Assembly: GCF_000166295.1 (NCBI RefSeq)
Contig: NC_017506.1
Location: 3,658,001 to 3,722,000, forward strand
DNA length: 64,000 nt
Direction of reading: 5' to 3'
Source: Marinobacter adhaerens HP15
Lineage (GTDB): Bacteria; Pseudomonadota; Gammaproteobacteria; Pseudomonadales; Oleiphilaceae
Shown: one piece after another, positions 1-64,000 of the stretch
Layout: the number at the start of each line of letters is the position of its first letter
How positions within the stretch are numbered: the first letter of the stretch is position 1
Notes under the pieces: generated by a model
The model's database searches: none
The model's input: the letters and a program-made list of their open reading frames with translations, nothing else
Told to the model about the DNA's origin: nothing
Translations under genes and position numbers: made by a program

Positions 1-217
1 TTCCGTCCGGGAACAGTCCGGATGCCCTAACCAGGCCAACCCGGCCGAAACTCAGATACTCCGCATTCAGCTCCAGGTCGCTGAAGCCATACAGATAATC
101 AGAGATCGCGAGCGCCCGTTCATTGATCTGATGTTCCAGATATCGCTGCTGTTGCTGGAAATGTTGAGGCTTGATAAACAGGCCATCACTCCAGACGACT
201 CGATTGATTACCGCCAT
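1..217 (-). CDS. tssK: TssK, type VI secretion baseplate protein (5' part only)
   Basis: Reading the minus strand from the ATG at 217 gives 72 codons that run off the left edge. The N-terminus has MAVINRVVWSDGLFIKPQHF, the conserved TssK opening (a V-x-W-x-[DE]-G-[LM] stretch followed by PQHFQQQ). TssK is the baseplate component that connects the wedge complex to the TssJLM membrane complex. The start codon overlaps the tssJ stop by one base (TGATG), so translation is coupled. It is the last gene of the secretion operon visible here; tssL and tssM would be expected beyond the edge. Confidence 0.9.
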   Translation of the reverse strand, partial: MAVINRVVWSDGLFIKPQHFQQQQRYLEHQINERALAISDYLYGFSDLELNAEYLSFGRVGLVRASGLFPDG

Positions 218-750
218 CAGGTGTCATCCGAATGCTTGAGTTGAACTTCCCGCTCCCGCAGGTTCACCAGCAGGTTGTAGCGGCCGCCGATTGGATCCAC
301 CTTCACCACCTTCTTCCACTGGGACAGGTTGGGGTAGGCGTAAAACGCGATCACGCCGATAAATCGGGTGTCCTCGCCAATCTCGAAGGGTTCGATGAAC
401 TTGAACTGGCCTGGCACCAGGGAGTAATCGCTGTGGTCCACATAGTTCTGGCCCAGTGACGACTCGAGGTCACTCAGTAGCTGGTCGAAATCCCCGGCCA
501 TCAATAGTGAGCTGTCGCGCATCTCGATGATCTGAAACGCAATGGGCGTGGGTGCCAGGGATTCATTCGGGTTTACATCCGGTTCGGCCACCATGGTCAG
601 ACCTACCCGGCTAGGCAGATCCTCCGGGTACCCCACCGGGATATCCGGGTCCCAGAGCACTTTTGCGGTTTTGGTGACGGCGTTATAGGGCGTGCTGCAT
701 CCGGCAAGCACGAATACGACGGCCAGCAAACTCCATTTGCAGGTCTTCAC
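217..750 (-). CDS. tssJ: TssJ, type VI secretion outer-membrane lipoprotein
   Basis: The 177-aa product starts at a GTG (750) with an AGGGAG Shine-Dalgarno eight bases upstream. The open frame extends further upstream, but only inside tagH. Residues 1-17 are a lipoprotein signal and the lipobox is L15-A16-G17-C18. The mature part has the TssJ (VasD/SciN) character: a beta-sandwich with the D-x-N-x-N-x-S-x-P region around residues 56-66. TssJ anchors the T6SS membrane complex in the outer membrane through its contact with TssM. It overlaps the end of tagH by four bases and the start of tssK by one, as expected inside the operon. Confidence 0.88.
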   Translation of the reverse strand: MKTCKWSLLAVVFVLAGCSTPYNAVTKTAKVLWDPDIPVGYPEDLPSRVGLTMVAEPDVNPNESLAPTPIAFQIIEMRDSSLLMAGDFDQLLSDLESSLGQNYVDHSDYSLVPGQFKFIEPFEIGEDTRFIGVIAFYAYPNLSQWKKVVKVDPIGGRYNLLVNLREREVQLKHSDDT

Positions 751-2063
751 AACGGGTTCTCCCTCTGTAGTTGGCGCAGGTTCTGGTCGTAAGCCTGTTC
801 GAACACTTCCTGGAACAGACGCTCGAATCCCTGCTGACGACTGGATTTCAACTCTCGGTAATAATGCTGGTACATATCCCATGCCCAGCGTCCCTCGTCC
901 TCGTTCTGGCGCAGTCCCCGGCGGTAACCATGGAAACGACGCAGCAAGGCCTCGGGCGAAAAGGCATGCAGGATGGCCTCCAATGCCTCGCTGATGGCCT
1001 CACGGGTTGCCTGCTGGTGATGATTCAGGCTCTGCAGACTCTCCCGCACCGCCGCCGGCGCCGACAGGTGAACCGGGCTACGATGGCTGGCGAACAGGGT
1101 CTGCACCGTATCCTCATAACCCTCACCCAACCGCAGTGGATTATCCTCGATGGGTTGCAGGCGGGTTCGCAGCGCCTGATGCCTGCTGTCTTCTCCCTGA
1201 TGCAGGGCCAACAGGCCTTCCACGGTCGACTTCAGTGTTTGCCCTACTTCCTCCAGGAACAGACGCATCTCGTCGCTGTCGGCAAAGTCCAGCCCGACTT
1301 CCATACCCCGCAACAGGGGGGCACCACTGATGTGCTTGCTGCTCTGATCGGAAACCTCCCTGCGATCAGCGCTCTCTGAAATCTCAGACATCCTGTCTTT
1401 CTCTCCTTTGCGAACTGGCAGGCCCATCGCTACGTCGCGGTTTTCACGGTACTCATCCGAAACCTGCCTTTCGGCGGCGCGCCAGGAGGTCTCGCTGACC
1501 ATCAGCGCGTCAGCATCCGACTTCTGTTGGTCCGGCTGTAGGTTCCAGGGTGCCAATGGGTCATCACTGACTGCCTCCCCGGCTACCGCGCCAAAATTCT
1601 GCAGCGGCTCTGGGTTCTCAGTCTGGCTGGTTAAGTACTCGGCCCGCATCAGCGGCCCTTCATCGACATCAATCAGTTGCCGGGCCTGATCTGCTTCACC
1701 TCTCTCAAGCAACGGTTCACTTACAACCTCGGCCAACTCCGCACGAAGTTGATAGCGACCAATACTGATGGTATCGCCATGATTCAGTCGTGCCCGACGG
1801 CCCCGACCCACCGGCTGACTTGCGCTATTGATGTAGGTCCGGCCACTGCGATCAATCAGGCAGAAGCCGCCGTCCAGAAAACGGATCTCCGCGTGGCCGG
1901 GAACCGCACCCGTTCGGTGGGACGATAACCGCCAGGTATCACTGGCTGCTGTACCGATAGAGCCGCCACGAACACTGAAGCAGTGGTCGATGGTTGCCCC
2001 GCCGCCAGCAACAGTCGGATTGGTGACTGTCAGTTTGAGTCCCACAGCCTGTTGTCCATCCAT
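747..2063 (-). CDS. tagH: TagH-type FHA-domain protein of the type VI system
   Basis: The 438-aa protein carries an N-terminal forkhead-associated domain (about residues 1-95, with GGSIGT, the S-H-R phosphothreonine-pocket motif and NGD-like N-H-G-D), a low-complexity linker, and a helical C-terminal T6SS-FHA domain (about 260-430, including the L-L-R-R-F segment). FHA proteins of this class bind phosphothreonine and tie the machine to PpkA/PppA-type post-translational control. No kinase or phosphatase is visible in the window. I chose the ATG at 2063 because AGGGAAG lies upstream. A GTG at 2087 that overlaps the tssG stop (GTGA) is an alternative start. Confidence 0.85.
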   Translation of the reverse strand: MDGQQAVGLKLTVTNPTVAGGGATIDHCFSVRGGSIGTAASDTWRLSSHRTGAVPGHAEIRFLDGGFCLIDRSGRTYINSASQPVGRGRRARLNHGDTISIGRYQLRAELAEVVSEPLLERGEADQARQLIDVDEGPLMRAEYLTSQTENPEPLQNFGAVAGEAVSDDPLAPWNLQPDQQKSDADALMVSETSWRAAERQVSDEYRENRDVAMGLPVRKGEKDRMSEISESADRREVSDQSSKHISGAPLLRGMEVGLDFADSDEMRLFLEEVGQTLKSTVEGLLALHQGEDSRHQALRTRLQPIEDNPLRLGEGYEDTVQTLFASHRSPVHLSAPAAVRESLQSLNHHQQATREAISEALEAILHAFSPEALLRRFHGYRRGLRQNEDEGRWAWDMYQHYYRELKSSRQQGFERLFQEVFEQAYDQNLRQLQRENPL

Positions 2064-2083
2064 GAATATCTTCCCTGCCGGAT

Positions 2084-3100
2084 TCACCGGCGAATCTGGA
2101 TCCGGACCGCCGGTCGGCGCCTGGCCTTTTCCGGGGTCACGAAGGAATTCCAGCCCAGCCGCACATCTTCTCCCAGCTCCATGGGACGGATGTCTTTTGG
2201 ACGCATTTGAAGCTCCAGGTCGTACGCCAGCTGCTCCCGTGTGGTGAACTCAACGAGCTTGACCAGGCGTTGGTGGTCCTGGCCATTAGGCAGGAAATCC
2301 GCAAAGCGCTGTCGGCTGAGATTTCGCAACCGGAGCACGAATTTACCACTGCGATCCCGAATGGCCGATCCCACCAGTGTGTCGCTGCCCAGACAGGCGT
2401 TAGCCTGGCCCAGTCGGGTCTGCTGATCATCGGCGATGGCCACCTTGCGCAGGACCCACTGTTCAATACTGACATCATCCAGATCGAAGCAATGGGCAAC
2501 GATGCCGCTCACCACCTCAGGCGACCGGCTACGACCGGCCATCAGGCCGGAATAGGCCAGCATCTTGGACCAGTTCACCGGTGTCGCCTCCCGCAACCGG
2601 CTGTCGCCCAGACCTATCAGGGCAAAGATCAGCTCTGAAAAGCCGTCCGAGGCACCGGGTTGAAACCGAACGTAGTAGCGATACTTGCGCCATGCCCGGT
2701 GGAACAGCGTGACCAGGCGATGATTGAAAAAATCAAGAAAATGCCGCCGGATGCCCAGATTCTGCCCCGCTTCCCAGGCCAGGTCTTCAAGGTAATAGCC
2801 CGGCAACGGCGACTGTGAGCCGTGCAATCCCAGAAAGCTGACTTCCATCTGATACGGGGCGTGCTCGTGCTCCGGCGACAGCGCCGAAACCACATCGCTA
2901 CCGGGAAACCCCAGCCCCGCAGAGGCAGAAAACCGGATCCTTTCCTGGCGGGGTTGATCGTCGCTGTTTCGCTCCAGGTCATCCCCGTGGTGCCGGTGAA
3001 TAAGGTCCACCAGCTGGAAAAAACTGTATCGCCGCGCATTGCCCAGAACGGGTTGCAGCTCGGCTACATCAGCGGCTGCTGACCTTGCTGTAACGTCCAT
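2084..3100 (-). CDS. tssG: TssG, type VI secretion baseplate wedge protein
   Basis: This 338-aa protein matches TssG (ImpH/VasB). It has an early R-Y-S-F-F-Q-L-V segment, an F-L-G-L-x-G-x-x-S-P-L-P-x-Y-Y motif near residues 90-105, the H-R-A-W-R-K-Y-R-Y region, and a C-terminal R-L-G-W-N-S-F-V segment. Two TssG, TssF and TssE together build one wedge of the baseplate. It starts at an ATG that lies 37 bases inside the end of tssF, and its stop overlaps the upstream GTG candidate of tagH, so the three genes are translationally linked. Confidence 0.92.
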   Translation of the reverse strand: MDVTARSAAADVAELQPVLGNARRYSFFQLVDLIHRHHGDDLERNSDDQPRQERIRFSASAGLGFPGSDVVSALSPEHEHAPYQMEVSFLGLHGSQSPLPGYYLEDLAWEAGQNLGIRRHFLDFFNHRLVTLFHRAWRKYRYYVRFQPGASDGFSELIFALIGLGDSRLREATPVNWSKMLAYSGLMAGRSRSPEVVSGIVAHCFDLDDVSIEQWVLRKVAIADDQQTRLGQANACLGSDTLVGSAIRDRSGKFVLRLRNLSRQRFADFLPNGQDHQRLVKLVEFTTREQLAYDLELQMRPKDIRPMELGEDVRLGWNSFVTPEKARRRPAVRIQIRR

Positions 3101-4836
3101 GTGTACCGTTCCTGGTTATCGGTGTTCACCACTTCCAGTTGGTGAAATGCGTTGATACTGGCGTAAAGAGCAAAGAACTGGCTGAGTACCGTGCCGAACA
3201 GGTAAAGATCACCCTCCGATGCAAAGGCCTGCTGCTCCAGTTTCAATACCGAGCGAATCCCCCGCACCGGCAGGCCTTTGACCATCCGGTCAACCGGAGC
3301 CGTCTCGATACAGGTAATACCAGCAAGACGCTTCTGTGATACCCGCTCCGCCTGACGGTCCACCAGAGCCCGGAAATCATAAACTCGAAGCACCGTGCGC
3401 AGAGCATCCACGTCCAGCATGGACAGGTAATTGAGTGACAGATTCGAGATCAGCGTCCACAAAAGGCTGCCATCCAGGGTTGGCCGCAGGGTCGCCGTGG
3501 GCCGGGTAATGTTGCTGAAGGCGGCAAACGCCGGCGTGCTCTCGGTCGCCATGCAGATTTCGCCTACCGCCAGTTGGCTGGGCAAGTGGCGGTTGGTGCA
3601 GGTGAGGGTCAGGGAAACCGCTTCCTGCCGGCTCAGGCACTCCGACTCGTCGCCCCGGACAAACGACATATAATGATCAAAGCCGTCCCCGCGCACGCTA
3701 TCCCGGGCCCGGACCCGATAGTACAGGGCGGTCCGTCCTCGATCCCGCTCCACCTCATGCTGGAAACTCTCAAAGGGCGTGTAGATGCGGGGCTCACCGC
3801 GCCCGGACCGTCCCTCCAGCCAGCCTTCCACCTGCTCAATGCTGAACACCTCGTAGTGATCCGGCGAGCGGCTGGAAGGCGAAATCCGGTATTCGGTCTG
3901 GCGACCGTTCAGGTCCACCGGCTCACCTTCGTGGGTAAACAGGTTCACCGCCGGGGTACAATAGAGCTGGAAATTGTCCTCCCGCACTTTTGCATCCGGT
4001 GGCAATATCCGGCTGAAATGGAAACGCAGGCTGATTTCGTCGGCCTGCAGCGCTGGCAGCCGACGCCCGAGTCCGAGAATATCCACAAAACGGAAGGCCT
4101 CCGGGAAACTGAGATACTCCTGCAGAATGCGGTAACCGGGGTAGGCGTTCTTGGGATACGGCAACAGGGCCTCTTCGTTGCCAAAACCGACCGGCCGCAA
4201 AAGCGAGGCAGGCAGGCGGTAAACAGCGTCGCCCACCACCAGATCGATGCGTTTCAGATAGTGGTTCAACCAGAGAAAAAGGGTTTCGGCGACATGGCTC
4301 TCGCCGCCCAGATAAAAGCGCAGGCTGTCCATGCCCAGTGACGACAGGGGCTGATCGGTGTGCAGTGCCAGGTCCACGGTCACTGAGGACACTTCCCGTG
4401 AGTGCTCTGCATGGGCCGCGGCAACGCTCACAGGAAATACATCCACCGCCCGGCAAGTGCGGAACCGACACTGGGTCTGGCGATTCGCATCGCCCAGGGG
4501 ACGGCTCTTGATCTCGGTATGACGCTCTACTCTCTGGCGTTCACTGATTGCATGCAACTGCGGATCGAAGCGCATGATCGTGCAACTGGGTACCGGCCGC
4601 AGATAATTCGGCCACAACATGTTCAGCAGCGAGTGCGTGATCTCCGGAAACTCGTCCTCAACCTTTTCCCGCAGTTTGCCGGTCAGGAAAGCGAAGCCTT
4701 CCAGCAGCCGCTCCACATCCGGATCGGTACTCTGCTCTGAGAGGAACCGCGTCAGCTGTGGATGGGCATCTGCGAATTCCCGGCCCTGAAGCCTGAGAAA
4801 ACTTAACTCGTCTCTGTAGAACCGATTTAACCTCAT
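3064..4836 (-). CDS. tssF: TssF, type VI secretion baseplate wedge protein
   Basis: At 590 aa this is typical TssF (ImpG/VasA) length. The N-terminus M-R-L-N-R-F-Y-R-D-E-L-S-F-L-R and the stretch P-D-V-E-R-L-L-E-G-F-A-F-L-T are diagnostic, as is the L-W-P-N-Y-L-R-P-V-P-S motif near residue 85. TssF pairs with TssG in the wedge that surrounds the hub. Its ATG overlaps the TGA of a 27-codon ORF (ATGA). It is separated from tssE by 146 bases, an unusually large gap in this operon. Confidence 0.93.
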   Translation of the reverse strand: MRLNRFYRDELSFLRLQGREFADAHPQLTRFLSEQSTDPDVERLLEGFAFLTGKLREKVEDEFPEITHSLLNMLWPNYLRPVPSCTIMRFDPQLHAISERQRVERHTEIKSRPLGDANRQTQCRFRTCRAVDVFPVSVAAAHAEHSREVSSVTVDLALHTDQPLSSLGMDSLRFYLGGESHVAETLFLWLNHYLKRIDLVVGDAVYRLPASLLRPVGFGNEEALLPYPKNAYPGYRILQEYLSFPEAFRFVDILGLGRRLPALQADEISLRFHFSRILPPDAKVREDNFQLYCTPAVNLFTHEGEPVDLNGRQTEYRISPSSRSPDHYEVFSIEQVEGWLEGRSGRGEPRIYTPFESFQHEVERDRGRTALYYRVRARDSVRGDGFDHYMSFVRGDESECLSRQEAVSLTLTCTNRHLPSQLAVGEICMATESTPAFAAFSNITRPTATLRPTLDGSLLWTLISNLSLNYLSMLDVDALRTVLRVYDFRALVDRQAERVSQKRLAGITCIETAPVDRMVKGLPVRGIRSVLKLEQQAFASEGDLYLFGTVLSQFFALYASINAFHQLEVVNTDNQERYTWTLQQGQQPLM

Positions 4837-4916
4837 ACTGCTACCGCATCCTTGGGAGTATGAGACGGTCGGTACACTTTTCTTCCGGGAAAAAACAAGT
4901 CGCTACGCTCAGACAT
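4833..4916 (-). CDS. Possible 27-aa peptide coupled to tssF
   Basis: In the gap between tssE and tssF, an ATG at 4916 is preceded by AGGGA five bases upstream. It opens a 27-codon frame beginning MSERSDLFFPGRKVY and ending in PKDAVAV. Its TGA shares four bases with the tssF start (ATGA), the arrangement of a translationally coupled gene. I recognise no family. It could be a leader peptide that delivers ribosomes to tssF or a small T6SS accessory, or the frame could be fortuitous. A GGGAAAAAA/TTTTTTCCC inverted repeat overlaps its ribosome binding site and 5' half. Confidence 0.35.
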   Translation of the reverse strand: MSERSDLFFPGRKVYRPSHTPKDAVAV

Positions 4917-4925
4917 TTTTTTCCC
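4887..4925. repeat. Intercistronic inverted repeat before tssF
   Basis: GGGAAAAAA at 4887-4895 pairs with TTTTTTCCC at 4917-4925 around a 21-base loop. In the operon's mRNA this hairpin would cover the Shine-Dalgarno of the 27-codon ORF and could modulate translation or mRNA stability between tssE and tssF. The stem is mostly A-U, so it is not a strong terminator. Confidence 0.4.
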
Positions 4926-4982
4926 TGCAGAAAAGCATCCCCACCGTCTCCTGCCATCCTTGGTGTTTGCTTATCCGTTTCG

Positions 4983-5423
4983 TTACACCACCTGGTAGTA
5001 ACGTTTGTCATCCAATACCAAATCTATGGTTGTTTTGTCGTCTTTCGAACCGACGTTCAGATAGACCGTCACCTGAAACCGCAGCTGTAACGGATCAGGG
5101 CCCTGGGGCAAATTAACGACATCCACCCGCTTCACCCTGGGCTCGAACTTCTCGATGCACTGCCGGATCGCGCCACGAATCTGGACGCTCAGATCGTGGG
5201 TGCCGAGCGTGGCGTCGTTGAAGTCCAGCAGGCCCAGATCCGGTACGCTGGCACTGTTGCCCGGGTGGGCATTCAGCAGCCGAACCAGGTGGCGCTTGAT
5301 CGATTCAACAACGCGGGTCACGTCTCCCGTACTCTGGCCAGCCGGTTCAGCAGCCTGCTCGAGTCTCTCGAACAGGCTGCCGCTGCTGGCCTGCGATCCG
5401 TCGCTGGCCGGGTGCTGGAACAC
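4983..5423 (-). CDS. tssE: TssE, gp25-like type VI baseplate protein
   Basis: The 146-aa protein has the gp25/TssE fold signature. It contains S-I-K-R-H-L-V-R-L-L-N-A-H-P-G at about 42-56, which includes the R-L-L-N-[TA]-x-x-G motif, then P-D-L-G-L-L-D-F and a central E-P-R-[VL] element, here F-E-P-R-V-K-R-V. TssE sits at the wedge-sheath junction and nucleates sheath assembly. The start is a GTG at 5423 with AAGGA seven to eight bases upstream, four bases after the tssC stop. Confidence 0.9.
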   Translation of the reverse strand: MFQHPASDGSQASSGSLFERLEQAAEPAGQSTGDVTRVVESIKRHLVRLLNAHPGNSASVPDLGLLDFNDATLGTHDLSVQIRGAIRQCIEKFEPRVKRVDVVNLPQGPDPLQLRFQVTVYLNVGSKDDKTTIDLVLDDKRYYQVV

Positions 5424-5426
5424 GGA

Positions 5427-6908
5427 TTAATCCTTGTCCAGCCGGCCAACCAGTGACAGTTCGAAGTTAGCACCCATGTACTTGAAGTGGGGCCGAACCG
5501 CCAGGGACACCTGGTACCAGCCCGGATCACCTTCCACGTCAGAAACGGTGACCTGTGCCGCGCGCAGGGGGCGACGGCTGCGGACTTCGGCGGGCGGGTT
5601 TTCCTGGTCGGCCACGTACTGACGTATCCAGGTGTTCAGCTCCCGCTCCAGATCCTGACGTTCCTTCCAGGAGCCGATCTGCTCCCGCTGCAGGACCTTG
5701 ATGTAGTGGGCCAGGCGGTTCACGATCATCATGTAGGGCAGCTGGGTACCCAGTTTGTAGTTGGTTTCCGCTTCCTTCCCTTCCTTGGTGTTAGGGAACT
5801 GCTTGGGTTTCTGCACCGAGTTGGCGGAGAAAAACGCAGCGTTATCGCTGCCTTTACGCATGGTCAGGGCAATGAAGCCTTCGTCGGCCATTTCGTATTC
5901 ACGACGATCGGTGATCAGCACTTCGGTCGGGATCTTGGCTTCCAGTTGACCAAAGGATTCGAACAGGTGCACTGGCAGGTCCTCGACTGCACCACCGCTT
6001 TGGGGACCGATGATGTTCGGGCACCAGCGGTACTTGGCGAAGCTTTCCGTCAGGCGGGTGGCCAGCAGGTAGGCGGTATTGCCCCACAGGTAGTGCTCAT
6101 GGTCACCCGACACATCTTCTTTGTAGTTGAAGCTGCGCACCGGGTTTTCGGTGGGGTCGTAAGGCACCCGCAGCAGGAAGCGCGGCGAAGTCAGGCCCAG
6201 GTAGCGGGCATCTTCGGATTCCCGCAGGGAGCGCCACTTGGCGTATTTCGGGCCTTCGAAAACGGCCTTCAGTTCCTTGATGGCAGGTAGTTCCTGGTAG
6301 CTGTCGACGCCAAAGAACGACGGTGCCACCGAGGACAGAAACGGAGCATGGGCCATCGCTCCGACGGACGATACGTACTGCAGCAACTTCATGTCGGGTG
6401 TGGACGGGGTAAAGGCGTAGTTGCCAACAACCGCGCCGACCGGTTCACCACCGAACTGGCCATATTCCGTGGAATAGATGTGCTTGTAGAAACCGGTCTG
6501 GGTAACGTCCGGCGCGAACTCGAAGTCTTCCAGCAGCTCGGTCTTGGTGGCGTGGAGGATATCCACCTTGATGTTCTCACGGAAATCGGTGCGGTCCACC
6601 ATGAGCTTCAGGCCGCGCCAGGAAGATTCCAGCTCCTGCAGCTTGGGCGCGTGCAGGATTTCATCCATCTGGGCGCTGATCTTTCGATCCAGCTCCACCA
6701 CCATCTGGTCCACCAGGGCCTTATTCACCGGCTGACCTTTTTCATCGCTTTTCAGCAGATTGGCTATAAATGTTGCCACGCCCTTGCGAGCGACATCGTA
6801 ACCCTCATCCGCCGGCGCCATGCGGCTGTTGGCCATGACCTGGTCGAGGAGAGAGCCTTCAGTGACGGATTCGGAGGCAGCAGATTGCTGCACAGCAGTA
6901 TCAGACAT
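5427..6908 (-). CDS. tssC: TssC, large contractile sheath subunit
   Basis: The 493-aa protein is a full-length TssC (VipB/EvpB). It has L-E-S-S-W-R-G-L-K near residue 94, G-E-P-V-G-A-V-V-G-N-Y, the F-L-L-R-V-P-Y-D-P sheath core, and a C-terminal S-R-R-P-L-R-A-A-Q-V-T-V region followed by G-W-Y-Q-V. TssC forms the sheath together with TssB, and its contraction propels the Hcp tube. The start ATG has AAGGAT a few bases upstream and is 56 bases after tssB. Confidence 0.97.
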   Translation of the reverse strand: MSDTAVQQSAASESVTEGSLLDQVMANSRMAPADEGYDVARKGVATFIANLLKSDEKGQPVNKALVDQMVVELDRKISAQMDEILHAPKLQELESSWRGLKLMVDRTDFRENIKVDILHATKTELLEDFEFAPDVTQTGFYKHIYSTEYGQFGGEPVGAVVGNYAFTPSTPDMKLLQYVSSVGAMAHAPFLSSVAPSFFGVDSYQELPAIKELKAVFEGPKYAKWRSLRESEDARYLGLTSPRFLLRVPYDPTENPVRSFNYKEDVSGDHEHYLWGNTAYLLATRLTESFAKYRWCPNIIGPQSGGAVEDLPVHLFESFGQLEAKIPTEVLITDRREYEMADEGFIALTMRKGSDNAAFFSANSVQKPKQFPNTKEGKEAETNYKLGTQLPYMMIVNRLAHYIKVLQREQIGSWKERQDLERELNTWIRQYVADQENPPAEVRSRRPLRAAQVTVSDVEGDPGWYQVSLAVRPHFKYMGANFELSLVGRLDKD

Positions 6909-6964
6909 ACCACATCCTTTTAGTACGTTTTGAATTCAGTCGGAAGTTATGAGCGGGTGTTCCC

Positions 6965-7462
6965 TTACTCGTTGCTGTCTGTGGCCAATTCCAGTTCGGC
7001 CAGCAGCTTGTCCCGGGCGTCGTCGTTGTCCAGCAGTTCCTGAAGCTTGGAACGGAACGACGGTACGTTACCCAATGGGCCTTTCAGGGCCACCAGGGCT
7101 TCCCGCAGTTCAATCAGCTTGTTCAGCTCCGGAACCTGACGGGCAACGCTGTCGGGAGAGAAGTCATCAAGGGTCTGGAATTCCAGGTTTACCGGCAGTT
7201 CGTCGGCTTCCTCATCCAGCTTGTTGGTCACGGTGGTGGAAAGGGTCAGGCCGGCTTCCTTCATGACCGAACGGAAGTTGTTCTTGTCGACGGAAATGGC
7301 CTTGCGGTCTTCGATGGGGGTTTCTTCTGCGTGTCCCTTGAAATCACCAACCACGAACATCTTCAGCGGCAACTCGGTTTCTGCCTGCTGATCTCCGGTG
7401 GCGGGGACGTACTTGATATTGATGCGCTCTTTAGGCGCGACGGAACCGTCTTTTGAAGACAT
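6965..7462 (-). CDS. tssB: TssB, small contractile sheath subunit
   Basis: The 165-aa product begins MSSKDGSVAPKERINIKY, the near-universal TssB (VipA/EvpB partner) opening: G-S-V-A-P-K-E-R-[VI]-N-I. It continues with E-L-P-L-K-x-x-V-V-G-D-F, and the C-terminal helix that interlocks with TssC is present. An ATG ten codons upstream also exists, but AGGGAGC sits seven bases before 7462, which decides the start. It is the first gene of the T6SS operon. No hcp or vgrG is present in the window. Confidence 0.96.
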   Translation of the reverse strand: MSSKDGSVAPKERINIKYVPATGDQQAETELPLKMFVVGDFKGHAEETPIEDRKAISVDKNNFRSVMKEAGLTLSTTVTNKLDEEADELPVNLEFQTLDDFSPDSVARQVPELNKLIELREALVALKGPLGNVPSFRSKLQELLDNDDARDKLLAELELATDSNE

Positions 7463-7476
7463 GCGCTTGCTCCCTG

Positions 7477-7491
7477 TGCAAATCATTTGCA
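7477..7491. promoter_or_regulatory. 15-bp palindrome in the tssB leader (Fur-like 7-1-7)
   Basis: TGCAAATCATTTGCA is a perfect 7-1-7 inverted repeat just upstream of the tssB Shine-Dalgarno. Its outer TG/CA and inner AAT-N-ATT positions agree with the 7-1-7 Fur consensus, while the two bases between differ. Fur control of T6SS clusters is known in other gammaproteobacteria. Here the regulator is inferred, not shown. Confidence 0.4.
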
Positions 7492-7537
7492 ATTGTTCAA
7501 TCCCTTGTACGCACCCTCCTGGCGCGCAACGACCAAA

Positions 7538-7566
7538 ACTCTACACAGATCACTTGCCATTCTCAA
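7538..7566 (-). promoter_or_regulatory. Candidate sigma-70 promoter of the T6SS operon
   Basis: On the minus strand, TTGAGA (7566-7561) and TAGAGT (7543-7538) are separated by exactly 17 bases. They match the -35 consensus at five of six positions and the -10 at four of six. Transcription would begin near 7531, giving a leader of about 70 bases that includes the palindrome at 7477-7491. Confidence 0.4.
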
Positions 7567-7668
7567 GCAAAAACTGGCCAGCTTTCTTCGCGAATGTGCG
7601 GCCGGGCAAGCTTTTGCCAGAATACGCGGGATCTCCGATCTGTCATCACTCATAAGAAACTTCAGTCA

Positions 7669-7697
7669 ATGACGGCATTGTTGGCTGTGGCTATACT
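7669..7697 (+). promoter_or_regulatory. Candidate sigma-70 promoter of the acyl-CoA-binding protein gene
   Basis: ATGACG (7669-7674) and TATACT (7692-7697) are spaced by 17 bases, with four and five matches to the consensus hexamers. Transcription would begin near 7704, about 37 bases before the ATG at 7741. The gene is divergent from the T6SS operon. Confidence 0.5.
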
Positions 7698-7740
7698 CGC
7701 CCAACGAGCAGGATCAACACGAAACCATAAGGAGATCAAC

Positions 7741-8001
7741 ATGAGTGACCTGAAAACCCGCTTCGACGAAGCCGTGAATTACATCCAGACTGCCGAGGGC
7801 GACTTCAAACCGTCCAACGAGATGAAACTGGAGTTCTACGCGCTCTATAAGCAGGCCACCGAGGGCGATGTATCCGGCAAGCGCCCGGGCATGATGGATT
7901 TTGTCGGCCGCGCCAAGTTTGATGCCTGGGAAAAGGCCAAGGGCATGTCCAGCGATGAGGCCATGCAGAAGTACATCGACAAGCTTGAAGCCCTGAAATA
8001 A
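7741..8001 (+). CDS. Acyl-CoA-binding protein (ACBP)
   Basis: The 86-aa product is the size of a single ACBP domain. It has F-Y-A-L-Y-K-Q-A-T-E-G-D, then K-R-P-G-M-M-D-F-V-G-R-A-K-F-D-A-W and a final E-A-M-Q-K-Y-I. These supply the conserved tyrosines and lysines that hold the acyl-CoA phosphate and adenine. ACBPs carry long-chain acyl-CoA esters in the cytosol; in bacteria they are sporadic and are common in lipid- and hydrocarbon-degrading genera. AAGGAG lies seven bases before the ATG, and the gene is monocistronic with a hairpin after it. The frame continues open upstream, but no start there has comparable support. Confidence 0.93.
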   Translation: MSDLKTRFDEAVNYIQTAEGDFKPSNEMKLEFYALYKQATEGDVSGKRPGMMDFVGRAKFDAWEKAKGMSSDEAMQKYIDKLEALK

Positions 8002-8017
8002 CTGGTGTTCCAGCCCA

Positions 8018-8044
8018 GACTCTGGTCGAAAAATGACCAGAGTC
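8018..8044 (+). terminator. Hairpin after the ACBP gene
   Basis: GACTCTGGTC (8018-8027) is perfectly repeated in inverse at 8035-8044 with a seven-base A-rich loop. It follows the stop codon by 16 bases. Only a weak U-run follows (AATCTT), so the terminator is probable rather than certain. Confidence 0.45.
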
Positions 8045-8134
8045 AATCTTCCTGAATAAAGCTTTGCGCTCGTAAATGAGCTGTCATAAGATGCGCGCAA
8101 AATAACAATACCAATTCACCAGGAAGAGTTATTT

Positions 8135-8452
8135 ATGGACATCACGGAAGCGCTGGAACAGTCCCAGCCAGGCTTGGTGGCACGGGTCAAGGACGCCATC
8201 CACGAACAAAAGCTCAATCAACGCTCTGAGCAAACCTACCTGCACTGGATCACCCGGTTCGTGCTGTTTAGCGACATGAAAGATCCGGATGCGCTGGCCA
8301 ACGAAGACCGCCGGCTGTTTCTGGAATACCTGAACGATCGCATGCGGGTATCCCGGGCGCGTTTCAATCAGGCTAGCCAGGCCCTGGCATTTTTCTATGA
8401 AGATGTACTTGGTAAGACGCCCGCCGGAGACAACGGCTGCGCCGCAGCCTGA
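8135..8452 (+). CDS. Standalone integrase core-binding (SAM-like) domain protein
   Basis: The 105-aa protein consists of the N-terminal, SAM-like core-binding domain of tyrosine recombinases and nothing else. The run R-S-E-Q-T-Y-L-H-W-I-T-R-F-V-L-F, then R-x-F-L-E-Y-L and F-N-Q-A-S-Q-A-L-A-F-F-Y-E-D-V-L-G closely resembles the same region of integron integrases. There is no catalytic domain (no R-H-R-Y) in frame or in the following DNA. The gene has its own start with AGGAAGAG upstream. It may be a DNA-binding relic or a domesticated regulator; its function is unknown. Confidence 0.75.
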   Translation: MDITEALEQSQPGLVARVKDAIHEQKLNQRSEQTYLHWITRFVLFSDMKDPDALANEDRRLFLEYLNDRMRVSRARFNQASQALAFFYEDVLGKTPAGDNGCAAA

Positions 8453-8461
8453 TAGCCTGTC

Positions 8462-8911
8462 TCAACGCTCATTCATATTGATGTTAAGCGCATCGTAAGT
8501 GCGGTTCTCGGGTGGGCGGATCACGTAGTTGTTGCTGTGGGTCTGTCCGGGAATGGATTTCGGATTGCTGAACCGGAACTCCACCGGAATCTGTGATCGG
8601 CCGAGGTCCGTGCGGCTATCTCCGGGTCGAAGCCCGAGGGGATCCAGGTAGAAGTCGTCTTCAACCCGGGGTTTGAGCGGTACACCCGCAGCCGGTGCCG
8701 CAAGGCCACCCTCGATAACGGTATTGGCCAGCGTCTCTTCCTCCATGGAATTCAGCTGGATGGTGTGGATGGTTGAGCGTTCTTCGTACTGGAAAGCACT
8801 GTCCTGCGCGTCGCTCTGCGCAAGGGCCGTACCGGCAGAAAATGCCGCAGCCAAGACAAGCACCGTGATTACCCTGCTCTGAACGTTCCCCGCTTCTCCA
8901 CGCATACCCAT
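8462..8911 (-). CDS. Exported protein of unknown function
   Basis: The 149-aa product has a classical signal peptide (R-x-x-R, hydrophobic V-I-T-V-L-V-L-A-A-A-F, then A-L-A-Q near residue 32). The mature part is about 115 residues, acidic and proline-rich, with no membrane segment or cysteine. It ends in a Tyr/Asn-rich tail. I recognise no family. It is convergent with the integrase-domain gene, with only nine bases between their stops. An alternative start two codons downstream would not change the interpretation. Confidence 0.6.
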   Translation of the reverse strand: MGMRGEAGNVQSRVITVLVLAAAFSAGTALAQSDAQDSAFQYEERSTIHTIQLNSMEEETLANTVIEGGLAAPAAGVPLKPRVEDDFYLDPLGLRPGDSRTDLGRSQIPVEFRFSNPKSIPGQTHSNNYVIRPPENRTYDALNINMNER

Positions 8912-9022
8912 GGCATTTACCCCGGCAGACGATCCTGTCTGCGACCAGTTGTGACAAATTTTGATCAGTTTATCTACAAATCACACAACCTGCCCGGGCA
9001 CTCGCCAATTTTGTGACATCAT

Positions 9023-9538
9023 TCACTTGTCGTCGGATGGCGCCTCGTAGCGAATTCCTACGACAAAGACCGACTTCCAACCTTCCGGGGTGCGAACGCT
9101 CACTTCGTCGTCAAGGCGTTTGCCGATCAGGGCCCGGGCGAGCGGTGAGTTGATGCTGAGATAGCCTTTGTTCAAATCAAACTCGTCGGCGCCGACCAGG
9201 CGATAGGTCTGTTCGTCACCCTCTTCGTCTTCCACCGTTACCCAGGCACCAAAAAACACCTTGTCCCGGTCATCCGGCAATCGGTCCACAACGGTCAGCT
9301 CTTCCAGGCGCTTGCCCAGAAAGCGCACCCGACGGTCGATTTCCCGCAGCTGCTTCTTGCCGTAGATGTACTCGGCGTTCTCGGATCGATCACCAAGAGC
9401 GGCAGCTTCCCGCACGGCCTGAGTCACTTCCGGGCGCTTTACCTTCCAGAGATACTGCAGTTCATCACGCAAGGCCCGCTCGCCTTCCGGAGTGATGTAT
9501 CTGGGGCGTGGGCCGCCATTACCGGGAACCTGGGTCAT
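9023..9538 (-). CDS. greB: GreB, transcript cleavage factor
   Basis: The 171-aa product has the GreA/GreB layout: an N-terminal coiled coil (about 14-85) that enters the RNA polymerase secondary channel, with the tip acidic residues in G-D-R-S-E-N-A-E-Y, and a C-terminal FKBP-like domain. Y-I-Y-G-K-K-Q-L-R-E-I-D-R-R-V-R-F-L is the GreB-specific version of the second helix. GreB restarts backtracked polymerase by stimulating RNA cleavage. It appears monocistronic and is insulated from upstream by a minus-strand terminator at 9589-9611. Confidence 0.94.
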   Translation of the reverse strand: MTQVPGNGGPRPRYITPEGERALRDELQYLWKVKRPEVTQAVREAAALGDRSENAEYIYGKKQLREIDRRVRFLGKRLEELTVVDRLPDDRDKVFFGAWVTVEDEEGDEQTYRLVGADEFDLNKGYLSINSPLARALIGKRLDDEVSVRTPEGWKSVFVVGIRYEAPSDDK

Positions 9539-9588
9539 TGGTCTCGCAACGTCCTCTGCCAGTTGGGAATCATAAATTGGAAGGGCAT

Positions 9589-9611
9589 AAAAAAACCCCG
9601 TAAAAACGGGG
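9589..9611 (-). terminator. Rho-independent terminator upstream of greB
   Basis: Read on the minus strand this is CCCCGT, a short U loop, then ACGGGG followed by seven Ts, a textbook intrinsic terminator. No minus-strand protein gene ends just before it: the nearest upstream minus gene ends at 10140, beyond a plus-strand gene. It therefore implies an unannotated minus transcript. Confidence 0.8.
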
Positions 9612-9790
9612 TAAGGCTAGCGCTGTGCTGGAGGGAGAAGCAAGCAACAAATCTGCAGGCTTCCAAAGCTACAGTTTCAATTATGCACAGCATGGATTAC
9701 ACCGGCGTGGCCGAGGAATTACGTTTTGGTCAGGGAAACTACGAACGCCGGCCCCGGGAATTAGGTTGCAGACTCTAGGTTCGGAGCATA
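9612..9790 (-). ncRNA. Candidate structured small RNA ending at the 9589-9611 terminator
   Basis: The roughly 180 bases upstream of the terminator hold no convincing protein gene but have strong self-complementarity. CCGGCGT (9702-9708) pairs with ACGCCGG (9745-9751), enclosing GTTT/AAAC (9723-9726 with 9736-9739), and GCTGTGC (9622-9628) pairs with GCACAGC (9685-9691). With the terminator this looks like a 150-190 nt minus-strand RNA. I could not match it to 6S, 4.5S, tmRNA or RNase P RNA. The 5' end and promoter are not established. The rest of the 302-base gap up to 9840 holds only the leader of the following gene. Confidence 0.3.
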
Positions 9791-9840
9791 GCGTAGCGCT
9801 TATATTCTTTTCGAACGTTTCCATTCTCGGAGAAAACAAC

Positions 9841-10122
9841 ATGAATACACAGAAGCTGCTGAACATGGCACTTAATGGCGTGGATGCTATTGGTTACCGG
9901 CTCGACCAGTACGGAATTACTGGCAAGGTCAATCGGCACAACATTGCGGCTTTTCTCGCGGCCGAGCAGAGGCATCTGGAAGGTGAGTGGGACAGCATTC
10001 AGGTGCGGGTAAACCGTCGCCGCTCCCAGGTGGAAAAGATTACCCACGAGATTGAGTCCCGAAGGGACGCGCTGATTGGCCCCGTGATGTCACGCATCAA
10101 CCGTTTCCGCGCCAGTCAGTAA
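9841..10122 (+). CDS. 93-aa helical protein of unknown function
   Basis: The ATG at 9841 is preceded by GGAGAAAAC. The 93-aa product is almost all predicted helix and rich in Arg, Gln and Ile, with a coiled-coil-like C-terminal half (about residues 43-90). It has no signal peptide or membrane segment. The same frame stays open upstream to 9625, but those codons overlap the structured region and lack a better ribosome site. I recognise no family. It could be a small phasin-like or nucleoid-associated protein, but nothing in the sequence proves that. It is convergent with the sensor kinase gene, 17 bases away. Confidence 0.6.
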   Translation: MNTQKLLNMALNGVDAIGYRLDQYGITGKVNRHNIAAFLAAEQRHLEGEWDSIQVRVNRRRSQVEKITHEIESRRDALIGPVMSRINRFRASQ

Positions 10123-10139
10123 GTATTTACGCCGGCGGA

Positions 10140-11606
10140 TCAAGAGGCGGTTCGGGTTTCCCCGGCCGCTGAATCCGTCGGCTGCTCGGCCTGGGCCGCG
10201 CGAATGCGTTTGCGGGCTTCAGTGTAGGCGGGAATCTTCACCGCCACGGTAAGCCCCGGCGATTCCTCCCCGGGATGCGTATCACTGAGGACAATCCGGC
10301 CCTGGTGAATCTCAGCAACAGCGCTCACCAGGCTCAGACCCAAACCATTCCCCGGTAGCGAACGGCTCTTGCCTACCCGGTAAAACCGCTGGAAGACCTG
10401 ATCTTTCTCGGCATCGGGAATACCGATTCCACTATCCCGAACTTCAAACACCGCATCGGCACCCTCGCGCCGAACAGATACGCCTATAACGCCATGCTCC
10501 GGCGTATATTTGATAGCGTTATCAATCAGGTTGCTGACCATCTGAAACAGCAGGTCGCGGTCGCCCTCGATCATTACTCCGCTTTCCAGGCCCTGCTCGA
10601 ACGACTGGTCCTTGTCCTCAGCCAGGGCCTCATAGAGCTCACAGGCATCGGTGACCAACTCATCCAGCGGCACAGGTTTCATGTCGGCGGTATTACCCCG
10701 GGTTTCCAGCCGGGCGATGCGCAACAACGCGTTGAAGGTGGCCAGCAGCTGATCGGCCTCCGCCACGGCGCGGCCGGCCTGCTCCCTCGCCTCGTCGTTA
10801 TCCACCGACATCAGCGTGTTTTCAAGCTGGTTGCGGAGTCGGGTCAGGGGCGTACGCAAATCGTGGGCAATACTGTCGGAAACGTGCCGGATGCCCTCCA
10901 TCAGATACACAATCCGGTCCAGCATCTGATTCAGGTTTTCCGCCAGCTGGTCGAAATCATCGTCGGTGCCACGGGTTGGTATCCGCAGGGAAAGGTGGCC
11001 GTTCATAATCCGACGTGAGGTGTTGTTGATAACCTCGATACGCCGGGTCGTACTGCGGCTCATCAGGAAGCCACCAAGCAGCGCAAGGGCAAGGGTGATC
11101 CCCATACCCCAGTTGATGGCGGTTTCAATTACCCGCTTGAGGTTAGTGAGTTCGTCGACATCCCGCCCGACCAGCAGGCGCAAGCCACCCTGAACCTCAA
11201 AGATCCGGGCACGGGCGAGGCGTTCGGGCCCGGTCCAGCCGACGGATTCGTTCAGGGTGAAGTTGATCCAGCCGCTCTCTGAACGGCTGCCTTCCGGCCA
11301 GGTCTCTATGTTGCCGGCCAGCTTCAGAAAGTCGTCGGTGGTCAGCAGATAGATGGATTTGGCGTTGGGGTCGCGGGCAACACGTTCACGGATGATGGTG
11401 ATGAGGCCATTTACGCCACGGCCACGATACTGCTCCGCCAGACCGGCGATTTCCGCTTCAATGGTTTCGTCGGTCTGGGCGGTCATGAAGCCCGCCGTAC
11501 GCCAGTAGATAAAGGCCAGTAACAGAAATACCGAGGTGGCGAACACCACCATGTACAGCAGGGCTAGCTGGAAGGACGAGGTCCTGAGCTGGCTAAGCAG
11601 TTTCAC
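10140..11606 (-). CDS. Two-component sensor histidine kinase
   Basis: The 488-aa product starts at a GTG (11606) 14 bases inside the regulator gene; the longer open frame is regulator DNA in another frame. It has TM1 at about 12-34, a periplasmic sensor of about 125 residues with no family I recognise, TM2 at about 164-184, HAMP, and a HisKA dimerisation helix with H248 in S-I-A-H-D-L-R-T-P-L. The ATPase domain carries the N box N-L-I-D-N-A-I-K-Y-T, the D-S-G-I-G-I-P G1 box and G-N-G-L-G-L-S-L. The C-terminal tail is Ala/Glu-rich. It forms a cognate pair with the overlapping OmpR-family regulator. The signal is unknown. Confidence 0.92.
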   Translation of the reverse strand: MKLLSQLRTSSFQLALLYMVVFATSVFLLLAFIYWRTAGFMTAQTDETIEAEIAGLAEQYRGRGVNGLITIIRERVARDPNAKSIYLLTTDDFLKLAGNIETWPEGSRSESGWINFTLNESVGWTGPERLARARIFEVQGGLRLLVGRDVDELTNLKRVIETAINWGMGITLALALLGGFLMSRSTTRRIEVINNTSRRIMNGHLSLRIPTRGTDDDFDQLAENLNQMLDRIVYLMEGIRHVSDSIAHDLRTPLTRLRNQLENTLMSVDNDEAREQAGRAVAEADQLLATFNALLRIARLETRGNTADMKPVPLDELVTDACELYEALAEDKDQSFEQGLESGVMIEGDRDLLFQMVSNLIDNAIKYTPEHGVIGVSVRREGADAVFEVRDSGIGIPDAEKDQVFQRFYRVGKSRSLPGNGLGLSLVSAVAEIHQGRIVLSDTHPGEESPGLTVAVKIPAYTEARKRIRAAQAEQPTDSAAGETRTAS

Positions 11607-12273
11607 GTAACATGTACCCTGCACCCCGGATGGTCTGCAGTAAGGGTGTATCGAATTCCTTATCGATCTTGGCTCGCAGCCGGCTGATGTGTACGTCGAT
11701 AACGTTGGTCTGGGGATCGAAATGGTAATCCCAGACTTTCTCCAGCAACATGGTCCGGGTGACCACCTGGCCGGCATTACGCATCAGGTACTCCAGCAGA
11801 CGGAACTCCCGCGGCTGGACATCAATATTCTGGCCGGCCCGCTTTACCGTGCGTGCAAGCAGATCCATTTCGAGATCGGCGACCCGCAGTACGGTCTCGG
11901 TTTCCGCCGACTGCCGATTTCTGCGCACCAGGGATTCGATACGGGCCAACAATTCGGTGAATGAAAACGGCTTGGTGAGGTAGTCATCGCCGCCGCCACG
12001 CAAACCTTCCACGCGGTCGTCCACATCACCCAGGGCGCTGAGAATCAGAACCGGCACCTGGTTTCCGGTCGCACGCACGGTTTTGATAATGGACAGACCG
12101 TCCATTCCCGGCAGCATGCGATCTACAATCATGATGTCGTAATCCTCGCTGGCCGCCATCATCATGCCTTCCTTGCCATCGGCTGCATGGTCGACCACGA
12201 AGTCGGATTCCTTCAGCCCTTTGACAAGATAATTTGCAACGTCCTGATCGTCTTCGATTACCAGCGCTTTCAC
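11593..12273 (-). CDS. OmpR-family response regulator
   Basis: The 226-aa product has an N-terminal receiver with the acidic pair D8-D9, phospho-acceptor D51 (I-M-I-V-D-R-M-L-P-G) and the conserved K of Y-L-T-K-P-F. A winged-helix DNA-binding domain follows (about 128-226), with R-E-F-R-L-L-E-Y-L-M and V-D-V-H-I-S-R-L-R. The start is a GTG at 12273 with GGGAGGAG six bases upstream; the frame is open for 19 codons further without a better site. It is first in a two-gene operon with the kinase. Its closest look is the CopR/QseB group, but the target genes cannot be read from the sequence. Confidence 0.92.
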   Translation of the reverse strand: MKALVIEDDQDVANYLVKGLKESDFVVDHAADGKEGMMMAASEDYDIMIVDRMLPGMDGLSIIKTVRATGNQVPVLILSALGDVDDRVEGLRGGGDDYLTKPFSFTELLARIESLVRRNRQSAETETVLRVADLEMDLLARTVKRAGQNIDVQPREFRLLEYLMRNAGQVVTRTMLLEKVWDYHFDPQTNVIDVHISRLRAKIDKEFDTPLLQTIRGAGYMLRETA

Positions 12274-12376
12274 CGGCTCTCCTCCCGATAGCGGATTACA
12301 GTAACGACAAGGGTACGAAGAAGTTGGCAACCCGGCCAGTTACGATCTTGTAAGAGGGTGTCGCCAATGGCGACGG

Positions 12377-13156
12377 TCAGGCTTTCCCCGGAAACCAGCC
12401 TAGACTGTCACCGGTTGCCCCGGTAGGCCGGTATTCCGCGCTTACCCAGCCGTCATATCCCATGGCATCGATGGCCGCAAAAACATTCGAAAAGTTAATC
12501 TCCCCCGTGCCGGGTTCATGTCGCCCCGGGTTGTCCGCAAACTGAATGTGGCCGATCCAGGGCAAAAGACACTCCATGGAGCGCACCAGATCCCCTTCCA
12601 TGATTTGCATATGGTAAAGGTCGTACTGCAGGCGCACGTTGTCCGCGTCGATTTCCTCGATCAGTGCGAGCACCTTGCCGGAGGTATCCAGTACGAAGCC
12701 TGGCATATCCACGCGCGAGTTAATGGCTTCCAGGCACAGGGTGATACCCTCGTCAGCCAGCCTGCCCGCTGCCCAGGCGACATTACTCACCAACGTCTGC
12801 CAGGCAATGTCATCGGAAACGTTCGCCGGCTTCAGCCCCGCAAGGCAGTTCAGCTGCCGGCAGCCAAGGGCTTTGGCATAGTCGATCGCCTGATCCACGC
12901 CGGCCTGGAACTCCTCAACCCGGTCCGGCAGGCAGGCGATGCCCCGTTCACCGGCGTCCCAGTTACCGGGCGGCAGATTGAACAGCACCTGAGTCAGCTG
13001 ATTATCGCTCAGCATCTGGCCGAGTCGCTCTTTGGGGTAGGCATAGGGGAACAGGTATTCCACGCCCTCAAAACCCGCGGCCCGGGCCATGGCGAAGCGC
13101 TCGGGAAAGTCCACTTCCGTGAACAGCATGGACAGATTGGCAGCAAAACGGGGCAT
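12377..13156 (-). CDS. hyi: Hydroxypyruvate isomerase
   Basis: The 259-aa product is a xylose-isomerase-like TIM barrel. It begins M-P-R-F-A-A-N-L-S-M-L-F-T-E and has the typical Hyi motifs L-E-A-I-N, Q-Y-D-L-Y-H-M-Q, and G-H-I-Q-F-A-D-x-P-G-R-H-E-P-G-T-G-E. The Glu, Asp, His and Glu of these motifs are the metal and acid/base residues. It interconverts tartronate semialdehyde and hydroxypyruvate in glyoxylate use. The ATG at 13156 uses GGAGTAA, which is also the end of glxR. An upstream in-frame ATG lies inside glxR. Glyoxylate carboligase (gcl) is not adjacent. Confidence 0.88.
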   Translation of the reverse strand: MPRFAANLSMLFTEVDFPERFAMARAAGFEGVEYLFPYAYPKERLGQMLSDNQLTQVLFNLPPGNWDAGERGIACLPDRVEEFQAGVDQAIDYAKALGCRQLNCLAGLKPANVSDDIAWQTLVSNVAWAAGRLADEGITLCLEAINSRVDMPGFVLDTSGKVLALIEEIDADNVRLQYDLYHMQIMEGDLVRSMECLLPWIGHIQFADNPGRHEPGTGEINFSNVFAAIDAMGYDGWVSAEYRPTGATGDSLGWFPGKA

Positions 13157-13163
13157 GGCGTGT

Positions 13164-14075
13164 TTACTCCTTCGGTCCGCGGCCAAGGGAGCCAAGCAGG
13201 GCACCGTTCAGATGCTCCAGCTCCAGCAACAGGCCACTGTGGTCGACATCACTGTGGCCATTGGCCACCAGCGACAGGTATTCGTTATGGGTCTGCTGGG
13301 CCAGGGGCAGGGTCAACCCTTCCGCACGGGCCTCATCCAGAATCATCCGCATGTCCTTTAGCTGGATCCGAGCCGGCGCGCCGGGTGCAAACTCCCGGTC
13401 GATCATCCGCTGGCCGTGCAGCTCCAGAATCCGGCTACCGGCAAACCCGCCCAGCAACGCTTCCCGCACAGCCGCAGGATCGGCACCGCCTTTCGCCGCC
13501 AGCAAAAGCGCCTCGGACACAGCACCAATGGTGATACCAACAATAGCCTGATTGGCCAGCTTCGCCAGTTGCCCCGCGCCAACAGGACCAATCCGCGTGC
13601 ACTTGCCGAGCGCCTCGAACACCGGCCGGGCGCGATCCACATCCGCTTCCGAGCCACCCGCCATGATACTCAGGCGGGCTTCAGCCGCGCCCACAGTACC
13701 CCCGGACACCGGCGCATCCACATACCCAGCGCCCTGCTCTGCAACCAACTCGCCATGCCGCCGGGCCACGGAAGGTTGAATTGAACTCATATCAATAACC
13801 AGCGCGCCCGGCTTCAGGGCATCAATCGCGCCCTGGGCGACCAGCACCTGCTCCACCACATCGCTGTTCTCCAGCATGGTGATCACCACATCGGCATTGG
13901 CAACGGCCTCCGCCGGGGATTCGGCGATCACCGCCTCAGAGGCAAACGGCTCGCACTTGCTGGACGTGCGGTTCCACAGAGTCATTGGAAAACCCGCGTT
14001 CAGGAGGTTACGGGTCATGGGCGTACCCATCAGGCCGATGCCAAGAAATGCAATATGGGGTTTAGTCGAGGTCAT
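13164..14075 (-). CDS. glxR: Tartronate semialdehyde reductase (2-hydroxy-3-oxopropionate reductase)
   Basis: The 303-aa product belongs to the beta-hydroxyacid dehydrogenase family. It has an N-terminal Rossmann motif F-L-G-I-G-L-M-G-T-P-M, the substrate-binding D-A-P-V-S-G-G-T-x-G-A-A, and the catalytic Lys in G-A-G-Q-L-A-K-L-A-N-Q. It is expected to reduce tartronate semialdehyde to D-glycerate with NAD(P)H. It lies directly upstream of hyi, which strongly favours glxR/garR over 3-hydroxyisobutyrate dehydrogenase, the main alternative. Confidence 0.85.
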   Translation of the reverse strand: MTSTKPHIAFLGIGLMGTPMTRNLLNAGFPMTLWNRTSSKCEPFASEAVIAESPAEAVANADVVITMLENSDVVEQVLVAQGAIDALKPGALVIDMSSIQPSVARRHGELVAEQGAGYVDAPVSGGTVGAAEARLSIMAGGSEADVDRARPVFEALGKCTRIGPVGAGQLAKLANQAIVGITIGAVSEALLLAAKGGADPAAVREALLGGFAGSRILELHGQRMIDREFAPGAPARIQLKDMRMILDEARAEGLTLPLAQQTHNEYLSLVANGHSDVDHSGLLLELEHLNGALLGSLGRGPKE

Positions 14076-14155
14076 GGTTAGCTGGCCTTACTCAGAGGTT
14101 CGGGGCGTGGTTGGGTGGCGTCTTCCACAAAAGTTAGATAGCCGATTATACAAAC

Positions 14156-14192
14156 AAAAACGCCACCAACCGGAACCGGTGGTGGCGTTTTT
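14156..14192 (-). terminator. Terminator of rpoH
   Basis: CGCCACCA (14161-14168) pairs with TGGTGGCG (14180-14187), with an extra CCGG/CCGG pairing in the loop. On the minus strand the stem is followed by TTTTTGTTT, 60 bases after the rpoH stop. The plus strand also has a U-run after the stem, so it could work in both directions. Confidence 0.8.
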
Positions 14193-14225
14193 TACGACTC
14201 AGATACTCAGTGGCTAGCCAATAAC

Positions 14226-15086
14226 TCAGGCCACCTCTGACATCTGTATGCGAATCTTCTTCATCGCATTCTTCTCTAGCTGTCGGATGCGCTCGGCCGA
14301 GACGCCGTACCTGTCGGCCAGCTCGTGCAGGGTCGACTTGCTTTCAGACAACCAGCGCTCCCGGAGAATATCCTGGCTGCGCTCATCCAGTTGCCCCAGA
14401 GCCTGCATCAGCCGGCCATTGGAATCGTCCGACCAATCCGCGTTCTCAAGCTGGGTCGCCGGGTTGCTGCGAGCGTCTTCCAGATAGTACGCAGGCGCCT
14501 GATAGGCGTTGTCGTCATCGTCGTCCTGGGGACCGTCAAAGGCGGTATCCTGAGACGCCAGCCGGCCTTCCATTTCGCGGACAACCCTGGGCTCGACACC
14601 CAGATCCTCGGCAACTGCGTTCAGCTCATCGTGGCTAAGCCACGCAAGCTTCTTCTTCTGGCTGCGAAGGTTAAAGAACAGCTTACGCTGGGCCTTGGTG
14701 GTGGCCACTTTAACAATCCGCCAGTTACGCAGGATAAACTCGTGAATCTCTGCCTTGATCCAGTGCACCGCAAAAGACACCAGCCGCACACCGTACTCAG
14801 GATTGAAGCGCTTGACCGCCTTCATAAGGCCAACGTTGCCTTCCTGGATCAAATCCGCCTGAGCGAGGCCATAGCCGGAATAGCTCCGGGCAATGTGAAT
14901 CACAAAGCGCAGGTGGGACATAACCAGCTGACGGGCGGCTTCCACATCGCCCTCGTAATGGAGGCGTTCAGCCAGCTCCCGCTCTTCGTCAACTGTGAGC
15001 ACCGGGATGCGGCTCGCAGCCTGAATATAAGACTCGAGATTCTGACCCGGAACCAGTCTGTCAACCAGTTGTAAACTCGTACCCAT
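14226..15086 (-). CDS. rpoH: RpoH, heat-shock sigma factor sigma-32
   Basis: The 286-aa product is a complete sigma-32. Region 2 has the RpoH-specific segments [13 protein letters not shown] and the adjoining [14 protein letters not shown]. The RpoH box Q-R-K-L-F-F-N-L-R follows at about 132-140, and the region 4 helix-turn-helix has [12 protein letters not shown]. It directs transcription of chaperone and protease genes. The gene follows ftsX on the same strand, the classic ftsYEX-rpoH order, and has its own promoter and terminator. A strong GGAGG precedes the ATG. Confidence 0.98.
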
Positions 15087-15113
15087 GCTCTACCTCCGAA
15101 CCCAACGGCCCTA

Positions 15114-15142
15114 AATATATCAATTACCCTTTAGACCGCCAA
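15114..15142 (-). promoter_or_regulatory. Candidate sigma-70 promoter of rpoH
   Basis: On the minus strand, TTGGCG (15142-15137) and TATATT (15119-15114) are spaced 17 bases, with four and five consensus matches. Transcription would start near 15107, about 20 bases before the ATG. The AT-rich region upstream to 15276 may hold further promoters, as is usual for rpoH. Confidence 0.5.
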
Positions 15143-15276
15143 GAACCCTGAAAGTTCCCGAAATTCCCAGTAAAACGTTATAAAACAACTATCTGGAAAA
15201 TTCACCGTGGCTTTACTATTTATCAACCTACTCTAATAGAAGCTGTCTCTTCAATACGGTTTTCCCGTTATTCGGA

Positions 15277-16284
15277 TCATGCTCCTCCGGCAATATCACC
15301 CGGCTCCATGTCATCCAGATGACGCTTCACGGCCACCCAAGCGCCTAGCCAGCCTAGCAGCATCGAAACAATTATCAACGCCAGGGCGCCATCAATGTGC
15401 AGCCCATCCAGGGAAAAGTCGCTCCTGTACAGGCCTGCCAGCCGCTCTATGGGCCCGCTGAGCCACCAAAGTGACAATTGCAGTAATATCAGGGCAACAA
15501 TCCCACCACCGAGCCCGAACCAGGCGCCGGTGTACAGAAAGGGCCTGCGAACAAAGCTGTCTGTTCCGCCCACCAGCTTCGCAACCAGAATCTCGTCCCG
15601 ACGGCTCTCGATTGAAAGCCGTACGGTATTGCCGATCACCAGCACAACCGCCGCCGCAAGCAGGATCGCCAGCGCCCATACAGCACGGGCAAGCAGATCC
15701 GTCATGGCGTTCAGCCTCTGCAACCAGCCCAGGTCTACCTGAACCCGCTCTATGCCTTCCATGCCCTCGATAAACCGCACCAAACCCTCAACACCCTCAG
15801 TGGACCGGGCGCCCTCTTCCGGGGTAATCAGCAGGGTATGTGGCAGCGGGTTATCCTCGAGATAGTCCAGAGCATCTTCCAGGCCCGATGAAGCGCGGAA
15901 CTCCGCAAGCGCCTGGTCGCGATCCACCAGCTCAACACCTGCCACCCGGCCGTCTCCGGAAATCTCATTACCCAGCACTCGGGCTCGTTCGAGAGGCACA
16001 TCCAACTGGATATAGGCGGTCACCCGGGCGCTGCTCTCCCAGCCTGCGCTGACTCCCTGAAGACTGGTCAGCAGCAACAGCAATGCCACTGGCAACGCCA
16101 GGGCAACCCCCATGACCGTCCACGTCATCAGACTCGCCACCGGTGTATGCAAAAGGCGGTTGGCACTGTCCCTGGCGACCTTGCGGTGATGGATGAAATA
16201 ACTTTCTGCCTGCTCACGCCAGGGCGCGCGAGCCTGGTTGGCGCCGCGGGTAGGCTGTGCTTTCTTACGGGGATCAGCGGCCAT
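15277..16284 (-). CDS. ftsX: FtsX, cell-division ABC transporter-like permease
   Basis: The 335-aa product has a basic cytoplasmic N-terminus, TM1 at about 55-77, a large periplasmic loop that contacts the murein hydrolase activator, and three C-terminal membrane segments. These include the I-E-S-R-R-D-E-I-L-V-A-K-L-V-G-G-T coupling motif typical of FtsX. With FtsE it activates amidases at the septum. I chose the ATG at 16284, with GGGGGAGG upstream, which overlaps the end of ftsE by 11 bases; an earlier in-frame start lies within ftsE. Confidence 0.95.
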   Translation of the reverse strand: MAADPRKKAQPTRGANQARAPWREQAESYFIHHRKVARDSANRLLHTPVASLMTWTVMGVALALPVALLLLLTSLQGVSAGWESSARVTAYIQLDVPLERARVLGNEISGDGRVAGVELVDRDQALAEFRASSGLEDALDYLEDNPLPHTLLITPEEGARSTEGVEGLVRFIEGMEGIERVQVDLGWLQRLNAMTDLLARAVWALAILLAAAVVLVIGNTVRLSIESRRDEILVAKLVGGTDSFVRRPFLYTGAWFGLGGGIVALILLQLSLWWLSGPIERLAGLYRSDFSLDGLHIDGALALIIVSMLLGWLGAWVAVKRHLDDMEPGDIAGGA

Positions 16285-16966
16285 GGACACCTCCCCCGAG
16301 AACCGGCGTGCCGCCGACCACCAGACGGCCATGATCCAGTTTCAGCGTTCGACGCCCCATCTCGTTGATCAGGGCGATGTCGTGGGTTGCGATCAACACG
16401 GTCACACCCACCTGGCTGAACTGCCCGAACAGATTCATGATGTCCGCAGACAGAGCCGGGTCCAGGTTACCCGTGGGCTCATCCGCCAGCAGCACCGGGG
16501 GTTTGTTCACCACCGCCCGGGCAATACCCACGCGCTGCTGCTCCCCGCCAGAGAGCTGCATCGGGTTCATTTTTTCCTTCTGCAGCAAACCCACCTTGTC
16601 CAGGGCCGCGCGCACGCGGCGACCCGTATCTCTGGGGGAGGCGCCCATGACCTCCAGTGGCATGGCGACGTTGTCGAACACCGTGCGGTCAAACAACAGT
16701 TGGTGGTTCTGGAAGACCACGCCAATGTGGCGACGAATGTAGGGAATCTGGCGTCGGGGCAAACGGTTGAGAACCTGCCCCCCAACCACCACTTCACCGG
16801 CACTGGGACGCTCCATCACCATGATCAGCTTCAGCAAGGTACTCTTGCCGGCGCCGGAATGACCGGTCAGGAACGCCAGCTCGCCGCGTTCCAGGCCAAA
16901 ATTGACCTGTCGCAGAGCGGTGTGATCACTGTCGTAACGCTTGGTGACCTGGCGAAACTCAATCAT
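16274..16966 (-). CDS. ftsE: FtsE, cell-division ATP-binding protein
   Basis: The 230-aa ABC ATPase has Walker A G-H-S-G-A-G-K-S-T at about 36-44, the Q-loop F-Q-N-H-Q-L-L, the signature L-S-G-G-E-Q-Q-R and Walker B V-L-L-A-D-E-P-T-G-N-L-D. F-Q-N-H, rather than the transporter-like variants, and the short length are typical of FtsE. It drives conformational change in FtsX at the divisome. It sits 29 bases after ftsY. Confidence 0.96.
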   Translation of the reverse strand: MIEFRQVTKRYDSDHTALRQVNFGLERGELAFLTGHSGAGKSTLLKLIMVMERPSAGEVVVGGQVLNRLPRRQIPYIRRHIGVVFQNHQLLFDRTVFDNVAMPLEVMGASPRDTGRRVRAALDKVGLLQKEKMNPMQLSGGEQQRVGIARAVVNKPPVLLADEPTGNLDPALSADIMNLFGQFSQVGVTVLIATHDIALINEMGRRTLKLDHGRLVVGGTPVLGGGVHGR

Positions 16967-16995
16967 GGGCGGCTTCCGCGCGGCTGGGTTCCGGG

Positions 16996-18189
16996 CTATT
17001 CGTCAAACAGGGCGTCCACAAAGGTTTCGGCATCAAAACTGCGCAGGTCGTCCACCTGCTCACCAACACCAATAAACCGGATGGGCAACTGCAACTGACG
17101 GGCGATGGCAAACACGATACCGCCTTTGGCCGTGCCGTCCAGTTTCGTTAACGTAATGCCACTGACGCCTACGGCCTGCTGGAACACCTGCGCCTGGCTC
17201 AGGGCGTTCTGGCCGGTGCCTGCATCCAGCACCAGCATGACCTCGTGGGGTGCGGATTCGTCCAGCTTCTTCATAACCCGGACCACCTTTTCCAGCTCCT
17301 GCATCAGGTTGTCCTTGTTCTGCAGGCGGCCGGCGGTATCGGCAATCACCACATCAACACCACGGGACTTGGCCGACTGGATGGCATCGAAAATCACCGA
17401 GGCACTGTCAGCGCCGGTGTGTTGCGCCACCACCGGAACCTTGTTGCGCTCACCCCAGACCTGCAACTGCTCAACCGCAGCGGCACGGAAGGTATCGCCG
17501 GCGGCCAGCATGACCGACTTTCCTTCGTTCTGGAATTTCTTGGTGAGCTTGCCGATGGTGGTGGTCTTGCCCACCCCATTTACGCCCACCATGAGAATCA
17601 CATAAGGCGTCTTGCCGGAGTCGATCTGCAGTGGCTTGGTGACATCCTTCAGCAGACCATGCAGTTCATCCCTCAGAGCCTTACGCAGGGCCTCGCCGTC
17701 TTTGAGCTGATTGCGCTCAAGCTTGTCAGTGAGTGAATCGATGATTTCAGAAGTGGCGGTTACGCCAACGTCTGCCATCAGCAGCGTGGTCTCGATTTCC
17801 TCCAGCAGTTCCTCATCGATTTTCTTGCCAAGCGAGAACATGTCGGACAAGCCACCGGTCAGGCTTGCCCGGGTTTTGCCCAACCCCTTTTTGATGCGCT
17901 CGAAAACGCTGACCTGCGGCTCCGGTTCCGGTGCTTTCTGCGGTTCTTCCGCGGGCTCGGGCTCTGGAGTCGGTTCCGGCTCAGCCACCGGCTCTGGTTG
18001 TGGCTCTGCGGCGGCAGGCGCTTCAATCTCGCCCTCTTCCGGCTCTGGTGCCGGCCCTTTGGAAACCTCGGGCTTGCGCTGCGGCACCGGCTTGGGGCGT
18101 GGTGCCCGGCTACGGTTGCCGACGATATCCAGGACAAATACGAGCACAAGAAGGGCCAGGAGGCCGATTGAAATCCACTCTGCCGTCAT
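16996..18189 (-). CDS. ftsY: FtsY, signal recognition particle receptor
   Basis: The 397-aa product has an N-terminal hydrophobic segment (about 5-23), an acidic Pro/Glu-rich A domain to about residue 95, then the NG GTPase domain. The P-loop G-V-N-G-V-G-K-T-T-T lies near residue 200, with D-T-A-G-R-L-Q, T-K-L-D-G-T-A-K-G-G and G-V-G-E-Q-V-D-D-L. It receives ribosome-SRP complexes at the inner membrane. The start is the ATG at 18189; a TTG nine bases earlier is a weaker alternative. The membrane-anchor-like N-terminus resembles other pseudomonad FtsY proteins. Confidence 0.96.
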   Translation of the reverse strand: MTAEWISIGLLALLVLVFVLDIVGNRSRAPRPKPVPQRKPEVSKGPAPEPEEGEIEAPAAAEPQPEPVAEPEPTPEPEPAEEPQKAPEPEPQVSVFERIKKGLGKTRASLTGGLSDMFSLGKKIDEELLEEIETTLLMADVGVTATSEIIDSLTDKLERNQLKDGEALRKALRDELHGLLKDVTKPLQIDSGKTPYVILMVGVNGVGKTTTIGKLTKKFQNEGKSVMLAAGDTFRAAAVEQLQVWGERNKVPVVAQHTGADSASVIFDAIQSAKSRGVDVVIADTAGRLQNKDNLMQELEKVVRVMKKLDESAPHEVMLVLDAGTGQNALSQAQVFQQAVGVSGITLTKLDGTAKGGIVFAIARQLQLPIRFIGVGEQVDDLRSFDAETFVDALFDE

Positions 18190-18350
18190 AAAAATCAATC
18201 CATCAGTCTGAATGGGCGGGACAAAGAAAGCCGGTATTCTAGCAGACTGTCCCGGTGAAGTGAGGGTCGCTCCGATTATCGCGACCGTAAACGTTTCCGG
18301 TAAGATGCAGGCACATATCCTGAACCGAATATTTCCGTGGAGCGGCGGCT

Positions 18351-19001
18351 ATGGCGCGCAGACAATCCGCAAGCAGGTCTCACCAGACGAGATCCCCAGC
18401 CGGTCGCGAGGCGGCTCCGGCTGGCAAAGGCAGCGGCACCGGTGAGCTGCGAATCATTGGCGGCGACTGGCGCAGCCGCAAACTGCGCTTTCCGGACGCC
18501 GGTGGCGTTCGACCCACCCCCGCGCGCACCCGCGAAACCCTGTTCAACTGGCTTGCCTTCCACCTTGCCGGCAGTGACTGCCTCGATTTGTTCGCCGGCT
18601 CCGGCGCCCTCGGGCTCGAGGCTCTTTCCCGGGGTGCCGGGCAGGCCACCCTCGTGGACCACACGCCAGCCCTGGCCAGAGCACTGCGGGACAACCTCCG
18701 GTTGTTGAAATCCGACAACGGCGAAGTGGTGTGTTCGGACGTCGAAAGCTATCTGGCCCAGAGAAACCGGCCGCCATTCGATATCGTGTTCATGGATCCG
18801 CCGTTTCGCCAGGGCTGGCTCGAAAAGCTGTTTCCGTTGCTGGAACAACAGGCGTGGATCAAACCCGGCGGCTGGGTTTACATGGAACACGAGAGCGAGC
18901 TGCCACCCCCTTCTGTGCCCGTTTCCTGGCAGCTGCACCGGCAAAAAAGTGCGGGACAGGTCACCTACTCCCTGTTCCGGGTTATTTCCAGACCAGAATA
19001 A
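18351..19001 (+). CDS. rsmD: RsmD, 16S rRNA guanine-N2 methyltransferase
   Basis: The 216-aa product has R-I-I-G-G-x-W-R-[SG]-R-K-L near residue 34, V-R-P-T-P-x-R-x-R-E-T-L-F-N-W, the SAM-binding D-L-F-A-G-S-G-A-L-G-L-E-A-L-S-R-G-A and the catalytic D-P-P-F motif. It methylates G966 of 16S rRNA. The first 30 residues are a basic extension rich in Ser/Arg. It is divergent from ftsY across 161 bases, the usual arrangement. Confidence 0.95.
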   Translation: MARRQSASRSHQTRSPAGREAAPAGKGSGTGELRIIGGDWRSRKLRFPDAGGVRPTPARTRETLFNWLAFHLAGSDCLDLFAGSGALGLEALSRGAGQATLVDHTPALARALRDNLRLLKSDNGEVVCSDVESYLAQRNRPPFDIVFMDPPFRQGWLEKLFPLLEQQAWIKPGGWVYMEHESELPPPSVPVSWQLHRQKSAGQVTYSLFRVISRPE

Positions 19002-19033
19002 AAAAGGGCCAGATGAACGCTTTCATCTGGCCC
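19000..19033 (-). terminator. Terminator of the desaturase gene
   Basis: GGGCCAGATGA (19006-19016) is perfectly repeated in inverse at 19023-19033. On the minus strand the stem ends in six Us (19005-19000), which makes it the desaturase terminator. The convergent rsmD stop codon lies inside the U-run. On the plus strand there is no U-run. Confidence 0.8.
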
Positions 19034-19078
19034 CGGATTCCCCGCCGAAGCAGGTTTACGTCGATTCTCTACCCGGCA

Positions 19079-20257
19079 TCAGGCCGAGGGGCGCAGCGAG
19101 TAGGCCCGGAGGTGCTCGGCGAACTCTTCCAGATAGCGGATACCGCTGGCTTCCGCCTCACGGCACCACTCCATCAGCGCGTTCAGCTTGTCCTGGGGTT
19201 TGAGCCCACGCTGACGCCAGAGCGCCTGCAGCTCGTGGCTCTTCTCATAGATCTGGCGCAGCACCGCATTGCGCTCCAGCACAGACTCGAGGGTTTCCTT
19301 CTCCTTCGGCTGAATCAGTGTGATCTCACGGGAGAGCAGTTGCTTGAGCTTCCGGTAACGGGGACGGATCTCATCGTCCATCAGCGACTTCTGCTGGCGC
19401 AGGACCGGCTCCATGACACGTTTACGGTACTGGCGCATGATATCGAACCGGTTATTGGCTATGGCCTGAACCGTTTCCACATCCACCTCCAGTTTACCCG
19501 GCACATGGTGGGCAATGGGTCGATAACCCTTGGGCTTGGCCAGTCCGAACAACTGGAACAGGCGGATGTAGCCCCAGCCGATATCCACCTCGAACCAGCG
19601 GCGAGACAGCTTGGAGGAGTTGGGATAGGTATGGTGGTTGTTGTGCAACTCTTCACCGCCAATCAGAAAACCCAGTGGGCTGATATTGCGGGCGTTATCG
19701 GCACATTCGTAGTTCCGGTAACCCATCCAGTGGCCGATACCGTTGACCACTCCGGCAGCCCAGACTGGAATCCACATCATCTGCACCGCCCAGATCCAGA
19801 TACCGTGAACGCCAAACAGGGCCAGGTTGATTACCGCCATCAACGCGATGCCGAGCATCTTGTAGCGGCTGTAAACATTGCGCTCCACCCAGTCTTCCGG
19901 GGTGCGCTGACCATAGCGCTCGAGGGTTTCGGGCGTCGCCGACTCGGCATAGAGCTCGGCGCCCTGGAACAGCACCTTGCGAATACCCAAGACGACCGGG
20001 CTGTGGGGATCTTCCTCGGTTTCGCACTTGGCGTGGTGTTTACGATGGATGGCGGTCCATTCCTTGGTGTTCTGCGCAGTGGTTAACCAGAGCCAGAACC
20101 GGAAGAAGTGTTTCAGGGCCGGATGCAGGTCCAGAGAGTTATGCGCCGAATGGCGATGCAGGTAGAGCGTTACACTGACAATCGTGACGTGTGTCATTCC
20201 GAGGGTGACCAGAATGAGCTGCATCACCGACAGGTCAAGAAGACCATTAAACCACAT
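19079..20257 (-). CDS. Acyl-lipid/acyl-CoA delta-9 fatty acid desaturase
   Basis: The 392-aa membrane di-iron desaturase shows the three histidine boxes in order: H-R-H-S-A-H (about 34-39), H-R-K-H-H (about 71-75) and H-N-N-H-H (about 207-211). Hydrophobic segments lie near 10-32, 45-62 and 135-175. The C-terminal 140 residues form a charged helical extension similar to that of pseudomonad DesA. It introduces a cis double bond into phospholipid acyl chains to keep membranes fluid. GAGGATT precedes the ATG. A 16-bp imperfect palindrome sits 50 bases upstream and may be an operator. Confidence 0.92.
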   Translation of the reverse strand: MWFNGLLDLSVMQLILVTLGMTHVTIVSVTLYLHRHSAHNSLDLHPALKHFFRFWLWLTTAQNTKEWTAIHRKHHAKCETEEDPHSPVVLGIRKVLFQGAELYAESATPETLERYGQRTPEDWVERNVYSRYKMLGIALMAVINLALFGVHGIWIWAVQMMWIPVWAAGVVNGIGHWMGYRNYECADNARNISPLGFLIGGEELHNNHHTYPNSSKLSRRWFEVDIGWGYIRLFQLFGLAKPKGYRPIAHHVPGKLEVDVETVQAIANNRFDIMRQYRKRVMEPVLRQQKSLMDDEIRPRYRKLKQLLSREITLIQPKEKETLESVLERNAVLRQIYEKSHELQALWRQRGLKPQDKLNALMEWCREAEASGIRYLEEFAEHLRAYSLRPSA

Positions 20258-20309
20258 AGCAAATCCTCAAAATCAATATCTTTGGCGCGAGGCCAACCTT
20301 CACACTTTA

Positions 20310-20325
20310 GCGTACAGCTGTAAGC
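20310..20325. promoter_or_regulatory. Palindrome between desaturase and mutM
   Basis: The 16 bases centred on TACAGCTGTA (20313-20322) match their own reverse complement at 14 of 16 positions, extended outward by GC on both sides. The location in the divergent promoter region fits an operator for a dimeric repressor. A DesT-like TetR factor that controls desaturases is a possibility, but no such gene is in the window. Confidence 0.35.
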
Positions 20326-20397
20326 CACAACAACAGTATTTGGATGCAAAATTGTTACTGATTACACTTAGTCGTTTTCCACCGGAGATTCCCGCCC

Positions 20398-21210
20398 GTG
20401 CCTGAACTGCCCGAAGTAGAAACGACCCGACGGGGTATAGCACCCCACTGCGAAGGCGAGACAATAACCCGAGTGACAGTCCGCAACGGCAGTCTGCGCT
20501 GGCCTGTTCCGGCCGATCTGGGCGAGAAACTGGAAGGTCAGGTGATTAAAAGTGTAGACCGCCGGGCCAAGTATTTGTTCCTGAACATGGACCGGGGCAC
20601 GGTGATTGTTCACCTTGGCATGTCCGGCAGCCTGCGCATCATCACTGACAATACCCCTCCCCTGACCCATGATCATATCGACGTGGCATTACAGTCTGGC
20701 GTCATCCTTCGATTCAACGACCCACGCCGGTTCGGCTGCTGGCTGTGGGCTGATTCCGCCGAAGAGCACCCGCTGATCACCCACCTGGGTCCGGAACCCC
20801 TGGCCCCGGAATTCAATGGCGCGCACCTGTTCCGGCTCTCCCGCGGCAAAAACACACCGGTGAAATCGTTCATCATGGACAATCAGGTGGTCGTGGGTGC
20901 CGGTAACATCTATGCCAATGAAGCGCTGTTCAAATCGGGCATTCATCCCCGGCGCAAGGCCGGGAGAATCAGCCTCGACCGCTATCACAGGCTGGCCGAA
21001 GCCATCCGGGAAACGCTCAGCGCCGCCATTCTGATGGGCGGAACCACCCTTCGGGACTTCGTGAACAGCGATGGCAAGCCCGGCTATTTTGCCCAGTCCC
21101 TGCTGGTGTACGGCCGGGGCGGCCAGCCCTGCAAGGAATGCGGGGCACCACTGAAGGAAATCCGGATGAACAATCGCTCAACGGTTTACTGTCCCCGTTG
21201 CCAGCGCTGA
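20398..21210 (+). CDS. mutM: MutM, formamidopyrimidine-DNA glycosylase
   Basis: The 270-aa product starts at a GTG and reads M-P-E-L-P-E-V-E-T, which gives the catalytic N-terminal Pro and Glu after Met removal. The conserved Lys of the beta-strand, the N-I-Y-A-N-E-A-L-F helix-two-turn-helix motif and the C-terminal zinc finger (C-x2-C ... C-P-R-C-Q-R) are all present. It removes 8-oxoguanine and nicks the abasic site. It is divergent from the desaturase gene. Confidence 0.97.
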
Positions 21211-21394
21211 ACGCTTACCAGATCGCACATTCTGCAACGAAAAATCGTTTGAAAATGCGCAAATATGATTCATAGTTAACAGAGGATTAACGCCCACGGT
21301 TTACAATAGGATGGTATCCGGTTGATACGATCCGGGTTTGCTTTTTTTTAAAGCACTACCCTTTCAGGGCCACTAAAGCTCAGGAGACAGTAAG

Positions 21395-21724
21395 ATGACC
21401 CGCAAGATTTCCCGCACCCTGGTAGCCACTGTGGCGGCCTGCCTGTTGGCATTCTCATCCCTCGGGCACGCTCAGGCCGTGGACGAAACCCCGTCGGCAC
21501 TGGCAATGACCGGTGATGCGATTTTTGTTCGCCCGGCCTTGCTGGCTACCACCATCGTGGGCAGCGCTGTCTACCTGGTCTCCCTGCCCTTCTCCCTGCT
21601 GGGCGGAAACGCTGATGAAGCAGGGGAAGTTCTGGTAATGGGCCCGGCCAAGGCGACCTTCGTGCGCTGCCTGGGCTGCACCCGTACCGGCAAGAAACCC
21701 GAGACGGTCCAGACCAGCAACTGA
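21395..21724 (+). CDS. Small exported protein of unknown function
   Basis: The 109-aa product has a clear signal peptide (T-R-K, then an alanine/leucine-rich core ending G-H-A-Q-A near residue 28). One hydrophobic stretch follows at about 44-70 and a short C-terminal region contains C-L-G-C. Similar small proteins occur in pseudomonads without known function. AGGAGA lies eight bases before the ATG. A TACAAT at 21302-21307, with TTAACA 19 bases further upstream, may be its promoter; the 184-base gap from mutM otherwise looks empty. Confidence 0.65.
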   Translation: MTRKISRTLVATVAACLLAFSSLGHAQAVDETPSALAMTGDAIFVRPALLATTIVGSAVYLVSLPFSLLGGNADEAGEVLVMGPAKATFVRCLGCTRTGKKPETVQTSN

Positions 21725-21819
21725 TCCGGCTCCATCGGGCGCGCCTCCGTACTATCACGGCTTGCCCCGACGAGCGAACTCCGGCAGCCTGAAGAAAATT
21801 CTTTAGGCTGTTTCTCTCT

Positions 21820-22509
21820 ATGGTTGACTGGTCCTCGCTTAACACGGTGTTCCTGGATATGGACGGGACACTGCTGGATCTGCATTTCGATAACCACTTC
21901 TGGCTCGAGCATCTGCCGGCAAGGTACGCCGAGCACTACGACCTCCACCCCCAGGAAGCGAAAGACCGCCTGATTCCGATGATCATGGCCGAGCGCGGCT
22001 CACTGAACTGGTATTGCACCGATTACTGGAGCGAGCGGCTGTCCCTCGACATCACGGGGCTGAAAGCAGAGGTAGGTGACCGGATCGGTTACCGCCCCCA
22101 CGTCACGGATTTTCTCGATGCCCTCCGACAAGCCGGGCTTCACTCGGTGATTGTCACCAACTGTCACCCCGACCCCCTGGCCCTGAAGCTGAAACGAACC
22201 GGCCTTGATACACGGGTGGATGCCATTGTTTCCAGCCACCAGTTGGGCAAGCCCAAGGAAGATCCCTCGTTCTGGCAGGACCTCCAGCGAGTAACGCCTT
22301 ACCAGGCCGAAAGCACCCTGATGGTCGACGACAGTTTTCCGGTGCTGGAAAGTGCGTTGGCGGCCGGCATTGCCCAATGTCTGGCCGTATTGGCGCCGGA
22401 CAGCCAGCAAGAAGCCCGGGAGCAGCACCCGGAAATACCCTGTATTCATCACTTCGATGAAATTCTCCCCGCGCTTCGCCAGCGGTCGCCCCTGCCATCC
22501 GGCCGATGA
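21820..22509 (+). CDS. yrfG: HAD-family GMP/IMP nucleotidase
   Basis: The 229-aa product begins with HAD motif I as F-L-D-M-D-G-T-L-L-D-L. Motif II lies in V-I-V-T-N-C-H-P and motifs III/IV in K-P-K-E-D-P-S-F-W and M-V-D-D-S-F-P-V-L. The downstream neighbours hslR and hslO are those of E. coli yrfG, which supports GMP/IMP 5'-nucleotidase. Substrate specificity is inferred from neighbourhood and overall similarity. Confidence 0.88.
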   Translation: MVDWSSLNTVFLDMDGTLLDLHFDNHFWLEHLPARYAEHYDLHPQEAKDRLIPMIMAERGSLNWYCTDYWSERLSLDITGLKAEVGDRIGYRPHVTDFLDALRQAGLHSVIVTNCHPDPLALKLKRTGLDTRVDAIVSSHQLGKPKEDPSFWQDLQRVTPYQAESTLMVDDSFPVLESALAAGIAQCLAVLAPDSQQEAREQHPEIPCIHHFDEILPALRQRSPLPSGR

Positions 22510-22550
22510 CAGGGTTATAATTGGGCTACAAGCCCATCAGGTGAGGAGAC

Positions 22551-22958
22551 ATGACGGCATCAACCGCTGACGACCAACGTGTAAGACTCGATAAATGGCT
22601 CTGGGCCGCCCGATTCTACAAGACCCGCTCCCTGGCCAAGGAAGCGATCGAGGGTGGCAAGGTCCACTACAACAGCCAGAGATGCAAACCCGGCAGGCTG
22701 GTGGAAGCCGGCGCAAAGCTGACGTTGCGCCTGGGCTGGCAGGAAAAAATCATTATTGTTGATGACATCAGCGACCGGCGCCGTGGTGCACCCGAAGCCC
22801 AGAAGCTCTACCACGAAACCGAAGACAGCGTTAAGAAACGCGAGGAAATGGCCTGGCAGCGTAAAACCATGCAGGCAGCGCAGCTTCCTCCGGCCAGACG
22901 CCCCTCAAAGAAAGACCGAAGGGACATTCAGCGCTTTCGCGAACAGAACGGCCTCTGA
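22551..22958 (+). CDS. hslR: HslR, heat-shock S4-domain ribosome-associated protein
   Basis: The 135-aa basic protein starts with the S4 RNA-binding fold: R-L-D-K-W-L-W-A-A-R-F-Y-K-T-R-S-L-A-K-E-A-I-E-G-G. A long basic tail follows. HslR (Hsp15) binds the free 50S subunit carrying a nascent chain and moves the peptidyl-tRNA so the ribosome can be recycled. It lies between yrfG and hslO, the classic order. A strong GAGGAG precedes the ATG. Confidence 0.95.
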   Translation: MTASTADDQRVRLDKWLWAARFYKTRSLAKEAIEGGKVHYNSQRCKPGRLVEAGAKLTLRLGWQEKIIIVDDISDRRRGAPEAQKLYHETEDSVKKREEMAWQRKTMQAAQLPPARRPSKKDRRDIQRFREQNGL

Positions 22959-23027
22959 ACCCTTTATTACATCCCCGCCCTCAGTCAAACGTGCAACGAC
23001 CGGCATTCAGCATTCAGGAGACACAAC

Positions 23028-23882
23028 ATGGCAGCCCGCGACCAGTTCCAGCGCTTTATCTTTGAACACAGCCAGGTGCGGGGAGCCTGGGTTCAGCTAG
23101 CGGACAGCTATCAGGAAATCGGCAGCCAGGCGCCCTACCCGGACACGGTCCGGGAACTCCTCGGAGAAGCACTGGTGGCGAGCATCCTGATGAGCAGCAC
23201 CCTGAAGTTTGAGGGTACATTGTCGGTACAGGCCCAGGGGGAAGGGCCTCTGCGCACATTAATGGCCGAGTGCAGCCACGACAGACACATCCGCGGCCTG
23301 GCCCGCTTTGATGAGCATGCGGTCAGCGAAGACAGCTTCCACGATCTGCTCGGCGAGGGTCGGATGGCTATTACCATCACGCCCAACCGCGGCAACCGTT
23401 ATCAGGGCGTTGTACCCCGGGATCAGGAGACACTCGCCGGCTGCCTTGAGGAATACTTTGATCGCTCGGAGCAGATTCCCACCAGCCTGTTCCTGTTTGC
23501 CGACGAAAACGGCGCCGCCGGCTTGATGCTACAGCGCCTGCCGGGCGCCACAGAGGAGGATGAAGACCTCTGGGACCGGGTAAACCATCTGGCCCGAACC
23601 GTGGAAGCCTCCGAATTACTGGAGCTGGACAGCGAAACCCTGCTTCACCGCCTGTTCCATGAGGAGACCGTACGCCTGTTTGACTCCGAACCGGTCGCCT
23701 TCCAGTGCAGCTGCTCACGGGAGCGTACCCTCGGCGCCCTGGAAGCCATCGGCCGCGAGGAGTGTTACAGCATCCTCGAGGAAGAGGGCTCTATCGAAAT
23801 GGACTGCCAGTTCTGTCATGCTCACTATCGCTTCGATAGAAATGATATTGATCATCTTTTCACCGGTCATACGCTACACTAG
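23028..23882 (+). CDS. hslO: HslO, redox-regulated chaperone Hsp33
   Basis: The 284-aa product carries the Hsp33 core, with R-G-A-W-V-Q-L near residue 17 and E-A-L-V-A-S-I-L-M-S-S-T-L-K-F-E-G. The C-terminal zinc redox switch has four cysteines as C-S-C ... C-Q-F-C. Oxidation releases zinc and activates the holdase under oxidative heat stress. It is 69 bases after hslR and followed by a hairpin. Confidence 0.96.
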   Translation: MAARDQFQRFIFEHSQVRGAWVQLADSYQEIGSQAPYPDTVRELLGEALVASILMSSTLKFEGTLSVQAQGEGPLRTLMAECSHDRHIRGLARFDEHAVSEDSFHDLLGEGRMAITITPNRGNRYQGVVPRDQETLAGCLEEYFDRSEQIPTSLFLFADENGAAGLMLQRLPGATEEDEDLWDRVNHLARTVEASELLELDSETLLHRLFHEETVRLFDSEPVAFQCSCSRERTLGALEAIGREECYSILEEEGSIEMDCQFCHAHYRFDRNDIDHLFTGHTLH

Positions 23883-23898
23883 AAACACGTTCGATTAG

Positions 23899-23942
23899 CC
23901 GGGAACCCGCTGATAGCAAGGCTTCCCGGGCAGTCGTTTTTT
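23899..23942 (+). terminator. Probable terminator after hslO
   Basis: CCGGGAA (23899-23905) is complementary to TTCCCGG (23923-23929), and TTTTTT follows at 23937-23942. The U-run lies seven bases beyond the stem, so efficiency is uncertain. Confidence 0.5.
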
Positions 23943-24054
23943 ACCGGCGTCTCTGGCATAATAGCGCGCCTGAATTGACCCGATTGCTCAGATTTCCGTC
24001 AATTTTAGGAAGCGGCCTGAGCAATCACTAAGACATCCCGAGGGCGAGGTCGAA

Positions 24055-25590
24055 GTGAGCAACACTTATAGTGATCTGAGTACAGCACGACTGGTTGAGG
24101 TGGCACTGGCGCGTGAAGAAGGCCAGCTGGCATCCAACGGTTCCCTGGTCGTAAAAACCGGTGAGCGCACGGGCCGGTCTCCCAAGGACCGTTATATTGT
24201 CGAGGAGCCCAGCACCTCGGACGATATCCACTGGGGTCCGATCAACCGTCCTTTCGACGCTGAAAAATTCGACGCCCTCTGGGATCGTGTTGAAGCCTAC
24301 ATCGCCGAGAAAGACCAGTTCGTGTCTCACGTTCATGTTGGTTCCGACCCGGAACACTACCTGCCGGTCAAAATGACGACCGAGACCGCCTGGCAGAATC
24401 TGTTCGGCCGCAACCTGTTTATCCGTCCGGACAGCTATAACCCGGCCGACAAGCAGGAATGGCAGATCCTGAACGCCGCCAACTTCGAGTGCGATCCCGA
24501 GCGCGATGGCACCAACAGCAACGGCTGCGTGATGATCAACTTTGCCAAGCGCAAGGTTCTGCTGGCTGGCATGCACTACGCCGGCGAGATGAAAAAGGCC
24601 ATGTTCTCCGTGCAGAATTTCCTGCTGCCGGAGAAAGACGTTCTGCCCATGCACTGCTCGGCCAACGTCGGTGAAGACGGCGAAACCTGCCTGTTCTTCG
24701 GTCTGTCCGGCACTGGCAAGACTACCCTATCCGCCGATCCGCACCGCTTCCTCATCGGTGACGACGAGCACGGTTGGGGCCCGGGCACCGTATTCAACAT
24801 CGAAGGCGGTTGCTACGCGAAGTGCATCGACCTGACCCGGAAAAATGAACCGATCATCTGGGACGCCATCCGTTTCGGTGCCATTGTCGAGAACGTGACC
24901 ATCGACCCTGAGACCCGTGAGCCGGATTACACCGACGTATCCCTCACCGAAAATTCCCGCTGCGCCTACCCGCTTGAGCACGTTGAAAAGCGCGTGATCG
25001 AGAACCGCGCCGGTGAGCCATCTCACATCGTGTTCCTGACCTGCGACATGACCGGCGTCCTGCCGCCCGTGTCCATCTTGAGCCGCGAAGGCGCCGCTTA
25101 CCACTTCCTGAGTGGCTATACCGCTCTGGTTGGCTCCACCGAGATGGGTTCCTCCTCGAAGCTGAAGTCCACCTTCTCAACCTGCTTCGGTGCGCCCTTC
25201 TTCCCCCGTCCGGCCGGCGTTTACGCCGAGCTTCTGATGAAGCGGATGGACGAGTTTGGCAGCAAGGTCTTCCTGGTCAACACCGGCTGGACCGGCGGTC
25301 CTTACGGTGAAGGCCAGCGATTCAGCATTCCGACCACCCGTGCCATCATCGCCTCAATCCAGAATGGCGACCTGGACGACGTGGAAACCGAACACCTGCC
25401 GACCCTGAACCTGGACGTGCCCAAACATGTTCCGGGCGTGGACACCGAGCTGCTGAACCCGCGCAACACATGGGTAAGCCCGGACTACTACGATGGCAAG
25501 GCCCAGGAACTGATCGCCCAGTTCGTCGAGAACTTCAAGAAGTTTGACGTGGCAGATTCGATCGTCGAAGCCGGTCCGAAGCTGAGCTGA
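24055..25590 (+). CDS. pckA: PEP carboxykinase (ATP)
   Basis: The 511-aa product has all PckA signatures: [13 protein letters not shown] near residue 37, the P-loop G-L-S-G-T-G-K-T-T at 216-224, and the R-F-G-A-I-V-E-N-V and T-G-W-T-G-G-P-Y-G motifs. It decarboxylates oxaloacetate to PEP in gluconeogenesis, which fits growth on lipids or organic acids. The start is a GTG with AGG upstream, and the N-terminus is slightly shorter than in E. coli. A strong terminator follows. Confidence 0.97.
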
Positions 25591-25610
25591 GTCGATTACG
25601 GCAAGTAAGG

Positions 25611-25642
25611 AAAGCGCCCTGCGAAAGCACGGCGCTTTTTTT
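25611..25642 (+). terminator. Terminator of pckA
   Basis: AAAGCGCC (25611-25618) is followed by GGCGCTTT (25631-25638) and a seven-base U-run that ends at 25642. It lies 20 bases after the pckA stop. Confidence 0.88.
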
Positions 25643-25677
25643 GTATGATAGCCCAACACACTCTAGGAAACGGCTTC

Positions 25678-25956
25678 ATGAAACAGCGTCTACGCCAGCT
25701 CTTTTCGTTTATTCTCAAACCACTGGAATCCGGAAAGGTTGGGCCCAGCTACAAAGATTCGCACCGCACCGTGCTGAATGTGGTGGGCGTCCTGTTCCTC
25801 GTTCTGGCGACGGTGTCAGCGGCCATGCTCGTTTACACCGGCAAGGCAGGCGCCTTGATCCCCGTGCTTGTTTTCTTCGGTATTGGTGGCGTGTCCCTGG
25901 TCGTCGGGACGTTGGGCTCGGATGCCGCGGTGTCGAAGATGTGGGGCAATCGGTGA
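25678..25956 (+). CDS. Small inner-membrane protein of unknown function
   Basis: The 92-aa product has a basic N-terminus and two membrane segments (about 35-55 and 60-80) joined by a short loop. It has no recognised motif. I chose the ATG at 25678 with AGGA upstream; a start 11 codons earlier would overlap the pckA terminator. It stands 44 bases before the next membrane protein gene and may be co-transcribed with it. Confidence 0.6.
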   Translation: MKQRLRQLFSFILKPLESGKVGPSYKDSHRTVLNVVGVLFLVLATVSAAMLVYTGKAGALIPVLVFFGIGGVSLVVGTLGSDAAVSKMWGNR

Positions 25957-25986
25957 GCTGAACCAGTTCCAACAAGGAGGTTATTC

Positions 25987-26010
25987 ATGGGGAAGCATTC
26001 ATGGAACTGA
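25987..26010 (+). other. Seven-codon frame overlapping the membrane protein start
   Basis: AAGGAGG (25974-25980) lies six bases before an ATG at 25987 that encodes MGKHSWN and stops at TGA 26008-26010. That stop is seven bases past the ATG (26001) of the membrane protein in another frame. It could couple translation to the downstream gene or mark a chance start. Confidence 0.25.
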
Positions 26011-27035
26011 AGCGCAGTCTTCTCGATCAAGCCGCAGGCAAAGAGATCATAACGGACGAACAGGCTGACCAACTCTGGACGTTCCTCTCAGAACAGCAGC
26101 AACAAACACCCTCTTTCCGTTTCACCCACATCCTTTATTACTTCGGCGGGCTGATTGCAATCGGGGCCATGAGCCTGTTCATGACCCTCTCGTGGGAAAG
26201 CCTTGGTGGATGGGGTCTGCTACTGATTGCCCTGATCTACGCCGGCGCAGGCCTTTGGCTCACCGAGTTTTTCCTGAAGCGGCTGGACCTGAAAATTCCT
26301 GCCGGGATCACTGCCACTTTTGTCGTTGTCCTTACTCCACTCGCGGTTTTCGGGTTTCAGGCCGGCATGGGCTGGTGGTCGGGCGGCCATGAATACCGGG
26401 ACTACCACCGCTACATCGACTGGAGCTGGTTATTCATGGAACTGGCTACACTGGCCTCAGGCGCAGTCATGCTGTGGCGCTACCGATTGCCCTTCCTGGT
26501 CATGCCGGTGGCCGTGACGCTCTGGTACATGAGTATGGATCTGGCTCCCTTCCTGTTCGGTGAGGAGTTCGTTGCCTGGGAACTCAGGAAATGGGTCTCC
26601 CTGTGGTTCGGACTCCTGATCGCCCTGTTGGCTTTCTGGGTGGATATCCGAAATCAGAGCAGCCGCGACTTTGCGTTCTGGTTATACATATTCGGTGTCA
26701 CGGCTTTCTGGAGCGGACTTTCCCTGATGGAGTCTGAGAGCGAATGGAGCAAGCTTCTCTACTGCATGGTGAATATTGGCATGATTTTCACCGGGGCCAT
26801 TCTGGGCCGGCGGGTATTCGTGGTCTTCGGCGGTCTGGGAGTCGCCGGGTACCTTGGCTATCTTGCCTACGAGGTTTTCGAGAACAGCCTTCTGTTTCCA
26901 ATTGCGCTTACGTTGATTGGTCTGGCGATCGTGTGGTTGGGCATTCTGTGGCAACGGCACGAACAGCCCGTTTCAAACCGGTTGCGACGCCTTCTTCCCG
27001 CACCGCTCAGGGAACTGATCGAGCGTCGCCATTAG
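26001..27035 (+). CDS. Polytopic membrane protein (DUF2157-like)
   Basis: The 344-aa product has a cytoplasmic helical N-terminus (about 1-40, with L-L-D-Q-A-A-G-K-E-I-I-T-D-E-Q-A-D-Q-L-W) followed by about nine hydrophobic segments. The N-terminal pattern resembles DUF2157 proteins, whose role is unknown. The ATG at 26001 has GGGGAAG seven bases upstream. A stronger AAGGAGG at 25974-25980 serves a seven-codon frame that overlaps this start. It is convergent with the TRAP permease gene. Confidence 0.65.
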   Translation: MELKRSLLDQAAGKEIITDEQADQLWTFLSEQQQQTPSFRFTHILYYFGGLIAIGAMSLFMTLSWESLGGWGLLLIALIYAGAGLWLTEFFLKRLDLKIPAGITATFVVVLTPLAVFGFQAGMGWWSGGHEYRDYHRYIDWSWLFMELATLASGAVMLWRYRLPFLVMPVAVTLWYMSMDLAPFLFGEEFVAWELRKWVSLWFGLLIALLAFWVDIRNQSSRDFAFWLYIFGVTAFWSGLSLMESESEWSKLLYCMVNIGMIFTGAILGRRVFVVFGGLGVAGYLGYLAYEVFENSLLFPIALTLIGLAIVWLGILWQRHEQPVSNRLRRLLPAPLRELIERRH

Positions 27036-27057
27036 ACAGAGAGCCAACACCACAACC

Positions 27058-29121
27058 TCAGGCGTAAAAGATAAGGGGTATGAAGGCCACCAGAACCAGC
27101 GAAATCCCCATGGCAATCAGCGGCATAATGATACGCTCATGGCGCTGATAAAAAGTCCCCGTTTCCTGTTGCGCCGCCAGCACTTCCGCCTCTCCAACCA
27201 CCTGCCGGGTCAGCAGATGGTTCAGGGCTACCGGCGGGCTCAGGTAGCCGAGTTCAAATGCCACCAGGGTCACCATCCAGAAATGGATCGGATGAATTCC
27301 GCTGGAATAGGCAATCGTGGCAACCGTGGCGGTCACCAGGATCACGGCACCGAATGCGTCCATGATCATGCCCAGGATCACCAGGATTACCACCATCAGC
27401 AGCATGGCCGACCAGGCACTGTCGAACGACTGCGGGAACGCCTCCATCAGGTGGGCCCGCTCGATCACACCACCGATGCTGACCGACAGCCCCAGCAACA
27501 GCAGCAGCGCGCCAATTTCCGCCGTCGTATCGTTTGTGGCGCCGCGGAGACTTCGCTCCAGGCCCTGATGATTGATCTCTCCCGAGGCTTTTCCTGACCG
27601 GTTTTTCAGGCTGACATGCTCGTACACAAGGATTGCCAGCATGATCACCGGCAGCAGCCTTGGCGCCGAGAATTCATCCATGCTCACGTCCAGCGCCAGC
27701 CGGTAAAACAGCACCACGGCAGCGATGACCAGAACGTAGGGAATCAGGGGTTTGAGCGCCTGCGTCATGGCCGGGAAGGCTTCAGCAGAGGGCGCCAGGT
27801 TGAATTCACTCTGTCGGTTCACACTGAGGGCCACGATCGCGAACATGGTGGCGGTCAGCACGAACACCCAGATGCCCCAGCCAAACAGCTCATCAGTGGT
27901 GACTTCCCGGTTCAGGTAAGCAATGACAACCACCAGCAGGCAGGGGCGCAAAACCACGCCCAGGGAACCGGACATAGCGGTCGCCGCCAGGGCCAGATGC
28001 CGCCGGGCACCGGCGGCACGCAGCTCACTGTATATCACTGCGCCGGCCGCGATCACGAAAATGCCGGAAGCGCCGGTGTAGGCCGTTGGCACGGCCGCCA
28101 CCAGAACCGCTACAACCGCCAGCATTTCCGGTGGCATGCGCCAGGGCCGGAAGACATTGAACACCAGGGTGGCCAGGCGGGTCTGCTTGAGCATCATGCC
28201 CACCCACACATACAGACCGACATTCAAAAACATGTCGGACAGCTCCATCATCTTGCCGAGATAGATACCGATCCCCGACGCGTGTCCGATCAGCGCAAAA
28301 TAGGTGCCGGAGATCAGACACATCACGGTATAGAGCGGAACGGCCAGGAAGGCCTTGTTCAGGCTGCCGCCCTCCTCAAGATCATCAGGCACCCGGAACA
28401 GCCGGTAGAGGCTGGCCAGCGTGAGGCAGGCGAAACCGATAATCCAGAAATTGTGCAGCAACAACTCTTCGGACGAGACCGCCGTGTCTGAACCCAGGCT
28501 GGACTGGCGAAAGATTGCGCTCGACCCCAACAGCATGGCATTGGCGATGGTTTGAAGAGTATGGGAGACCGTGTAATCCAGCCGTGTTTCCATGGCACGC
28601 ATGGCGATATGATGACGAGTGAGGGTCGCCGTGACCGCACACAGCATGACAAGGATCACGAGGATGAAACGCTGTGACTCCAGGCCAAAGGCGATCAGGT
28701 CAGCAATAAAAAGTTCGATGGCCCGATAGGCTTTCACCCCTGGTGTCAGCTGTTCACTGAGATTTTCGAAATTCTGGTGGGCCTCGCGGCAGTCAGCAAC
28801 CGCTCGTTCGATGGCAAGCCGGACGTCAGCCGGGTCTTTTTCCTCGGCCCCCAGCAACGCGGCCATCGGGTCATCCGTCTCGGCATCCGCCGCCATTTCT
28901 TCAGCAACCGCCGCGTCGATATCCCGAGTCGGGTCGCAGGTGGGCTGAACCGGATCCATCCGCAACTTGTAATAGCCACTCCAGAGCTGTTCACCGCCCC
29001 GAAGCATCTGGTTGTGGATGTCGCTGCTCGTGGAGAAAATGACCACTGCAAGCAATAACAGACAGGCGGGCAGCGATGAAAACCACTCCAGCCCGCTACG
29101 ATGAAAACCGCCCTTCGACAT
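27058..29121 (-). CDS. TRAP transporter large permease, extended N-terminus
   Basis: The 687-aa membrane protein ends in a typical DctM region: M-D-A-F-G-A-V-I-L-V-T-A-T-V-A followed by F-E-L-G-Y-L-S-P-P-V-A-L-N, near residues 590-640. The N-terminal 290 residues have one membrane segment at about 15-33, a soluble acidic stretch of about 100 residues and further segments that could represent a fused small (DctQ-like) subunit. It would import a carboxylate-like solute using the sodium gradient. It lies 26 bases after the lipoprotein gene on the same strand. The substrate is unknown. Confidence 0.82.
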   Translation of the reverse strand: MSKGGFHRSGLEWFSSLPACLLLLAVVIFSTSSDIHNQMLRGGEQLWSGYYKLRMDPVQPTCDPTRDIDAAVAEEMAADAETDDPMAALLGAEEKDPADVRLAIERAVADCREAHQNFENLSEQLTPGVKAYRAIELFIADLIAFGLESQRFILVILVMLCAVTATLTRHHIAMRAMETRLDYTVSHTLQTIANAMLLGSSAIFRQSSLGSDTAVSSEELLLHNFWIIGFACLTLASLYRLFRVPDDLEEGGSLNKAFLAVPLYTVMCLISGTYFALIGHASGIGIYLGKMMELSDMFLNVGLYVWVGMMLKQTRLATLVFNVFRPWRMPPEMLAVVAVLVAAVPTAYTGASGIFVIAAGAVIYSELRAAGARRHLALAATAMSGSLGVVLRPCLLVVVIAYLNREVTTDELFGWGIWVFVLTATMFAIVALSVNRQSEFNLAPSAEAFPAMTQALKPLIPYVLVIAAVVLFYRLALDVSMDEFSAPRLLPVIMLAILVYEHVSLKNRSGKASGEINHQGLERSLRGATNDTTAEIGALLLLLGLSVSIGGVIERAHLMEAFPQSFDSAWSAMLLMVVILVILGMIMDAFGAVILVTATVATIAYSSGIHPIHFWMVTLVAFELGYLSPPVALNHLLTRQVVGEAEVLAAQQETGTFYQRHERIIMPLIAMGISLVLVAFIPLIFYA

Positions 29122-29147
29122 AACTGATTTCTCTGGATAGGGAGTGG

Positions 29148-30212
29148 TTACAGCAGATCGTCCAGATCCATGGTTTCAACGGCTTCCGCCTGGTCATCCC
29201 AGAAGCTGCCCAGCTGCCCCATGGGTGTACGGTGCCCGGTGTTCTCAACCCAGAGACGGTCAGAAACCGCGACGATCATATCGGTGGCCATGGCGTCCAC
29301 GAACCGCCACTGCTCATTGGCCGGCGTAGTCTCGATCGATTCGGCATGATCCCGGATCACCGAACGGACCATGGCTTCGTCTCCCTTGTTCAGGGCCGCG
29401 ATGGCGTGGAACACGTGGGGCAAACGCACACCCGCAACCTCGCCCTGATCGTCGGCGATGGCCAGCCGTTCAAACGCGTTCTCACCCTCGGGCTGGGCAC
29501 CCGGAATCATCGCCCACACCGTTGCCCGCAATGCCATGGGCGCACCCCACCATTTTTCATTATCGAGGCAGCTTGTGGCCCGGGCGGCAATGGAGCCAAC
29601 GTTCGCCGGTACGCCAATGGACGAGGTGGACTGAATCTGGGCATTAAGCGCCTGGAGGCCGGAAAGAAGACCCGCCATGTAGATGAACTCGTCCATGTCG
29701 TCATCAAAATCCGGGCATTCGCCATCGGCAGGATTGCCGTAATGGGCATTGTGGTGCTGCCAGGCCTTGTAATAGCGCCGGGCAGCAACGCTATGCGCGC
29801 GCTTCTGCCGGATCATGGCATCCTCGGCCTCATTGCCGTTCATGGCATTCAGGGCGGCAAGTGCGGCCAGCTCGTGCTCCCTGGCCTCTTCTTCGGCGCA
29901 GCCGCCGGCACTGAGGTAGAGCATCACCGCCAACTGGTCCGGCTCATTGGTAACGCGGCCGAAGGACATCAGCAGTGGCGCAGTCGCCTCGCTCATGGCG
30001 CACCCCATGGCCACATCATTGCTTTCCATCAGAAAAGGCACCGTGTGATCCCTGGAGAAGCCCTGCATCACATCCCCGGTAGTCTTGTACATCACGTGAT
30101 TCACCGCGCTGCAGCCGCCAAGGACCAAACTGGCCGTGAAAGCCGCCACAAGGTTACGTACTCGACGCGTGGAAAATGGCGACTTGCGGGAGGGATTCCA
30201 GAAATGGGTCAT
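29148..30212 (-). CDS. Lipoprotein associated with the TRAP system (TatT-like)
   Basis: The 354-aa product has a signal peptide and lipobox with lipidated C34 (L-V-L-G-G-C). The mature protein is helical, with Ala-rich repeat-like helices. TRAP-associated TatT lipoproteins are trimeric helical proteins with the same context, so I place it there with moderate confidence. I chose the ATG at 30212, with GAAGAAGG upstream, over an ATG 18 codons earlier because it gives a proper signal peptide. The permease follows directly. Confidence 0.6.
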   Translation of the reverse strand: MTHFWNPSRKSPFSTRRVRNLVAAFTASLVLGGCSAVNHVMYKTTGDVMQGFSRDHTVPFLMESNDVAMGCAMSEATAPLLMSFGRVTNEPDQLAVMLYLSAGGCAEEEAREHELAALAALNAMNGNEAEDAMIRQKRAHSVAARRYYKAWQHHNAHYGNPADGECPDFDDDMDEFIYMAGLLSGLQALNAQIQSTSSIGVPANVGSIAARATSCLDNEKWWGAPMALRATVWAMIPGAQPEGENAFERLAIADDQGEVAGVRLPHVFHAIAALNKGDEAMVRSVIRDHAESIETTPANEQWRFVDAMATDMIVAVSDRLWVENTGHRTPMGQLGSFWDDQAEAVETMDLDDLL

Positions 30213-30400
30213 ACCTTCTTCACCTTTTGCGTTTTTTGTTCTGATGCAGCCCTGCTGCAATCGCACGCCCCGGACTCTGGCGGAGAAACCGGTTTGTTAC
30301 AGTCTGTAACCAGGCACGCATTATGGCGCAGGAGGCCCCGTTTTTATGCGACCGATGCCGCAAATGACGCCAATTTACACACACCTATGCCACCCCTTGG

Positions 30401-30430
30401 TTTGCACAATGGGCCGCGAGCCACTATAGA
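30401..30430 (+). promoter_or_regulatory. Candidate HU gene promoter
   Basis: TTGCAC (30402-30407) and TATAGA (30425-30430) are separated by 17 bases, with three and four consensus matches. Transcription would begin near 30437 with a leader of about 70 bases. The rest of the 294-base divergent region (30213-30506) shows no gene. Confidence 0.35.
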
Positions 30431-30506
30431 TTGGAGCAACCGAGAGTCGTTGTGATTCCGGCCAGTACAGACCGAACCCGCAGAAATACAATAAAAGGAG
30501 TATCCG

Positions 30507-30779
30507 ATGCGCAAACCTGAACTCGCCGCGGCCATTGCCGACCGCACCGGGCTGACCCGGGAAAAGGCCAGCGAAGTGATTACCGCATTTACCGACCAGG
30601 TATCGGCCGCCGCCTCCCGTGGCGAGGATGTCACCCTGATCGGCTTTGGCACTTTCAACATCCGCAGCCGCGAAGCGCGTGATGGACGAAACCCGCAAAC
30701 CGGCGAGACCATTCGCATCCCTGCCAGCAAAACCGTAGGCTTCAAGGCCGGCAAGGCTCTCAAAGACGAAATCCGCTAG
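30507..30779 (+). CDS. hup: HU-family DNA-binding protein
   Basis: The 90-aa product has the HU fold: M-R-K-P-E-L-A-A-A-I-A, the F-T-D-Q-V body, G-F-G-T-F and the R-N-P-Q-T-G arm tip that bends DNA, and a final F-K-A-G-K-A-L-K-D. It is a nucleoid-structuring protein. The arm begins R-E-A-R-D-G-R-N-P-Q-T-G, typical of HupB-like chains. AAAGGAG is seven bases upstream. It lies on the opposite strand between two parts of a TRAP cluster, so it is probably an extra HU paralogue rather than the lon-linked hupB. Confidence 0.95.
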   Translation: MRKPELAAAIADRTGLTREKASEVITAFTDQVSAAASRGEDVTLIGFGTFNIRSREARDGRNPQTGETIRIPASKTVGFKAGKALKDEIR

Positions 30780-30787
30780 TCAGGCAC

Positions 30788-30810
30788 AGGCCCGCAGCTG
30801 CGGGCCTGCT
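30788..30810. terminator. Terminator between HU gene and the solute-binding gene
   Basis: AGGCCCGCAGCTGCGGGCCT (30788-30807) is a perfect 20-base palindrome, nine bases past the HU stop. The U-run after it is short (TGCTTT). It lies between convergent genes and may serve both. Confidence 0.6.
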
Positions 30811-30821
30811 TTACCCCTGGT

Positions 30822-31859
30822 TCAGGTTCCGGCGACGGAAGCACACTCAGAGCGAGTGGCATCTACCCGGCACCGAATCGCTTTCATCAACTTGATAGCC
30901 CGCTCATCGTATACACCGTCCTCCAGCAACGAGAGACGCACCTTGCGCAGCATCTTGTCGTATTCAGCGGTGTCTTCCTGGGGCAGCTGCATCCAGACGT
31001 CTTCCGGAATTTCAGCCTCTGCCTGGGCAATAATCTCGTAGGCCTCGTCTATGCGTTTGATGGCCTGGTCACGCACCATCTGGCCGGCGGAATCCGGGAA
31101 CCGGTCACGATGGATGATTACCTGGAAATTCATATACCCGAGGGCATATTTGACCACCGCACCGTTGGGCTGAACGCCCTTGTAAAGTTCCAGTGGTGTG
31201 TAGGCGACGGCCGGAGCATAGGCCAGGTCCACGCTACCGTTGTTGAACTTGCCGGCAAAGTTGGCGGAATTGGACCCCACCACAGATGCCCCCACATGGC
31301 GAACCATCCGCACGGATGCCTGATCGTAATCGAGGGTTGCAATCCGTTTGCCCTGCAGTTTCTCAACAGAATCGATGTTGCGGTCCCGGGTGTGTAGGTA
31401 AATGGCGCCCCCGGGGAATACACCGGCAACCTCGTAGGGACCATCAATCAGGAACCGCCGGGCTTTGGGCTGGCTGAGGGTGTTGTACAGCAGCCGCATT
31501 TCCTCTTCGCCGGGCACTGCGCCCATGGCTTCAAGACTGCCCGTGAACTTGTTGAATTCCCGGGCCCGGGTGCCGGTGAGCAGCACTGCGTCGCACTGGC
31601 CCGCCTTGAAGTCCTCGGCGGCCACCTTCTCATCGGTGTAGGCGCGAAGGTCCAGCTTGATGCCGTTTTTCAGAGCAACCGGCTGGAAGGTTTTGGTGAT
31701 GGCAAACAGGGGACCATTGGCACCAACCGGGTCAAAAACGCAAAAGCTGCGTTCCAGAGGCTCGTTCTGCGCCTGTGCCTGCCCCATCGAGGGGAATACC
31801 AGACTGGCACAGAGGGCAGCTGCCAAAGCTACCCGCTGGGGGAGGTTTGCTGATTTCAC
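30822..31859 (-). CDS. Periplasmic solute-binding protein (TRAP-linked, DUF6091-like)
   Basis: The 345-aa product has a signal peptide ending near A-Q-A-Q at about residue 31. The mature part has a two-lobed solute-binding look: F-C-V-F-D-P-V-G-A-N-G-P near the start and L-H-T-R-D-R-N-I-D-S-V-E-K-L-Q-G-K-R-I-A-T-L in the middle, the latter a TRAP/phosphonate-type binding-protein motif. It resembles the putative solute-binding family DUF6091 found with TRAP permeases. It starts at a GTG with AGGAG upstream. It probably feeds the permease at 27058-29121 although the HU gene lies between. The 212-base gap to pyrC' shows no gene. Confidence 0.7.
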   Translation of the reverse strand: MKSANLPQRVALAAALCASLVFPSMGQAQAQNEPLERSFCVFDPVGANGPLFAITKTFQPVALKNGIKLDLRAYTDEKVAAEDFKAGQCDAVLLTGTRAREFNKFTGSLEAMGAVPGEEEMRLLYNTLSQPKARRFLIDGPYEVAGVFPGGAIYLHTRDRNIDSVEKLQGKRIATLDYDQASVRMVRHVGASVVGSNSANFAGKFNNGSVDLAYAPAVAYTPLELYKGVQPNGAVVKYALGYMNFQVIIHRDRFPDSAGQMVRDQAIKRIDEAYEIIAQAEAEIPEDVWMQLPQEDTAEYDKMLRKVRLSLLEDGVYDERAIKLMKAIRCRVDATRSECASVAGT

Positions 31860-32071
31860 GGGATGACTCCTGATTATTATTGTCGGGCGCCGGTCTGTGA
31901 AAATGAACCGGTCAGGCCACGCTTTCCTTGGTCGACCATAGGGCGACGGCTACAAGAATACGTTGGCACAGGTGCCTGCCATCAAGGGTTTTTCAGCAAA
32001 AAGGGGGGATTCTGTGATGGTGTCGACAGAGGTTCCGCAACCCCTGCCGCACTTTGTCGCCTGAGCCGGAT

Positions 32072-33376
32072 TCAGATTGCCGGCTTTGGCCAGGCCTTTC
32101 GACCTTCACTGAGGGTGAGCCGGACGACACCCGGCAGTTCGCGATCGGTCACCGGCGCATGGCGACCGGCTGAAACCAGTGTTTTCGAGTTCGGTGTCCA
32201 GAAGGCATCAGGATCAAACACACAGACATCAGCGATTTCGCCCTCGGCAAGACGGGCTGTTCTGCCCAGCGCGGAAGCCGGACCGTTGGTCAGCGCGCGA
32301 ATCAGATCAGGCAGTGCCAGCTCATTCATCTCCACCAGTTCCAGCCCCAGCGACAGCACACTCTCAATGCTCGACAGTCCCGGCTCGGTGGCTGCCATGG
32401 GCGCCTGCTTGGCGGCGGTATCGTGAGGTTGATGCTGACTGACAATGGCATCAATCACGCCGTCCCGAACACCGGCTATCAACGCCTTCCGATCACCCTC
32501 GCCGCGCAGAGGAGGCCGAACATGGAAGCGGCTGTCGAAACCGGCCAGGGCCTCCTCGGTGAACACAAGCTGGTGCATGGCCACATCGGCGGTTACCGCT
32601 ATGCCGCGGCGGCGGGCTTCAGCCAGCATTTCAACACTGCGGCCACAGGAGAGCTGGCTCAGATGCAACCGTACTCCGGTCTCCTCCGCCAGCAACAGCA
32701 TTTCCATCACCGCTGCGGTTTCCGCCACTTCCGGAATACCGAGCAGGCCCAGGCGAGATGTTACCAGGCCATCGTGGGCGTAGCCGTCGGCAGCCAGGGC
32801 CTGGTTCTCGGGACTGAACATCACCGTCAAACCAAAGGTCTGGGCGTAGGCCATGCAGCGGCGCAAGATGCGGGCGTTGCGCACGCCCCGGGAGCCATTA
32901 CCCACAGCGACACAACCCGCCGAGGCCAGGCCCGCCATGTCGCTGAGCAAATCACCCTCCAGACCCCGGGTGATGGCACCAATGGGCAACACCCGGATCG
33001 GCGACCTGCTGGCGGCGCCGTCCCGGATCAGGTGGGTGACGGCACTGGAATCGTTCACCGGCGAGGTTTCCGGCGAAGCGCAGACCGTCGTGAAACCGCC
33101 ATGAGCCGCTGCGAGCGTTTCCGAGGCAATATTGCCTTTCTGACCATTGCCCGGCTCACGGAGGTTACAGCAAAGATCGACAAACCCCGGCGTTATGACA
33201 GCGTTCTCGGCGCTGATTGTCTCGTCGGCCTGTGCCCGGGCGGCAGCTTCGCCCATTGCGGCAATACGGCCATCCCGAATCAGCAGCGCGGTATTCTGCT
33301 GCTCCGGGCCCTGACCATCGAACAGTCGGCCTCCGGTAATCTTCAGGCTGGTTCCGGATGTGTTGACACTGCTCAT
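32072..33376 (-). CDS. pyrC': PyrC', inactive dihydroorotase-like ATCase partner
   Basis: The 434-aa product has the dihydroorotase fold, but the metal motif D-x-H-x-H-x-R is D67-L-C69-C-N71-L-R73, so both zinc-binding histidines are lost. In pseudomonads such a PyrC' is a non-catalytic subunit needed to stabilise the PyrB dodecamer. Its start shares four bases with the pyrB stop (ATGA), which fits stoichiometric production. A functional dihydroorotase must be encoded elsewhere. Confidence 0.9.
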
Positions 33377-34386
33377 GCCTGGCCCCTCTCACTCAATTTC
33401 TGCTGCCGTTCTGAAACCTGGCCACCCATGGCCATGGACATGACCGCCATCCGGATGGCGATGCCGTTGGTCACCTGGTTCAGAATGACCGACTGTGGTC
33501 CGTCGGCAACCGCCGATTCGATTTCAACGCCCCGGTTGATCGGCCCCGGGTGCATAACGATGCATTCCGGATGGGCCAACGCCAGTTTTTGCTGGTTCAG
33601 GCCGTAGAGCCGGTAGAACTCGCGCTCGCTGGGCAGCAATGCGCCTTCCATCCGCTCTTTCTGCAGTCGCAGCATGATGACCACATCCAGATCCTTCATC
33701 CCGCGGGTCATGTCGTATTCCACCGTGCAGCCGAGGCTTTCCACGTCTTTGGGAAGCAGGGTTCCCGGGGCAATGACGCGAACTTCCTCGGCACCCAGCT
33801 CGTTGAGAGCCCGGATCTGGGAGCGGGCCACTCGGGAGTGCAGCACGTCGCCAACGATAGCGACTTTGAGGCCCTCGAAACGCCCCTTGTGCTGGCGAAT
33901 CGTCAGCATATCCAGCATGGCCTGCGTCGGGTGAGCGTGGCGACCATCACCGGCGTTGATGATGGCGACGCCGGGCGTCACGCTCTCGGCAATAAAATGC
34001 GGCGCACCACTCTGGGAGTGCCGGACCACGAACATGTCGCTGGCCATGGCTTCCAGGTTCAGCAGCGTGTCAGACAGGGATTCGCCTTTGGAGGTGGCCG
34101 AGGTGCTGATATCCAGGTTGAGCACATCCGCAGAGAGGCGCTTGGCCGCCAGCTCAAAGGTACTGCGGGTTCGGGTGCTGGACTCGAAAAACAGGTTTAC
34201 CACGGTTCGCCCGCGAAGCAGTGGCACTTTCTTGATGGTTCGCTCACCGACCTCGATAAAGGAGTCCGCCGTGTCCAGGATGTCGGTCAGCAGCGCCCGA
34301 TCCAGACCGTCGAGAGTGAGGAAATGCCGCAACTGACCATCCCGGGTCAGCTGCAAGTGGTGCGGGGAAGAGTCGTTCGCGGTCAT
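33373..34386 (-). CDS. pyrB: Aspartate carbamoyltransferase catalytic chain
   Basis: The 337-aa product has the carbamoyl-phosphate motif [10 protein letters not shown] near residue 70, the N-A-G-D-G-x-x-x-H-P-T-Q motif and H-P-G-P-I-N-R-G. It commits aspartate to pyrimidine synthesis. The N-terminus is about 30 residues longer than in E. coli, as in class A pseudomonad enzymes that assemble with PyrC'. It is between pyrR and pyrC'. Confidence 0.97.
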
Positions 34387-34413
34387 GGGTCGCCTGTTAT
34401 CCGATTCGGAGGT

Positions 34414-34923
34414 TTATTGTCCGGCTTCCTGAAGCTCGATACGGAGCGGGTCGGGGCCACGCAGTTTGACGCGTTGATGGGATTCCAACGCCATTGTCTT
34501 GCCAGCCACATCCGGCTGGATGGGCAACTCCCGGGCACCGAGGTCAATCAGGGTGGCCAGTATGATACTGGCTGGACGGCCATAATCGAAGATCTCATTC
34601 ATGGCGGCGCGGATCGTCCGGCCGCTCATGATGACATCGTCAATCAGAATGATGTCACGGCCTTCGGTATCGAAGGGCAGACTCGAGGGTTTCACCCGGG
34701 GATTCAGGCCGATGCGGCTGAAATCATCGCGGTAGAAGGAGATGTCCAGTTCGCCGAACGGCTCTTCGATGCCAAGGCGTTTGCTCAGCACGTCGGCCAG
34801 CCAGACGCCTCCGGTCCGTATACCGATCAGGACCGGGGATTGCACGCCCCGTTGCTCGAGCGCCTGACGCAGCCCGGTTTCCATCTGGTCAAGCAACTGA
34901 TCAATATCAAGCAATGCCGTCAT
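34414..34923 (-). CDS. pyrR: PyrR, bifunctional pyrimidine regulator and uracil phosphoribosyltransferase
   Basis: The 169-aa product has the PRPP-binding loop I-L-I-D-D-V-I-M-S-G-R-T near residues 90-102 and the PyrR-type opening L-I-G-I-R-T-G-G-V-W-L-A. In pseudomonads PyrR regulates pyrB operons in response to UMP. I found no clear Bacillus-type attenuator in the 27 bases before pyrB. It lies seven bases after ruvX. Confidence 0.93.
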   Translation of the reverse strand: MTALLDIDQLLDQMETGLRQALEQRGVQSPVLIGIRTGGVWLADVLSKRLGIEEPFGELDISFYRDDFSRIGLNPRVKPSSLPFDTEGRDIILIDDVIMSGRTIRAAMNEIFDYGRPASIILATLIDLGARELPIQPDVAGKTMALESHQRVKLRGPDPLRIELQEAGQ

Positions 34924-34930
34924 TCGGTCC

Positions 34931-35353
34931 TCACTGTTGAAAAAAGGTTTCCAGGATCAGCACCGCGGCCCGGTCATCCACTCCGTGGCGACCAAAATCA
35001 CGACTGCCTCCGGCGGCCATCACTTCACCCTTGGCCTCGAAGCTGGTGAGCCGCTCGTCCACCATCTCGACCGGCACGTGGTAGCGCCCATGCAGGCGCT
35101 TGCCGAATTTGCGCGCCCGGGCACACATATCGTTTTCAGTGTCGTCCATGTTGAGGGGCAAACCGACCACGACCAGGTCCGGACGCCACTCCTCGAGCAG
35201 GGATTCAATCTGTTGCCAATCGGGGATACCGTCTCGGGCAGGAATCAGAGCCACCGGTTGGCCGGATCCAAGCAACTCCTGACCAACCGCTACGCCAATA
35301 CGGCGGGTGCCAAAATCGAACGCCATGACGCGACGGCTGGCCGGTTCAGGCAT
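34931..35353 (-). CDS. ruvX: RuvX/YqgF, Holliday-junction resolvase-like RNase
   Basis: The 140-aa product has the RNase H-like core: M-A-F-D-F-G-T-R-R-I-G-V-A with the catalytic Asp, V-V-G-L-P-L-N-M-D-D-T and the late D-D-R-A-A-V-L-I-L motif with the last acidic residues. YqgF processes pre-16S rRNA. The ATG at 35353 overlaps the yqgE stop by eight bases; an earlier in-frame start lies inside yqgE. Confidence 0.94.
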   Translation of the reverse strand: MPEPASRRVMAFDFGTRRIGVAVGQELLGSGQPVALIPARDGIPDWQQIESLLEEWRPDLVVVGLPLNMDDTENDMCARARKFGKRLHGRYHVPVEMVDERLTSFEAKGEVMAAGGSRDFGRHGVDDRAAVLILETFFQQ

Positions 35354-35912
35354 GACCGACCGATTCGCTGAGCTGATTGAGATCAATGCCGATCAGCTGC
35401 AGCACCGCCTTGTAGCGTTCTTCCCAGGGAGTACGGAACAGGATGTCGGTGTTGGCCGGACAGGTGAGCCAGGCGTTGCTGCCCAGTTCCTCTTCCAGCT
35501 GCCCTTCGCTCCAGCCGGAATAGCCCAATGCCACCAGGTACTCGTCGGGACCTTCGCCACGACCAATGCCTGCCAATACATCGCGGGATGTGGTCAGCAG
35601 AACATCGTCGGTGACCTTCGCCGTGTTCTGCCAGCTGGTGCCTGGGGGATGCAGCACAAAGCCGCGTTCCGGCTGCACCGGACCACCGCTGAATACCGGC
35701 AGATCCAGCTCGCCGCCTGGCAGGTCCAGTTGTTCCAGAATTTCACCAAGGTGGATGTCCAGCGGCTGATTGATCATTAACCCCAGGGCACCGTCGTCAG
35801 AATGCTCGCAAATGTAGATCACGCCGCCATGGAAACGGGGATCAGCGAGATAGGGCGATGCCACCAGGAACTGGTGGCGCAAGCTATGGGGAGAGTGTTT
35901 TGATGCTGTCAT
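35346..35912 (-). CDS. yqgE: YqgE/AlgH family protein
   Basis: The 188-aa product has L-R-H-Q-F-L-V-A-S-P, then F-x-G-G-V-I-Y-I-C-E-H and G-A-L-G-L-M-I-N-Q-P, the family hallmarks. Its role is poorly known; in pseudomonads AlgH has been linked to alginate and quorum traits. It overlaps the tonB stop by four bases (ATGA) and precedes ruvX, the usual gshB-tonB-yqgE-ruvX order. Confidence 0.93.
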   Translation of the reverse strand: MTASKHSPHSLRHQFLVASPYLADPRFHGGVIYICEHSDDGALGLMINQPLDIHLGEILEQLDLPGGELDLPVFSGGPVQPERGFVLHPPGTSWQNTAKVTDDVLLTTSRDVLAGIGRGEGPDEYLVALGYSGWSEGQLEEELGSNAWLTCPANTDILFRTPWEERYKAVLQLIGIDLNQLSESVGHA

Positions 35913-36775
35913 CCGGATGTCAGCCCCCGACGCTGGAAGGACCAGGTACGTATGATTTCGAGTTCATCCACCTCTTTCCGCATTTCGTCCGGAAATGGTG
36001 CAAAAGGTGAGGCCATCCTGACTATACGGATGGCAGCATCATCCAGGACGGTGCTGCCGGAAGACTGCAGGATCGCCACCTCTTTAATGGTGCCGTCTTT
36101 CTTGAGTGACACCAGCATTCGCAGTGTGCCATAGATTCCGGCATTGCGCGCCTCGGTCGGGTAGTTGATATTCCCCACCCGCGTTACCTTGCTCACCCAG
36201 TTCTGAACGTACCAGGCGTTGGTGGACTTGAGCGTAGAGGCGGCGGTTACCCGCATCACCCTGGGTTTGCGGGCATAGGCCTGCTGCTGGGCATCGAATC
36301 GGGCCTCAAGGCTGGCAATTTCCAGGCTGCGCTCCATCAGGCTCTTTTTCTCGCGAACCGGCAGAGGCTCCTCTTCCGGCCTGGTGCGCTCTTCAGGCTG
36401 GCGAACCTTCTGACTGGAAGAACTTTCGGTCTGAACGACCTGCTTTTCCTGACGCGGCTGCGGCTCGGTTTGCGCAGGAGGCTCGGGTTGAACCTGTGCC
36501 ACCTGCGGCTGGCTCACCTCCGCCGGCTGCGGGGTGGTCATTTCCCGAACCTCTTCCTCGGTACCACTGCCCTTCTGACTGGTCTGGGCCAGGAAATCCG
36601 CCTTCTCCGGAGCTTCCTCATCGTCAAACTGGGACAGGGTGATTTCCATGGTCTGGGCAGAGGAACGGGGCGGTTCAGGCGCAAAGGTGATTCCCAGCAC
36701 CACGATGGCGTGCACCGCCAGCGCCATAAACAGGGTGAAGGAAAACCGGTCGAAGTCGCTTACCTGAACTGCCAT
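35909..36775 (-). CDS. tonB: TonB-family energy transducer
   Basis: The 288-aa product has one N-terminal membrane segment (about 13-32), a Pro/Gln/Glu-rich periplasmic spacer to about 180, and a C-terminal TonB domain. That domain carries N-Y-P-T-E-A-R-N-A-G-I-Y-G-T-L-R-M-L-V-S and a V-x-x-S-S-G-S-x-x-L-D-x-A-A motif. It would couple the proton gradient to outer-membrane transport. No exbB or exbD is near. In pseudomonads this gshB-linked TonB3 is linked to twitching motility, which matters because the pil-chp cluster is next door. Confidence 0.9.
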   Translation of the reverse strand: MAVQVSDFDRFSFTLFMALAVHAIVVLGITFAPEPPRSSAQTMEITLSQFDDEEAPEKADFLAQTSQKGSGTEEEVREMTTPQPAEVSQPQVAQVQPEPPAQTEPQPRQEKQVVQTESSSSQKVRQPEERTRPEEEPLPVREKKSLMERSLEIASLEARFDAQQQAYARKPRVMRVTAASTLKSTNAWYVQNWVSKVTRVGNINYPTEARNAGIYGTLRMLVSLKKDGTIKEVAILQSSGSTVLDDAAIRIVRMASPFAPFPDEMRKEVDELEIIRTWSFQRRGLTSG

Positions 36776-36823
36776 TCCTGATATGGATCCTGTCGTTATA
36801 CCTGCCCGGCCGCCATCACCGGA

Positions 36824-37777
36824 TTATGCCTGGCCCAAACGCTTCGCAATCGCGTCCATCAATAAGCCACCAATATCGATCCCGAAGGCCGCATCGAGTT
36901 CCCGGATACAGGTCGGGCTGGTGACATTGATTTCGGTAAGGTAGTCACCGATGACATCCAGGCCCACAAAAATGAGGCCCTTCTCTTTGATCACCGGGGC
37001 AACGCGTTCGCAGATCTCACGATCCCGCGCGGTCAGTTCACGACCTTCACCCCGGCCGCCGGCGGCCAGATTGCCCCGATTCTCGCCATGGGAGGGTATT
37101 CTCGCAAGTGAATAGGGTACCGGTTCACCGTCGATCAGCAGGATGCGCTTGTCGCCATCGCTGATTTCGGGGATGTATTTCTGGGCCATGGCCTGGTGCG
37201 TGCCATAGTTGGTGAGGGTTTCGATGATGACACCGAGATTGAAATCGTTTTCCCTGATACGGAAGATCGAATGACCGCCCATGCCGTCCACCGGCTTCAT
37301 GATGACATCGCCGTGTTCGGCGTAGAACTCGCGGAAGCGACTCGCCGAACGGCTGACAAGTAGTGGCGGCGTCAGGTCAGTAAACTGCGTGGCGAACAGC
37401 TTCTCATTGCAGTCGCGCAGCGTGGACGCCGGATTGACCACCAGAGCGCCCTGCTGCTCGGCCGCCTCCAGTATATAGGTGGCCATCAGGAACTCCCGGT
37501 CTACCGGCGGGTCCTTGCGCATGAGGATGACATCAAGATCTCCCAGCGCCCGGTCCTGGGACGGCCCGAAGCCGTACCAGTTCTCCGGATCCATGTGCAC
37601 AGTCAGGTCACGGGTGTGCGCCATGGCACGGCCACCGTCCAGGTACAGGTCGGGGAGCTCCATGTACTCGATTTCCCAACCGCGTTTCTGGGCAGCCAGC
37701 AACATGGCCAGTGAGCTGTCTTTCTTGAAGTGGATATCTTCAATCGGATCCATCACGATCCCGAGTCTGACGGTCAT
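36824..37777 (-). CDS. gshB: Glutathione synthetase
   Basis: The 317-aa product is an ATP-grasp enzyme. It has M-D-P-I-x-x-I near the start, M-R-K-D-P-P-V-D, K-P-V-D-G-M-G-G-H-S-I-F (glycine-rich loop) and the metal site E-I-N-V-T-S-P-T. It joins glycine to gamma-glutamylcysteine. I chose the ATG at 37777 with AGGAA upstream; the ATG 11 codons earlier would give an atypical N-terminus. It is divergent from pilG. Confidence 0.96.
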   Translation of the reverse strand: MTVRLGIVMDPIEDIHFKKDSSLAMLLAAQKRGWEIEYMELPDLYLDGGRAMAHTRDLTVHMDPENWYGFGPSQDRALGDLDVILMRKDPPVDREFLMATYILEAAEQQGALVVNPASTLRDCNEKLFATQFTDLTPPLLVSRSASRFREFYAEHGDVIMKPVDGMGGHSIFRIRENDFNLGVIIETLTNYGTHQAMAQKYIPEISDGDKRILLIDGEPVPYSLARIPSHGENRGNLAAGGRGEGRELTARDREICERVAPVIKEKGLIFVGLDVIGDYLTEINVTSPTCIRELDAAFGIDIGGLLMDAIAKRLGQA

Positions 37778-37977
37778 GGGCGTTCCTGCACTCCTGAGGG
37801 TTAAAAACACGAACCGGTCTGCAGAGCGGACCAGACATTAAGTGCTATGCTTTGAAATCAGATGGTATTGTACCCGAACTGCAAATGCATCCGGAGAAAT
37901 CCTCAGTCAGTTACGTGACGTTGCGGGCAGTAGTACATTTGGTCACAAACTAATACTTTTTATCCGGCCATTGATAA

Positions 37978-38038
37978 TCTATAAATGAGCGGGGTTTATA
38001 GAAGAACCTTAAGGTTTGTGTTAAAACCCCCGTTTTAA
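37978..38038. promoter_or_regulatory. gshB-pilG divergent region with two palindromes
   Basis: The 297-base gap between gshB and pilG is AT-rich and holds no gene. AACCTTAAGGTT (38005-38016) is a perfect 12-base palindrome. TTAAAAC/GTTTTAA (38021-38027 with 38032-38038) is a perfect inverted repeat with a four-base centre, 37 bases before pilG. A TTGATA at 37971 and TTTATA at 37995 form a weak -35/-10 pair for pilG. The palindromes may be operators or mRNA leader hairpins. Confidence 0.4.
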
Positions 38039-38074
38039 AATAACGACAGTCGCTGAGCGCAAGGCAGTTGGACA

Positions 38075-38467
38075 ATGGATGACAACTTCGAGAACTTGAA
38101 GATCATGGTGATCGACGACAGTAAAACCATACGTCGCACCGCAGAAACCCTTCTGAAAAAGGTCGGCTGTGAGGTCATCACCGCGACTGACGGCTTTGAC
38201 GCTCTTGCCAAGATTGCCGATTCACAGCCGGACATCATTTTTGTCGATATCATGATGCCCCGCCTGGACGGCTACCAGACCTGCGCACTTATCAAGAACA
38301 ATTCCTCCTTCAAAAAGACGCCGGTTATCATGCTCTCCAGCAAGGACGGTCTGTTCGACAAGGCCAAGGGCCGTATCGTCGGCTCGGACCAGTATCTGAC
38401 CAAACCGTTCAGTAAGGATGAGCTGCTTAATACCATCCGCCAGTATGTTCCACAGGCGGAACAGTAA
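38075..38467 (+). CDS. pilG: PilG, CheY-like twitching response regulator
   Basis: The 130-aa product is a single receiver domain with phospho-acceptor D58 (F-V-D-I-M-M-P-R-L-D-G), the acidic pair in M-V-I-D-D-S-K-T-I-R-R and Lys in Y-L-T-K-P-F. PilG takes phosphate from ChpA and promotes pilus extension. It is the first gene of pilGHIJK-chpABC. The N-terminus M-D-D-N-F-E-N-L-K-I-M matches PilG rather than PilH. Confidence 0.96.
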   Translation: MDDNFENLKIMVIDDSKTIRRTAETLLKKVGCEVITATDGFDALAKIADSQPDIIFVDIMMPRLDGYQTCALIKNNSSFKKTPVIMLSSKDGLFDKAKGRIVGSDQYLTKPFSKDELLNTIRQYVPQAEQ

Positions 38468-38499
38468 ACCTGCTGACCCCAAGAACTATCGAGGAAACC

Positions 38500-38862
38500 A
38501 TGGCCCGCATTCTTATTGTTGACGATTCCCCTACCGAGGTTAAGAAAATCTCCACGATCCTGGAAAAGCATAAGCACGAGGTGCTTACAGCTGACAACGG
38601 CGCAGACGGCGTTGCCAAGGCTCGTGCAGAGACCCCGGACCTGGTTCTGATGGATGTGGTTATGCCGGGCCTGAACGGCTTTCAGGCAACCCGCCAACTG
38701 ACCCGCGCCCCGGAAACCGCGTCCATCCCGGTCGTCATCGTAACCACCAAGGATCAGGAAACTGACCGCGTTTGGGGCACCCGACAGGGCGCCAAGGGTT
38801 ACCTGGTCAAGCCGGTTAACGAAGACGACCTGATCAAAACAATCAACAGTCTGATTGCCTGA
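38500..38862 (+). CDS. pilH: PilH, CheY-like twitching response regulator
   Basis: The 120-aa product is a lone receiver with D52 (L-V-L-M-D-V-V-M-P-G), and M-A-R-I-L-I-V-D-D-S-P-T-E at the start is the PilH form. PilH acts with the retraction side and may drain phosphate from the system. It lies 32 bases after pilG with GAGGAAACC before its ATG. Confidence 0.96.
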   Translation: MARILIVDDSPTEVKKISTILEKHKHEVLTADNGADGVAKARAETPDLVLMDVVMPGLNGFQATRQLTRAPETASIPVVIVTTKDQETDRVWGTRQGAKGYLVKPVNEDDLIKTINSLIA

Positions 38863-38882
38863 TCCCCAACCGTGGAGTAAGC

Positions 38883-39428
38883 ATGTCCGCCCAGGCCGCC
38901 CCTTTTGCCGTTCTGACGGATATCGCCGCGCGCAGCCGGTCGCTGGCTGCCGGCCTGCCGGAACAACAGCAAGCCGTTGAACTGTGGAACGGCATCGGCT
39001 TCGTTCTCGCAGGCGAACGGTATGTTGCCCCCATGGGCGAAGTCACTGAAATCCTCCACGTCCCCCGGTTTACCCATATACCGGGGGTTCGCCCGTTTTT
39101 GCTTGGCGCGGCCAATGTTCGCGGCCGCCTCCTGCCCCTGGTTGATCTTGCCGGCTTTTTCGATATTCCCCGCTCTTCCCGTAGCCAGCGGGAACGGCGC
39201 GTGCTGGTGGTAGAGCAGGGTGACATTTTCAGCGGGCTGGTAGTCGATAGTGTGCTGGGCATGCAGTATTTCGCAACTGACAGTTTCAAGGATTCGCCCG
39301 AGGGCGTGCCTGAAAACGTTCGACCGTTTGTCTCAGGCGGTTATGAACGCAACGAGGAAGTCTGGAAAGTGTTTTCGGCCGTCGACCTGCTCGAGGACGA
39401 ACGATTTCTTGACGTCGCACAGTGGTAA
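38883..39428 (+). CDS. pilI: PilI, CheW-like adaptor
   Basis: The 181-aa product is a CheW domain: W-N-G-I-G-F-V-L-A-G-E-R-Y-V-A-P-M-G-E-V-T-E-I, then G-A-A-N-V-R-G-R-L-L-P-L-V-D-L. It links the receptor PilJ to ChpA. It is 20 bases after pilH and is followed by a 91-base gap before pilJ. Confidence 0.94.
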   Translation: MSAQAAPFAVLTDIAARSRSLAAGLPEQQQAVELWNGIGFVLAGERYVAPMGEVTEILHVPRFTHIPGVRPFLLGAANVRGRLLPLVDLAGFFDIPRSSRSQRERRVLVVEQGDIFSGLVVDSVLGMQYFATDSFKDSPEGVPENVRPFVSGGYERNEEVWKVFSAVDLLEDERFLDVAQW

Positions 39429-39519
39429 GGGTGGTGACAATGGCAGGAACATCACCCTGACCGCCTGAAACCCGAAAAAACAAACTTGCCAATTTCTTGA
39501 AGAGGCCGGGAGCCAGAAA

Positions 39520-41595
39520 ATGAAGAACAGAGCCGGAAGACTCAGTATGGGACAGGGAGGCAACAAGCTGGTTGCCGGCCTGATCGCCGCGCTGATCGCA
39601 CTCACTATCCTGCTCGTTGTGGTGCTGTTCATTATCAATACAGACAGCCAGAACGATCAGGAATACATCGCCAACACCGCCGAACTGAGGGTGCTCTCTC
39701 AGGAGATTGCGAAGAACGCGACCGAGGCTGCCGGCGGTACCGCCGAGGCCTTCAACCAGCTGCGCCGCTCCCGTGACGAATTCCAGCAGCTCTGGACCAA
39801 CGTAACCGAGGGTAATCCGGAAACCGGTCTGCCGCCGAGTGAACTGGCCCAGCAGAGTGGCGTTCAGGAAAACTGGAACACCGTGCGGGAAAACGCCGAC
39901 AGCATCCTCTCCACCCAGGATGCGGTGCTCGGTCTACACGAGGTTGCCCGGACTCTGAACGAAACCATTCCGCAGCTGCAGGTTGAGTACGACGATATCG
40001 TACAAATCCTGCTCGACAACGACGCACCCGCCGAACAGATCGCACTGGCCCAGCGTCAGTCACTCCTGGCGGAGCGGATTGTTCGCTCGGTTAACAACGT
40101 ACTCTCCGGTGACGAAGACGCGGTTATCGCCGCGGACCGTTTCGGTCGTGACGCAAGCCTGTTCGGCCGAGTGCTTGAAGGCCAGCTGAACGGCAACCCG
40201 GCCATGGGGATCTCCCAGGTAAATGACGAAGACGCCATCTACGGCCTTGAAGCTGTCGATGAACTGTTCCAGTTCGTTTCCCAGAACGTAGACGCGATCC
40301 TTGAAGCCTCTCCCGACCTCTTCAAGGTTCGTACTGCTGCCAGCGACATCTTCCAGAATTCCGAGATCCTGCTTTCCGAACTGTCTGTACTGGCCGAGAA
40401 CTTCCGGACCCAGTCCGGCTCACGTCTGGTCAGCCCGACCCTGGCCTTCGCGATCCTCGCCGCCATGGTTGCCATTGTTGTCTTTATCGGTCTGGCCCTG
40501 TACCGCGAAGCCCAGGCCCGACTGGCTACTACGCAAGAGCAGAACGAGCAGAACCAGAACGCGATCCTGCGACTGCTGGACGAACTGGCCGACCTGGCTG
40601 ATGGTGACTTGACCACCGAGGCCACGGTAACCGAGGACTTCACCGGTGCCATCGCCGACTCCATCAACTACGCGATCGACCAGATGCGCGGACTGGTACA
40701 GGCGATTCGTGGTACTGCCGTACGAGTAGCGTCAGCGGCTCAGGAAACCCAGGCCACTGCGATGCATCTTGCCGATGCTTCCGAGCACCAGGCCCAGGAA
40801 ATCGCCGGCGCCTCCGCCGCGGTGAACGAGATGGCCGTGTCCATCGACCAGGTATCCTCGAACGCTGCCGAGTCCTCCGCGGTTGCGGAGCGGTCGGTTG
40901 CGATCGCGAAGAAAGGCGCGGAAGTGGTACAGAACACCATCCGCGGCATGGACAACATCCGTGAGCAGATCCAGGAAACTTCCAAACGGATCAAGCGTCT
41001 GGGTGAATCTTCCCAGGAAATCGGTGACATCGTATCCCTGATCAACGACATCGCCGACCAGACCAACATCCTGTCCCTGAACGCGGCGATCCAGGCCTCC
41101 ATGGCCGGTGACGCTGGCCGGGGCTTCGCGGTTGTTGCGGACGAAGTACAGCGACTGGCGGAACGCTCCTCTGCAGCGACCAAGCAGATTGAAGCGCTGG
41201 TTAAGACGATCCAGTCGGACACCAACGAAGCCGTTATCTCCATGGAACACACCACCGCCGAGGTGGTCCGTGGTGCCCGTCTGGCCCAGGACGCGGGTAT
41301 CGCCCTCGAGGAAATCGAGAACGTATCCATGTCTCTGGCGGAACTGATCCAGAACATCTCCAACGCTGCACGTCAGCAGTCTTCGTCGGCGGCGCACATT
41401 TCCAACACCATGAACGTTATCCAGGAAATCACGTCCCAGACGTCTTCCGGTACCAACGCGACTGCGAAGTCTATCGGTAACCTGGCAGAAATGGCGTCCG
41501 AGCTTCGGTCCTCCGTTGCCGGCTTTACTCTGCCGGAAGAAGACGTGGCTGATCACGAGGAAGAGGAAGACAGCGACGTTCCGGTGGTGGGCTGA
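39520..41595 (+). CDS. pilJ: PilJ, pilus chemoreceptor
   Basis: The 691-aa protein has TM1 near 20-43, a large periplasmic PilJ-type domain, TM2 near 307-330, HAMP, and a methyl-accepting signalling domain. The tip reads Q-T-N-I-L-S-L-N-A-A-I-Q-A-S-M-A-G-D-A-G-R-G-F-A-V-V. PilJ senses retracted pilin (PilA) and controls ChpA. The DNA uses a very uniform set of GC-ending codons, suggesting strong expression. The C-terminal acidic tail ends D-S-D-V-P-V-V-G. Confidence 0.96.
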   Translation: MKNRAGRLSMGQGGNKLVAGLIAALIALTILLVVVLFIINTDSQNDQEYIANTAELRVLSQEIAKNATEAAGGTAEAFNQLRRSRDEFQQLWTNVTEGNPETGLPPSELAQQSGVQENWNTVRENADSILSTQDAVLGLHEVARTLNETIPQLQVEYDDIVQILLDNDAPAEQIALAQRQSLLAERIVRSVNNVLSGDEDAVIAADRFGRDASLFGRVLEGQLNGNPAMGISQVNDEDAIYGLEAVDELFQFVSQNVDAILEASPDLFKVRTAASDIFQNSEILLSELSVLAENFRTQSGSRLVSPTLAFAILAAMVAIVVFIGLALYREAQARLATTQEQNEQNQNAILRLLDELADLADGDLTTEATVTEDFTGAIADSINYAIDQMRGLVQAIRGTAVRVASAAQETQATAMHLADASEHQAQEIAGASAAVNEMAVSIDQVSSNAAESSAVAERSVAIAKKGAEVVQNTIRGMDNIREQIQETSKRIKRLGESSQEIGDIVSLINDIADQTNILSLNAAIQASMAGDAGRGFAVVADEVQRLAERSSAATKQIEALVKTIQSDTNEAVISMEHTTAEVVRGARLAQDAGIALEEIENVSMSLAELIQNISNAARQQSSSAAHISNTMNVIQEITSQTSSGTNATAKSIGNLAEMASELRSSVAGFTLPEEDVADHEEEEDSDVPVVG

Positions 41596-41622
41596 TTTCC
41601 GTTCCAGGGCTGTTGACGGTTT

Positions 41623-42522
41623 ATGGCGCAAATGCATGACAACCTGTCACCTGCCGAGGGCATCTGGTCACTGCGTCGACTCCCGGATATGGACGAGGCG
41701 CAGTTCAGCCAGTGGCAAACCCTGCTGGAACACCGAACCGGGATCACCCTGTCGTCCGAGCGCCGTTCGTTTCTGGAAACGAACCTTGGCATCCGGATGC
41801 GGGAAATCGGCTGCAGCAGCTATCAGGCCTATTACGAAAAGATCGTATCCGGGCCGGATGCAATCAGGGAATGGTCAACGCTGGTGGACCGGCTCACTGT
41901 CCAGGAAACCCGGTTCTTCCGGGATCCCGACGCTTTCCGGCTGGTATCCGACTATGTCCTGACACGGCCGCGGGAACAGCTGAAAAAGCGCCCCCTTGAG
42001 GCCTGGAGTGTCGGATGTTCCACCGGGGAAGAGCCCTACACCCTGGCCATGGTGCTGAATGAATGCATGGAGCAACTGGCATTGCAGCCTCTGTTCGGTG
42101 TCACCGGCTCTGATATCAGCAAGCCGGTGATCGAGAAGGCCCGGAACGGTCAGTTCAATCCCCGCAAACTGCTGGGAATGGACGAGGAAATGAAAGCACG
42201 GTATTTCCGCCCGGCCGAGCGGAACACCGTAGAAATCGTAAACAGCATCCGCGACAGGGTGTGCTTTACCAGACTGAATGTTCTGGACCTGGATAAAGCA
42301 CCCATGCACGGGATGAACATTATCTTCTGCCAGAATCTGCTGATTTATTTCCGCCGCTGGCGCCGGCGGGAAATTGTCAAGCGACTTGCAGAGCGGCTGG
42401 CGCCCGGGGGGTTGCTGGTACTGGGCCAGGGAGAGCTGACCGACTGGCAGCCTCCAGGGTTACAGAGAGTCCCCTCGGAACATGTGCTGGCGTGGATCAA
42501 ACGCCAGACTGACGAAGAATAA
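41623..42522 (+). CDS. pilK: PilK, CheR-like methyltransferase
   Basis: The 299-aa product has the CheR layout: helical N domain, the SAM site W-S-V-G-C-S-T-G-E-E-P-Y-T-L-A-M near residue 129 and the later F-C-Q-N-L-L-I-Y-F. It methylates glutamates on PilJ and is counteracted by ChpB. Start is ATG 41623; an ATG three codons later is possible. Confidence 0.94.
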   Translation: MAQMHDNLSPAEGIWSLRRLPDMDEAQFSQWQTLLEHRTGITLSSERRSFLETNLGIRMREIGCSSYQAYYEKIVSGPDAIREWSTLVDRLTVQETRFFRDPDAFRLVSDYVLTRPREQLKKRPLEAWSVGCSTGEEPYTLAMVLNECMEQLALQPLFGVTGSDISKPVIEKARNGQFNPRKLLGMDEEMKARYFRPAERNTVEIVNSIRDRVCFTRLNVLDLDKAPMHGMNIIFCQNLLIYFRRWRRREIVKRLAERLAPGGLLVLGQGELTDWQPPGLQRVPSEHVLAWIKRQTDEE

Positions 42523-42533
42523 CCGGAGTGGTT

Positions 42534-45500
42534 ATGGGCAATCACCATGACAGCATCGCCCTCGACTGGGTTCGGGGAGAGATACAGGACACGCTGACCC
42601 AGGGTCAGCATGCACTGGAAGCGTATGTCGAGAATCGTGACGACACCGCGCGCCTGCGCTTCTGCCTGAATTATCTCCATCAGGTACATGGCACCCTGCA
42701 AATGGTCGAGCTCTATGGTGCAGCCCTGCTCACCGAGGAGATGGAAAAGCTCACCCAGGCCGTACTCAACGAAACCGTTGCCAATACCGACGAAGCCGTT
42801 GAAGTCCTGATGCAGGCCATCCTGCAGTTGCCCCAGTACCTCGAGCATCTGGCCAGCAGCCAGGACGATTTCCCGATGGTGCTGCTGCCACTGCTTAACG
42901 ACCTCCGGGCCGCCCGTGGCGAATCCCTGCTGTCTGATACCTCTTTGTTCAAACCAGACCTGGCCCCCTCGCGAATGACCGTGTCCGGGAAGGTCTCCCA
43001 GCGCCTGCAGGACCCCACGGTCCTGGGCCACATCCGCAAACTGCGCCAGATGTACCAGTTCGCGCTGGCCGGTGTTATCCGGGAAGCGGATCTCGATGCT
43101 CATTTCGAGTACATGCAGAAGGTTATTCAACGGTTGGTCCGTTTATGCCAGAAAACGCCCCGGGGCGAGCTCTGGAAAGCGGCCAGTGCGTTTGTGGAAA
43201 CACTTCAGGCACACGTAAACCCGGTGAATGCGGCGGTGAAATCCCTGCTCAGGGAGCTGGACAGTGAAATACGCCGACTGACCGATGAGCACGCCGATAT
43301 CCTTCAGCAACCGGCACCGGAAGCGCTGCTCAAACACCTGCTCTACTACGTTGCCCGTGCGCGGGATCTGGATTCACCCCAGGTCAGTGCCCTGCGGGAT
43401 GCCTACCAGTTGAACCAGGCACTGCCGTCAGAAGACGATGTTGATGCCGCCCGAACCCGTGTCTCCGGCCCCGGCCGGGACGCCATCCATTCCGTTGTCG
43501 GCGCGCTCAATGAAGAGCTGGCGAAACTGAAGGATCAGCTGGATCTGTTTGTCCGCTCGGAGCTCCGCCAGAACAGTGAGCTTGACGACCTGTTGCCGGG
43601 TCTGCGCCAGGTAGCCAATACCCTGGCCGTGCTGGGTCTGGGCATACCGCGGAAAGTGATCACCGAGCAGGTCGAACTGGTTGAGAAACTCAGCGCCCAG
43701 GCCGAGCTGGTTGACGATGGCACGCTGATGGATATCGCCGGCGCACTGCTTTACGTCGAAGCCAGTCTCGCCGGTCTGGACAGCGAAGGTCAGCAGGAGT
43801 CGTCCGCTGAAGAAACCTCCGATACACCGATTAACCTTGGCTCCCGGGAACTGGGTGAGGCCAGCGGCGCGTTGCTGCGGGAATCGCGGAACACTCTGGA
43901 GCAGGTGAAATCCGCCATCGTCAATTTCATTGCGTCGCAATGGGATACCCGGGAAATCGAGCATGTCCCCGGCCTGCTGCACAGCATTCGCGGCGGCCTC
44001 AGCCTGATTCCGCTGGACCGGGTTGCAAGCATGCTGGCCTCGGCAGAGCGCTACATCAGCGATGTGCTGCTGGACGGCAAGCAGGTTCCTGACTGGAAGC
44101 AGCTCGACATCCTGGCCGATGCGGTTACCAGCATCGAGTATTACCTGGAGCGCCTCGCTGAAGGGATTGGTGAAAACGATTCAATTCTGCGGGTTGCCGA
44201 GGACAGTCTCGCTTCCCTCGGCTTCCCGGTCGGGGCTGAGCCCACCTGGACGGAAACCACGGCCCAGGAAGAGCCCGTCGCTGAACCGTCTTACGAGCAG
44301 GATGAAGCCAGCGTTTCGACCGCCCCGGAAGAAGCCAAAAGCTCGGATTCGGAGCTCCTGGACGACGAGATTCTCGGCATTTTCGTTGAGGAAGCCGAAG
44401 AGGTTCTCGAGACCATTCATGAATTCTATCCGCGTCTGCGCCAGAATCACGACGACCGTGAGGCTCTGACCGAAGTTCGTCGTGCTTTCCATACGCTCAA
44501 GGGCAGCGGACGACTTGTGGGCGCGACCAGTATCGGCGAATTGGCATGGTCTGTGGAAAACCTGCTGAACCGGGTGATCGATCAGACCATTCGCCCCACC
44601 GAAGACATGTTTACCCTGGTGGACGAGGTCAATGCCCGCATTCCGTCACTGATTCGTGAATTCAAGGACGGCCAGACCGCAGGCGACGTGGAGGAGCTCA
44701 TCAACCGGGCCGAAGCCATGGCAACCACCCGTCGCACCGACGACGATGCCGTGACGGCGCCAGACACTCCCGAGGTCGAAGACACCGTCGCCGACTCGGG
44801 AGAAGAAGAGCAGGAAACCCCGGAATCCATCGTTGAAGAAGCCACCGTTGAGGCCGTGTCGGATGAGTCCGCCGATGACGATGACCTGATTGACGATGAA
44901 ATACTTGAAATATTCGTCGAAGAAGCCGGTGAGGTGCTGGACACCATTCGCGAATACCTGCCAATGCTTTTGCGCCAGCACGATGACCGCAGCGCTTTGT
45001 CAGAAGTTCGCCGTGCCTTCCACACGCTGAAAGGCAGTGGCCGCATGGTCGGCGCGCTGGTTGTTGGCGAATTGGCCTGGTCCGTGGAAAACATGCTGAA
45101 CCGCGTTATCGACGGCAGCATCTTCATGAACGATGACATCGCCAGTCTTCTGGAGGATGTCACTGCCAGCCTGCCGGCCCTGGTCGACGATTTCGAGAAG
45201 CGCCGTGCGGCTTCCTTCGATACCGCCAACCTCGAAGCCCGCGCCAACGCCCTGGCCAGCGGTGAGATTCCCGATGCCAGCATGATGCCGGCGGCCGAAT
45301 CGGACGGCTCCGAAACCGTAGCGGAAGATGAGATCACCGCTGCAGGCGCAGAGATCGAGACGGCTGAAGAAGATGCGGTCGACCCGGTATTGCTGGATAT
45401 TTTTGAAAGTGAAACCGAGACCCATCTGCAGACGCTGAAGGATTTCCTGTCAGCAGCCGGAGACAAGACCACGGTTACCTATACCGATGATCTTTCCCGG

Positions 45501-48224
45501 GCCCTGCATACCCTCAAAGGCAGCGCCCATACCGCCGGCATCGCACCCATTGCTGCTGTAATCACACCACTGGAACGCTTCGTCAAGGAATCCCGGGCGC
45601 AGAACAAGCGGGCCAACCGCGACGTGCTCTCGCTGATCGAATCCGCCTGCGATTTCCTGACCCAGGGCCTGGCCCAGATCCGTGAAAATCCACAGGCCTC
45701 GCTGCCTGGCACCGAAGCCTTCCTCGAGAAGCTGGACCAACTGACCGAAGAGACACTCCGCGGCCACAGCGAGGAAGCTCCGCGCCAGCATCCGCAGCAG
45801 GCTCCGTCACGGCTGGTTCAGCTGTTCCTGAACGAAGGCCTCGACATTGTTCTGGATGCTGACCAGATTCTCGACCACTGGGCGGACAACCCCGGCGAGA
45901 TGGAGTCGTTGAACCCGTTGCGTTCTGAGCTGGAGCAGTTGACCTCCGGGGCCTCCGAAGCCGGGCTCAGCGACGTCGCCGCGCTCTCAAGCGCGTTGAA
46001 AGACACCTACGAAGAAGCCGCCAGACACGATGAAGCGCCAGACGAAACCTTTTTCGAGACCGTTCGGGCAGCTCACGAACAGCTGATCAACATGATGGAT
46101 CAAGTGGCTGCCGGGCTTGCCACGGAATCCAGCGACGACATGGTTACCGCGCTCGAAAACCTGAAACGGGCCCCAAGCACAAAAAACGAGGAACCCGACG
46201 CCTTCGAGCAGGAATTCACCGGTGAACTCGAGGAAATCGATCTCAGCTTTGAGATGGATGAAACCGAAGTACCGGCAAATGAAGAACCAGCGGCGGCCGA
46301 ACAACCGCCGCTGCCGGAAATGTCCGAATCCGATGATGAGATGGACGAGGAGCTTGCGGAGATCTTCCTGGAAGAGGCCCGCGACCTCATCGACAGCACC
46401 GCCGAAGCGCTGCAGAGCTGGAGCGAAAATACCGGAAACCTGGATATCCTTCGGTTGCTGCAGCGGGATCTGCATACCCTTAAGGGAGGTGCACGCCTGG
46501 CCGACATTCCTGCCGTGGGCGATCTCTCCCACGAGCTGGAAAACCTGTTTGAGGGACTGACCGAGCAGCGGCTATCGATCAATGATGAACTCTCAGATCT
46601 GCTGTTCCGCTGCCACGATCGGCTTGCGGGCATGGTCGAGAACCTGGAAGCCAAGGAGCCACCGCGCCCTGCGCCGGATCTGATTGGCGAAATCCAGGCG
46701 TACATGGACAGCGCCACCGGAACACGCCCGGTCACCAATGTTGCGAGCCCTGAAGAAGAAGCGGAACCGGATTTCAACGACGAAGAGCAGGCCCCGCTCC
46801 CGGAAGTCGACGAACCCGTCGATTCCGATTCAGAAACCGCGGAAACCGGCGAGGCGGAAGACGGCGTTGCCGATCTCTCGCACCTGGATCCGGAGCTGGT
46901 CGGCATTTTCCTGGAAGAAGCCTACGACCTGATCAACTCTACCGGCAGCGCCCTGCACACCTGGACCGAAGACCCGTCGGACCGGAGCATTGCCGCGGAA
47001 CTGCAGAGGGATGTCCACACGCTCAAGGGTGGCGCCCGGATGGCTGGCGTTGAGGCCATTGGCGACCTGACCCACGTGCTCGAAGACCTGTTCGAAAAGG
47101 TTGCCGAGGGTCAGCTGGAAGCCAGCGACGCCATGAACGACCTCTTGTTCGCCTGCCATGACCGGCTGGCGCAAATGGTTGAGCAGGTGGCGACGCAGAA
47201 GCCTTGCCCACCGGCGGAGGAGCTGGTCGCTCGCGTCCAGTCCATCCTTCGGGGCGAGTCGGCGCCGTCCGATGATCGTGAGCAAGAGCCGGAACAGCCG
47301 GCAGGGGCCGAAATTGCCGAGGCGCCCACCGAGGAGTCAGCAGATGCCCCCGACCTCAGCGAGACTCTGACACAGGCCAGCGATGATGACCTGATCGGCA
47401 TCTTCCTGGACGAAGGCCTGGAAATCTACGGCGCCATCAGTGAGTGTCTTGACCAGTGGCGCGAGGAGCCGGAGGAACTGACCGGACTGACCCAGCTGCA
47501 GCAGGAACTGCATACCCTCAAGGGTGGTGCACGACTTTCTGACGTCGATCCGATTGCCAACCTGGCAGAAGCCTGGTCCGACGCTCTGGATCCCCTCATC
47601 TCCGGGTCCAATAACCAGAAGACGTTGCTGAAGCTCAGCGACCGGGCATTGGGCAGCCTGAAGACCATGCTCAACAGCCTGGAACAGGGCAGCAAGCCCG
47701 AGCCGGATGCGGACCTGATCGAGGACTTCCGGGTGGCCCACGAAGTGGCCGCCGAAGAGACCGCTGCTCCCCGAGAAGAGTCCCAACAGGAAGCGATCGA
47801 TCCGGAAGTACTGGAAATCTTCCTGGAGGAAGCCGGTGAAATCATGGATCAGCTGGAGCAGCTGCTCGATGACTGGCGCAAGGAGCCGGCAAACCACACC
47901 TTCAACCAGGAAGCCCAGCGTGCATTGCATACGTTGAAAGGCGGCGCTCGCCTCTCCCAGCTGACCCAGCTTGGGGACAGCGCCCACGCCTTTGAGACAC
48001 GTCTGATCGACCTTGGCGGCAATGCCCCGGATGAGTCCCAGTGGCAGGCCATTACCGAAGATCACGACGCCATCATCGCCCTGGTTGCCGACATCCGTAA
48101 GGGCTATGAGTCCGGCATGGGTGTGCCTTCGGCAAAGGCCGAACAGCCTGCGCCAGCCCCGGCCGCGCCGGAACCGAAAAAGCCTGAAGAGCCAACGCCT
48201 CCCGCCCAGGCAGAAAACCGGTAG
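42534..48224 (+). CDS. chpA: ChpA, Hpt-domain array (5' part of frameshifted gene)
   Basis: 1896 codons encode the phosphotransfer half of ChpA. The ATG at 42534 has GGAG five bases upstream and is preferred to a GTG two codons before. Nine histidine-bearing Hpt-like motifs are visible: H49 (H-Q-V-H-G), H483 (H-S-I-R-G) and seven H-T-L-K-G copies at H653, H830, H992, H1314, H1495, H1660 and H1799. A further Hpt-like helix bundle has E1134 where the His should be. Acidic linkers separate them. The frame stops at TAG 48222, just past a proline-rich linker. The kinase core continues in the -1 frame from about 48215, so the complete protein would be about 2530 residues, near the pseudomonad size. 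Confidence 0.85.
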   Translation: MGNHHDSIALDWVRGEIQDTLTQGQHALEAYVENRDDTARLRFCLNYLHQVHGTLQMVELYGAALLTEEMEKLTQAVLNETVANTDEAVEVLMQAILQLPQYLEHLASSQDDFPMVLLPLLNDLRAARGESLLSDTSLFKPDLAPSRMTVSGKVSQRLQDPTVLGHIRKLRQMYQFALAGVIREADLDAHFEYMQKVIQRLVRLCQKTPRGELWKAASAFVETLQAHVNPVNAAVKSLLRELDSEIRRLTDEHADILQQPAPEALLKHLLYYVARARDLDSPQVSALRDAYQLNQALPSEDDVDAARTRVSGPGRDAIHSVVGALNEELAKLKDQLDLFVRSELRQNSELDDLLPGLRQVANTLAVLGLGIPRKVITEQVELVEKLSAQAELVDDGTLMDIAGALLYVEASLAGLDSEGQQESSAEETSDTPINLGSRELGEASGALLRESRNTLEQVKSAIVNFIASQWDTREIEHVPGLLHSIRGGLSLIPLDRVASMLASAERYISDVLLDGKQVPDWKQLDILADAVTSIEYYLERLAEGIGENDSILRVAEDSLASLGFPVGAEPTWTETTAQEEPVAEPSYEQDEASVSTAPEEAKSSDSELLDDEILGIFVEEAEEVLETIHEFYPRLRQNHDDREALTEVRRAFHTLKGSGRLVGATSIGELAWSVENLLNRVIDQTIRPTEDMFTLVDEVNARIPSLIREFKDGQTAGDVEELINRAEAMATTRRTDDDAVTAPDTPEVEDTVADSGEEEQETPESIVEEATVEAVSDESADDDDLIDDEILEIFVEEAGEVLDTIREYLPMLLRQHDDRSALSEVRRAFHTLKGSGRMVGALVVGELAWSVENMLNRVIDGSIFMNDDIASLLEDVTASLPALVDDFEKRRAASFDTANLEARANALASGEIPDASMMPAAESDGSETVAEDEITAAGAEIETAEEDAVDPVLLDIFESETETHLQTLKDFLSAAGDKTTVTYTDDLSRALHTLKGSAHTAGIAPIAAVITPLERFVKESRAQNKRANRDVLSLIESACDFLTQGLAQIRENPQASLPGTEAFLEKLDQLTEETLRGHSEEAPRQHPQQAPSRLVQLFLNEGLDIVLDADQILDHWADNPGEMESLNPLRSELEQLTSGASEAGLSDVAALSSALKDTYEEAARHDEAPDETFFETVRAAHEQLINMMDQVAAGLATESSDDMVTALENLKRAPSTKNEEPDAFEQEFTGELEEIDLSFEMDETEVPANEEPAAAEQPPLPEMSESDDEMDEELAEIFLEEARDLIDSTAEALQSWSENTGNLDILRLLQRDLHTLKGGARLADIPAVGDLSHELENLFEGLTEQRLSINDELSDLLFRCHDRLAGMVENLEAKEPPRPAPDLIGEIQAYMDSATGTRPVTNVASPEEEAEPDFNDEEQAPLPEVDEPVDSDSETAETGEAEDGVADLSHLDPELVGIFLEEAYDLINSTGSALHTWTEDPSDRSIAAELQRDVHTLKGGARMAGVEAIGDLTHVLEDLFEKVAEGQLEASDAMNDLLFACHDRLAQMVEQVATQKPCPPAEELVARVQSILRGESAPSDDREQEPEQPAGAEIAEAPTEESADAPDLSETLTQASDDDLIGIFLDEGLEIYGAISECLDQWREEPEELTGLTQLQQELHTLKGGARLSDVDPIANLAEAWSDALDPLISGSNNQKTLLKLSDRALGSLKTMLNSLEQGSKPEPDADLIEDFRVAHEVAAEETAAPREESQQEAIDPEVLEIFLEEAGEIMDQLEQLLDDWRKEPANHTFNQEAQRALHTLKGGARLSQLTQLGDSAHAFETRLIDLGGNAPDESQWQAITEDHDAIIALVADIRKGYESGMGVPSAKAEQPAPAPAAPEPKKPEEPTPPAQAENR
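48213..48224 (+). other. Frameshift site in chpA
   Basis: GCA GAA AAC CGG TAG ends the first frame. Re-reading one base back from the AAAA tract gives AAA CCG GTA GCA CCG GCA CCG AAG, the same proline-alanine-lysine linker. This continues without a stop into the conserved kinase core. A fifth A would restore one frame, so a one-base deletion in the homopolymer, or a sequencing error, is the simplest explanation. Confidence 0.8.
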
Positions 48225-50128
48225 CACCGGCACCGAAGCCCGGGAAATCACCGGCCAAGGTTCGCAAACAGGCGGCCGAGGCACAGCGGGCGGCCCAGGA
48301 GACCATTCGGGTGTCCGCACCGCTGCTGGATGAGCTGGTCAACCTGGCGGGTGAAACCAGTATTACCCGTGGCCGGCTTGAGCAGCAGACTAGTGATTTT
48401 GGCCATACCCTGGAGGAAATGGCCGCCACCATCGAGCGTCTGCGTGAGCAGCTGCGCCGGATGGAAATCGAGACTGAAGCCCAGATCCTGTTCAGTGCCG
48501 AGAAAGAACACGGGCCGGATTACGGCGACGACTTCGACCCGCTGGAGATGGACCGTTACTCCTCCATTCAGCAGCTGTCCCGCGCTCTGACCGAGTCCTC
48601 TTCGGACCTTGCAGACCTGCGGGAAACCCTGTCTGACCGGGTACGGGACACCGAAACCCTGCTTGTGCAGCAGTCCCGGATCAACACGGAACTCCAGGAG
48701 GGTCTGATGAAGACCCGGATGATTCCGTTCGCCTCCATGGTGCCGCGTCTGCGGCGCATCGTTCGCCAGATCAGCGGCGAACTGGGCAAGAAAGTCGACT
48801 TTGATGTCCGCAACGCCGAAGGCGAAATGGACAGGAGCATCCTGGAGCGCATGATCGCACCCCTGGAACACATGCTCCGGAACGCCCTGGACCACGGCAT
48901 CGAAAGCCCGGCGGACCGTAAGCAAGCCGGCAAGCCGGAGACCGGCGAAGTCACACTGTCACTGACCCGCGAAGGCGGCGACGTTGTCCTGAGGATGATC
49001 GACGATGGCGCCGGCATTCCCTCTTCGGTCATTCGCGACAAGGCGATCCGTCAGGGCATGCTGCGGGAAGACGAGGATCTGTCCGAGCGGGAAATCCTGC
49101 AGTTTATCCTGCAGCCCGGCTTCTCTACCGCCCAACAAGTAACCCAGATTTCCGGCCGCGGCGTGGGCATGGACGTGGTTGCCAGCGAGATCAAACAGCT
49201 CGGTGGCAGCCTGGACATCGATTCCGCCGTTGGCCGCGGAACCACCTTCACGGTTCGCCTGCCGTTCACGGTTTCCGTCAACCGGGCGCTGATGGTGTCC
49301 ACCGGCGAGGATTTCTACGCGATCCCGCTGAACACCATCGAGGGTATTGTCCGGGTCAGCACCTACGAGCTTGAGGAATACTACAAGCCGGACGCGCCGA
49401 TGTACGAATACGCCGGCCAGGAATACCGGCTCCAGTATCTGGGCAGCCTGCTGAACAGCGATCACCATCCGAAGCTGCAGGGACAAGCCCTGCCGCTGCC
49501 AGTGATCCTGGTACGCGGCGCCGAGCAGCCCATGGCCCTGCAGGTGGACAACCTGATGGGCAGCCGGGAGATCGTTGTTAAATCCCTTGGCCCGCAATTC
49601 AGTTCGGTGCGCGGTGTGTCCGGTGCCACCATCCTGGGTGACGGCAACGTGGTCGTAATCCTCGACCTGCCTGCGATGATCCGTTCCGACATCCTGTCCG
49701 AGCGCCAGCGTCTGGCCAACCTCGAGAAGGCTCGCGAGTCCGCCCGTTATGAGGAACAGGCCACCGTGGTCATGGTGGTGGACGACTCGGTTACCGTACG
49801 GAAGGTTACCTCACGACTGCTGGAGCGCAATGGCATGGAAGTCATCACTGCCAAAGACGGCCTGGACGCGGTCGCACAGCTGCAGGATCACAAACCGGAC
49901 ATCATCCTGCTGGATATCGAAATGCCGCGGATGGATGGTTTCGAGGTTGCCAGCTTTGTGCGCCACGACGATAGCCTGCGGGAAATTCCGATCTGCATGA
50001 TCACCTCACGGACCGGCGAGAAACACCGCGAACGTGCGCTGGCCATTGGTGTGAACGAGTACCTCGGCAAGCCGTTCCAGGAAACCGAGTTGCTTGAGAC
50101 TATTGAGCGGCTGACCGGACGTCAGTGA
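48215..50128 (+). CDS. chpA: ChpA, CheA-type kinase core and receiver (3' part)
   Basis: This frame encodes, in order, a P3-like dimerisation helix pair, the HATPase domain (H-M-L-R-N-A-L-D-H-G-I-E N box; D-D-G-A-G-I-P; G-R-G-V-G-M-D-V-V), a CheW-like regulatory domain and a C-terminal receiver (V-V-D-D-S-V-T-V-R-K; I-L-L-D-I-E-M-P). It lacks all Hpt sites. If chpA were truly broken, an internal GTG at 48311 with AGGAG ten bases before it could initiate a 605-aa core. The TGA at the end overlaps the chpB ATG by one base. Confidence 0.85.
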   Translation, partial: KPVAPAPKPGKSPAKVRKQAAEAQRAAQETIRVSAPLLDELVNLAGETSITRGRLEQQTSDFGHTLEEMAATIERLREQLRRMEIETEAQILFSAEKEHGPDYGDDFDPLEMDRYSSIQQLSRALTESSSDLADLRETLSDRVRDTETLLVQQSRINTELQEGLMKTRMIPFASMVPRLRRIVRQISGELGKKVDFDVRNAEGEMDRSILERMIAPLEHMLRNALDHGIESPADRKQAGKPETGEVTLSLTREGGDVVLRMIDDGAGIPSSVIRDKAIRQGMLREDEDLSEREILQFILQPGFSTAQQVTQISGRGVGMDVVASEIKQLGGSLDIDSAVGRGTTFTVRLPFTVSVNRALMVSTGEDFYAIPLNTIEGIVRVSTYELEEYYKPDAPMYEYAGQEYRLQYLGSLLNSDHHPKLQGQALPLPVILVRGAEQPMALQVDNLMGSREIVVKSLGPQFSSVRGVSGATILGDGNVVVILDLPAMIRSDILSERQRLANLEKARESARYEEQATVVMVVDDSVTVRKVTSRLLERNGMEVITAKDGLDAVAQLQDHKPDIILLDIEMPRMDGFEVASFVRHDDSLREIPICMITSRTGEKHRERALAIGVNEYLGKPFQETELLETIERLTGRQ

Positions 50129-51180
50129 TGGCCGGCCAGACTGGCCGGCCGCGGGTCGGGATCGTCTCGGATGTGGTTCTGCAGCGACACCGACTGCAGG
50201 CCGCAACATCCAAGTTCGGTCTGGAGGTGCGTTTTGCCGGGGATCCCGAGCGTTTGCTGGGCTACCCGGAGTTCCCGGATGCCAGCCTCTGGCTGGTTAC
50301 CCTCGAAGACGAGGCCGATCACCCATTACTGTTCGATCACCTGCTTGAAAATACCGATGCACCGGTACTGTTCGGATTGGATGAAGCACCCAAGCCGGGA
50401 AGTACCGAGTATTTTCGCTGGGAACGACGTTTACTGGGCAAACTTGAGCAGCAACTGGGGCACCTGGAAGAGCTGGACTCAGAAGCGACTCTGGCAGAAC
50501 TGGAGCAGGAAACGCCGGCACCAGCACCATCGCCGGGACTGCCTCACTGGATAACGCCTGCCGTGCCCGGTTCGGTAGCCGAGGAAGTCTGGATTCTGGG
50601 CGCTTCACTGGGAGGGCCGGCGGCGGTTAAGACGTTTCTGGACCACCTGCCGCCGAATCTGCCCGTGGGCTTCATCTACGCCCAACACATAGATGGGAAC
50701 TTCACAGAGGTTCTTACGCGGGTACTGGGTCGTCACGCCCATTACCAGCTCAAGCGGGCCGAGGAAGGCTATCGGGTCAAGAATGGTGATGTCGTGCTGA
50801 TGCCGGTGGAGCACGAGTGGAAGCTGAGCGAGCAGGGAGCCCTGACGGAAACCAGCAATGCCTGGCCGGGCCCCTATGGCCCCTCCATTGATCAGGTCCT
50901 GCTTAACGTCGCGGACCATTACGGCCAGCGCTGCCATGCTATTCTTTTTTCCGGCATGGGTAATGATGGCGCTATTGCAGCGCCTTTACTGAAAGCCTAC
51001 GGTAGCCGGATCTGGGTCCAGGAGAGCACAAGCTGCGGCAACAGCTCTATGCCCGAATCCGTCGCCGCCACCGGTTGCAGCGGTTTCTGTGGCACCCCGG
51101 AGCAGCTGGCACGGGAACTGGTAAAAACCATCGAAGAATCCTGCCTGCTCAAGAGCCGGCAGAAACGGGACTCCGCCTGA
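50128..51180 (+). CDS. chpB: ChpB, CheB-like methylesterase
   Basis: The 350-aa product has a degenerate receiver-like N-terminus (no phospho-Asp motif is visible) and a C-terminal methylesterase with the triad S160 (G-A-S-L-G-G), H187 (A-Q-H-I-D-G) and D280 (G-N-D-G-A). It removes methyl groups from PilJ. Its ATG overlaps the chpA stop (TGATG). Confidence 0.92.
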   Translation: MAGQTGRPRVGIVSDVVLQRHRLQAATSKFGLEVRFAGDPERLLGYPEFPDASLWLVTLEDEADHPLLFDHLLENTDAPVLFGLDEAPKPGSTEYFRWERRLLGKLEQQLGHLEELDSEATLAELEQETPAPAPSPGLPHWITPAVPGSVAEEVWILGASLGGPAAVKTFLDHLPPNLPVGFIYAQHIDGNFTEVLTRVLGRHAHYQLKRAEEGYRVKNGDVVLMPVEHEWKLSEQGALTETSNAWPGPYGPSIDQVLLNVADHYGQRCHAILFSGMGNDGAIAAPLLKAYGSRIWVQESTSCGNSSMPESVAATGCSGFCGTPEQLARELVKTIEESCLLKSRQKRDSA

Positions 51181-51191
51181 GGTAACACGCA

Positions 51192-51653
51192 ATGAATGAC
51201 AACAGCCAATCCCTCTCCTGCGTCATGATTCCCATGAGCGGACGGCAACTCTTGCTGCCCAACGTCTCGATTGCGGAAGTGGTCGACTATGCCAGCGCTG
51301 ATGCCGGCGCGAACACGCCGGAATGGCTGGTTGGCTACCTTGACTGGCGGGGCCTGCAGCTTCCGGTGATTTCATACGACGCGGCCAACGGCGGCGCCCT
51401 CACCGTTCCAGGTGACAATCGCGGTCGCATCGTGGTCCTCAACACCATCGGCGATCATCACAAGGAAGTCCCGTTTATGGCACTGGTTACCCAGGGCATC
51501 CCCAGCCAGGCCCGTTTGGCGGAAGACCAGGTCAAGAAGCTGGAGGGTGAACCGGGGCCGGCGGATCTGATGCAGGTCGAGGTTGAAGGTGAGCATGCCT
51601 GGATCCCGAATCTGGAATTTCTGGAATCCCTGGTTGTAAAGTCCCGACACTGA
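51192..51653 (+). CDS. chpC: ChpC, CheW-like protein
   Basis: The 153-aa product is a CheW fold with M-I-P-M-S-G-R-Q-L-L-L-P-N-V-S-I-A-E-V-V and W-L-V-G-Y-L-D-W-R-G-L-Q-L-P-V-I-S. ChpC is thought to connect additional receptors to ChpA. It is 11 bases after chpB and is the last gene of the operon. Confidence 0.92.
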   Translation: MNDNSQSLSCVMIPMSGRQLLLPNVSIAEVVDYASADAGANTPEWLVGYLDWRGLQLPVISYDAANGGALTVPGDNRGRIVVLNTIGDHHKEVPFMALVTQGIPSQARLAEDQVKKLEGEPGPADLMQVEVEGEHAWIPNLEFLESLVVKSRH

Positions 51654-51671
51654 CCCGTGCCACTGCCAGAC

Positions 51672-51700
51672 ATGGCAGACAGCCCTGCAAATGTTATAAT
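51672..51700 (+). promoter_or_regulatory. Candidate zur-znuCB promoter
   Basis: ATGGCA (51672-51677) and the perfect TATAAT (51695-51700) are spaced 17 bases. The transcript would start near 51707, 20 bases before the zur ATG. A small CTGCCA/TGGCAG hairpin (51663-51678) overlaps the -35 and may also serve as the end of the chp operon. Confidence 0.6.
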
Positions 51701-51715
51701 GTTTCAAATTTTGCA
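51686..51715. promoter_or_regulatory. Zur-box-like operator over the zur promoter
   Basis: TGTTATAATGTTTCA (51692-51706) shares 11 of 15 positions with the TGTTATAATATAACA core of gammaproteobacterial Zur boxes. It is embedded in TGCAA ... TTGCA flanks (51686-51690, 51711-51715). It covers the -10 element, as expected for zinc-dependent autorepression. The left half is well conserved and the right half weak. Confidence 0.55.
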
Positions 51716-51726
51716 GGATTGCGACC

Positions 51727-52218
51727 ATGTCTGCCCGTGCTATTCCCTACCGGCCTCACAACCACGATGCCTGTGTCAGTCAGGCCCTGACTGACGCCCG
51801 GACCATTTGCCAGCGGCAGAATGCCCGACTGACGCCCATTCGGGAACGGGTTCTGGAGCTGATCTGGCAATCCCACAAGCCGCTGGGCGCCTACGATGTG
51901 CTAGCGGAGCTGTCGTCCGATGGTCATAACGCTGCGCCGCCCACCGTTTACCGCGCACTGGATTTCCTTCAGCAGCATGGGCTGGTGCACCGCATCGCGT
52001 CGCTCAACGCCTTTATCGGCTGTACCCACGCGGGTGAAAGCCACACCGGCATGTTTTTGATCTGTCGCGCCTGCGGCAATGTGCTCGAACTGACCGCTCC
52101 AGAGGTGTCAACAGAGGTTCGTAAAGCCGCATCCGGCGAAGGCTTCCGGGCCGAGACCACGACGCTTGAAATTGCCGGCCTTTGCCCCCGATGCCAGTCG
52201 GAGCCCGGCCATGACTGA
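51727..52218 (+). CDS. zur: Zur, zinc-responsive Fur-family repressor
   Basis: The 163-aa product has a winged-helix N-terminal domain (L-T-P-I-R-E-R-V-L-E-L-I-W and P-P-T-V-Y-R-A-L-D-F-L-Q) and paired cysteine motifs C-R-A-C and C-P-R-C for structural zinc. G-A-Y-D-V-L-A-E-L is Zur-typical. It represses zinc uptake when zinc is sufficient. Its stop overlaps the znuC start by eight bases. Confidence 0.92.
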   Translation: MSARAIPYRPHNHDACVSQALTDARTICQRQNARLTPIRERVLELIWQSHKPLGAYDVLAELSSDGHNAAPPTVYRALDFLQQHGLVHRIASLNAFIGCTHAGESHTGMFLICRACGNVLELTAPEVSTEVRKAASGEGFRAETTTLEIAGLCPRCQSEPGHD

Positions 52219-52978
52219 TCCTCTGGTCAATCTGGAGAACCTCACTGTCCGGTTTGACGAACGCCCCGTGGTTGATCAGGTCAACCTGAAGATTCACCGT
52301 GGCGACATCATCACCATCATTGGTCCAAACGGGGCAGGCAAGACGACACTGATCAAGGCCGTACTCGGCATCCAGAAAGTGTCTGAGGGCCAGGTGTCCC
52401 TGAAAAAGAACCTGGTGATCGGGTACGTCCCGCAACATCTTACGCTGGAGGCCACACTGCCCCTGAGCGTCAAACGGTTCATGCTGCTCAGCGGCCGGTC
52501 GCTCTCGGAATGTGAGTCTGCCCTTACCCGCACCGGCGTCGGACACCTGCTGCATGCCTCCGTGCACCACCTCTCCGGGGGAGAGAAGCAGAGGCTGTTG
52601 CTGGCCCGGGCCCTGGCCCGCAAACCGGACCTTCTGGTCCTTGATGAGCCCGCCCAGGGCGTCGACATCAATGGCCAGGCGTCATTGTACGATCTGATAC
52701 GCCAGCTGAGGGATGACCTGAACTGCGGTGTTATCATGATCTCCCACGACCTGCACCTGGTCATGGCAGCAACCGACAAGGTTATCTGCCTGAACCAGCA
52801 TGTCTGCTGCAGCGGTTACCCTGAGGACATCTCCCACGACCCGGCTTTCATCGAAACATTCGGTCGCCCCGTGGCAGAGTCCCTCGCGGTCTATCACCAT
52901 CACCACAACCACAGCCACGATCTGCACGGGGATGTTGTCGAGGGCAGACACACGGAATGTGACCATGCCCATCATTGA
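52211..52978 (+). CDS. znuC: ZnuC, zinc ABC transporter ATPase
   Basis: The 255-aa product has Walker A G-P-N-G-A-G-K-T-T, the signature L-S-G-G-E-K-Q-R and Walker B L-L-V-L-D-E-P-A-Q-G-V-D. The C-terminal tail holds a histidine-rich run (H-H-H-H-N-H-S-H ... C-D-H-A-H-H), likely zinc-binding. It powers import through ZnuB. Start is the ATG at 52211 inside the zur end. Confidence 0.94.
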   Translation: MTDPLVNLENLTVRFDERPVVDQVNLKIHRGDIITIIGPNGAGKTTLIKAVLGIQKVSEGQVSLKKNLVIGYVPQHLTLEATLPLSVKRFMLLSGRSLSECESALTRTGVGHLLHASVHHLSGGEKQRLLLARALARKPDLLVLDEPAQGVDINGQASLYDLIRQLRDDLNCGVIMISHDLHLVMAATDKVICLNQHVCCSGYPEDISHDPAFIETFGRPVAESLAVYHHHHNHSHDLHGDVVEGRHTECDHAHH

Positions 52979-53777
52979 CGCGATTCTGGACGATTTCTTC
53001 TGGCGCGCCCTGATCGGCGGACTCGGCGTGGCCCTGGTAGCCGGGCCATTGGGCTGTTTCGTGGTCTGGCGACGAATGGCCTATTTTGGCGATACCCTGG
53101 CACACTCGGCCTTGCTCGGCATCGCCCTGAGCTTCCTGATCAGCGTACCGCTGAACCTTGGTGTGATCATCACCTGTGTGGTGCTGGCCATGGCACTGGT
53201 ACTCCTGTCACGGACCCGGACTCTGGCAACCGATACCCTGCTGGGCATACTGGCCCACAGCGCCCTGGCCATAGGGCTGGTAACCCTGAGCTTCATGCCG
53301 GATGTCCGTGTCGATCTGACCGGCCTTCTGTTCGGGGATCTGCTGGCCATGAGCCGTGAAGACCTGCTGTGGATCTACGGCGGCGCGGCACTGATCATTA
53401 TCCTCCTTGCCGTGCTCTGGCAGGGGTTGCTGATGAGCACGATTCACGAAGAACTCGCCCGGGTGGAGGGTGTTGCCGTAGAGCGGCTTCGCCTGGTTCT
53501 GATGCTGATGTTCTCACTGGTCATCGCGGTAGCCATGAAAATCGTCGGCGTGCTGCTGATTACCGCACTGCTGATCATTCCTGCGGCAACCGCCAGGCGC
53601 CTGGCCCACAATCCGGAAATCATGGCAGCCATGGCCGTCGGATTCGGGTTTGTCGCGGTGAGCGGCGGTCTGAGTCTGTCCTGGCACCTGGACACACCGG
53701 CCGGCCCTTCCGTTGTTGTCACGGCTTTTGCCGTATTCCTGCTGGTCTACGGCGCAGCTGGCAAAGTCCGGACCTGA
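52965..53777 (+). CDS. znuB: ZnuB, zinc ABC transporter permease
   Basis: The 270-aa permease has about seven to eight membrane segments, with the family motif G-C-F-V-V-W-R-R-M-A-Y-F-G-D-T-L-A-H-S-A near residue 25. The K-I-V-G-V-L-L-I-T-A-L-L-I-I-P-A region is the coupling helix. It overlaps znuC by 14 bases. The periplasmic znuA is absent here and must be elsewhere. Confidence 0.94.
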   Translation: MPIIDAILDDFFWRALIGGLGVALVAGPLGCFVVWRRMAYFGDTLAHSALLGIALSFLISVPLNLGVIITCVVLAMALVLLSRTRTLATDTLLGILAHSALAIGLVTLSFMPDVRVDLTGLLFGDLLAMSREDLLWIYGGAALIIILLAVLWQGLLMSTIHEELARVEGVAVERLRLVLMLMFSLVIAVAMKIVGVLLITALLIIPAATARRLAHNPEIMAAMAVGFGFVAVSGGLSLSWHLDTPAGPSVVVTAFAVFLLVYGAAGKVRT

Positions 53778-53868
53778 GCATTTCCCTCTCTTCACGAGCT
53801 GGACTAGAGTATAGGAGTAACGTCGGTCTGTTCTGAGGGTACAGACCCAGCCGCAAAGGACGCCCGGC

Positions 53869-54891
53869 ATGGAAAGCTCGACTCCAGCCCGTTTCCGCAG
53901 ACCGGTCTTATGGCCAGGAATCTGGATTCCCCTGCTTCTGGTCGCCGCCGGTCTGCTGGTAACCGGAATTACTGCAAACATTGAAGCGCGTCGGGCCATG
54001 GCGCTTGCCGAAGCGCGATATCACGCCCAGCATCAGGCCCTGGTGAATCATCTGCTGGCCAACGTTCCGGACCAGTCGATGGTGGGCGACCACAACCAAC
54101 CCGTGTCGGCCTGGCTCCAGGCCTTGTTCAGTGACACCCTGCCGGATTCTCTCGGACTGCGCATCGACACCCTCGAACGACATACCAAGATGCCGCTGTT
54201 GGAACTGGGCACCAACGGTTCGGTGGACCCGACACGGGCGCTGCGTACCGAAGTTTCGCCAATGGATCAGAACTGGATACTCACGACCGTACCGTCGCCA
54301 GAGGGACTTGAAGCGGTCGCCCAAGCCTCCCGACGAACCGTCTGGATCGCCGGTGCAGCCCTGTCGGTGTTCGCGGCCGCCCTCACCCTGGTGCTGAACC
54401 GACGGCTACACCGGCAAACACTTCACATTCGTGGTCTGGAACAGAGAGAAATTGGTGCTGACCATCAGATCGCCAACTTTCAGGTCGAAAAATCGATACT
54501 TCGGCGGGCACTGAACGATAGTGAGCAACGGAGCCGGGATCTGGTGGCCCTGTCCGGTGCGGTCATATGGGAACTGGACGAAAGAGGCAGGATCGGTTTT
54601 GTTTCACCGCAAATCGCCGAACTTCTGGACCAGGCACCCGCTGACCTGGTCAACCAGCCCCTGGAGGAACTTGTTGCACCGGCGTCCCGGGACAATTTCC
54701 GGCGAGCTCTCGCGGCCGCCCGCAGTGACAGTTCCATTGAACGCGTTGACCTTTCCCTGGTCCATCGTGACCAGGAGACGGAGATTCCAGTAGTACTCAG
54801 GGTTCGGGCACTGAAAGACCCGGTTCACGGCCTCTCGGGCTTCAGGGTGAGCACCCTGCAGCGAATGGCGCTCTACTCGAGCGCTTTGTGA
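53869..54891 (+). CDS. Membrane PAS-domain protein without output domain
   Basis: The 340-aa product has TM1 (about 18-36), an extracytoplasmic segment of about 120 residues, TM2 (about 162-180), a coiled stretch and a PAS domain (about 228-335, V-I-W-E-L-D-E-R-G-R-I-G-F-V-S-P). It stops immediately after PAS with no kinase, GGDEF or other effector. It could be a truncated kinase or a stand-alone modulator. Its stop is 19 bases inside the convergent CDGSH gene. Confidence 0.7.
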   Translation: MESSTPARFRRPVLWPGIWIPLLLVAAGLLVTGITANIEARRAMALAEARYHAQHQALVNHLLANVPDQSMVGDHNQPVSAWLQALFSDTLPDSLGLRIDTLERHTKMPLLELGTNGSVDPTRALRTEVSPMDQNWILTTVPSPEGLEAVAQASRRTVWIAGAALSVFAAALTLVLNRRLHRQTLHIRGLEQREIGADHQIANFQVEKSILRRALNDSEQRSRDLVALSGAVIWELDERGRIGFVSPQIAELLDQAPADLVNQPLEELVAPASRDNFRRALAAARSDSSIERVDLSLVHRDQETEIPVVLRVRALKDPVHGLSGFRVSTLQRMALYSSAL

Positions 54892-55121
54892 CTGCCATCG
54901 CAGAGAGGGGCGTTACCGGTTTGCTTGCACCCGCAGAACCACACCCACTCTTTCTTCTCCGCCTCGTATTTGATCGGGGTTATCCCGGTCCCCTTGTGGG
55001 AACCGTCACAGAATGGCTGGCTACCACTGCGGCCACAGGCACACCAGAAGTAGTTCTTGCCCGCCTCAACCATCACAGAGAACGGTGTCTTGCTGGCGAC
55101 CACCGGTTTTTCATTCGACAT
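54873..55121 (-). CDS. CDGSH iron-sulfur domain protein (tandem motifs)
   Basis: The 82-aa product has two CDGSH motifs: C27-x-C29 with C38-D-G-S-H42, and C63-x-C65 with C74-D-G-S-H78. Each binds a 2Fe-2S cluster with three Cys and one His. Bacterial versions of this size are uncharacterised but are likely redox or Fe-S trafficking proteins. Confidence 0.9.
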   Translation of the reverse strand: MSNEKPVVASKTPFSVMVEAGKNYFWCACGRSGSQPFCDGSHKGTGITPIKYEAEKKEWVWFCGCKQTGNAPLCDGSHKALE

Positions 55122-55184
55122 AACATATCCCCCGATTCGTGACTTTACTGCACCAGTATAGTCACTCTTTCGGAAGCCCTGTGT

Positions 55185-56267
55185 TCAGAGCGGCCTGATG
55201 ACATCGGGCAGGCGCCGGGTTTCGGTGAGTTCCATAAACTCATCGCCAAGGCGATCACTCTCGGCAATCGCCGAACGCCAGGCCCGTTCCCGGCCGGCAT
55301 CGTCACCGGCATAGCGTTCGAAATCCTTCCGGTCCGGGAGCTTGCGGTCAGGCAGGGACTCCAGATAGCTTCTTGATGGCGCAACCAGCAGCACGTCCTG
55401 CAACCGGGAGGCGTCGCCCCGCCGCCAGGGCAGGGACTTGTCGAACCAGCCGGGAACCACCTTATCGGTGAAATGCGGGTAGAGCACCACGCCAGGCTGC
55501 TGGTAAGGCAGATCCAGGTGGTAGTCCAGCAAACCACCGTCTCGATAGACACCCTCGGGCGCGCCGGGGATATTGCGGACACCGGACATCACCAGGGGGA
55601 TAGATGCGGAAGCCAGGAGAGCAGGCAACAGGTTATCCCGGTTAAACGCAACCTCGTGGCTGGGAAAATCCACCAGTTTGGACACAGGCGCTTTCAGGCG
55701 GGCGTCATGGATGATGCCCCGCTCCATGAACCTGCCCAGATGACGACGACTGACCATGTTGGCGCTGATCGCGCCCATAAGGCCGAGCCCCAGCCGGCCC
55801 CGGGCGTCTTCCGCCAGCATGCCAAGGCTGCGAACGACCACAACGTTCAGTCGGTACCATGGGTGGTTCAGAATGGCTTCTTCCCGCCCACCGAGCAGCT
55901 CTTCCAGAAACAACACGCTCTTGCGGCTCACTTCCGCAGCGCTGACACCCTTGGCAAAGCGTTGTGCGGTATAAAGTTCCGCCAGCCGGGCAAGCTGGGC
56001 TTTCGGGTCATCGGAGGAAGCCACGGCGGCAAAACGCCAGCTGCCGATCGACGAGCCGATCAATGATCGCTCCTGCGGAACCCTTGGCAACCAGTCACCG
56101 AAAATGGCTTTATCCAGGCCACTTATTCCCAGAGCCTTGGGGCCACCGGCAGCACCCGGAATGACATGCACATCCTCGGGCGACAGCGGCGTTTCCCTGA
56201 GGCGCTGCATAGCGCGCCGGCCTGCCCGGATCGTCAGAGCCGGTTCTCGGATGTGAATAGCAGTCAT
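55185..56267 (-). CDS. Patatin-like phospholipase
   Basis: The 360-aa product has the oxyanion G-G-P-K near residue 41, the nucleophile S73 in G-S-S-I-G-S-W and the catalytic D243 in R-D-G-G. No signal peptide or membrane segment is evident, so it is probably cytosolic. It should hydrolyse acyl esters of phospholipids or neutral lipids; the natural substrate is unknown. The neighbourhood gives no further hint. Confidence 0.85.
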   Translation of the reverse strand: MTAIHIREPALTIRAGRRAMQRLRETPLSPEDVHVIPGAAGGPKALGISGLDKAIFGDWLPRVPQERSLIGSSIGSWRFAAVASSDDPKAQLARLAELYTAQRFAKGVSAAEVSRKSVLFLEELLGGREEAILNHPWYRLNVVVVRSLGMLAEDARGRLGLGLMGAISANMVSRRHLGRFMERGIIHDARLKAPVSKLVDFPSHEVAFNRDNLLPALLASASIPLVMSGVRNIPGAPEGVYRDGGLLDYHLDLPYQQPGVVLYPHFTDKVVPGWFDKSLPWRRGDASRLQDVLLVAPSRSYLESLPDRKLPDRKDFERYAGDDAGRERAWRSAIAESDRLGDEFMELTETRRLPDVIRPL

Positions 56268-56462
56268 AGGATGGTCCCTGGGCGTGTCCCTGAATCAGTC
56301 CCGCGGAGTTTAACGAAGTGGACAAGGCGCGGCCAACTGAACAAAACTAATGGTGGTCATAAACGGCGCTATCTGCTTCATTAAATGAACGGCCATGCTA
56401 GACTTCAAGACTGTCCCGGCACCGGACGCGGGCGGATACGACTCAAACAGCGGGAGTATGCT

Positions 56463-57530
56463 GTGAATTTTTCGGTACCACCCTCCACCCTTGCCACCAA
56501 CCCGACACTCGCGGTGCTGGGGTTCAAGCGCCAGTTGGTCTATCACCTGCATTTCTGGGCATTTATCGCCGTAGCGCCCCTGGTTCTGGTGCAATGGCAG
56601 CAATCCCATTATCTGCTTTCCGCGGTACTGGTCCTGTTCTGCACGAACGCCCTTCTGGTTATCGCATTCCTGAGGTTCCGGGGCACCTACTTCCTCAAAG
56701 GCCGTCTGTTTCCACTGCTCGCCGTGGTCAGTGCCGCCTACTCGACACACATCAATGGCCATGCCGGCCTGTACTGGGCCTACCCGGCTGCCACGGCCCT
56801 GTTCTTTTTACTTCCGCTCAGGGAGGCGATTGGAAGCAACATTGTTTTCGTTGTTGTTATGGCCGTCGTGTCCTTTTTACGATTTCCCGAGGCCGACTTC
56901 TGGCGGATAACCTTTTCGCTGGGTCTCACGTGCCTGTTTGCCATGATTTTCGCCTGGCTGGTGGGCAAGCTTCAGCAGGAACTCACGCGACTGGCAACCA
57001 CCGATCCCCTGACCGGCTGTCTGAACCGTTCGCAACTGGCTGACATCCTCAACGGTCAGATTCAGATGCGGGAGCGGTATGAGCGGGTCTCCAGCCTGAT
57101 TCTGCTGGACCTTGACTACTTCAAGACGATCAACGATCAGTGGGGTCATCTGGCCGGCGACAAGGTGCTCACGGAAATGGCACTGCGCCTGAGATCCCGC
57201 CTGCGCGAGAGCGATCAGCTGTTCCGGATTGGTGGTGAGGAGTTCATGATCGTTCTGCCGGAAACCCGCCAGAAAGATGCCGATGTGCTGGCGAATCAGC
57301 TTTTGACCAGCATCAGCGCACGGCCATTCCTGGAAGATATCAAGGTAACCGCCAGTGCCAGTGTCGCCGAGGTCAGCAAGGGTGAGACCTGGTCAGTCTG
57401 GCTGAACCGGGCAGACCAGGCGCTTTACGAAGCAAAATCCCGGGGTCGCAACCAGGTCGTCAACGCGGCCCGGCCGCTACCGGTTGTAGGCCGGGGTGCC
57501 GAGGATATGCCCGATTCCGCATCGGGCTAA
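56463..57530 (+). CDS. Membrane diguanylate cyclase
   Basis: The 355-aa product has about six hydrophobic segments in the first 180 residues and a GGDEF domain with G-G-E-E-F at 257-261 and the D-x-D-Y-F-K-T-I-N-D-x-W-G-H motif. The GGEEF form is compatible with activity. I chose the GTG at 56463 with GGGAG upstream; the frame is open to an earlier ATG at 56385. It would synthesise c-di-GMP in response to an unknown membrane signal. Confidence 0.88.
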   Translation: MNFSVPPSTLATNPTLAVLGFKRQLVYHLHFWAFIAVAPLVLVQWQQSHYLLSAVLVLFCTNALLVIAFLRFRGTYFLKGRLFPLLAVVSAAYSTHINGHAGLYWAYPAATALFFLLPLREAIGSNIVFVVVMAVVSFLRFPEADFWRITFSLGLTCLFAMIFAWLVGKLQQELTRLATTDPLTGCLNRSQLADILNGQIQMRERYERVSSLILLDLDYFKTINDQWGHLAGDKVLTEMALRLRSRLRESDQLFRIGGEEFMIVLPETRQKDADVLANQLLTSISARPFLEDIKVTASASVAEVSKGETWSVWLNRADQALYEAKSRGRNQVVNAARPLPVVGRGAEDMPDSASG

Positions 57531-57549
57531 GGAAAGCCCGCCCCGGGGG

Positions 57550-58470
57550 TTATCCCTCGCAGCGCTTGCGAAACTCCCGATAGGCACTGAAAACTTCCCA
57601 GGGGCACTCCAGATGGGGGTAGTGCCCGATATTCCTGAGGGTGACCACATCACCATCGGGCATCAGTTCCCTGTAGCGTCTGGCCATGCCGGCACCCGAG
57701 ACCGGATCGGCGGTACCCGAAATCAATCGCATCGGCTGCGTTGCCTTCTGCAGCGCGCCAACCCACCGGTTGCGGTGACAGCGTCGTTCTTCCATGAACT
57801 GGATCAGATGATGCAGGATGCCCCGGCCGTTGTTATAGGTCAGCAGGTGCCAGAAATCCTCCATATCCTGTCGATCGGGCGGATTCTGGCTTCCGAATAA
57901 CCGGCGGAAGTTTCGCTCGAAACTGCGTCGGGTCAGGCCTCGGCTGATCAGCCCGCCAAAGGGGCTCCCCAGCAGCTTCTGAATAAGCAGGGGATTGTGG
58001 ACCTCGGGGAAAAGGGCGCCGTTGAGGAAACACACACTCGCAATCCGGAATGGCAGCAGGTCCTCTTGCTCCCTCGCCAGAAGCTCCTGGGCAACACTGC
58101 ACCCGTAGTCATGAACCAGAAGGTGTACGGACGGCAGACCCAGACCCTCAATCCAGCCCTGAAACAGATCCGCCTGGTCTTCAATGCTGTAATCGTAATC
58201 GGCGGGTTTATCGGAAAAGCCAAAGCCCAGCATGTCCAGGGCCAGCACGTTGTGCTGCTGAATCAGCATCGGCCAGAGTCGATTCCAGTCCCAGCTGGCA
58301 GTGGGAAATCCATGGATCAGCACCAGCGGTTCTCCCGAGCCTGCCATCCGGCTGAAGATGGCATGTCCCTCGAAACTGAACCACTTACCTCCATGTTGCC
58401 ACCCTTCTAGGGTGCCTTCCTCGCGCCCCGCGGCGGAAACCCCACCAACGGTCGGCATCACCTCATCCAT
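57550..58470 (-). CDS. Alpha/beta hydrolase with Asp nucleophile (epoxide hydrolase or dehalogenase-like)
   Basis: The 306-aa product has H-G-F-P (53-56), D-M-L-G-F-G-F-S-D-K-P and the nucleophile elbow V-H-D121-Y-G, plus the late N-I-G-H-Y-P-H-L motif with the catalytic His and S-G-T-A-D-P with the acid. An Asp at the nucleophile position occurs in haloalkane dehalogenases, epoxide hydrolases and fluoroacetate dehalogenases, not in esterases. It could also be a similar hydrolase of the DhaA clan. Start is the ATG at 58470. Confidence 0.8.
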   Translation of the reverse strand: MDEVMPTVGGVSAAGREEGTLEGWQHGGKWFSFEGHAIFSRMAGSGEPLVLIHGFPTASWDWNRLWPMLIQQHNVLALDMLGFGFSDKPADYDYSIEDQADLFQGWIEGLGLPSVHLLVHDYGCSVAQELLAREQEDLLPFRIASVCFLNGALFPEVHNPLLIQKLLGSPFGGLISRGLTRRSFERNFRRLFGSQNPPDRQDMEDFWHLLTYNNGRGILHHLIQFMEERRCHRNRWVGALQKATQPMRLISGTADPVSGAGMARRYRELMPDGDVVTLRNIGHYPHLECPWEVFSAYREFRKRCEG

Positions 58471-58666
58471 GCATTGTCCCCGACGAACATTGATAGCCTG
58501 AAACTGTAGAACAAACCGGCCGTCACTGCCATAGCCCCACCGCCCATACCACTGGGCGTGGCGGCCAAAGTGGTCTTTTCCGACGATGCCTGCGTAAAGC
58601 GTAGAGATGGCGGGCAAATTGCCTTAAGCTTTGGCCCTCGTAAGACACTGCTAACCGGAAAAGACT

Positions 58667-59236
58667 ATGAGTAAACTCCTTGACGACCTCTCAGGGCACT
58701 TCCGTGCCATCATCGATGGCCTGGGCGAAGACCCGGATCGCGAGGGTCTGCAAGACACTCCAATGCGCGCGGCCAAGGCCATGCAGTTCCTCACGTGCGG
58801 GTACCAGCAGGACCTTGGCGACCTGGTGAACAATGCGGTATTCGAATCGGCCATGGATGAAATGGTCGTGGTTCAGGATATCGAACTCTACAGCATGTGC
58901 GAGCACCATATGCTGCCGTTCATCGGCAAGTGCCACATTGCCTACCTGCCCGCAGGCAAGGTACTGGGCTTGTCCAAGTTTGCCCGCATCGTCGACATGT
59001 ACGCCCGCCGTCTGCAGATCCAGGAAAACCTGACCCGACAGATTGCCGAAGCCGTTGAGAGCGTCACGGGCGCCAAGGGCGTGGCCGTTGTCATCGAAGC
59101 CCAGCACATGTGCATGATGATGCGGGGCGTGGAGAAACAGAATTCCCGCATGAAAACCTCGATGATGCTGGGGCAGTTCCGCAAATCCCAGGCGACCCGC
59201 ACAGAGTTTCTGACGCTGATCAGTAACAATCGCTGA
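58667..59236 (+). CDS. folE: FolE, GTP cyclohydrolase I
   Basis: The 189-aa product has the zinc and catalytic signatures [13 protein letters not shown] near residue 75 and [12 protein letters not shown], with the late [10 protein letters not shown]. It converts GTP to dihydroneopterin triphosphate for folate. It is followed by folX at 25 bases. Confidence 0.97.
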
Positions 59237-59260
59237 ACTATCTGACCCGAGGGAGGGCGC

Positions 59261-59635
59261 ATGACAGACGTCAACGGGAATCACCTGGCAAAAGTCCGCA
59301 TCAAGGACCTTCTTCTCAGGGCCTACATCGGCATCAAGGAAGAAGAAATCAATAATCAGCAGGACGTGTTGATCAACGTTGCGCTGACTTATGATGCGAC
59401 GGAAGCCGTAAACCAGAATGAAATCTCCGCTGCCCTCAACTATCGAACCATCACGAAGCAGATCATTCACCATGTGGATGGCAATCGCTTCGCTCTGCTC
59501 GAGCGTCTGACCCACGAGGTCCTGACCATCGTCATGGAGCATGAAGCGGTAAAGTGGGCCGAGGTGGAAATCGACAAGCCTCACGCGCTACGCTACGCGG
59601 AGTCCGTGTCTGTCTGTCTGCAGGCACACCGTTAA
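59261..59635 (+). CDS. folX: FolX, dihydroneopterin triphosphate epimerase
   Basis: The 124-aa product closely resembles E. coli FolX ([18 protein letters not shown], then L-N-Y-R-T-I-T-K, then L-H/P-A-L-R-Y-A). It is in the FolB fold but with the FolX-specific pattern. It epimerises the pterin side-chain. It shares an operon with folE. Confidence 0.92.
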
Positions 59636-59658
59636 TCCAGCGAGGTTTCGCCAGCATC

Positions 59659-60096
59659 ATGCCCAGTACCAGCCCGGAACAGTTGCGTGACATCCTGACC
59701 ACTGTTAGGACCATCGCCCTTGTCGGCGCGAGTGAAAAGACCAGCCGGCCTTCCCATGAGGTCATGGAGTACCTGCAGTCCCAGGGCTACCGAATCCTGC
59801 CGGTCAATCCCCGCCTGGCCGGTCAGACCGTGCTCGGTGAAACGGTATACGCCGACCTCCGAAGCCTTCCCGAACCGGTGGACATGGTTGACCTGTTCCT
59901 GGCGCCGGAGCGCACCGATGCAATTATCGACCAGGCCATCGATCTGAAAATCCCCGTGGTCTGGCTCCAGATTGGCGTCATCAACCATGAAGGGGCGGCG
60001 CGAGCGGAAGCCTCGGGGCTGACCGTGGTGATGGACCGTTGCCCCAAGCAGGAAATTCCCCGGCTGGGGATTACCAGAGTTTCCGGACACGCCTGA
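59659..60096 (+). CDS. CoA-binding domain protein
   Basis: The 145-aa product is a Rossmann-like CoA-binding protein (I-A-L-V-G-A-S-x-K-x-x-R-P-S-H-E-V-x-x-Y-L, then P-V-N-P, and V-V-W-L-Q-I-G-V). It resembles YccU. Function unknown; possibly CoA sensing. The start at 59659 is preferred to an upstream in-frame start lying inside folX. Confidence 0.85.
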   Translation: MPSTSPEQLRDILTTVRTIALVGASEKTSRPSHEVMEYLQSQGYRILPVNPRLAGQTVLGETVYADLRSLPEPVDMVDLFLAPERTDAIIDQAIDLKIPVVWLQIGVINHEGAARAEASGLTVVMDRCPKQEIPRLGITRVSGHA

Positions 60097-60202
60097 AACC
60101 TGACCTGAATCAGGAACTGCGTCACACTTCCAGCACTCTTCTGTAACCGGTCTGTCAGGTCTGACATAATCACCGGACATAAAACAGAAGACTGGTAGAG
60201 CC

Positions 60203-61519
60203 ATGTGGTTCCGACGTAAATCCAGCAAACAGCACCGACATTCCGTCTCGGCGCCGTCGGCGCTCGCAACTCATTCGGACTCCCCTGTTTCGACTCTCCA
60301 GCGGGTGCGCTTACCGGTGGACCTTCTCCAGCCTGGCATGCGCGTCGTGAGCCTGGACCGGCCCTGGACCCAGGTGCCGGTTCTGTTTCAGGGCTTCACC
60401 CTGACTGATGACAACCAGGCGCAGATTCTGCGGCAGTACTGTGAGTGGGTTCTGGTGGAAGATGAAGAATCACACCTGAACCCGGTGCTCGATCAGATCT
60501 CGCTACTCAAGCGTCGCACCAGCGAACCGCTGCCGGAAACCTGCTCTCTCCAGCAGGAACTCCCAAGGGCACACGCAACCTGGAGCCGGACCCAGGCCTT
60601 TGTGGAAGAAGTCACCCGACAGATTGAAGCCGGCAATGACCTCAACCTCCAGAGCGCCCGCCCCATCATCCGGGAGTGCGTGGACAGCGTGAAAGCCAAC
60701 GCAAGCGCCATGTTCTGGATGAGCCGGATAAAGTCCCGGGATGCCTACACCGCAGAGCATTGCCTCAGGGTGGCTATATTCTGTGTCGCCTTTGCCCGCT
60801 TCCTGGGCATGCCGGACGACGACCTGGAGACCGTGGGCATGTGCGGTCTGCTGCACGACCTTGGCAAACTCAGGGTTCCCGACGAGATCCTCAATAAACC
60901 CGGCGCGTTGACGCCGGAAGAGCACAGCATCATGCGCCAGCACACAACGCTGGGTTACGAGTTGCTTCGTGCTGATGCCAATCTGGATCCGATTATCAGC
61001 GATGTCTCCCGTCACCACCATGAACGCATGGATGGTCGCGGCTATCCTGAACAGCTGGCGGAATGGCAGATCAGCCGTTTCGCCCGTCTGGTTTCCATCG
61101 TCGACGCCTTCGATGCCATCACCAGCGACCGGTGTTACCGGGATGGGCTACCGGCCTCCGAAGCCATTCGCATCCTGTTCCGTAACCGCGGCCAACAGTT
61201 CGACGCTTCCATGGTGGAAGCCTTCATACGGATGATTGGCGTGTATCCGCCCGGAAGCCTGGTCGAGCTGTCGACGGGAGAAGTGGCCATCGTCCTGGCG
61301 ACCCACCCCCGGCGCAAGCTGAAACCAAAGGTGGAGGTGCTGCTCAATGGCGACAAGCAGCCAGTCACCCCGCGTATCATCGACCTGGGAGGCACGGGCT
61401 CGGAACCTGACGAGGGTTCTCCGGAAATTGCACGGCCAGTGTCCGACGGCGCCTTTGGGGTCTCGCTTCGGGACCGAATCAAGCAACTGATGGCGGTGGC
61501 CGATAGAAATGCTTCATAA
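60203..61519 (+). CDS. HD-GYP domain c-di-GMP phosphodiesterase
   Basis: The 438-aa product has an N-terminal DUF3391-like segment (about 32-100), then an HD-GYP domain with H218-D219 (L-L-H-D-L-G-K-L-R-V-P) and G280-Y-P282 (R-G-Y-P). All metal and substrate motifs are present, so it should degrade c-di-GMP. It is cytosolic and probably co-transcribed with the GGDEF-EAL gene 55 bases downstream. Confidence 0.92.
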   Translation: MWFRRKSSKQHRHSVSAPSALATHSDSPVSTLQRVRLPVDLLQPGMRVVSLDRPWTQVPVLFQGFTLTDDNQAQILRQYCEWVLVEDEESHLNPVLDQISLLKRRTSEPLPETCSLQQELPRAHATWSRTQAFVEEVTRQIEAGNDLNLQSARPIIRECVDSVKANASAMFWMSRIKSRDAYTAEHCLRVAIFCVAFARFLGMPDDDLETVGMCGLLHDLGKLRVPDEILNKPGALTPEEHSIMRQHTTLGYELLRADANLDPIISDVSRHHHERMDGRGYPEQLAEWQISRFARLVSIVDAFDAITSDRCYRDGLPASEAIRILFRNRGQQFDASMVEAFIRMIGVYPPGSLVELSTGEVAIVLATHPRRKLKPKVEVLLNGDKQPVTPRIIDLGGTGSEPDEGSPEIARPVSDGAFGVSLRDRIKQLMAVADRNAS

Positions 61520-61574
61520 TTGCGCTGGCGCTGCCGACTGCCCGGCACCACCGTTTCAAGTCACGGAGTAACCT

Positions 61575-63842
61575 GTGGAACAACCTGTATCACCCCCCAA
61601 AGCTGTTGTCTCGGGCATGCTGAACCCGCTGTTTCCGGTGGTGATCTTTCTGGTTTTCCTGGGTCTGGCAGCCGGCCTGCGCTACGGGCTGGTACAGCAG
61701 GACAAACGTCAGATAGAAGCAAACCTGGCCAATGAAGCCCGGGCCATGGCCAACCACCTCGAGCGGGAATTTCTGATTCATGCCGAAGCAATCCGGCGCA
61801 TGGCTGAAAGACTCGAGACAGCTCCGGACATCACCGAACAGGAGTGGCGCCAGGACGCCCGCAACTATCTGGACGATTTCGGGGTTTACCAGGCTATTGA
61901 ATGGATTGATTCTGATTTCGTTATCCGCTGGCTGGAGCCATTCACCGATAACGAGGAGGTCATTGGATACAACGTTGCCTTCAACGAGGAACGACGCCAG
62001 GCGCTGGAGCTGGCGAAGCAGACCGGCACCTGGGATCTCTCCGGTGTCATCAATTTGCGCCAGGGCGGCAAGGGCATGGTGATCTACGCGCCCGTCGGAG
62101 CAGGCCCTGAAAACAATGGTTTCATGGCCGGCGTGTTCAGGATGGAAGTACTGGCCCGCCAACTCCTCACCGAACGGGTTCTGGAATCGTTCCGGATCGA
62201 GATCCGCGAAGCCGGCGAAGTGAGCTACCAACTGAACGTGTCAGAGCCTGTCAGCAGCGAATTTTCGCAACGCCAGTCCGTGAATCTGCCAACGCTGGAC
62301 TGGACCCTGACACTTCGCCCGTCTGTCGAGTGGGTGGAGAACCAATACAGCGACTGGCCGGCCCTGACCTTTACCACGTTCCTGTTGATGGGCCTTCTCA
62401 CCAGCCTGACCACGTTACTGGTACAGCTGATTCTGAAACGCAATCAGGCCCTGCTGAAGACCCGCCGGGAACTGGATCAGGAAATCGAACAGCGCACTGC
62501 GATCCAGAAGGATCTGGCGCGGCTGGAATCCACCGACACCCTCACTGGTCTGGCCAACCGTCGGTTCTTCATGGAAGACCTGTCTCACACCCTGAACATT
62601 GCGGATCGCCAGATGCGCCAGGTTGCCCTGGTTATGCTCGACCTCGACCGGTTCCAGACGCTGAATGACTCGCTTGGCCACCAGTTCGGGGATGAGCTGC
62701 TGATCAAGGTGTCCGAGCGGCTCAACCGTTTGAGTAACGAACGTCTGCTGGTGGCCTACTCCGGAGGCGATGAGTTCATGTTCTGCCAGCAGCAGGTAGA
62801 CGACATTGACGACATCATTCACCTGCTGGGCCAGATCAAACAGTGCTTTGACCAGCCCTACGAGGTTCAGGGCCAGTCCCACAGCATTACCGGCACCATG
62901 GGCGTGGCGGTGTATCCCCAGAGCGGTCTGGACGCAGATACGCTGTTGCGCAATGCCGACATTGCCCTGTATCGCGCCAAGGAGCAGGGCCGGAATACCT
63001 ACCAGTTCTATACCGAAGGCATGCAGGAACGGGAAGTCATGCGCCTGGAGCTGGACAAAGATCTCAGCCAGGCCCTGGCCAACAACGAATTCGTGCTCTT
63101 CTACCAGCCTCAATTGAATCTGGACACCGGTGAAATCCAGAGTGTTGAAGCGCTGATACGCTGGCGCCATCCCCGCCGGGGGCTGCTGCCTCCCGTGGAA
63201 TTCATCCCTCTGGCTGAGGAGAGCGGCCGGATCACCGATATCGGGCGCTGGGTAGTGATGGCCGCCTGTCGGCAGCTGGCAGCATGGAAAGGGACGCCAC
63301 AGGATGGCCTGCGCATTGCGGTCAATCTCTCGGGCCGGGAGCTGGACGACGAGGATCTGGTGGATCATATCCGGGAAGCGCTGGCCGCAGAGAATGTCCC
63401 GGCGGATCGTCTGGAGGTTGAGCTGACCGAGGAGATCTTCATCCAGAATATCGAGCACAATCGCAATCAGCTCTCCCGTCTGCATCAGCTGGGAGTGAAC
63501 CTGGCGATCGATGACTTTGGTGTCGGTTATTCGTCTCTCGGCTACCTGCGGGATTTCCCGGTCGACCTGCTGAAGATCGACCGCTCGTTCATCACGGAGG
63601 TCACCGAACGCCACGACGATGCCGTCATTACCCGGGCGGTAATCAATCTGGCGCATAATCTGGGTATTCAGGTGGTTGCCGAGGGCGTGGAAACCGAGGA
63701 GCAACTGAGCTTCCTTAAGAACCAACGCTGCAACTTCGCCCAGGGTTACCTGATCAGCCGGCCGATCCCGGTCGATGATCTTGAGAAGGCGCTGGCCTCC
63801 GGCGTTCTGGTGGCAGGTATCACCGCCGATTCCGGATTGTAA
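61575..63842 (+). CDS. CHASE-GGDEF-EAL membrane signalling protein
   Basis: The 755-aa product has an N-terminal membrane segment (about 20-40), a CHASE-type sensor (about 60-250), a second membrane segment at about 262-285, a GGDEF domain (G-G-D-E-F at 397-401) and an EAL domain (E525-A-L-I-R-W, then D-D-F-G-V-G-Y-S-S-L and the D-R-S-F motif). Both output motifs look intact, so the net activity on c-di-GMP cannot be decided from sequence. The start is a GTG. Confidence 0.9.
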   Translation: MEQPVSPPKAVVSGMLNPLFPVVIFLVFLGLAAGLRYGLVQQDKRQIEANLANEARAMANHLEREFLIHAEAIRRMAERLETAPDITEQEWRQDARNYLDDFGVYQAIEWIDSDFVIRWLEPFTDNEEVIGYNVAFNEERRQALELAKQTGTWDLSGVINLRQGGKGMVIYAPVGAGPENNGFMAGVFRMEVLARQLLTERVLESFRIEIREAGEVSYQLNVSEPVSSEFSQRQSVNLPTLDWTLTLRPSVEWVENQYSDWPALTFTTFLLMGLLTSLTTLLVQLILKRNQALLKTRRELDQEIEQRTAIQKDLARLESTDTLTGLANRRFFMEDLSHTLNIADRQMRQVALVMLDLDRFQTLNDSLGHQFGDELLIKVSERLNRLSNERLLVAYSGGDEFMFCQQQVDDIDDIIHLLGQIKQCFDQPYEVQGQSHSITGTMGVAVYPQSGLDADTLLRNADIALYRAKEQGRNTYQFYTEGMQEREVMRLELDKDLSQALANNEFVLFYQPQLNLDTGEIQSVEALIRWRHPRRGLLPPVEFIPLAEESGRITDIGRWVVMAACRQLAAWKGTPQDGLRIAVNLSGRELDDEDLVDHIREALAAENVPADRLEVELTEEIFIQNIEHNRNQLSRLHQLGVNLAIDDFGVGYSSLGYLRDFPVDLLKIDRSFITEVTERHDDAVITRAVINLAHNLGIQVVAEGVETEEQLSFLKNQRCNFAQGYLISRPIPVDDLEKALASGVLVAGITADSGL

Positions 63843-63892
63843 TTCCCCCCGGCCGTCCCCAAGATACGGGTAAATCCTCCAGGTGAGATTCT

Positions 63893-64000
63893 ATGGCTGC
63901 GCAATACCTGACACCGGAACAGGACGACAAGATTCGCCAGTGGGAACGCTGGAACCGGAACTATTTTATTTTTGCCTTTGTGGCGCTGACCATCATTCTG
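63893..64000 (+). CDS. Membrane protein of unknown function, cut by the right edge
   Basis: The ATG at 63893, with AGGTGAG upstream, opens 36 codons that leave the window. The segment begins MAAQYLTPEQDDKIRQWERW and ends in a likely transmembrane helix (Y-F-I-F-A-F-V-A-L-T-I-I-L). I cannot name the family. Confidence 0.55.
   Translation, partial: MAAQYLTPEQDDKIRQWERWNRNYFIFAFVALTIIL

Follow-up and report, generated by a model that had tools for sequence, protein, structure and literature searches.

The chpA gene of Marinobacter adhaerens HP15 is broken by a one-base frame change between its Hpt array and its kinase core in the 64,000-nucleotide stretch of DNA analyzed here (the window). The likeliest explanation is a sequencing error left in the assembly, since close relatives have the whole gene and the same assembly shows like slips in conserved genes; if real, it most likely marks an ordinary broken gene. 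An evolved two-protein relay or an on/off switch is not supported, because just 7 of 49 related loci have a start codon where the GTG proposed to begin a separate core lies, and because the run carrying the length difference is short.

The broken gene and its operon

The Hpt-array piece of chpA lies on the plus strand at 42534..48224, with 1,896 codons counted from the ATG at 42534 (an in-frame GTG at 42528 offers a start further upstream) and a TAG stop at 48222-48224. The genome search gave ten Hpt matches in the open frame of 1,903 aa, and hmmscan gave eight Hpt stretches. The kinase-core piece (48188..50128, plus strand) is in the -1 frame relative to the Hpt piece and contains the end of the linker followed by H-kinase_dim, HATPase_c, CheW and Response_reg domains; the last upstream stop of this frame is at 48185-48187 and its stop codon ends at 50128. 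The two open frames overlap by 37 bases or 12 codons (48188..48224, plus strand), and the relatives' reading frame changes over inside this overlap. The difference in length from the two nearest whole copies is one base, which sits in a short run. An AGGAG at 48297-48301 and the GTG at 48311 (48297..48313, plus strand) form a possible internal start for a core of 605 aa, a start that is not conserved; this GTG is the sole ATG/GTG/TTG codon of the core frame ahead of the core, and 86 bases separate it from the TAG.

Thus, the frame break is confirmed in the given sequence: the coordinates, the frames and the stop in the original prediction hold, the gene was correctly named chpA, and the break was rightly placed in the proline/lysine-rich linker that joins the Hpt array to the kinase core. 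The gene displays the N-terminal array of several Hpt/Xpt domains that is typical of ChpA and, by domain search, the CheA-type core (H-kinase_dim, HATPase_c, CheW-like) with a C-terminal receiver, but the two parts are in two frames as assembled and not in one polypeptide.

The context is that of a pil-chp operon, with genes for a PilJ-type receptor and for CheW-like, CheR and CheB proteins. The upstream genes (38075..42522, plus strand) encode two receivers, a CheW-like protein, an MCP with a PilJ N-terminal domain, and CheR; we take the receivers to be PilG/PilH-like, the CheW-like protein to be PilI-like and CheR to be PilK-like, using names from the Pseudomonas aeruginosa cluster. None of these upstream genes was flagged as broken in comparison with the two nearest relatives, G085 and G009. 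Downstream (50125..51653, plus strand) are a CheB-like gene, which overlaps the chpA stop by 4 bases, and a CheW-like gene, presumably ChpB-like and ChpC-like, respectively.

Comparison with relatives and database proteins

The comparison of related genomes at the break site, which the original prediction had proposed as a check, showed that the break is private to the HP15 assembly. The core lies in a single open frame of 2,017-2,748 aa in 109 of 119 other Marinobacter genomes. Five further genomes have breaks within chpA, none of them at the present site. In the remaining five, the gene could not be followed over its full length, as it lay at a contig end in three and gave only fragments in two. 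The breaks are single in G071, G035 and G092, whose assemblies are 99-100% complete and 1-3% contaminated, whereas chpA of G036 shows five frame changes, four of them within the Hpt part and the fifth in the core, in an assembly that is 6% contaminated. A hot spot at the linker was rejected, as the breaks in these five genomes fall elsewhere in the gene. Among the genomes of the genus compared, a split of chpA is not maintained in the lineage in the manner of a split kinase.

The Hpt piece matched one continuous protein in the nearest relatives up to residue 1896 (98.6% in G009 and 96.4% in G085), and the core piece matched the same continuous proteins from its residue 10 onwards (99.7% in both); the two matches abut in the DNA of both genomes. 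This continuity in both relatives shows the break to be more than a chance finding. When the end of the Hpt piece was compared with the database, the best 24 matches were proteins of 2,510-2,531 aa with 97-99% identity over it. The dN/dS of the core was 0.009 against G009 and 0.009-0.022 against seven relatives, suggesting strong constraint, and relaxed selection on the core was rejected on these values. It is doubtful, judging from the relatives, that the living cell has the assembly's base count at the break.

The database also contains P0123, a protein of 605 aa that consists of the core only and is encoded on a different, 34-kb contig. It is identical to the HP15 core at 602 of 605 residues, with the start among the three differences, and its existence speaks against an error, as at least one other sequence has thus been read with a break ahead of the core. 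A second protein of 605 aa, P0133, begins at the same valine as P0123. This shared start was dropped as a sign of recurrence, because the linker in the window has no other start, so that breaks at several places could steer a gene finder to that valine.

Breaks elsewhere in the assembly and the competing readings

A sample of 1.18 Mb of the HP15 assembly (G000), in which 758 genes had G085 orthologues, was searched for similar breaks. The results showed 20 candidates, of which nine were counted as genes cleanly cut by one-base changes; left out were eight whose second piece had <40 residues and three in which the break preceded the family match (cysZ, pnp and an aldolase). In G085, 13 candidates were found, four of them mirroring HP15 breaks and four with a second piece of <40 residues, leaving five, of which two or three were clean. 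The number of cut genes in HP15 was not significantly higher than in G085 (9 vs 3, p = 0.14; 9 vs 5 with the looser G085 count, p = 0.42; 10 vs 3 with cysZ added to the nine, p = 0.09). The cut genes include those for a GGDEF-EAL protein and an MsbA-related exporter, as well as hemF and a heme-A-synthase-like gene, both in a single frame in 60/60 other genomes, and pntB, in a single frame in 41 of the 42 other genomes with a close orthologue. One base also splits mutL into two frames, whereas 59 of 60 other genomes have it in one; G036 is the exception for both pntB and mutL. In the HP15 genome, hemF is located at C1:3970292-3971142 and mutL at C1:2640861-2642533. The mutS gene is in a single frame, and HemN is present.

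Isolated one-base losses exceeded gains in HP15 (56:27, p = 0.0019, measured against one relative). The excess was strongest outside runs (21:5, p = 0.0025); in runs of at least four bases it did not reach significance (25:14, p = 0.11). G009 was informative for just five of the 56 losses, of which four were private to HP15 and one was shared. Outside genes, the loss excess could also include sites at which G085 carries an extra base.

On these comparisons, the break is probably a residual one-base indel error of this assembly, and the cell would then have a whole ChpA. The sequencing error that the original prediction had given as an alternative is thus the most likely outcome, since like breaks in the same assembly fall in several genes that nearly all searched relatives keep in one frame. 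We infer that the cause was the sequencing or the consensus step. The whole protein would have approximately 2,530 aa, as in near relatives, and be encoded within an otherwise unbroken pil-chp operon. By analogy with the family, PilJ would signal via CheW-like adaptors to the ChpA core, which would phosphorylate its own Hpt domains, and these would hand the phosphate to the PilG/PilH-like receivers. Observations that speak against an error are that the usual assembly measures are good (3 contigs, 99.99% complete, 0.26% contaminated) with a cut-gene number not significantly above that of G085, and that a natural defect in mutL, itself among the broken genes, would also yield many one-base indels. 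Homopolymer-length error is described as the commonest residue of long-read assemblies (PMC8812927); the loss excess in HP15, unlike such a residue, is not significant in runs of at least four.

It is possible, though unlikely, that the indel is a real and recent loss of function, perhaps in a mutL-deficient mutator. The cell would then have no full ChpA but an Hpt-only protein, perhaps with a little core from the GTG at 48311, and pilus signaling would be off or badly impaired. The split of mutL by one base favors this, as its chance coincidence would be about 2% at a random error rate of about 1 per 100 kb (a rough estimate), while mutS is in one frame; the number of broken genes, not significantly above that of G085, and the single chpA breaks in G071, G035 and G092 are also in its favor. 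However, 16 of the 29 excess losses lie outside homopolymer runs, and indels in such places are not the pattern of a mismatch-repair defect. The joint loss of hemF, the heme-A-synthase-like gene, pntB, mutL and chpA would also be unlikely in a healthy strain, although HemN could cover for hemF. It is improbable that the sequence is true in a further sense, with broken mutL making HP15 a natural mutator in which one-base losses spread in a short time, and with one such loss dividing ChpA into a protein of the Hpt array and a core with its own start, between which phosphate may still be passed in trans.

That the cell purposely makes an Hpt-only protein and a separate core, as originally proposed, with the core phosphorylating the Hpt array of an interacting partner in trans, appears very improbable. 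Both pieces have complete domains, the AGGAG and GTG make a plausible start, and split kinases are known (CheA3/CheA4, PMC3591291; PilL-N/PilL-C, PMC7656254), but the break is private to this assembly and the relatives' genes are in one frame. Moreover, 42 of 49 related loci have a plain valine codon (GTA, GTC, GTT) where HP15 has the GTG, and the AGGA ahead of it falls within codons that specify a conserved Gln-Glu. A distance of 86 bases from stop to start is far for re-initiation. Translational coupling was rejected on this spacing, and internal initiation because the start, though present, is not conserved. Phase variation in the short run, the other suggestion of the original prediction, or programmed -1 frameshifting where the two frames overlap is exceedingly improbable. 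The length difference does sit in a run and the frames do overlap, but this run is short and, owing to codon choice, varies in length from species to species, and the five other genomes with in-gene breaks have them elsewhere; known switching tracts are far longer, and the long conserved in-frame simple repeat of phase-variable loci is absent. For programmed frameshifting, which the relatives do not need, no X XXY YYZ heptamer was found in frame in the 12-codon overlap (codons read by eye), and it was rejected on this ground. No title among the matches listed from the literature on chpA/pilL, twitching, type IV pili and phase variation named a split or phase-variable chpA.

If the break is an error, it carries a warning: when a signaling gene is found broken in a single genome, the rest of that genome should be searched for like breaks before a new split relay is claimed. 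Annotation would also wrongly list the strain as without full ChpA, HemF and MutL. If real, the strain would be a naturally occurring ChpA null, possibly with a mutator background, in which Marinobacter pili could be studied without Chp signaling.

Relation to known systems

Small gene-cutting errors have been reported in long-read assemblies (PMC12007338, PMC8812927), and the HP15 breaks resemble these; they differ in that the HP15 excess is clearest outside runs. In Synechocystis PCC 6803, the pilus CheA homologue PilL is encoded by two genes, PilL-N/Hik36 and PilL-C/Hik43, for which trans phosphorylation has been proposed (PMC7656254). Those genes are at distant genome sites, whereas the HP15 pieces are adjacent, their frames overlap and the sister copies are whole. 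In Rhodobacter sphaeroides, CheA4 phosphorylates CheA3, a kinase core thus acting on the P1/Hpt domain of another protein, and both proteins carry a P5 domain that takes them to the receptor cluster (PMC3591291); by domain search, the Hpt-only piece of HP15, unlike these, has no CheW/P5 domain. With ChpA of the P. aeruginosa Pil-Chp system, the HP15 gene shares an array of Hpt-like domains ahead of a CheA-type core that carries CheW-like and receiver domains, and an operon that includes PilJ-, CheW-, CheR- and CheB-type genes. The P. aeruginosa protein is described with a receiver and at least nine Xpt domains, of which five can transfer phosphate (PMC12632253). The HP15 gene differs from it, as assembled, by the frame change in the linker, where 109 of 119 relatives from the genus stay in one frame.

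The cut chpA gene in the assembled pil-chp operon

The HP15 assembly comprises 4.65 Mb in three contigs. In the window, hmmscan domains outlined a pil-chp operon at 38075-51653, containing two stand-alone receivers, a CheW-like protein, a receptor with a PilJ N-terminal domain, a CheR-like methyltransferase, chpA (42534-50128, as two frames), a CheB-like methylesterase and, last of the genes named, a second CheW-like protein. When the frames were re-read, the one-base interruption of chpA described in the original prediction was found at the positions it gave, with the Hpt array and the kinase core in different frames. The Hpt frame starts at ATG 42534 (a GTG at 42528 lies upstream in the same frame), contains ten Hpt-like stretches by genome search, eight of which passed in hmmscan, and terminates at TAG 48222-48224 inside a linker rich in proline and lysine. 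The -1 frame, which is open from 48188 and ends at 50128, carries the core with its H-kinase_dim, HATPase_c, CheW and receiver domains. In each of the two nearest relatives (G009 and G085), a single uninterrupted protein aligns with both pieces, the matches abut, and the DNA length at the break differs by one base from both genomes; thus, the frame change lies within the 37 bases that are open in both frames. Judged from these alignments, this is a break of one gene.

chpA in other genomes and protein records

We searched for chpA in 120 genomes of the genus, including that of HP15. In 109 of the 119 others, the core was part of one open frame of 2,017-2,748 aa; the remaining ten comprised two with weak or partial matches (G033 and G078), three running into contig ends (G046, G084 and G059), and five with breaks inside the gene (G071, G035, G055, G036 and G092), none of which had a break in the last linker. 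By this comparison, the break is private to the HP15 assembly. Among the best 120 of 5,071 database matches to the end of the Hpt piece, the best 24 were proteins of 2,510-2,531 aa. Two core-only proteins of 605 aa, P0123 (602/605 identical) and P0133 (87%), begin at the same valine as GTG 48311; other contigs, too, have thus been read with a break somewhere upstream of the core.

Two of the broken genes belong to single-contig Marinobacter assemblies with a listed contamination of 6%: G036 (L131) has five chpA frame changes (four in the Hpt part and one in the core) and G055 (L130) has two. These are likely to be error-rich assemblies. G071 (L125), G035 (L127) and G092 (L133), listed as 99-100% complete, have one break each, which falls in the core or separates Hpt units (near residues 770 and 1,250); these could be real nulls or errors. 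Two Pseudomonas records (P0186 and P0192), one on a 6.16-Mb contig, list ChpA C-terminal proteins of just 949 and 963 aa; in some Pseudomonas assemblies, therefore, chpA also appears shortened.

Assembly error or mutator

The chpA break is probably not a feature of the organism. A comparison of 1.184 Mb of the HP15 assembly with the matching part of G085 gave 20 break candidates in HP15 (from 758 G085 frames with an orthologue) and 13 in G085 (from 757 HP15 frames), four of the latter being mirror images of HP15 breaks. By our count, nine HP15 genes were cleanly broken, each with a one-base length change: chpA, pntB, hemF (oxygen-dependent coproporphyrinogen oxidase; contig 1, 3970292-3971142, outside the window), and those for a GGDEF-EAL protein, a GTPase-like and a heme-A-synthase-like protein (both below the family cut-off; the latter at contig 1, 3998912-4000013, outside the window), an MsbA-related exporter, a cytochrome-c-like protein and a 305-aa protein without family. 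The difference in number from G085 was not significant (10 vs 3, p = 0.09; 9 vs 3, p = 0.14; 9 vs 5, p = 0.42), which speaks against error, as do the listed completeness of 99.99% and contamination of 0.26%. The identity of the cut genes tells more than their number. hemF is in one frame in 60/60 other genus genomes and in two only in HP15; the heme-A-synthase-like gene is likewise split only in HP15 (one frame in 60/60 others, four matches ending 12-38 residues early); and a single pntB frame is present in 41 of the 42 others having the close orthologue, the exception being G036 (six genomes have a distant homologue only and 12 have none). HP15 has mutS, PilB and HemN each in a single frame, and HemN could substitute for a lost HemF. 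In the window, frames of 150 and 127 aa (13864-14221 and 25693-26072) were small frame-change candidates against G009 and not against G085. A one-base difference was present in one of the two, and both may be chance frames.

A natural mutator with a broken mutL would carry such breaks, and mutL and mutS were looked up as a test of this. mutL is split in two frames (L275; contig 1, 2640861-2642533, outside the window) near profile position 500, with a one-base length difference from G009, and is in one frame in 59/60 other genus genomes, the exception again being G036. Under random error of one per 100 kb, hitting mutL would be a coincidence of about 2% by our rough estimate, which favors a mutator. 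Between two clean genomes compared pairwise, losses and gains of single bases should balance. Over all sequence aligned with G085, isolated one-base losses in HP15 exceeded gains (56 vs 27, p = 0.0019), an excess resting on one relative; G009 could decide no more than five of these losses, of which four were private to HP15 and one was shared. The excess was largest outside runs (21 vs 5, p = 0.0025); runs of two or three showed none (10 vs 8, p = 0.81), and in runs of four or more it was not significant (25 vs 14, p = 0.11). The losses do not cluster in runs, which argues against a mutator; the pattern fits a consensus that drops single bases. It also sits awkwardly with error of the usual kind, since the available text of PMC8812927 names homopolymer length as the commonest residue of long-read assemblies. 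The mutL break is either an error like the others or the mark of a real mutator, and whether mutL is truly broken separates these two readings of the assembly.

Separate core, switching and relay in trans

The original prediction also allowed for a separate core translated from GTG 48311 behind AGGAG, and the related loci do not bear this out. Across 49 such loci, in which at least three genomes occur twice, the codon was GTG in 7, GTA in 25, GTC in 10 and GTT in 7, as for a plain valine codon; AGGA precedes it in 48/49 and belongs to the codons for a conserved Gln-Glu, and the full AGGAG is present in only 4/49. On/off switching by run length, proposed there as well, is disfavored by a run at the break that is short and variable in length among relatives. 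No slippery heptamer was found in the overlap of the two frames. The core dN/dS (0.009 vs G009 and 0.022 vs G085) indicates very strong constraint, as would be expected if chpA had been intact until very recently.

A relay in trans from a core to a separate Hpt protein is chemically possible. The available text on CheA3/CheA4 shows as much (PMC3591291) and that on a split PilL suggests it (PMC7656254); the chpA comparisons made here gave no sign of selection for such a relay. If the break were real, loss of Chp signalling would be expected. If chpA is whole, HP15 would have an ordinary ChpA, in which PilJ and the CheW-like adaptors would control the core, the core would phosphorylate the Hpt array of the same protein, and the array would feed PilG/PilH-like receivers, a core-Hpt-receiver route that is known biology of the ChpA family in the available text of PMC12632253.
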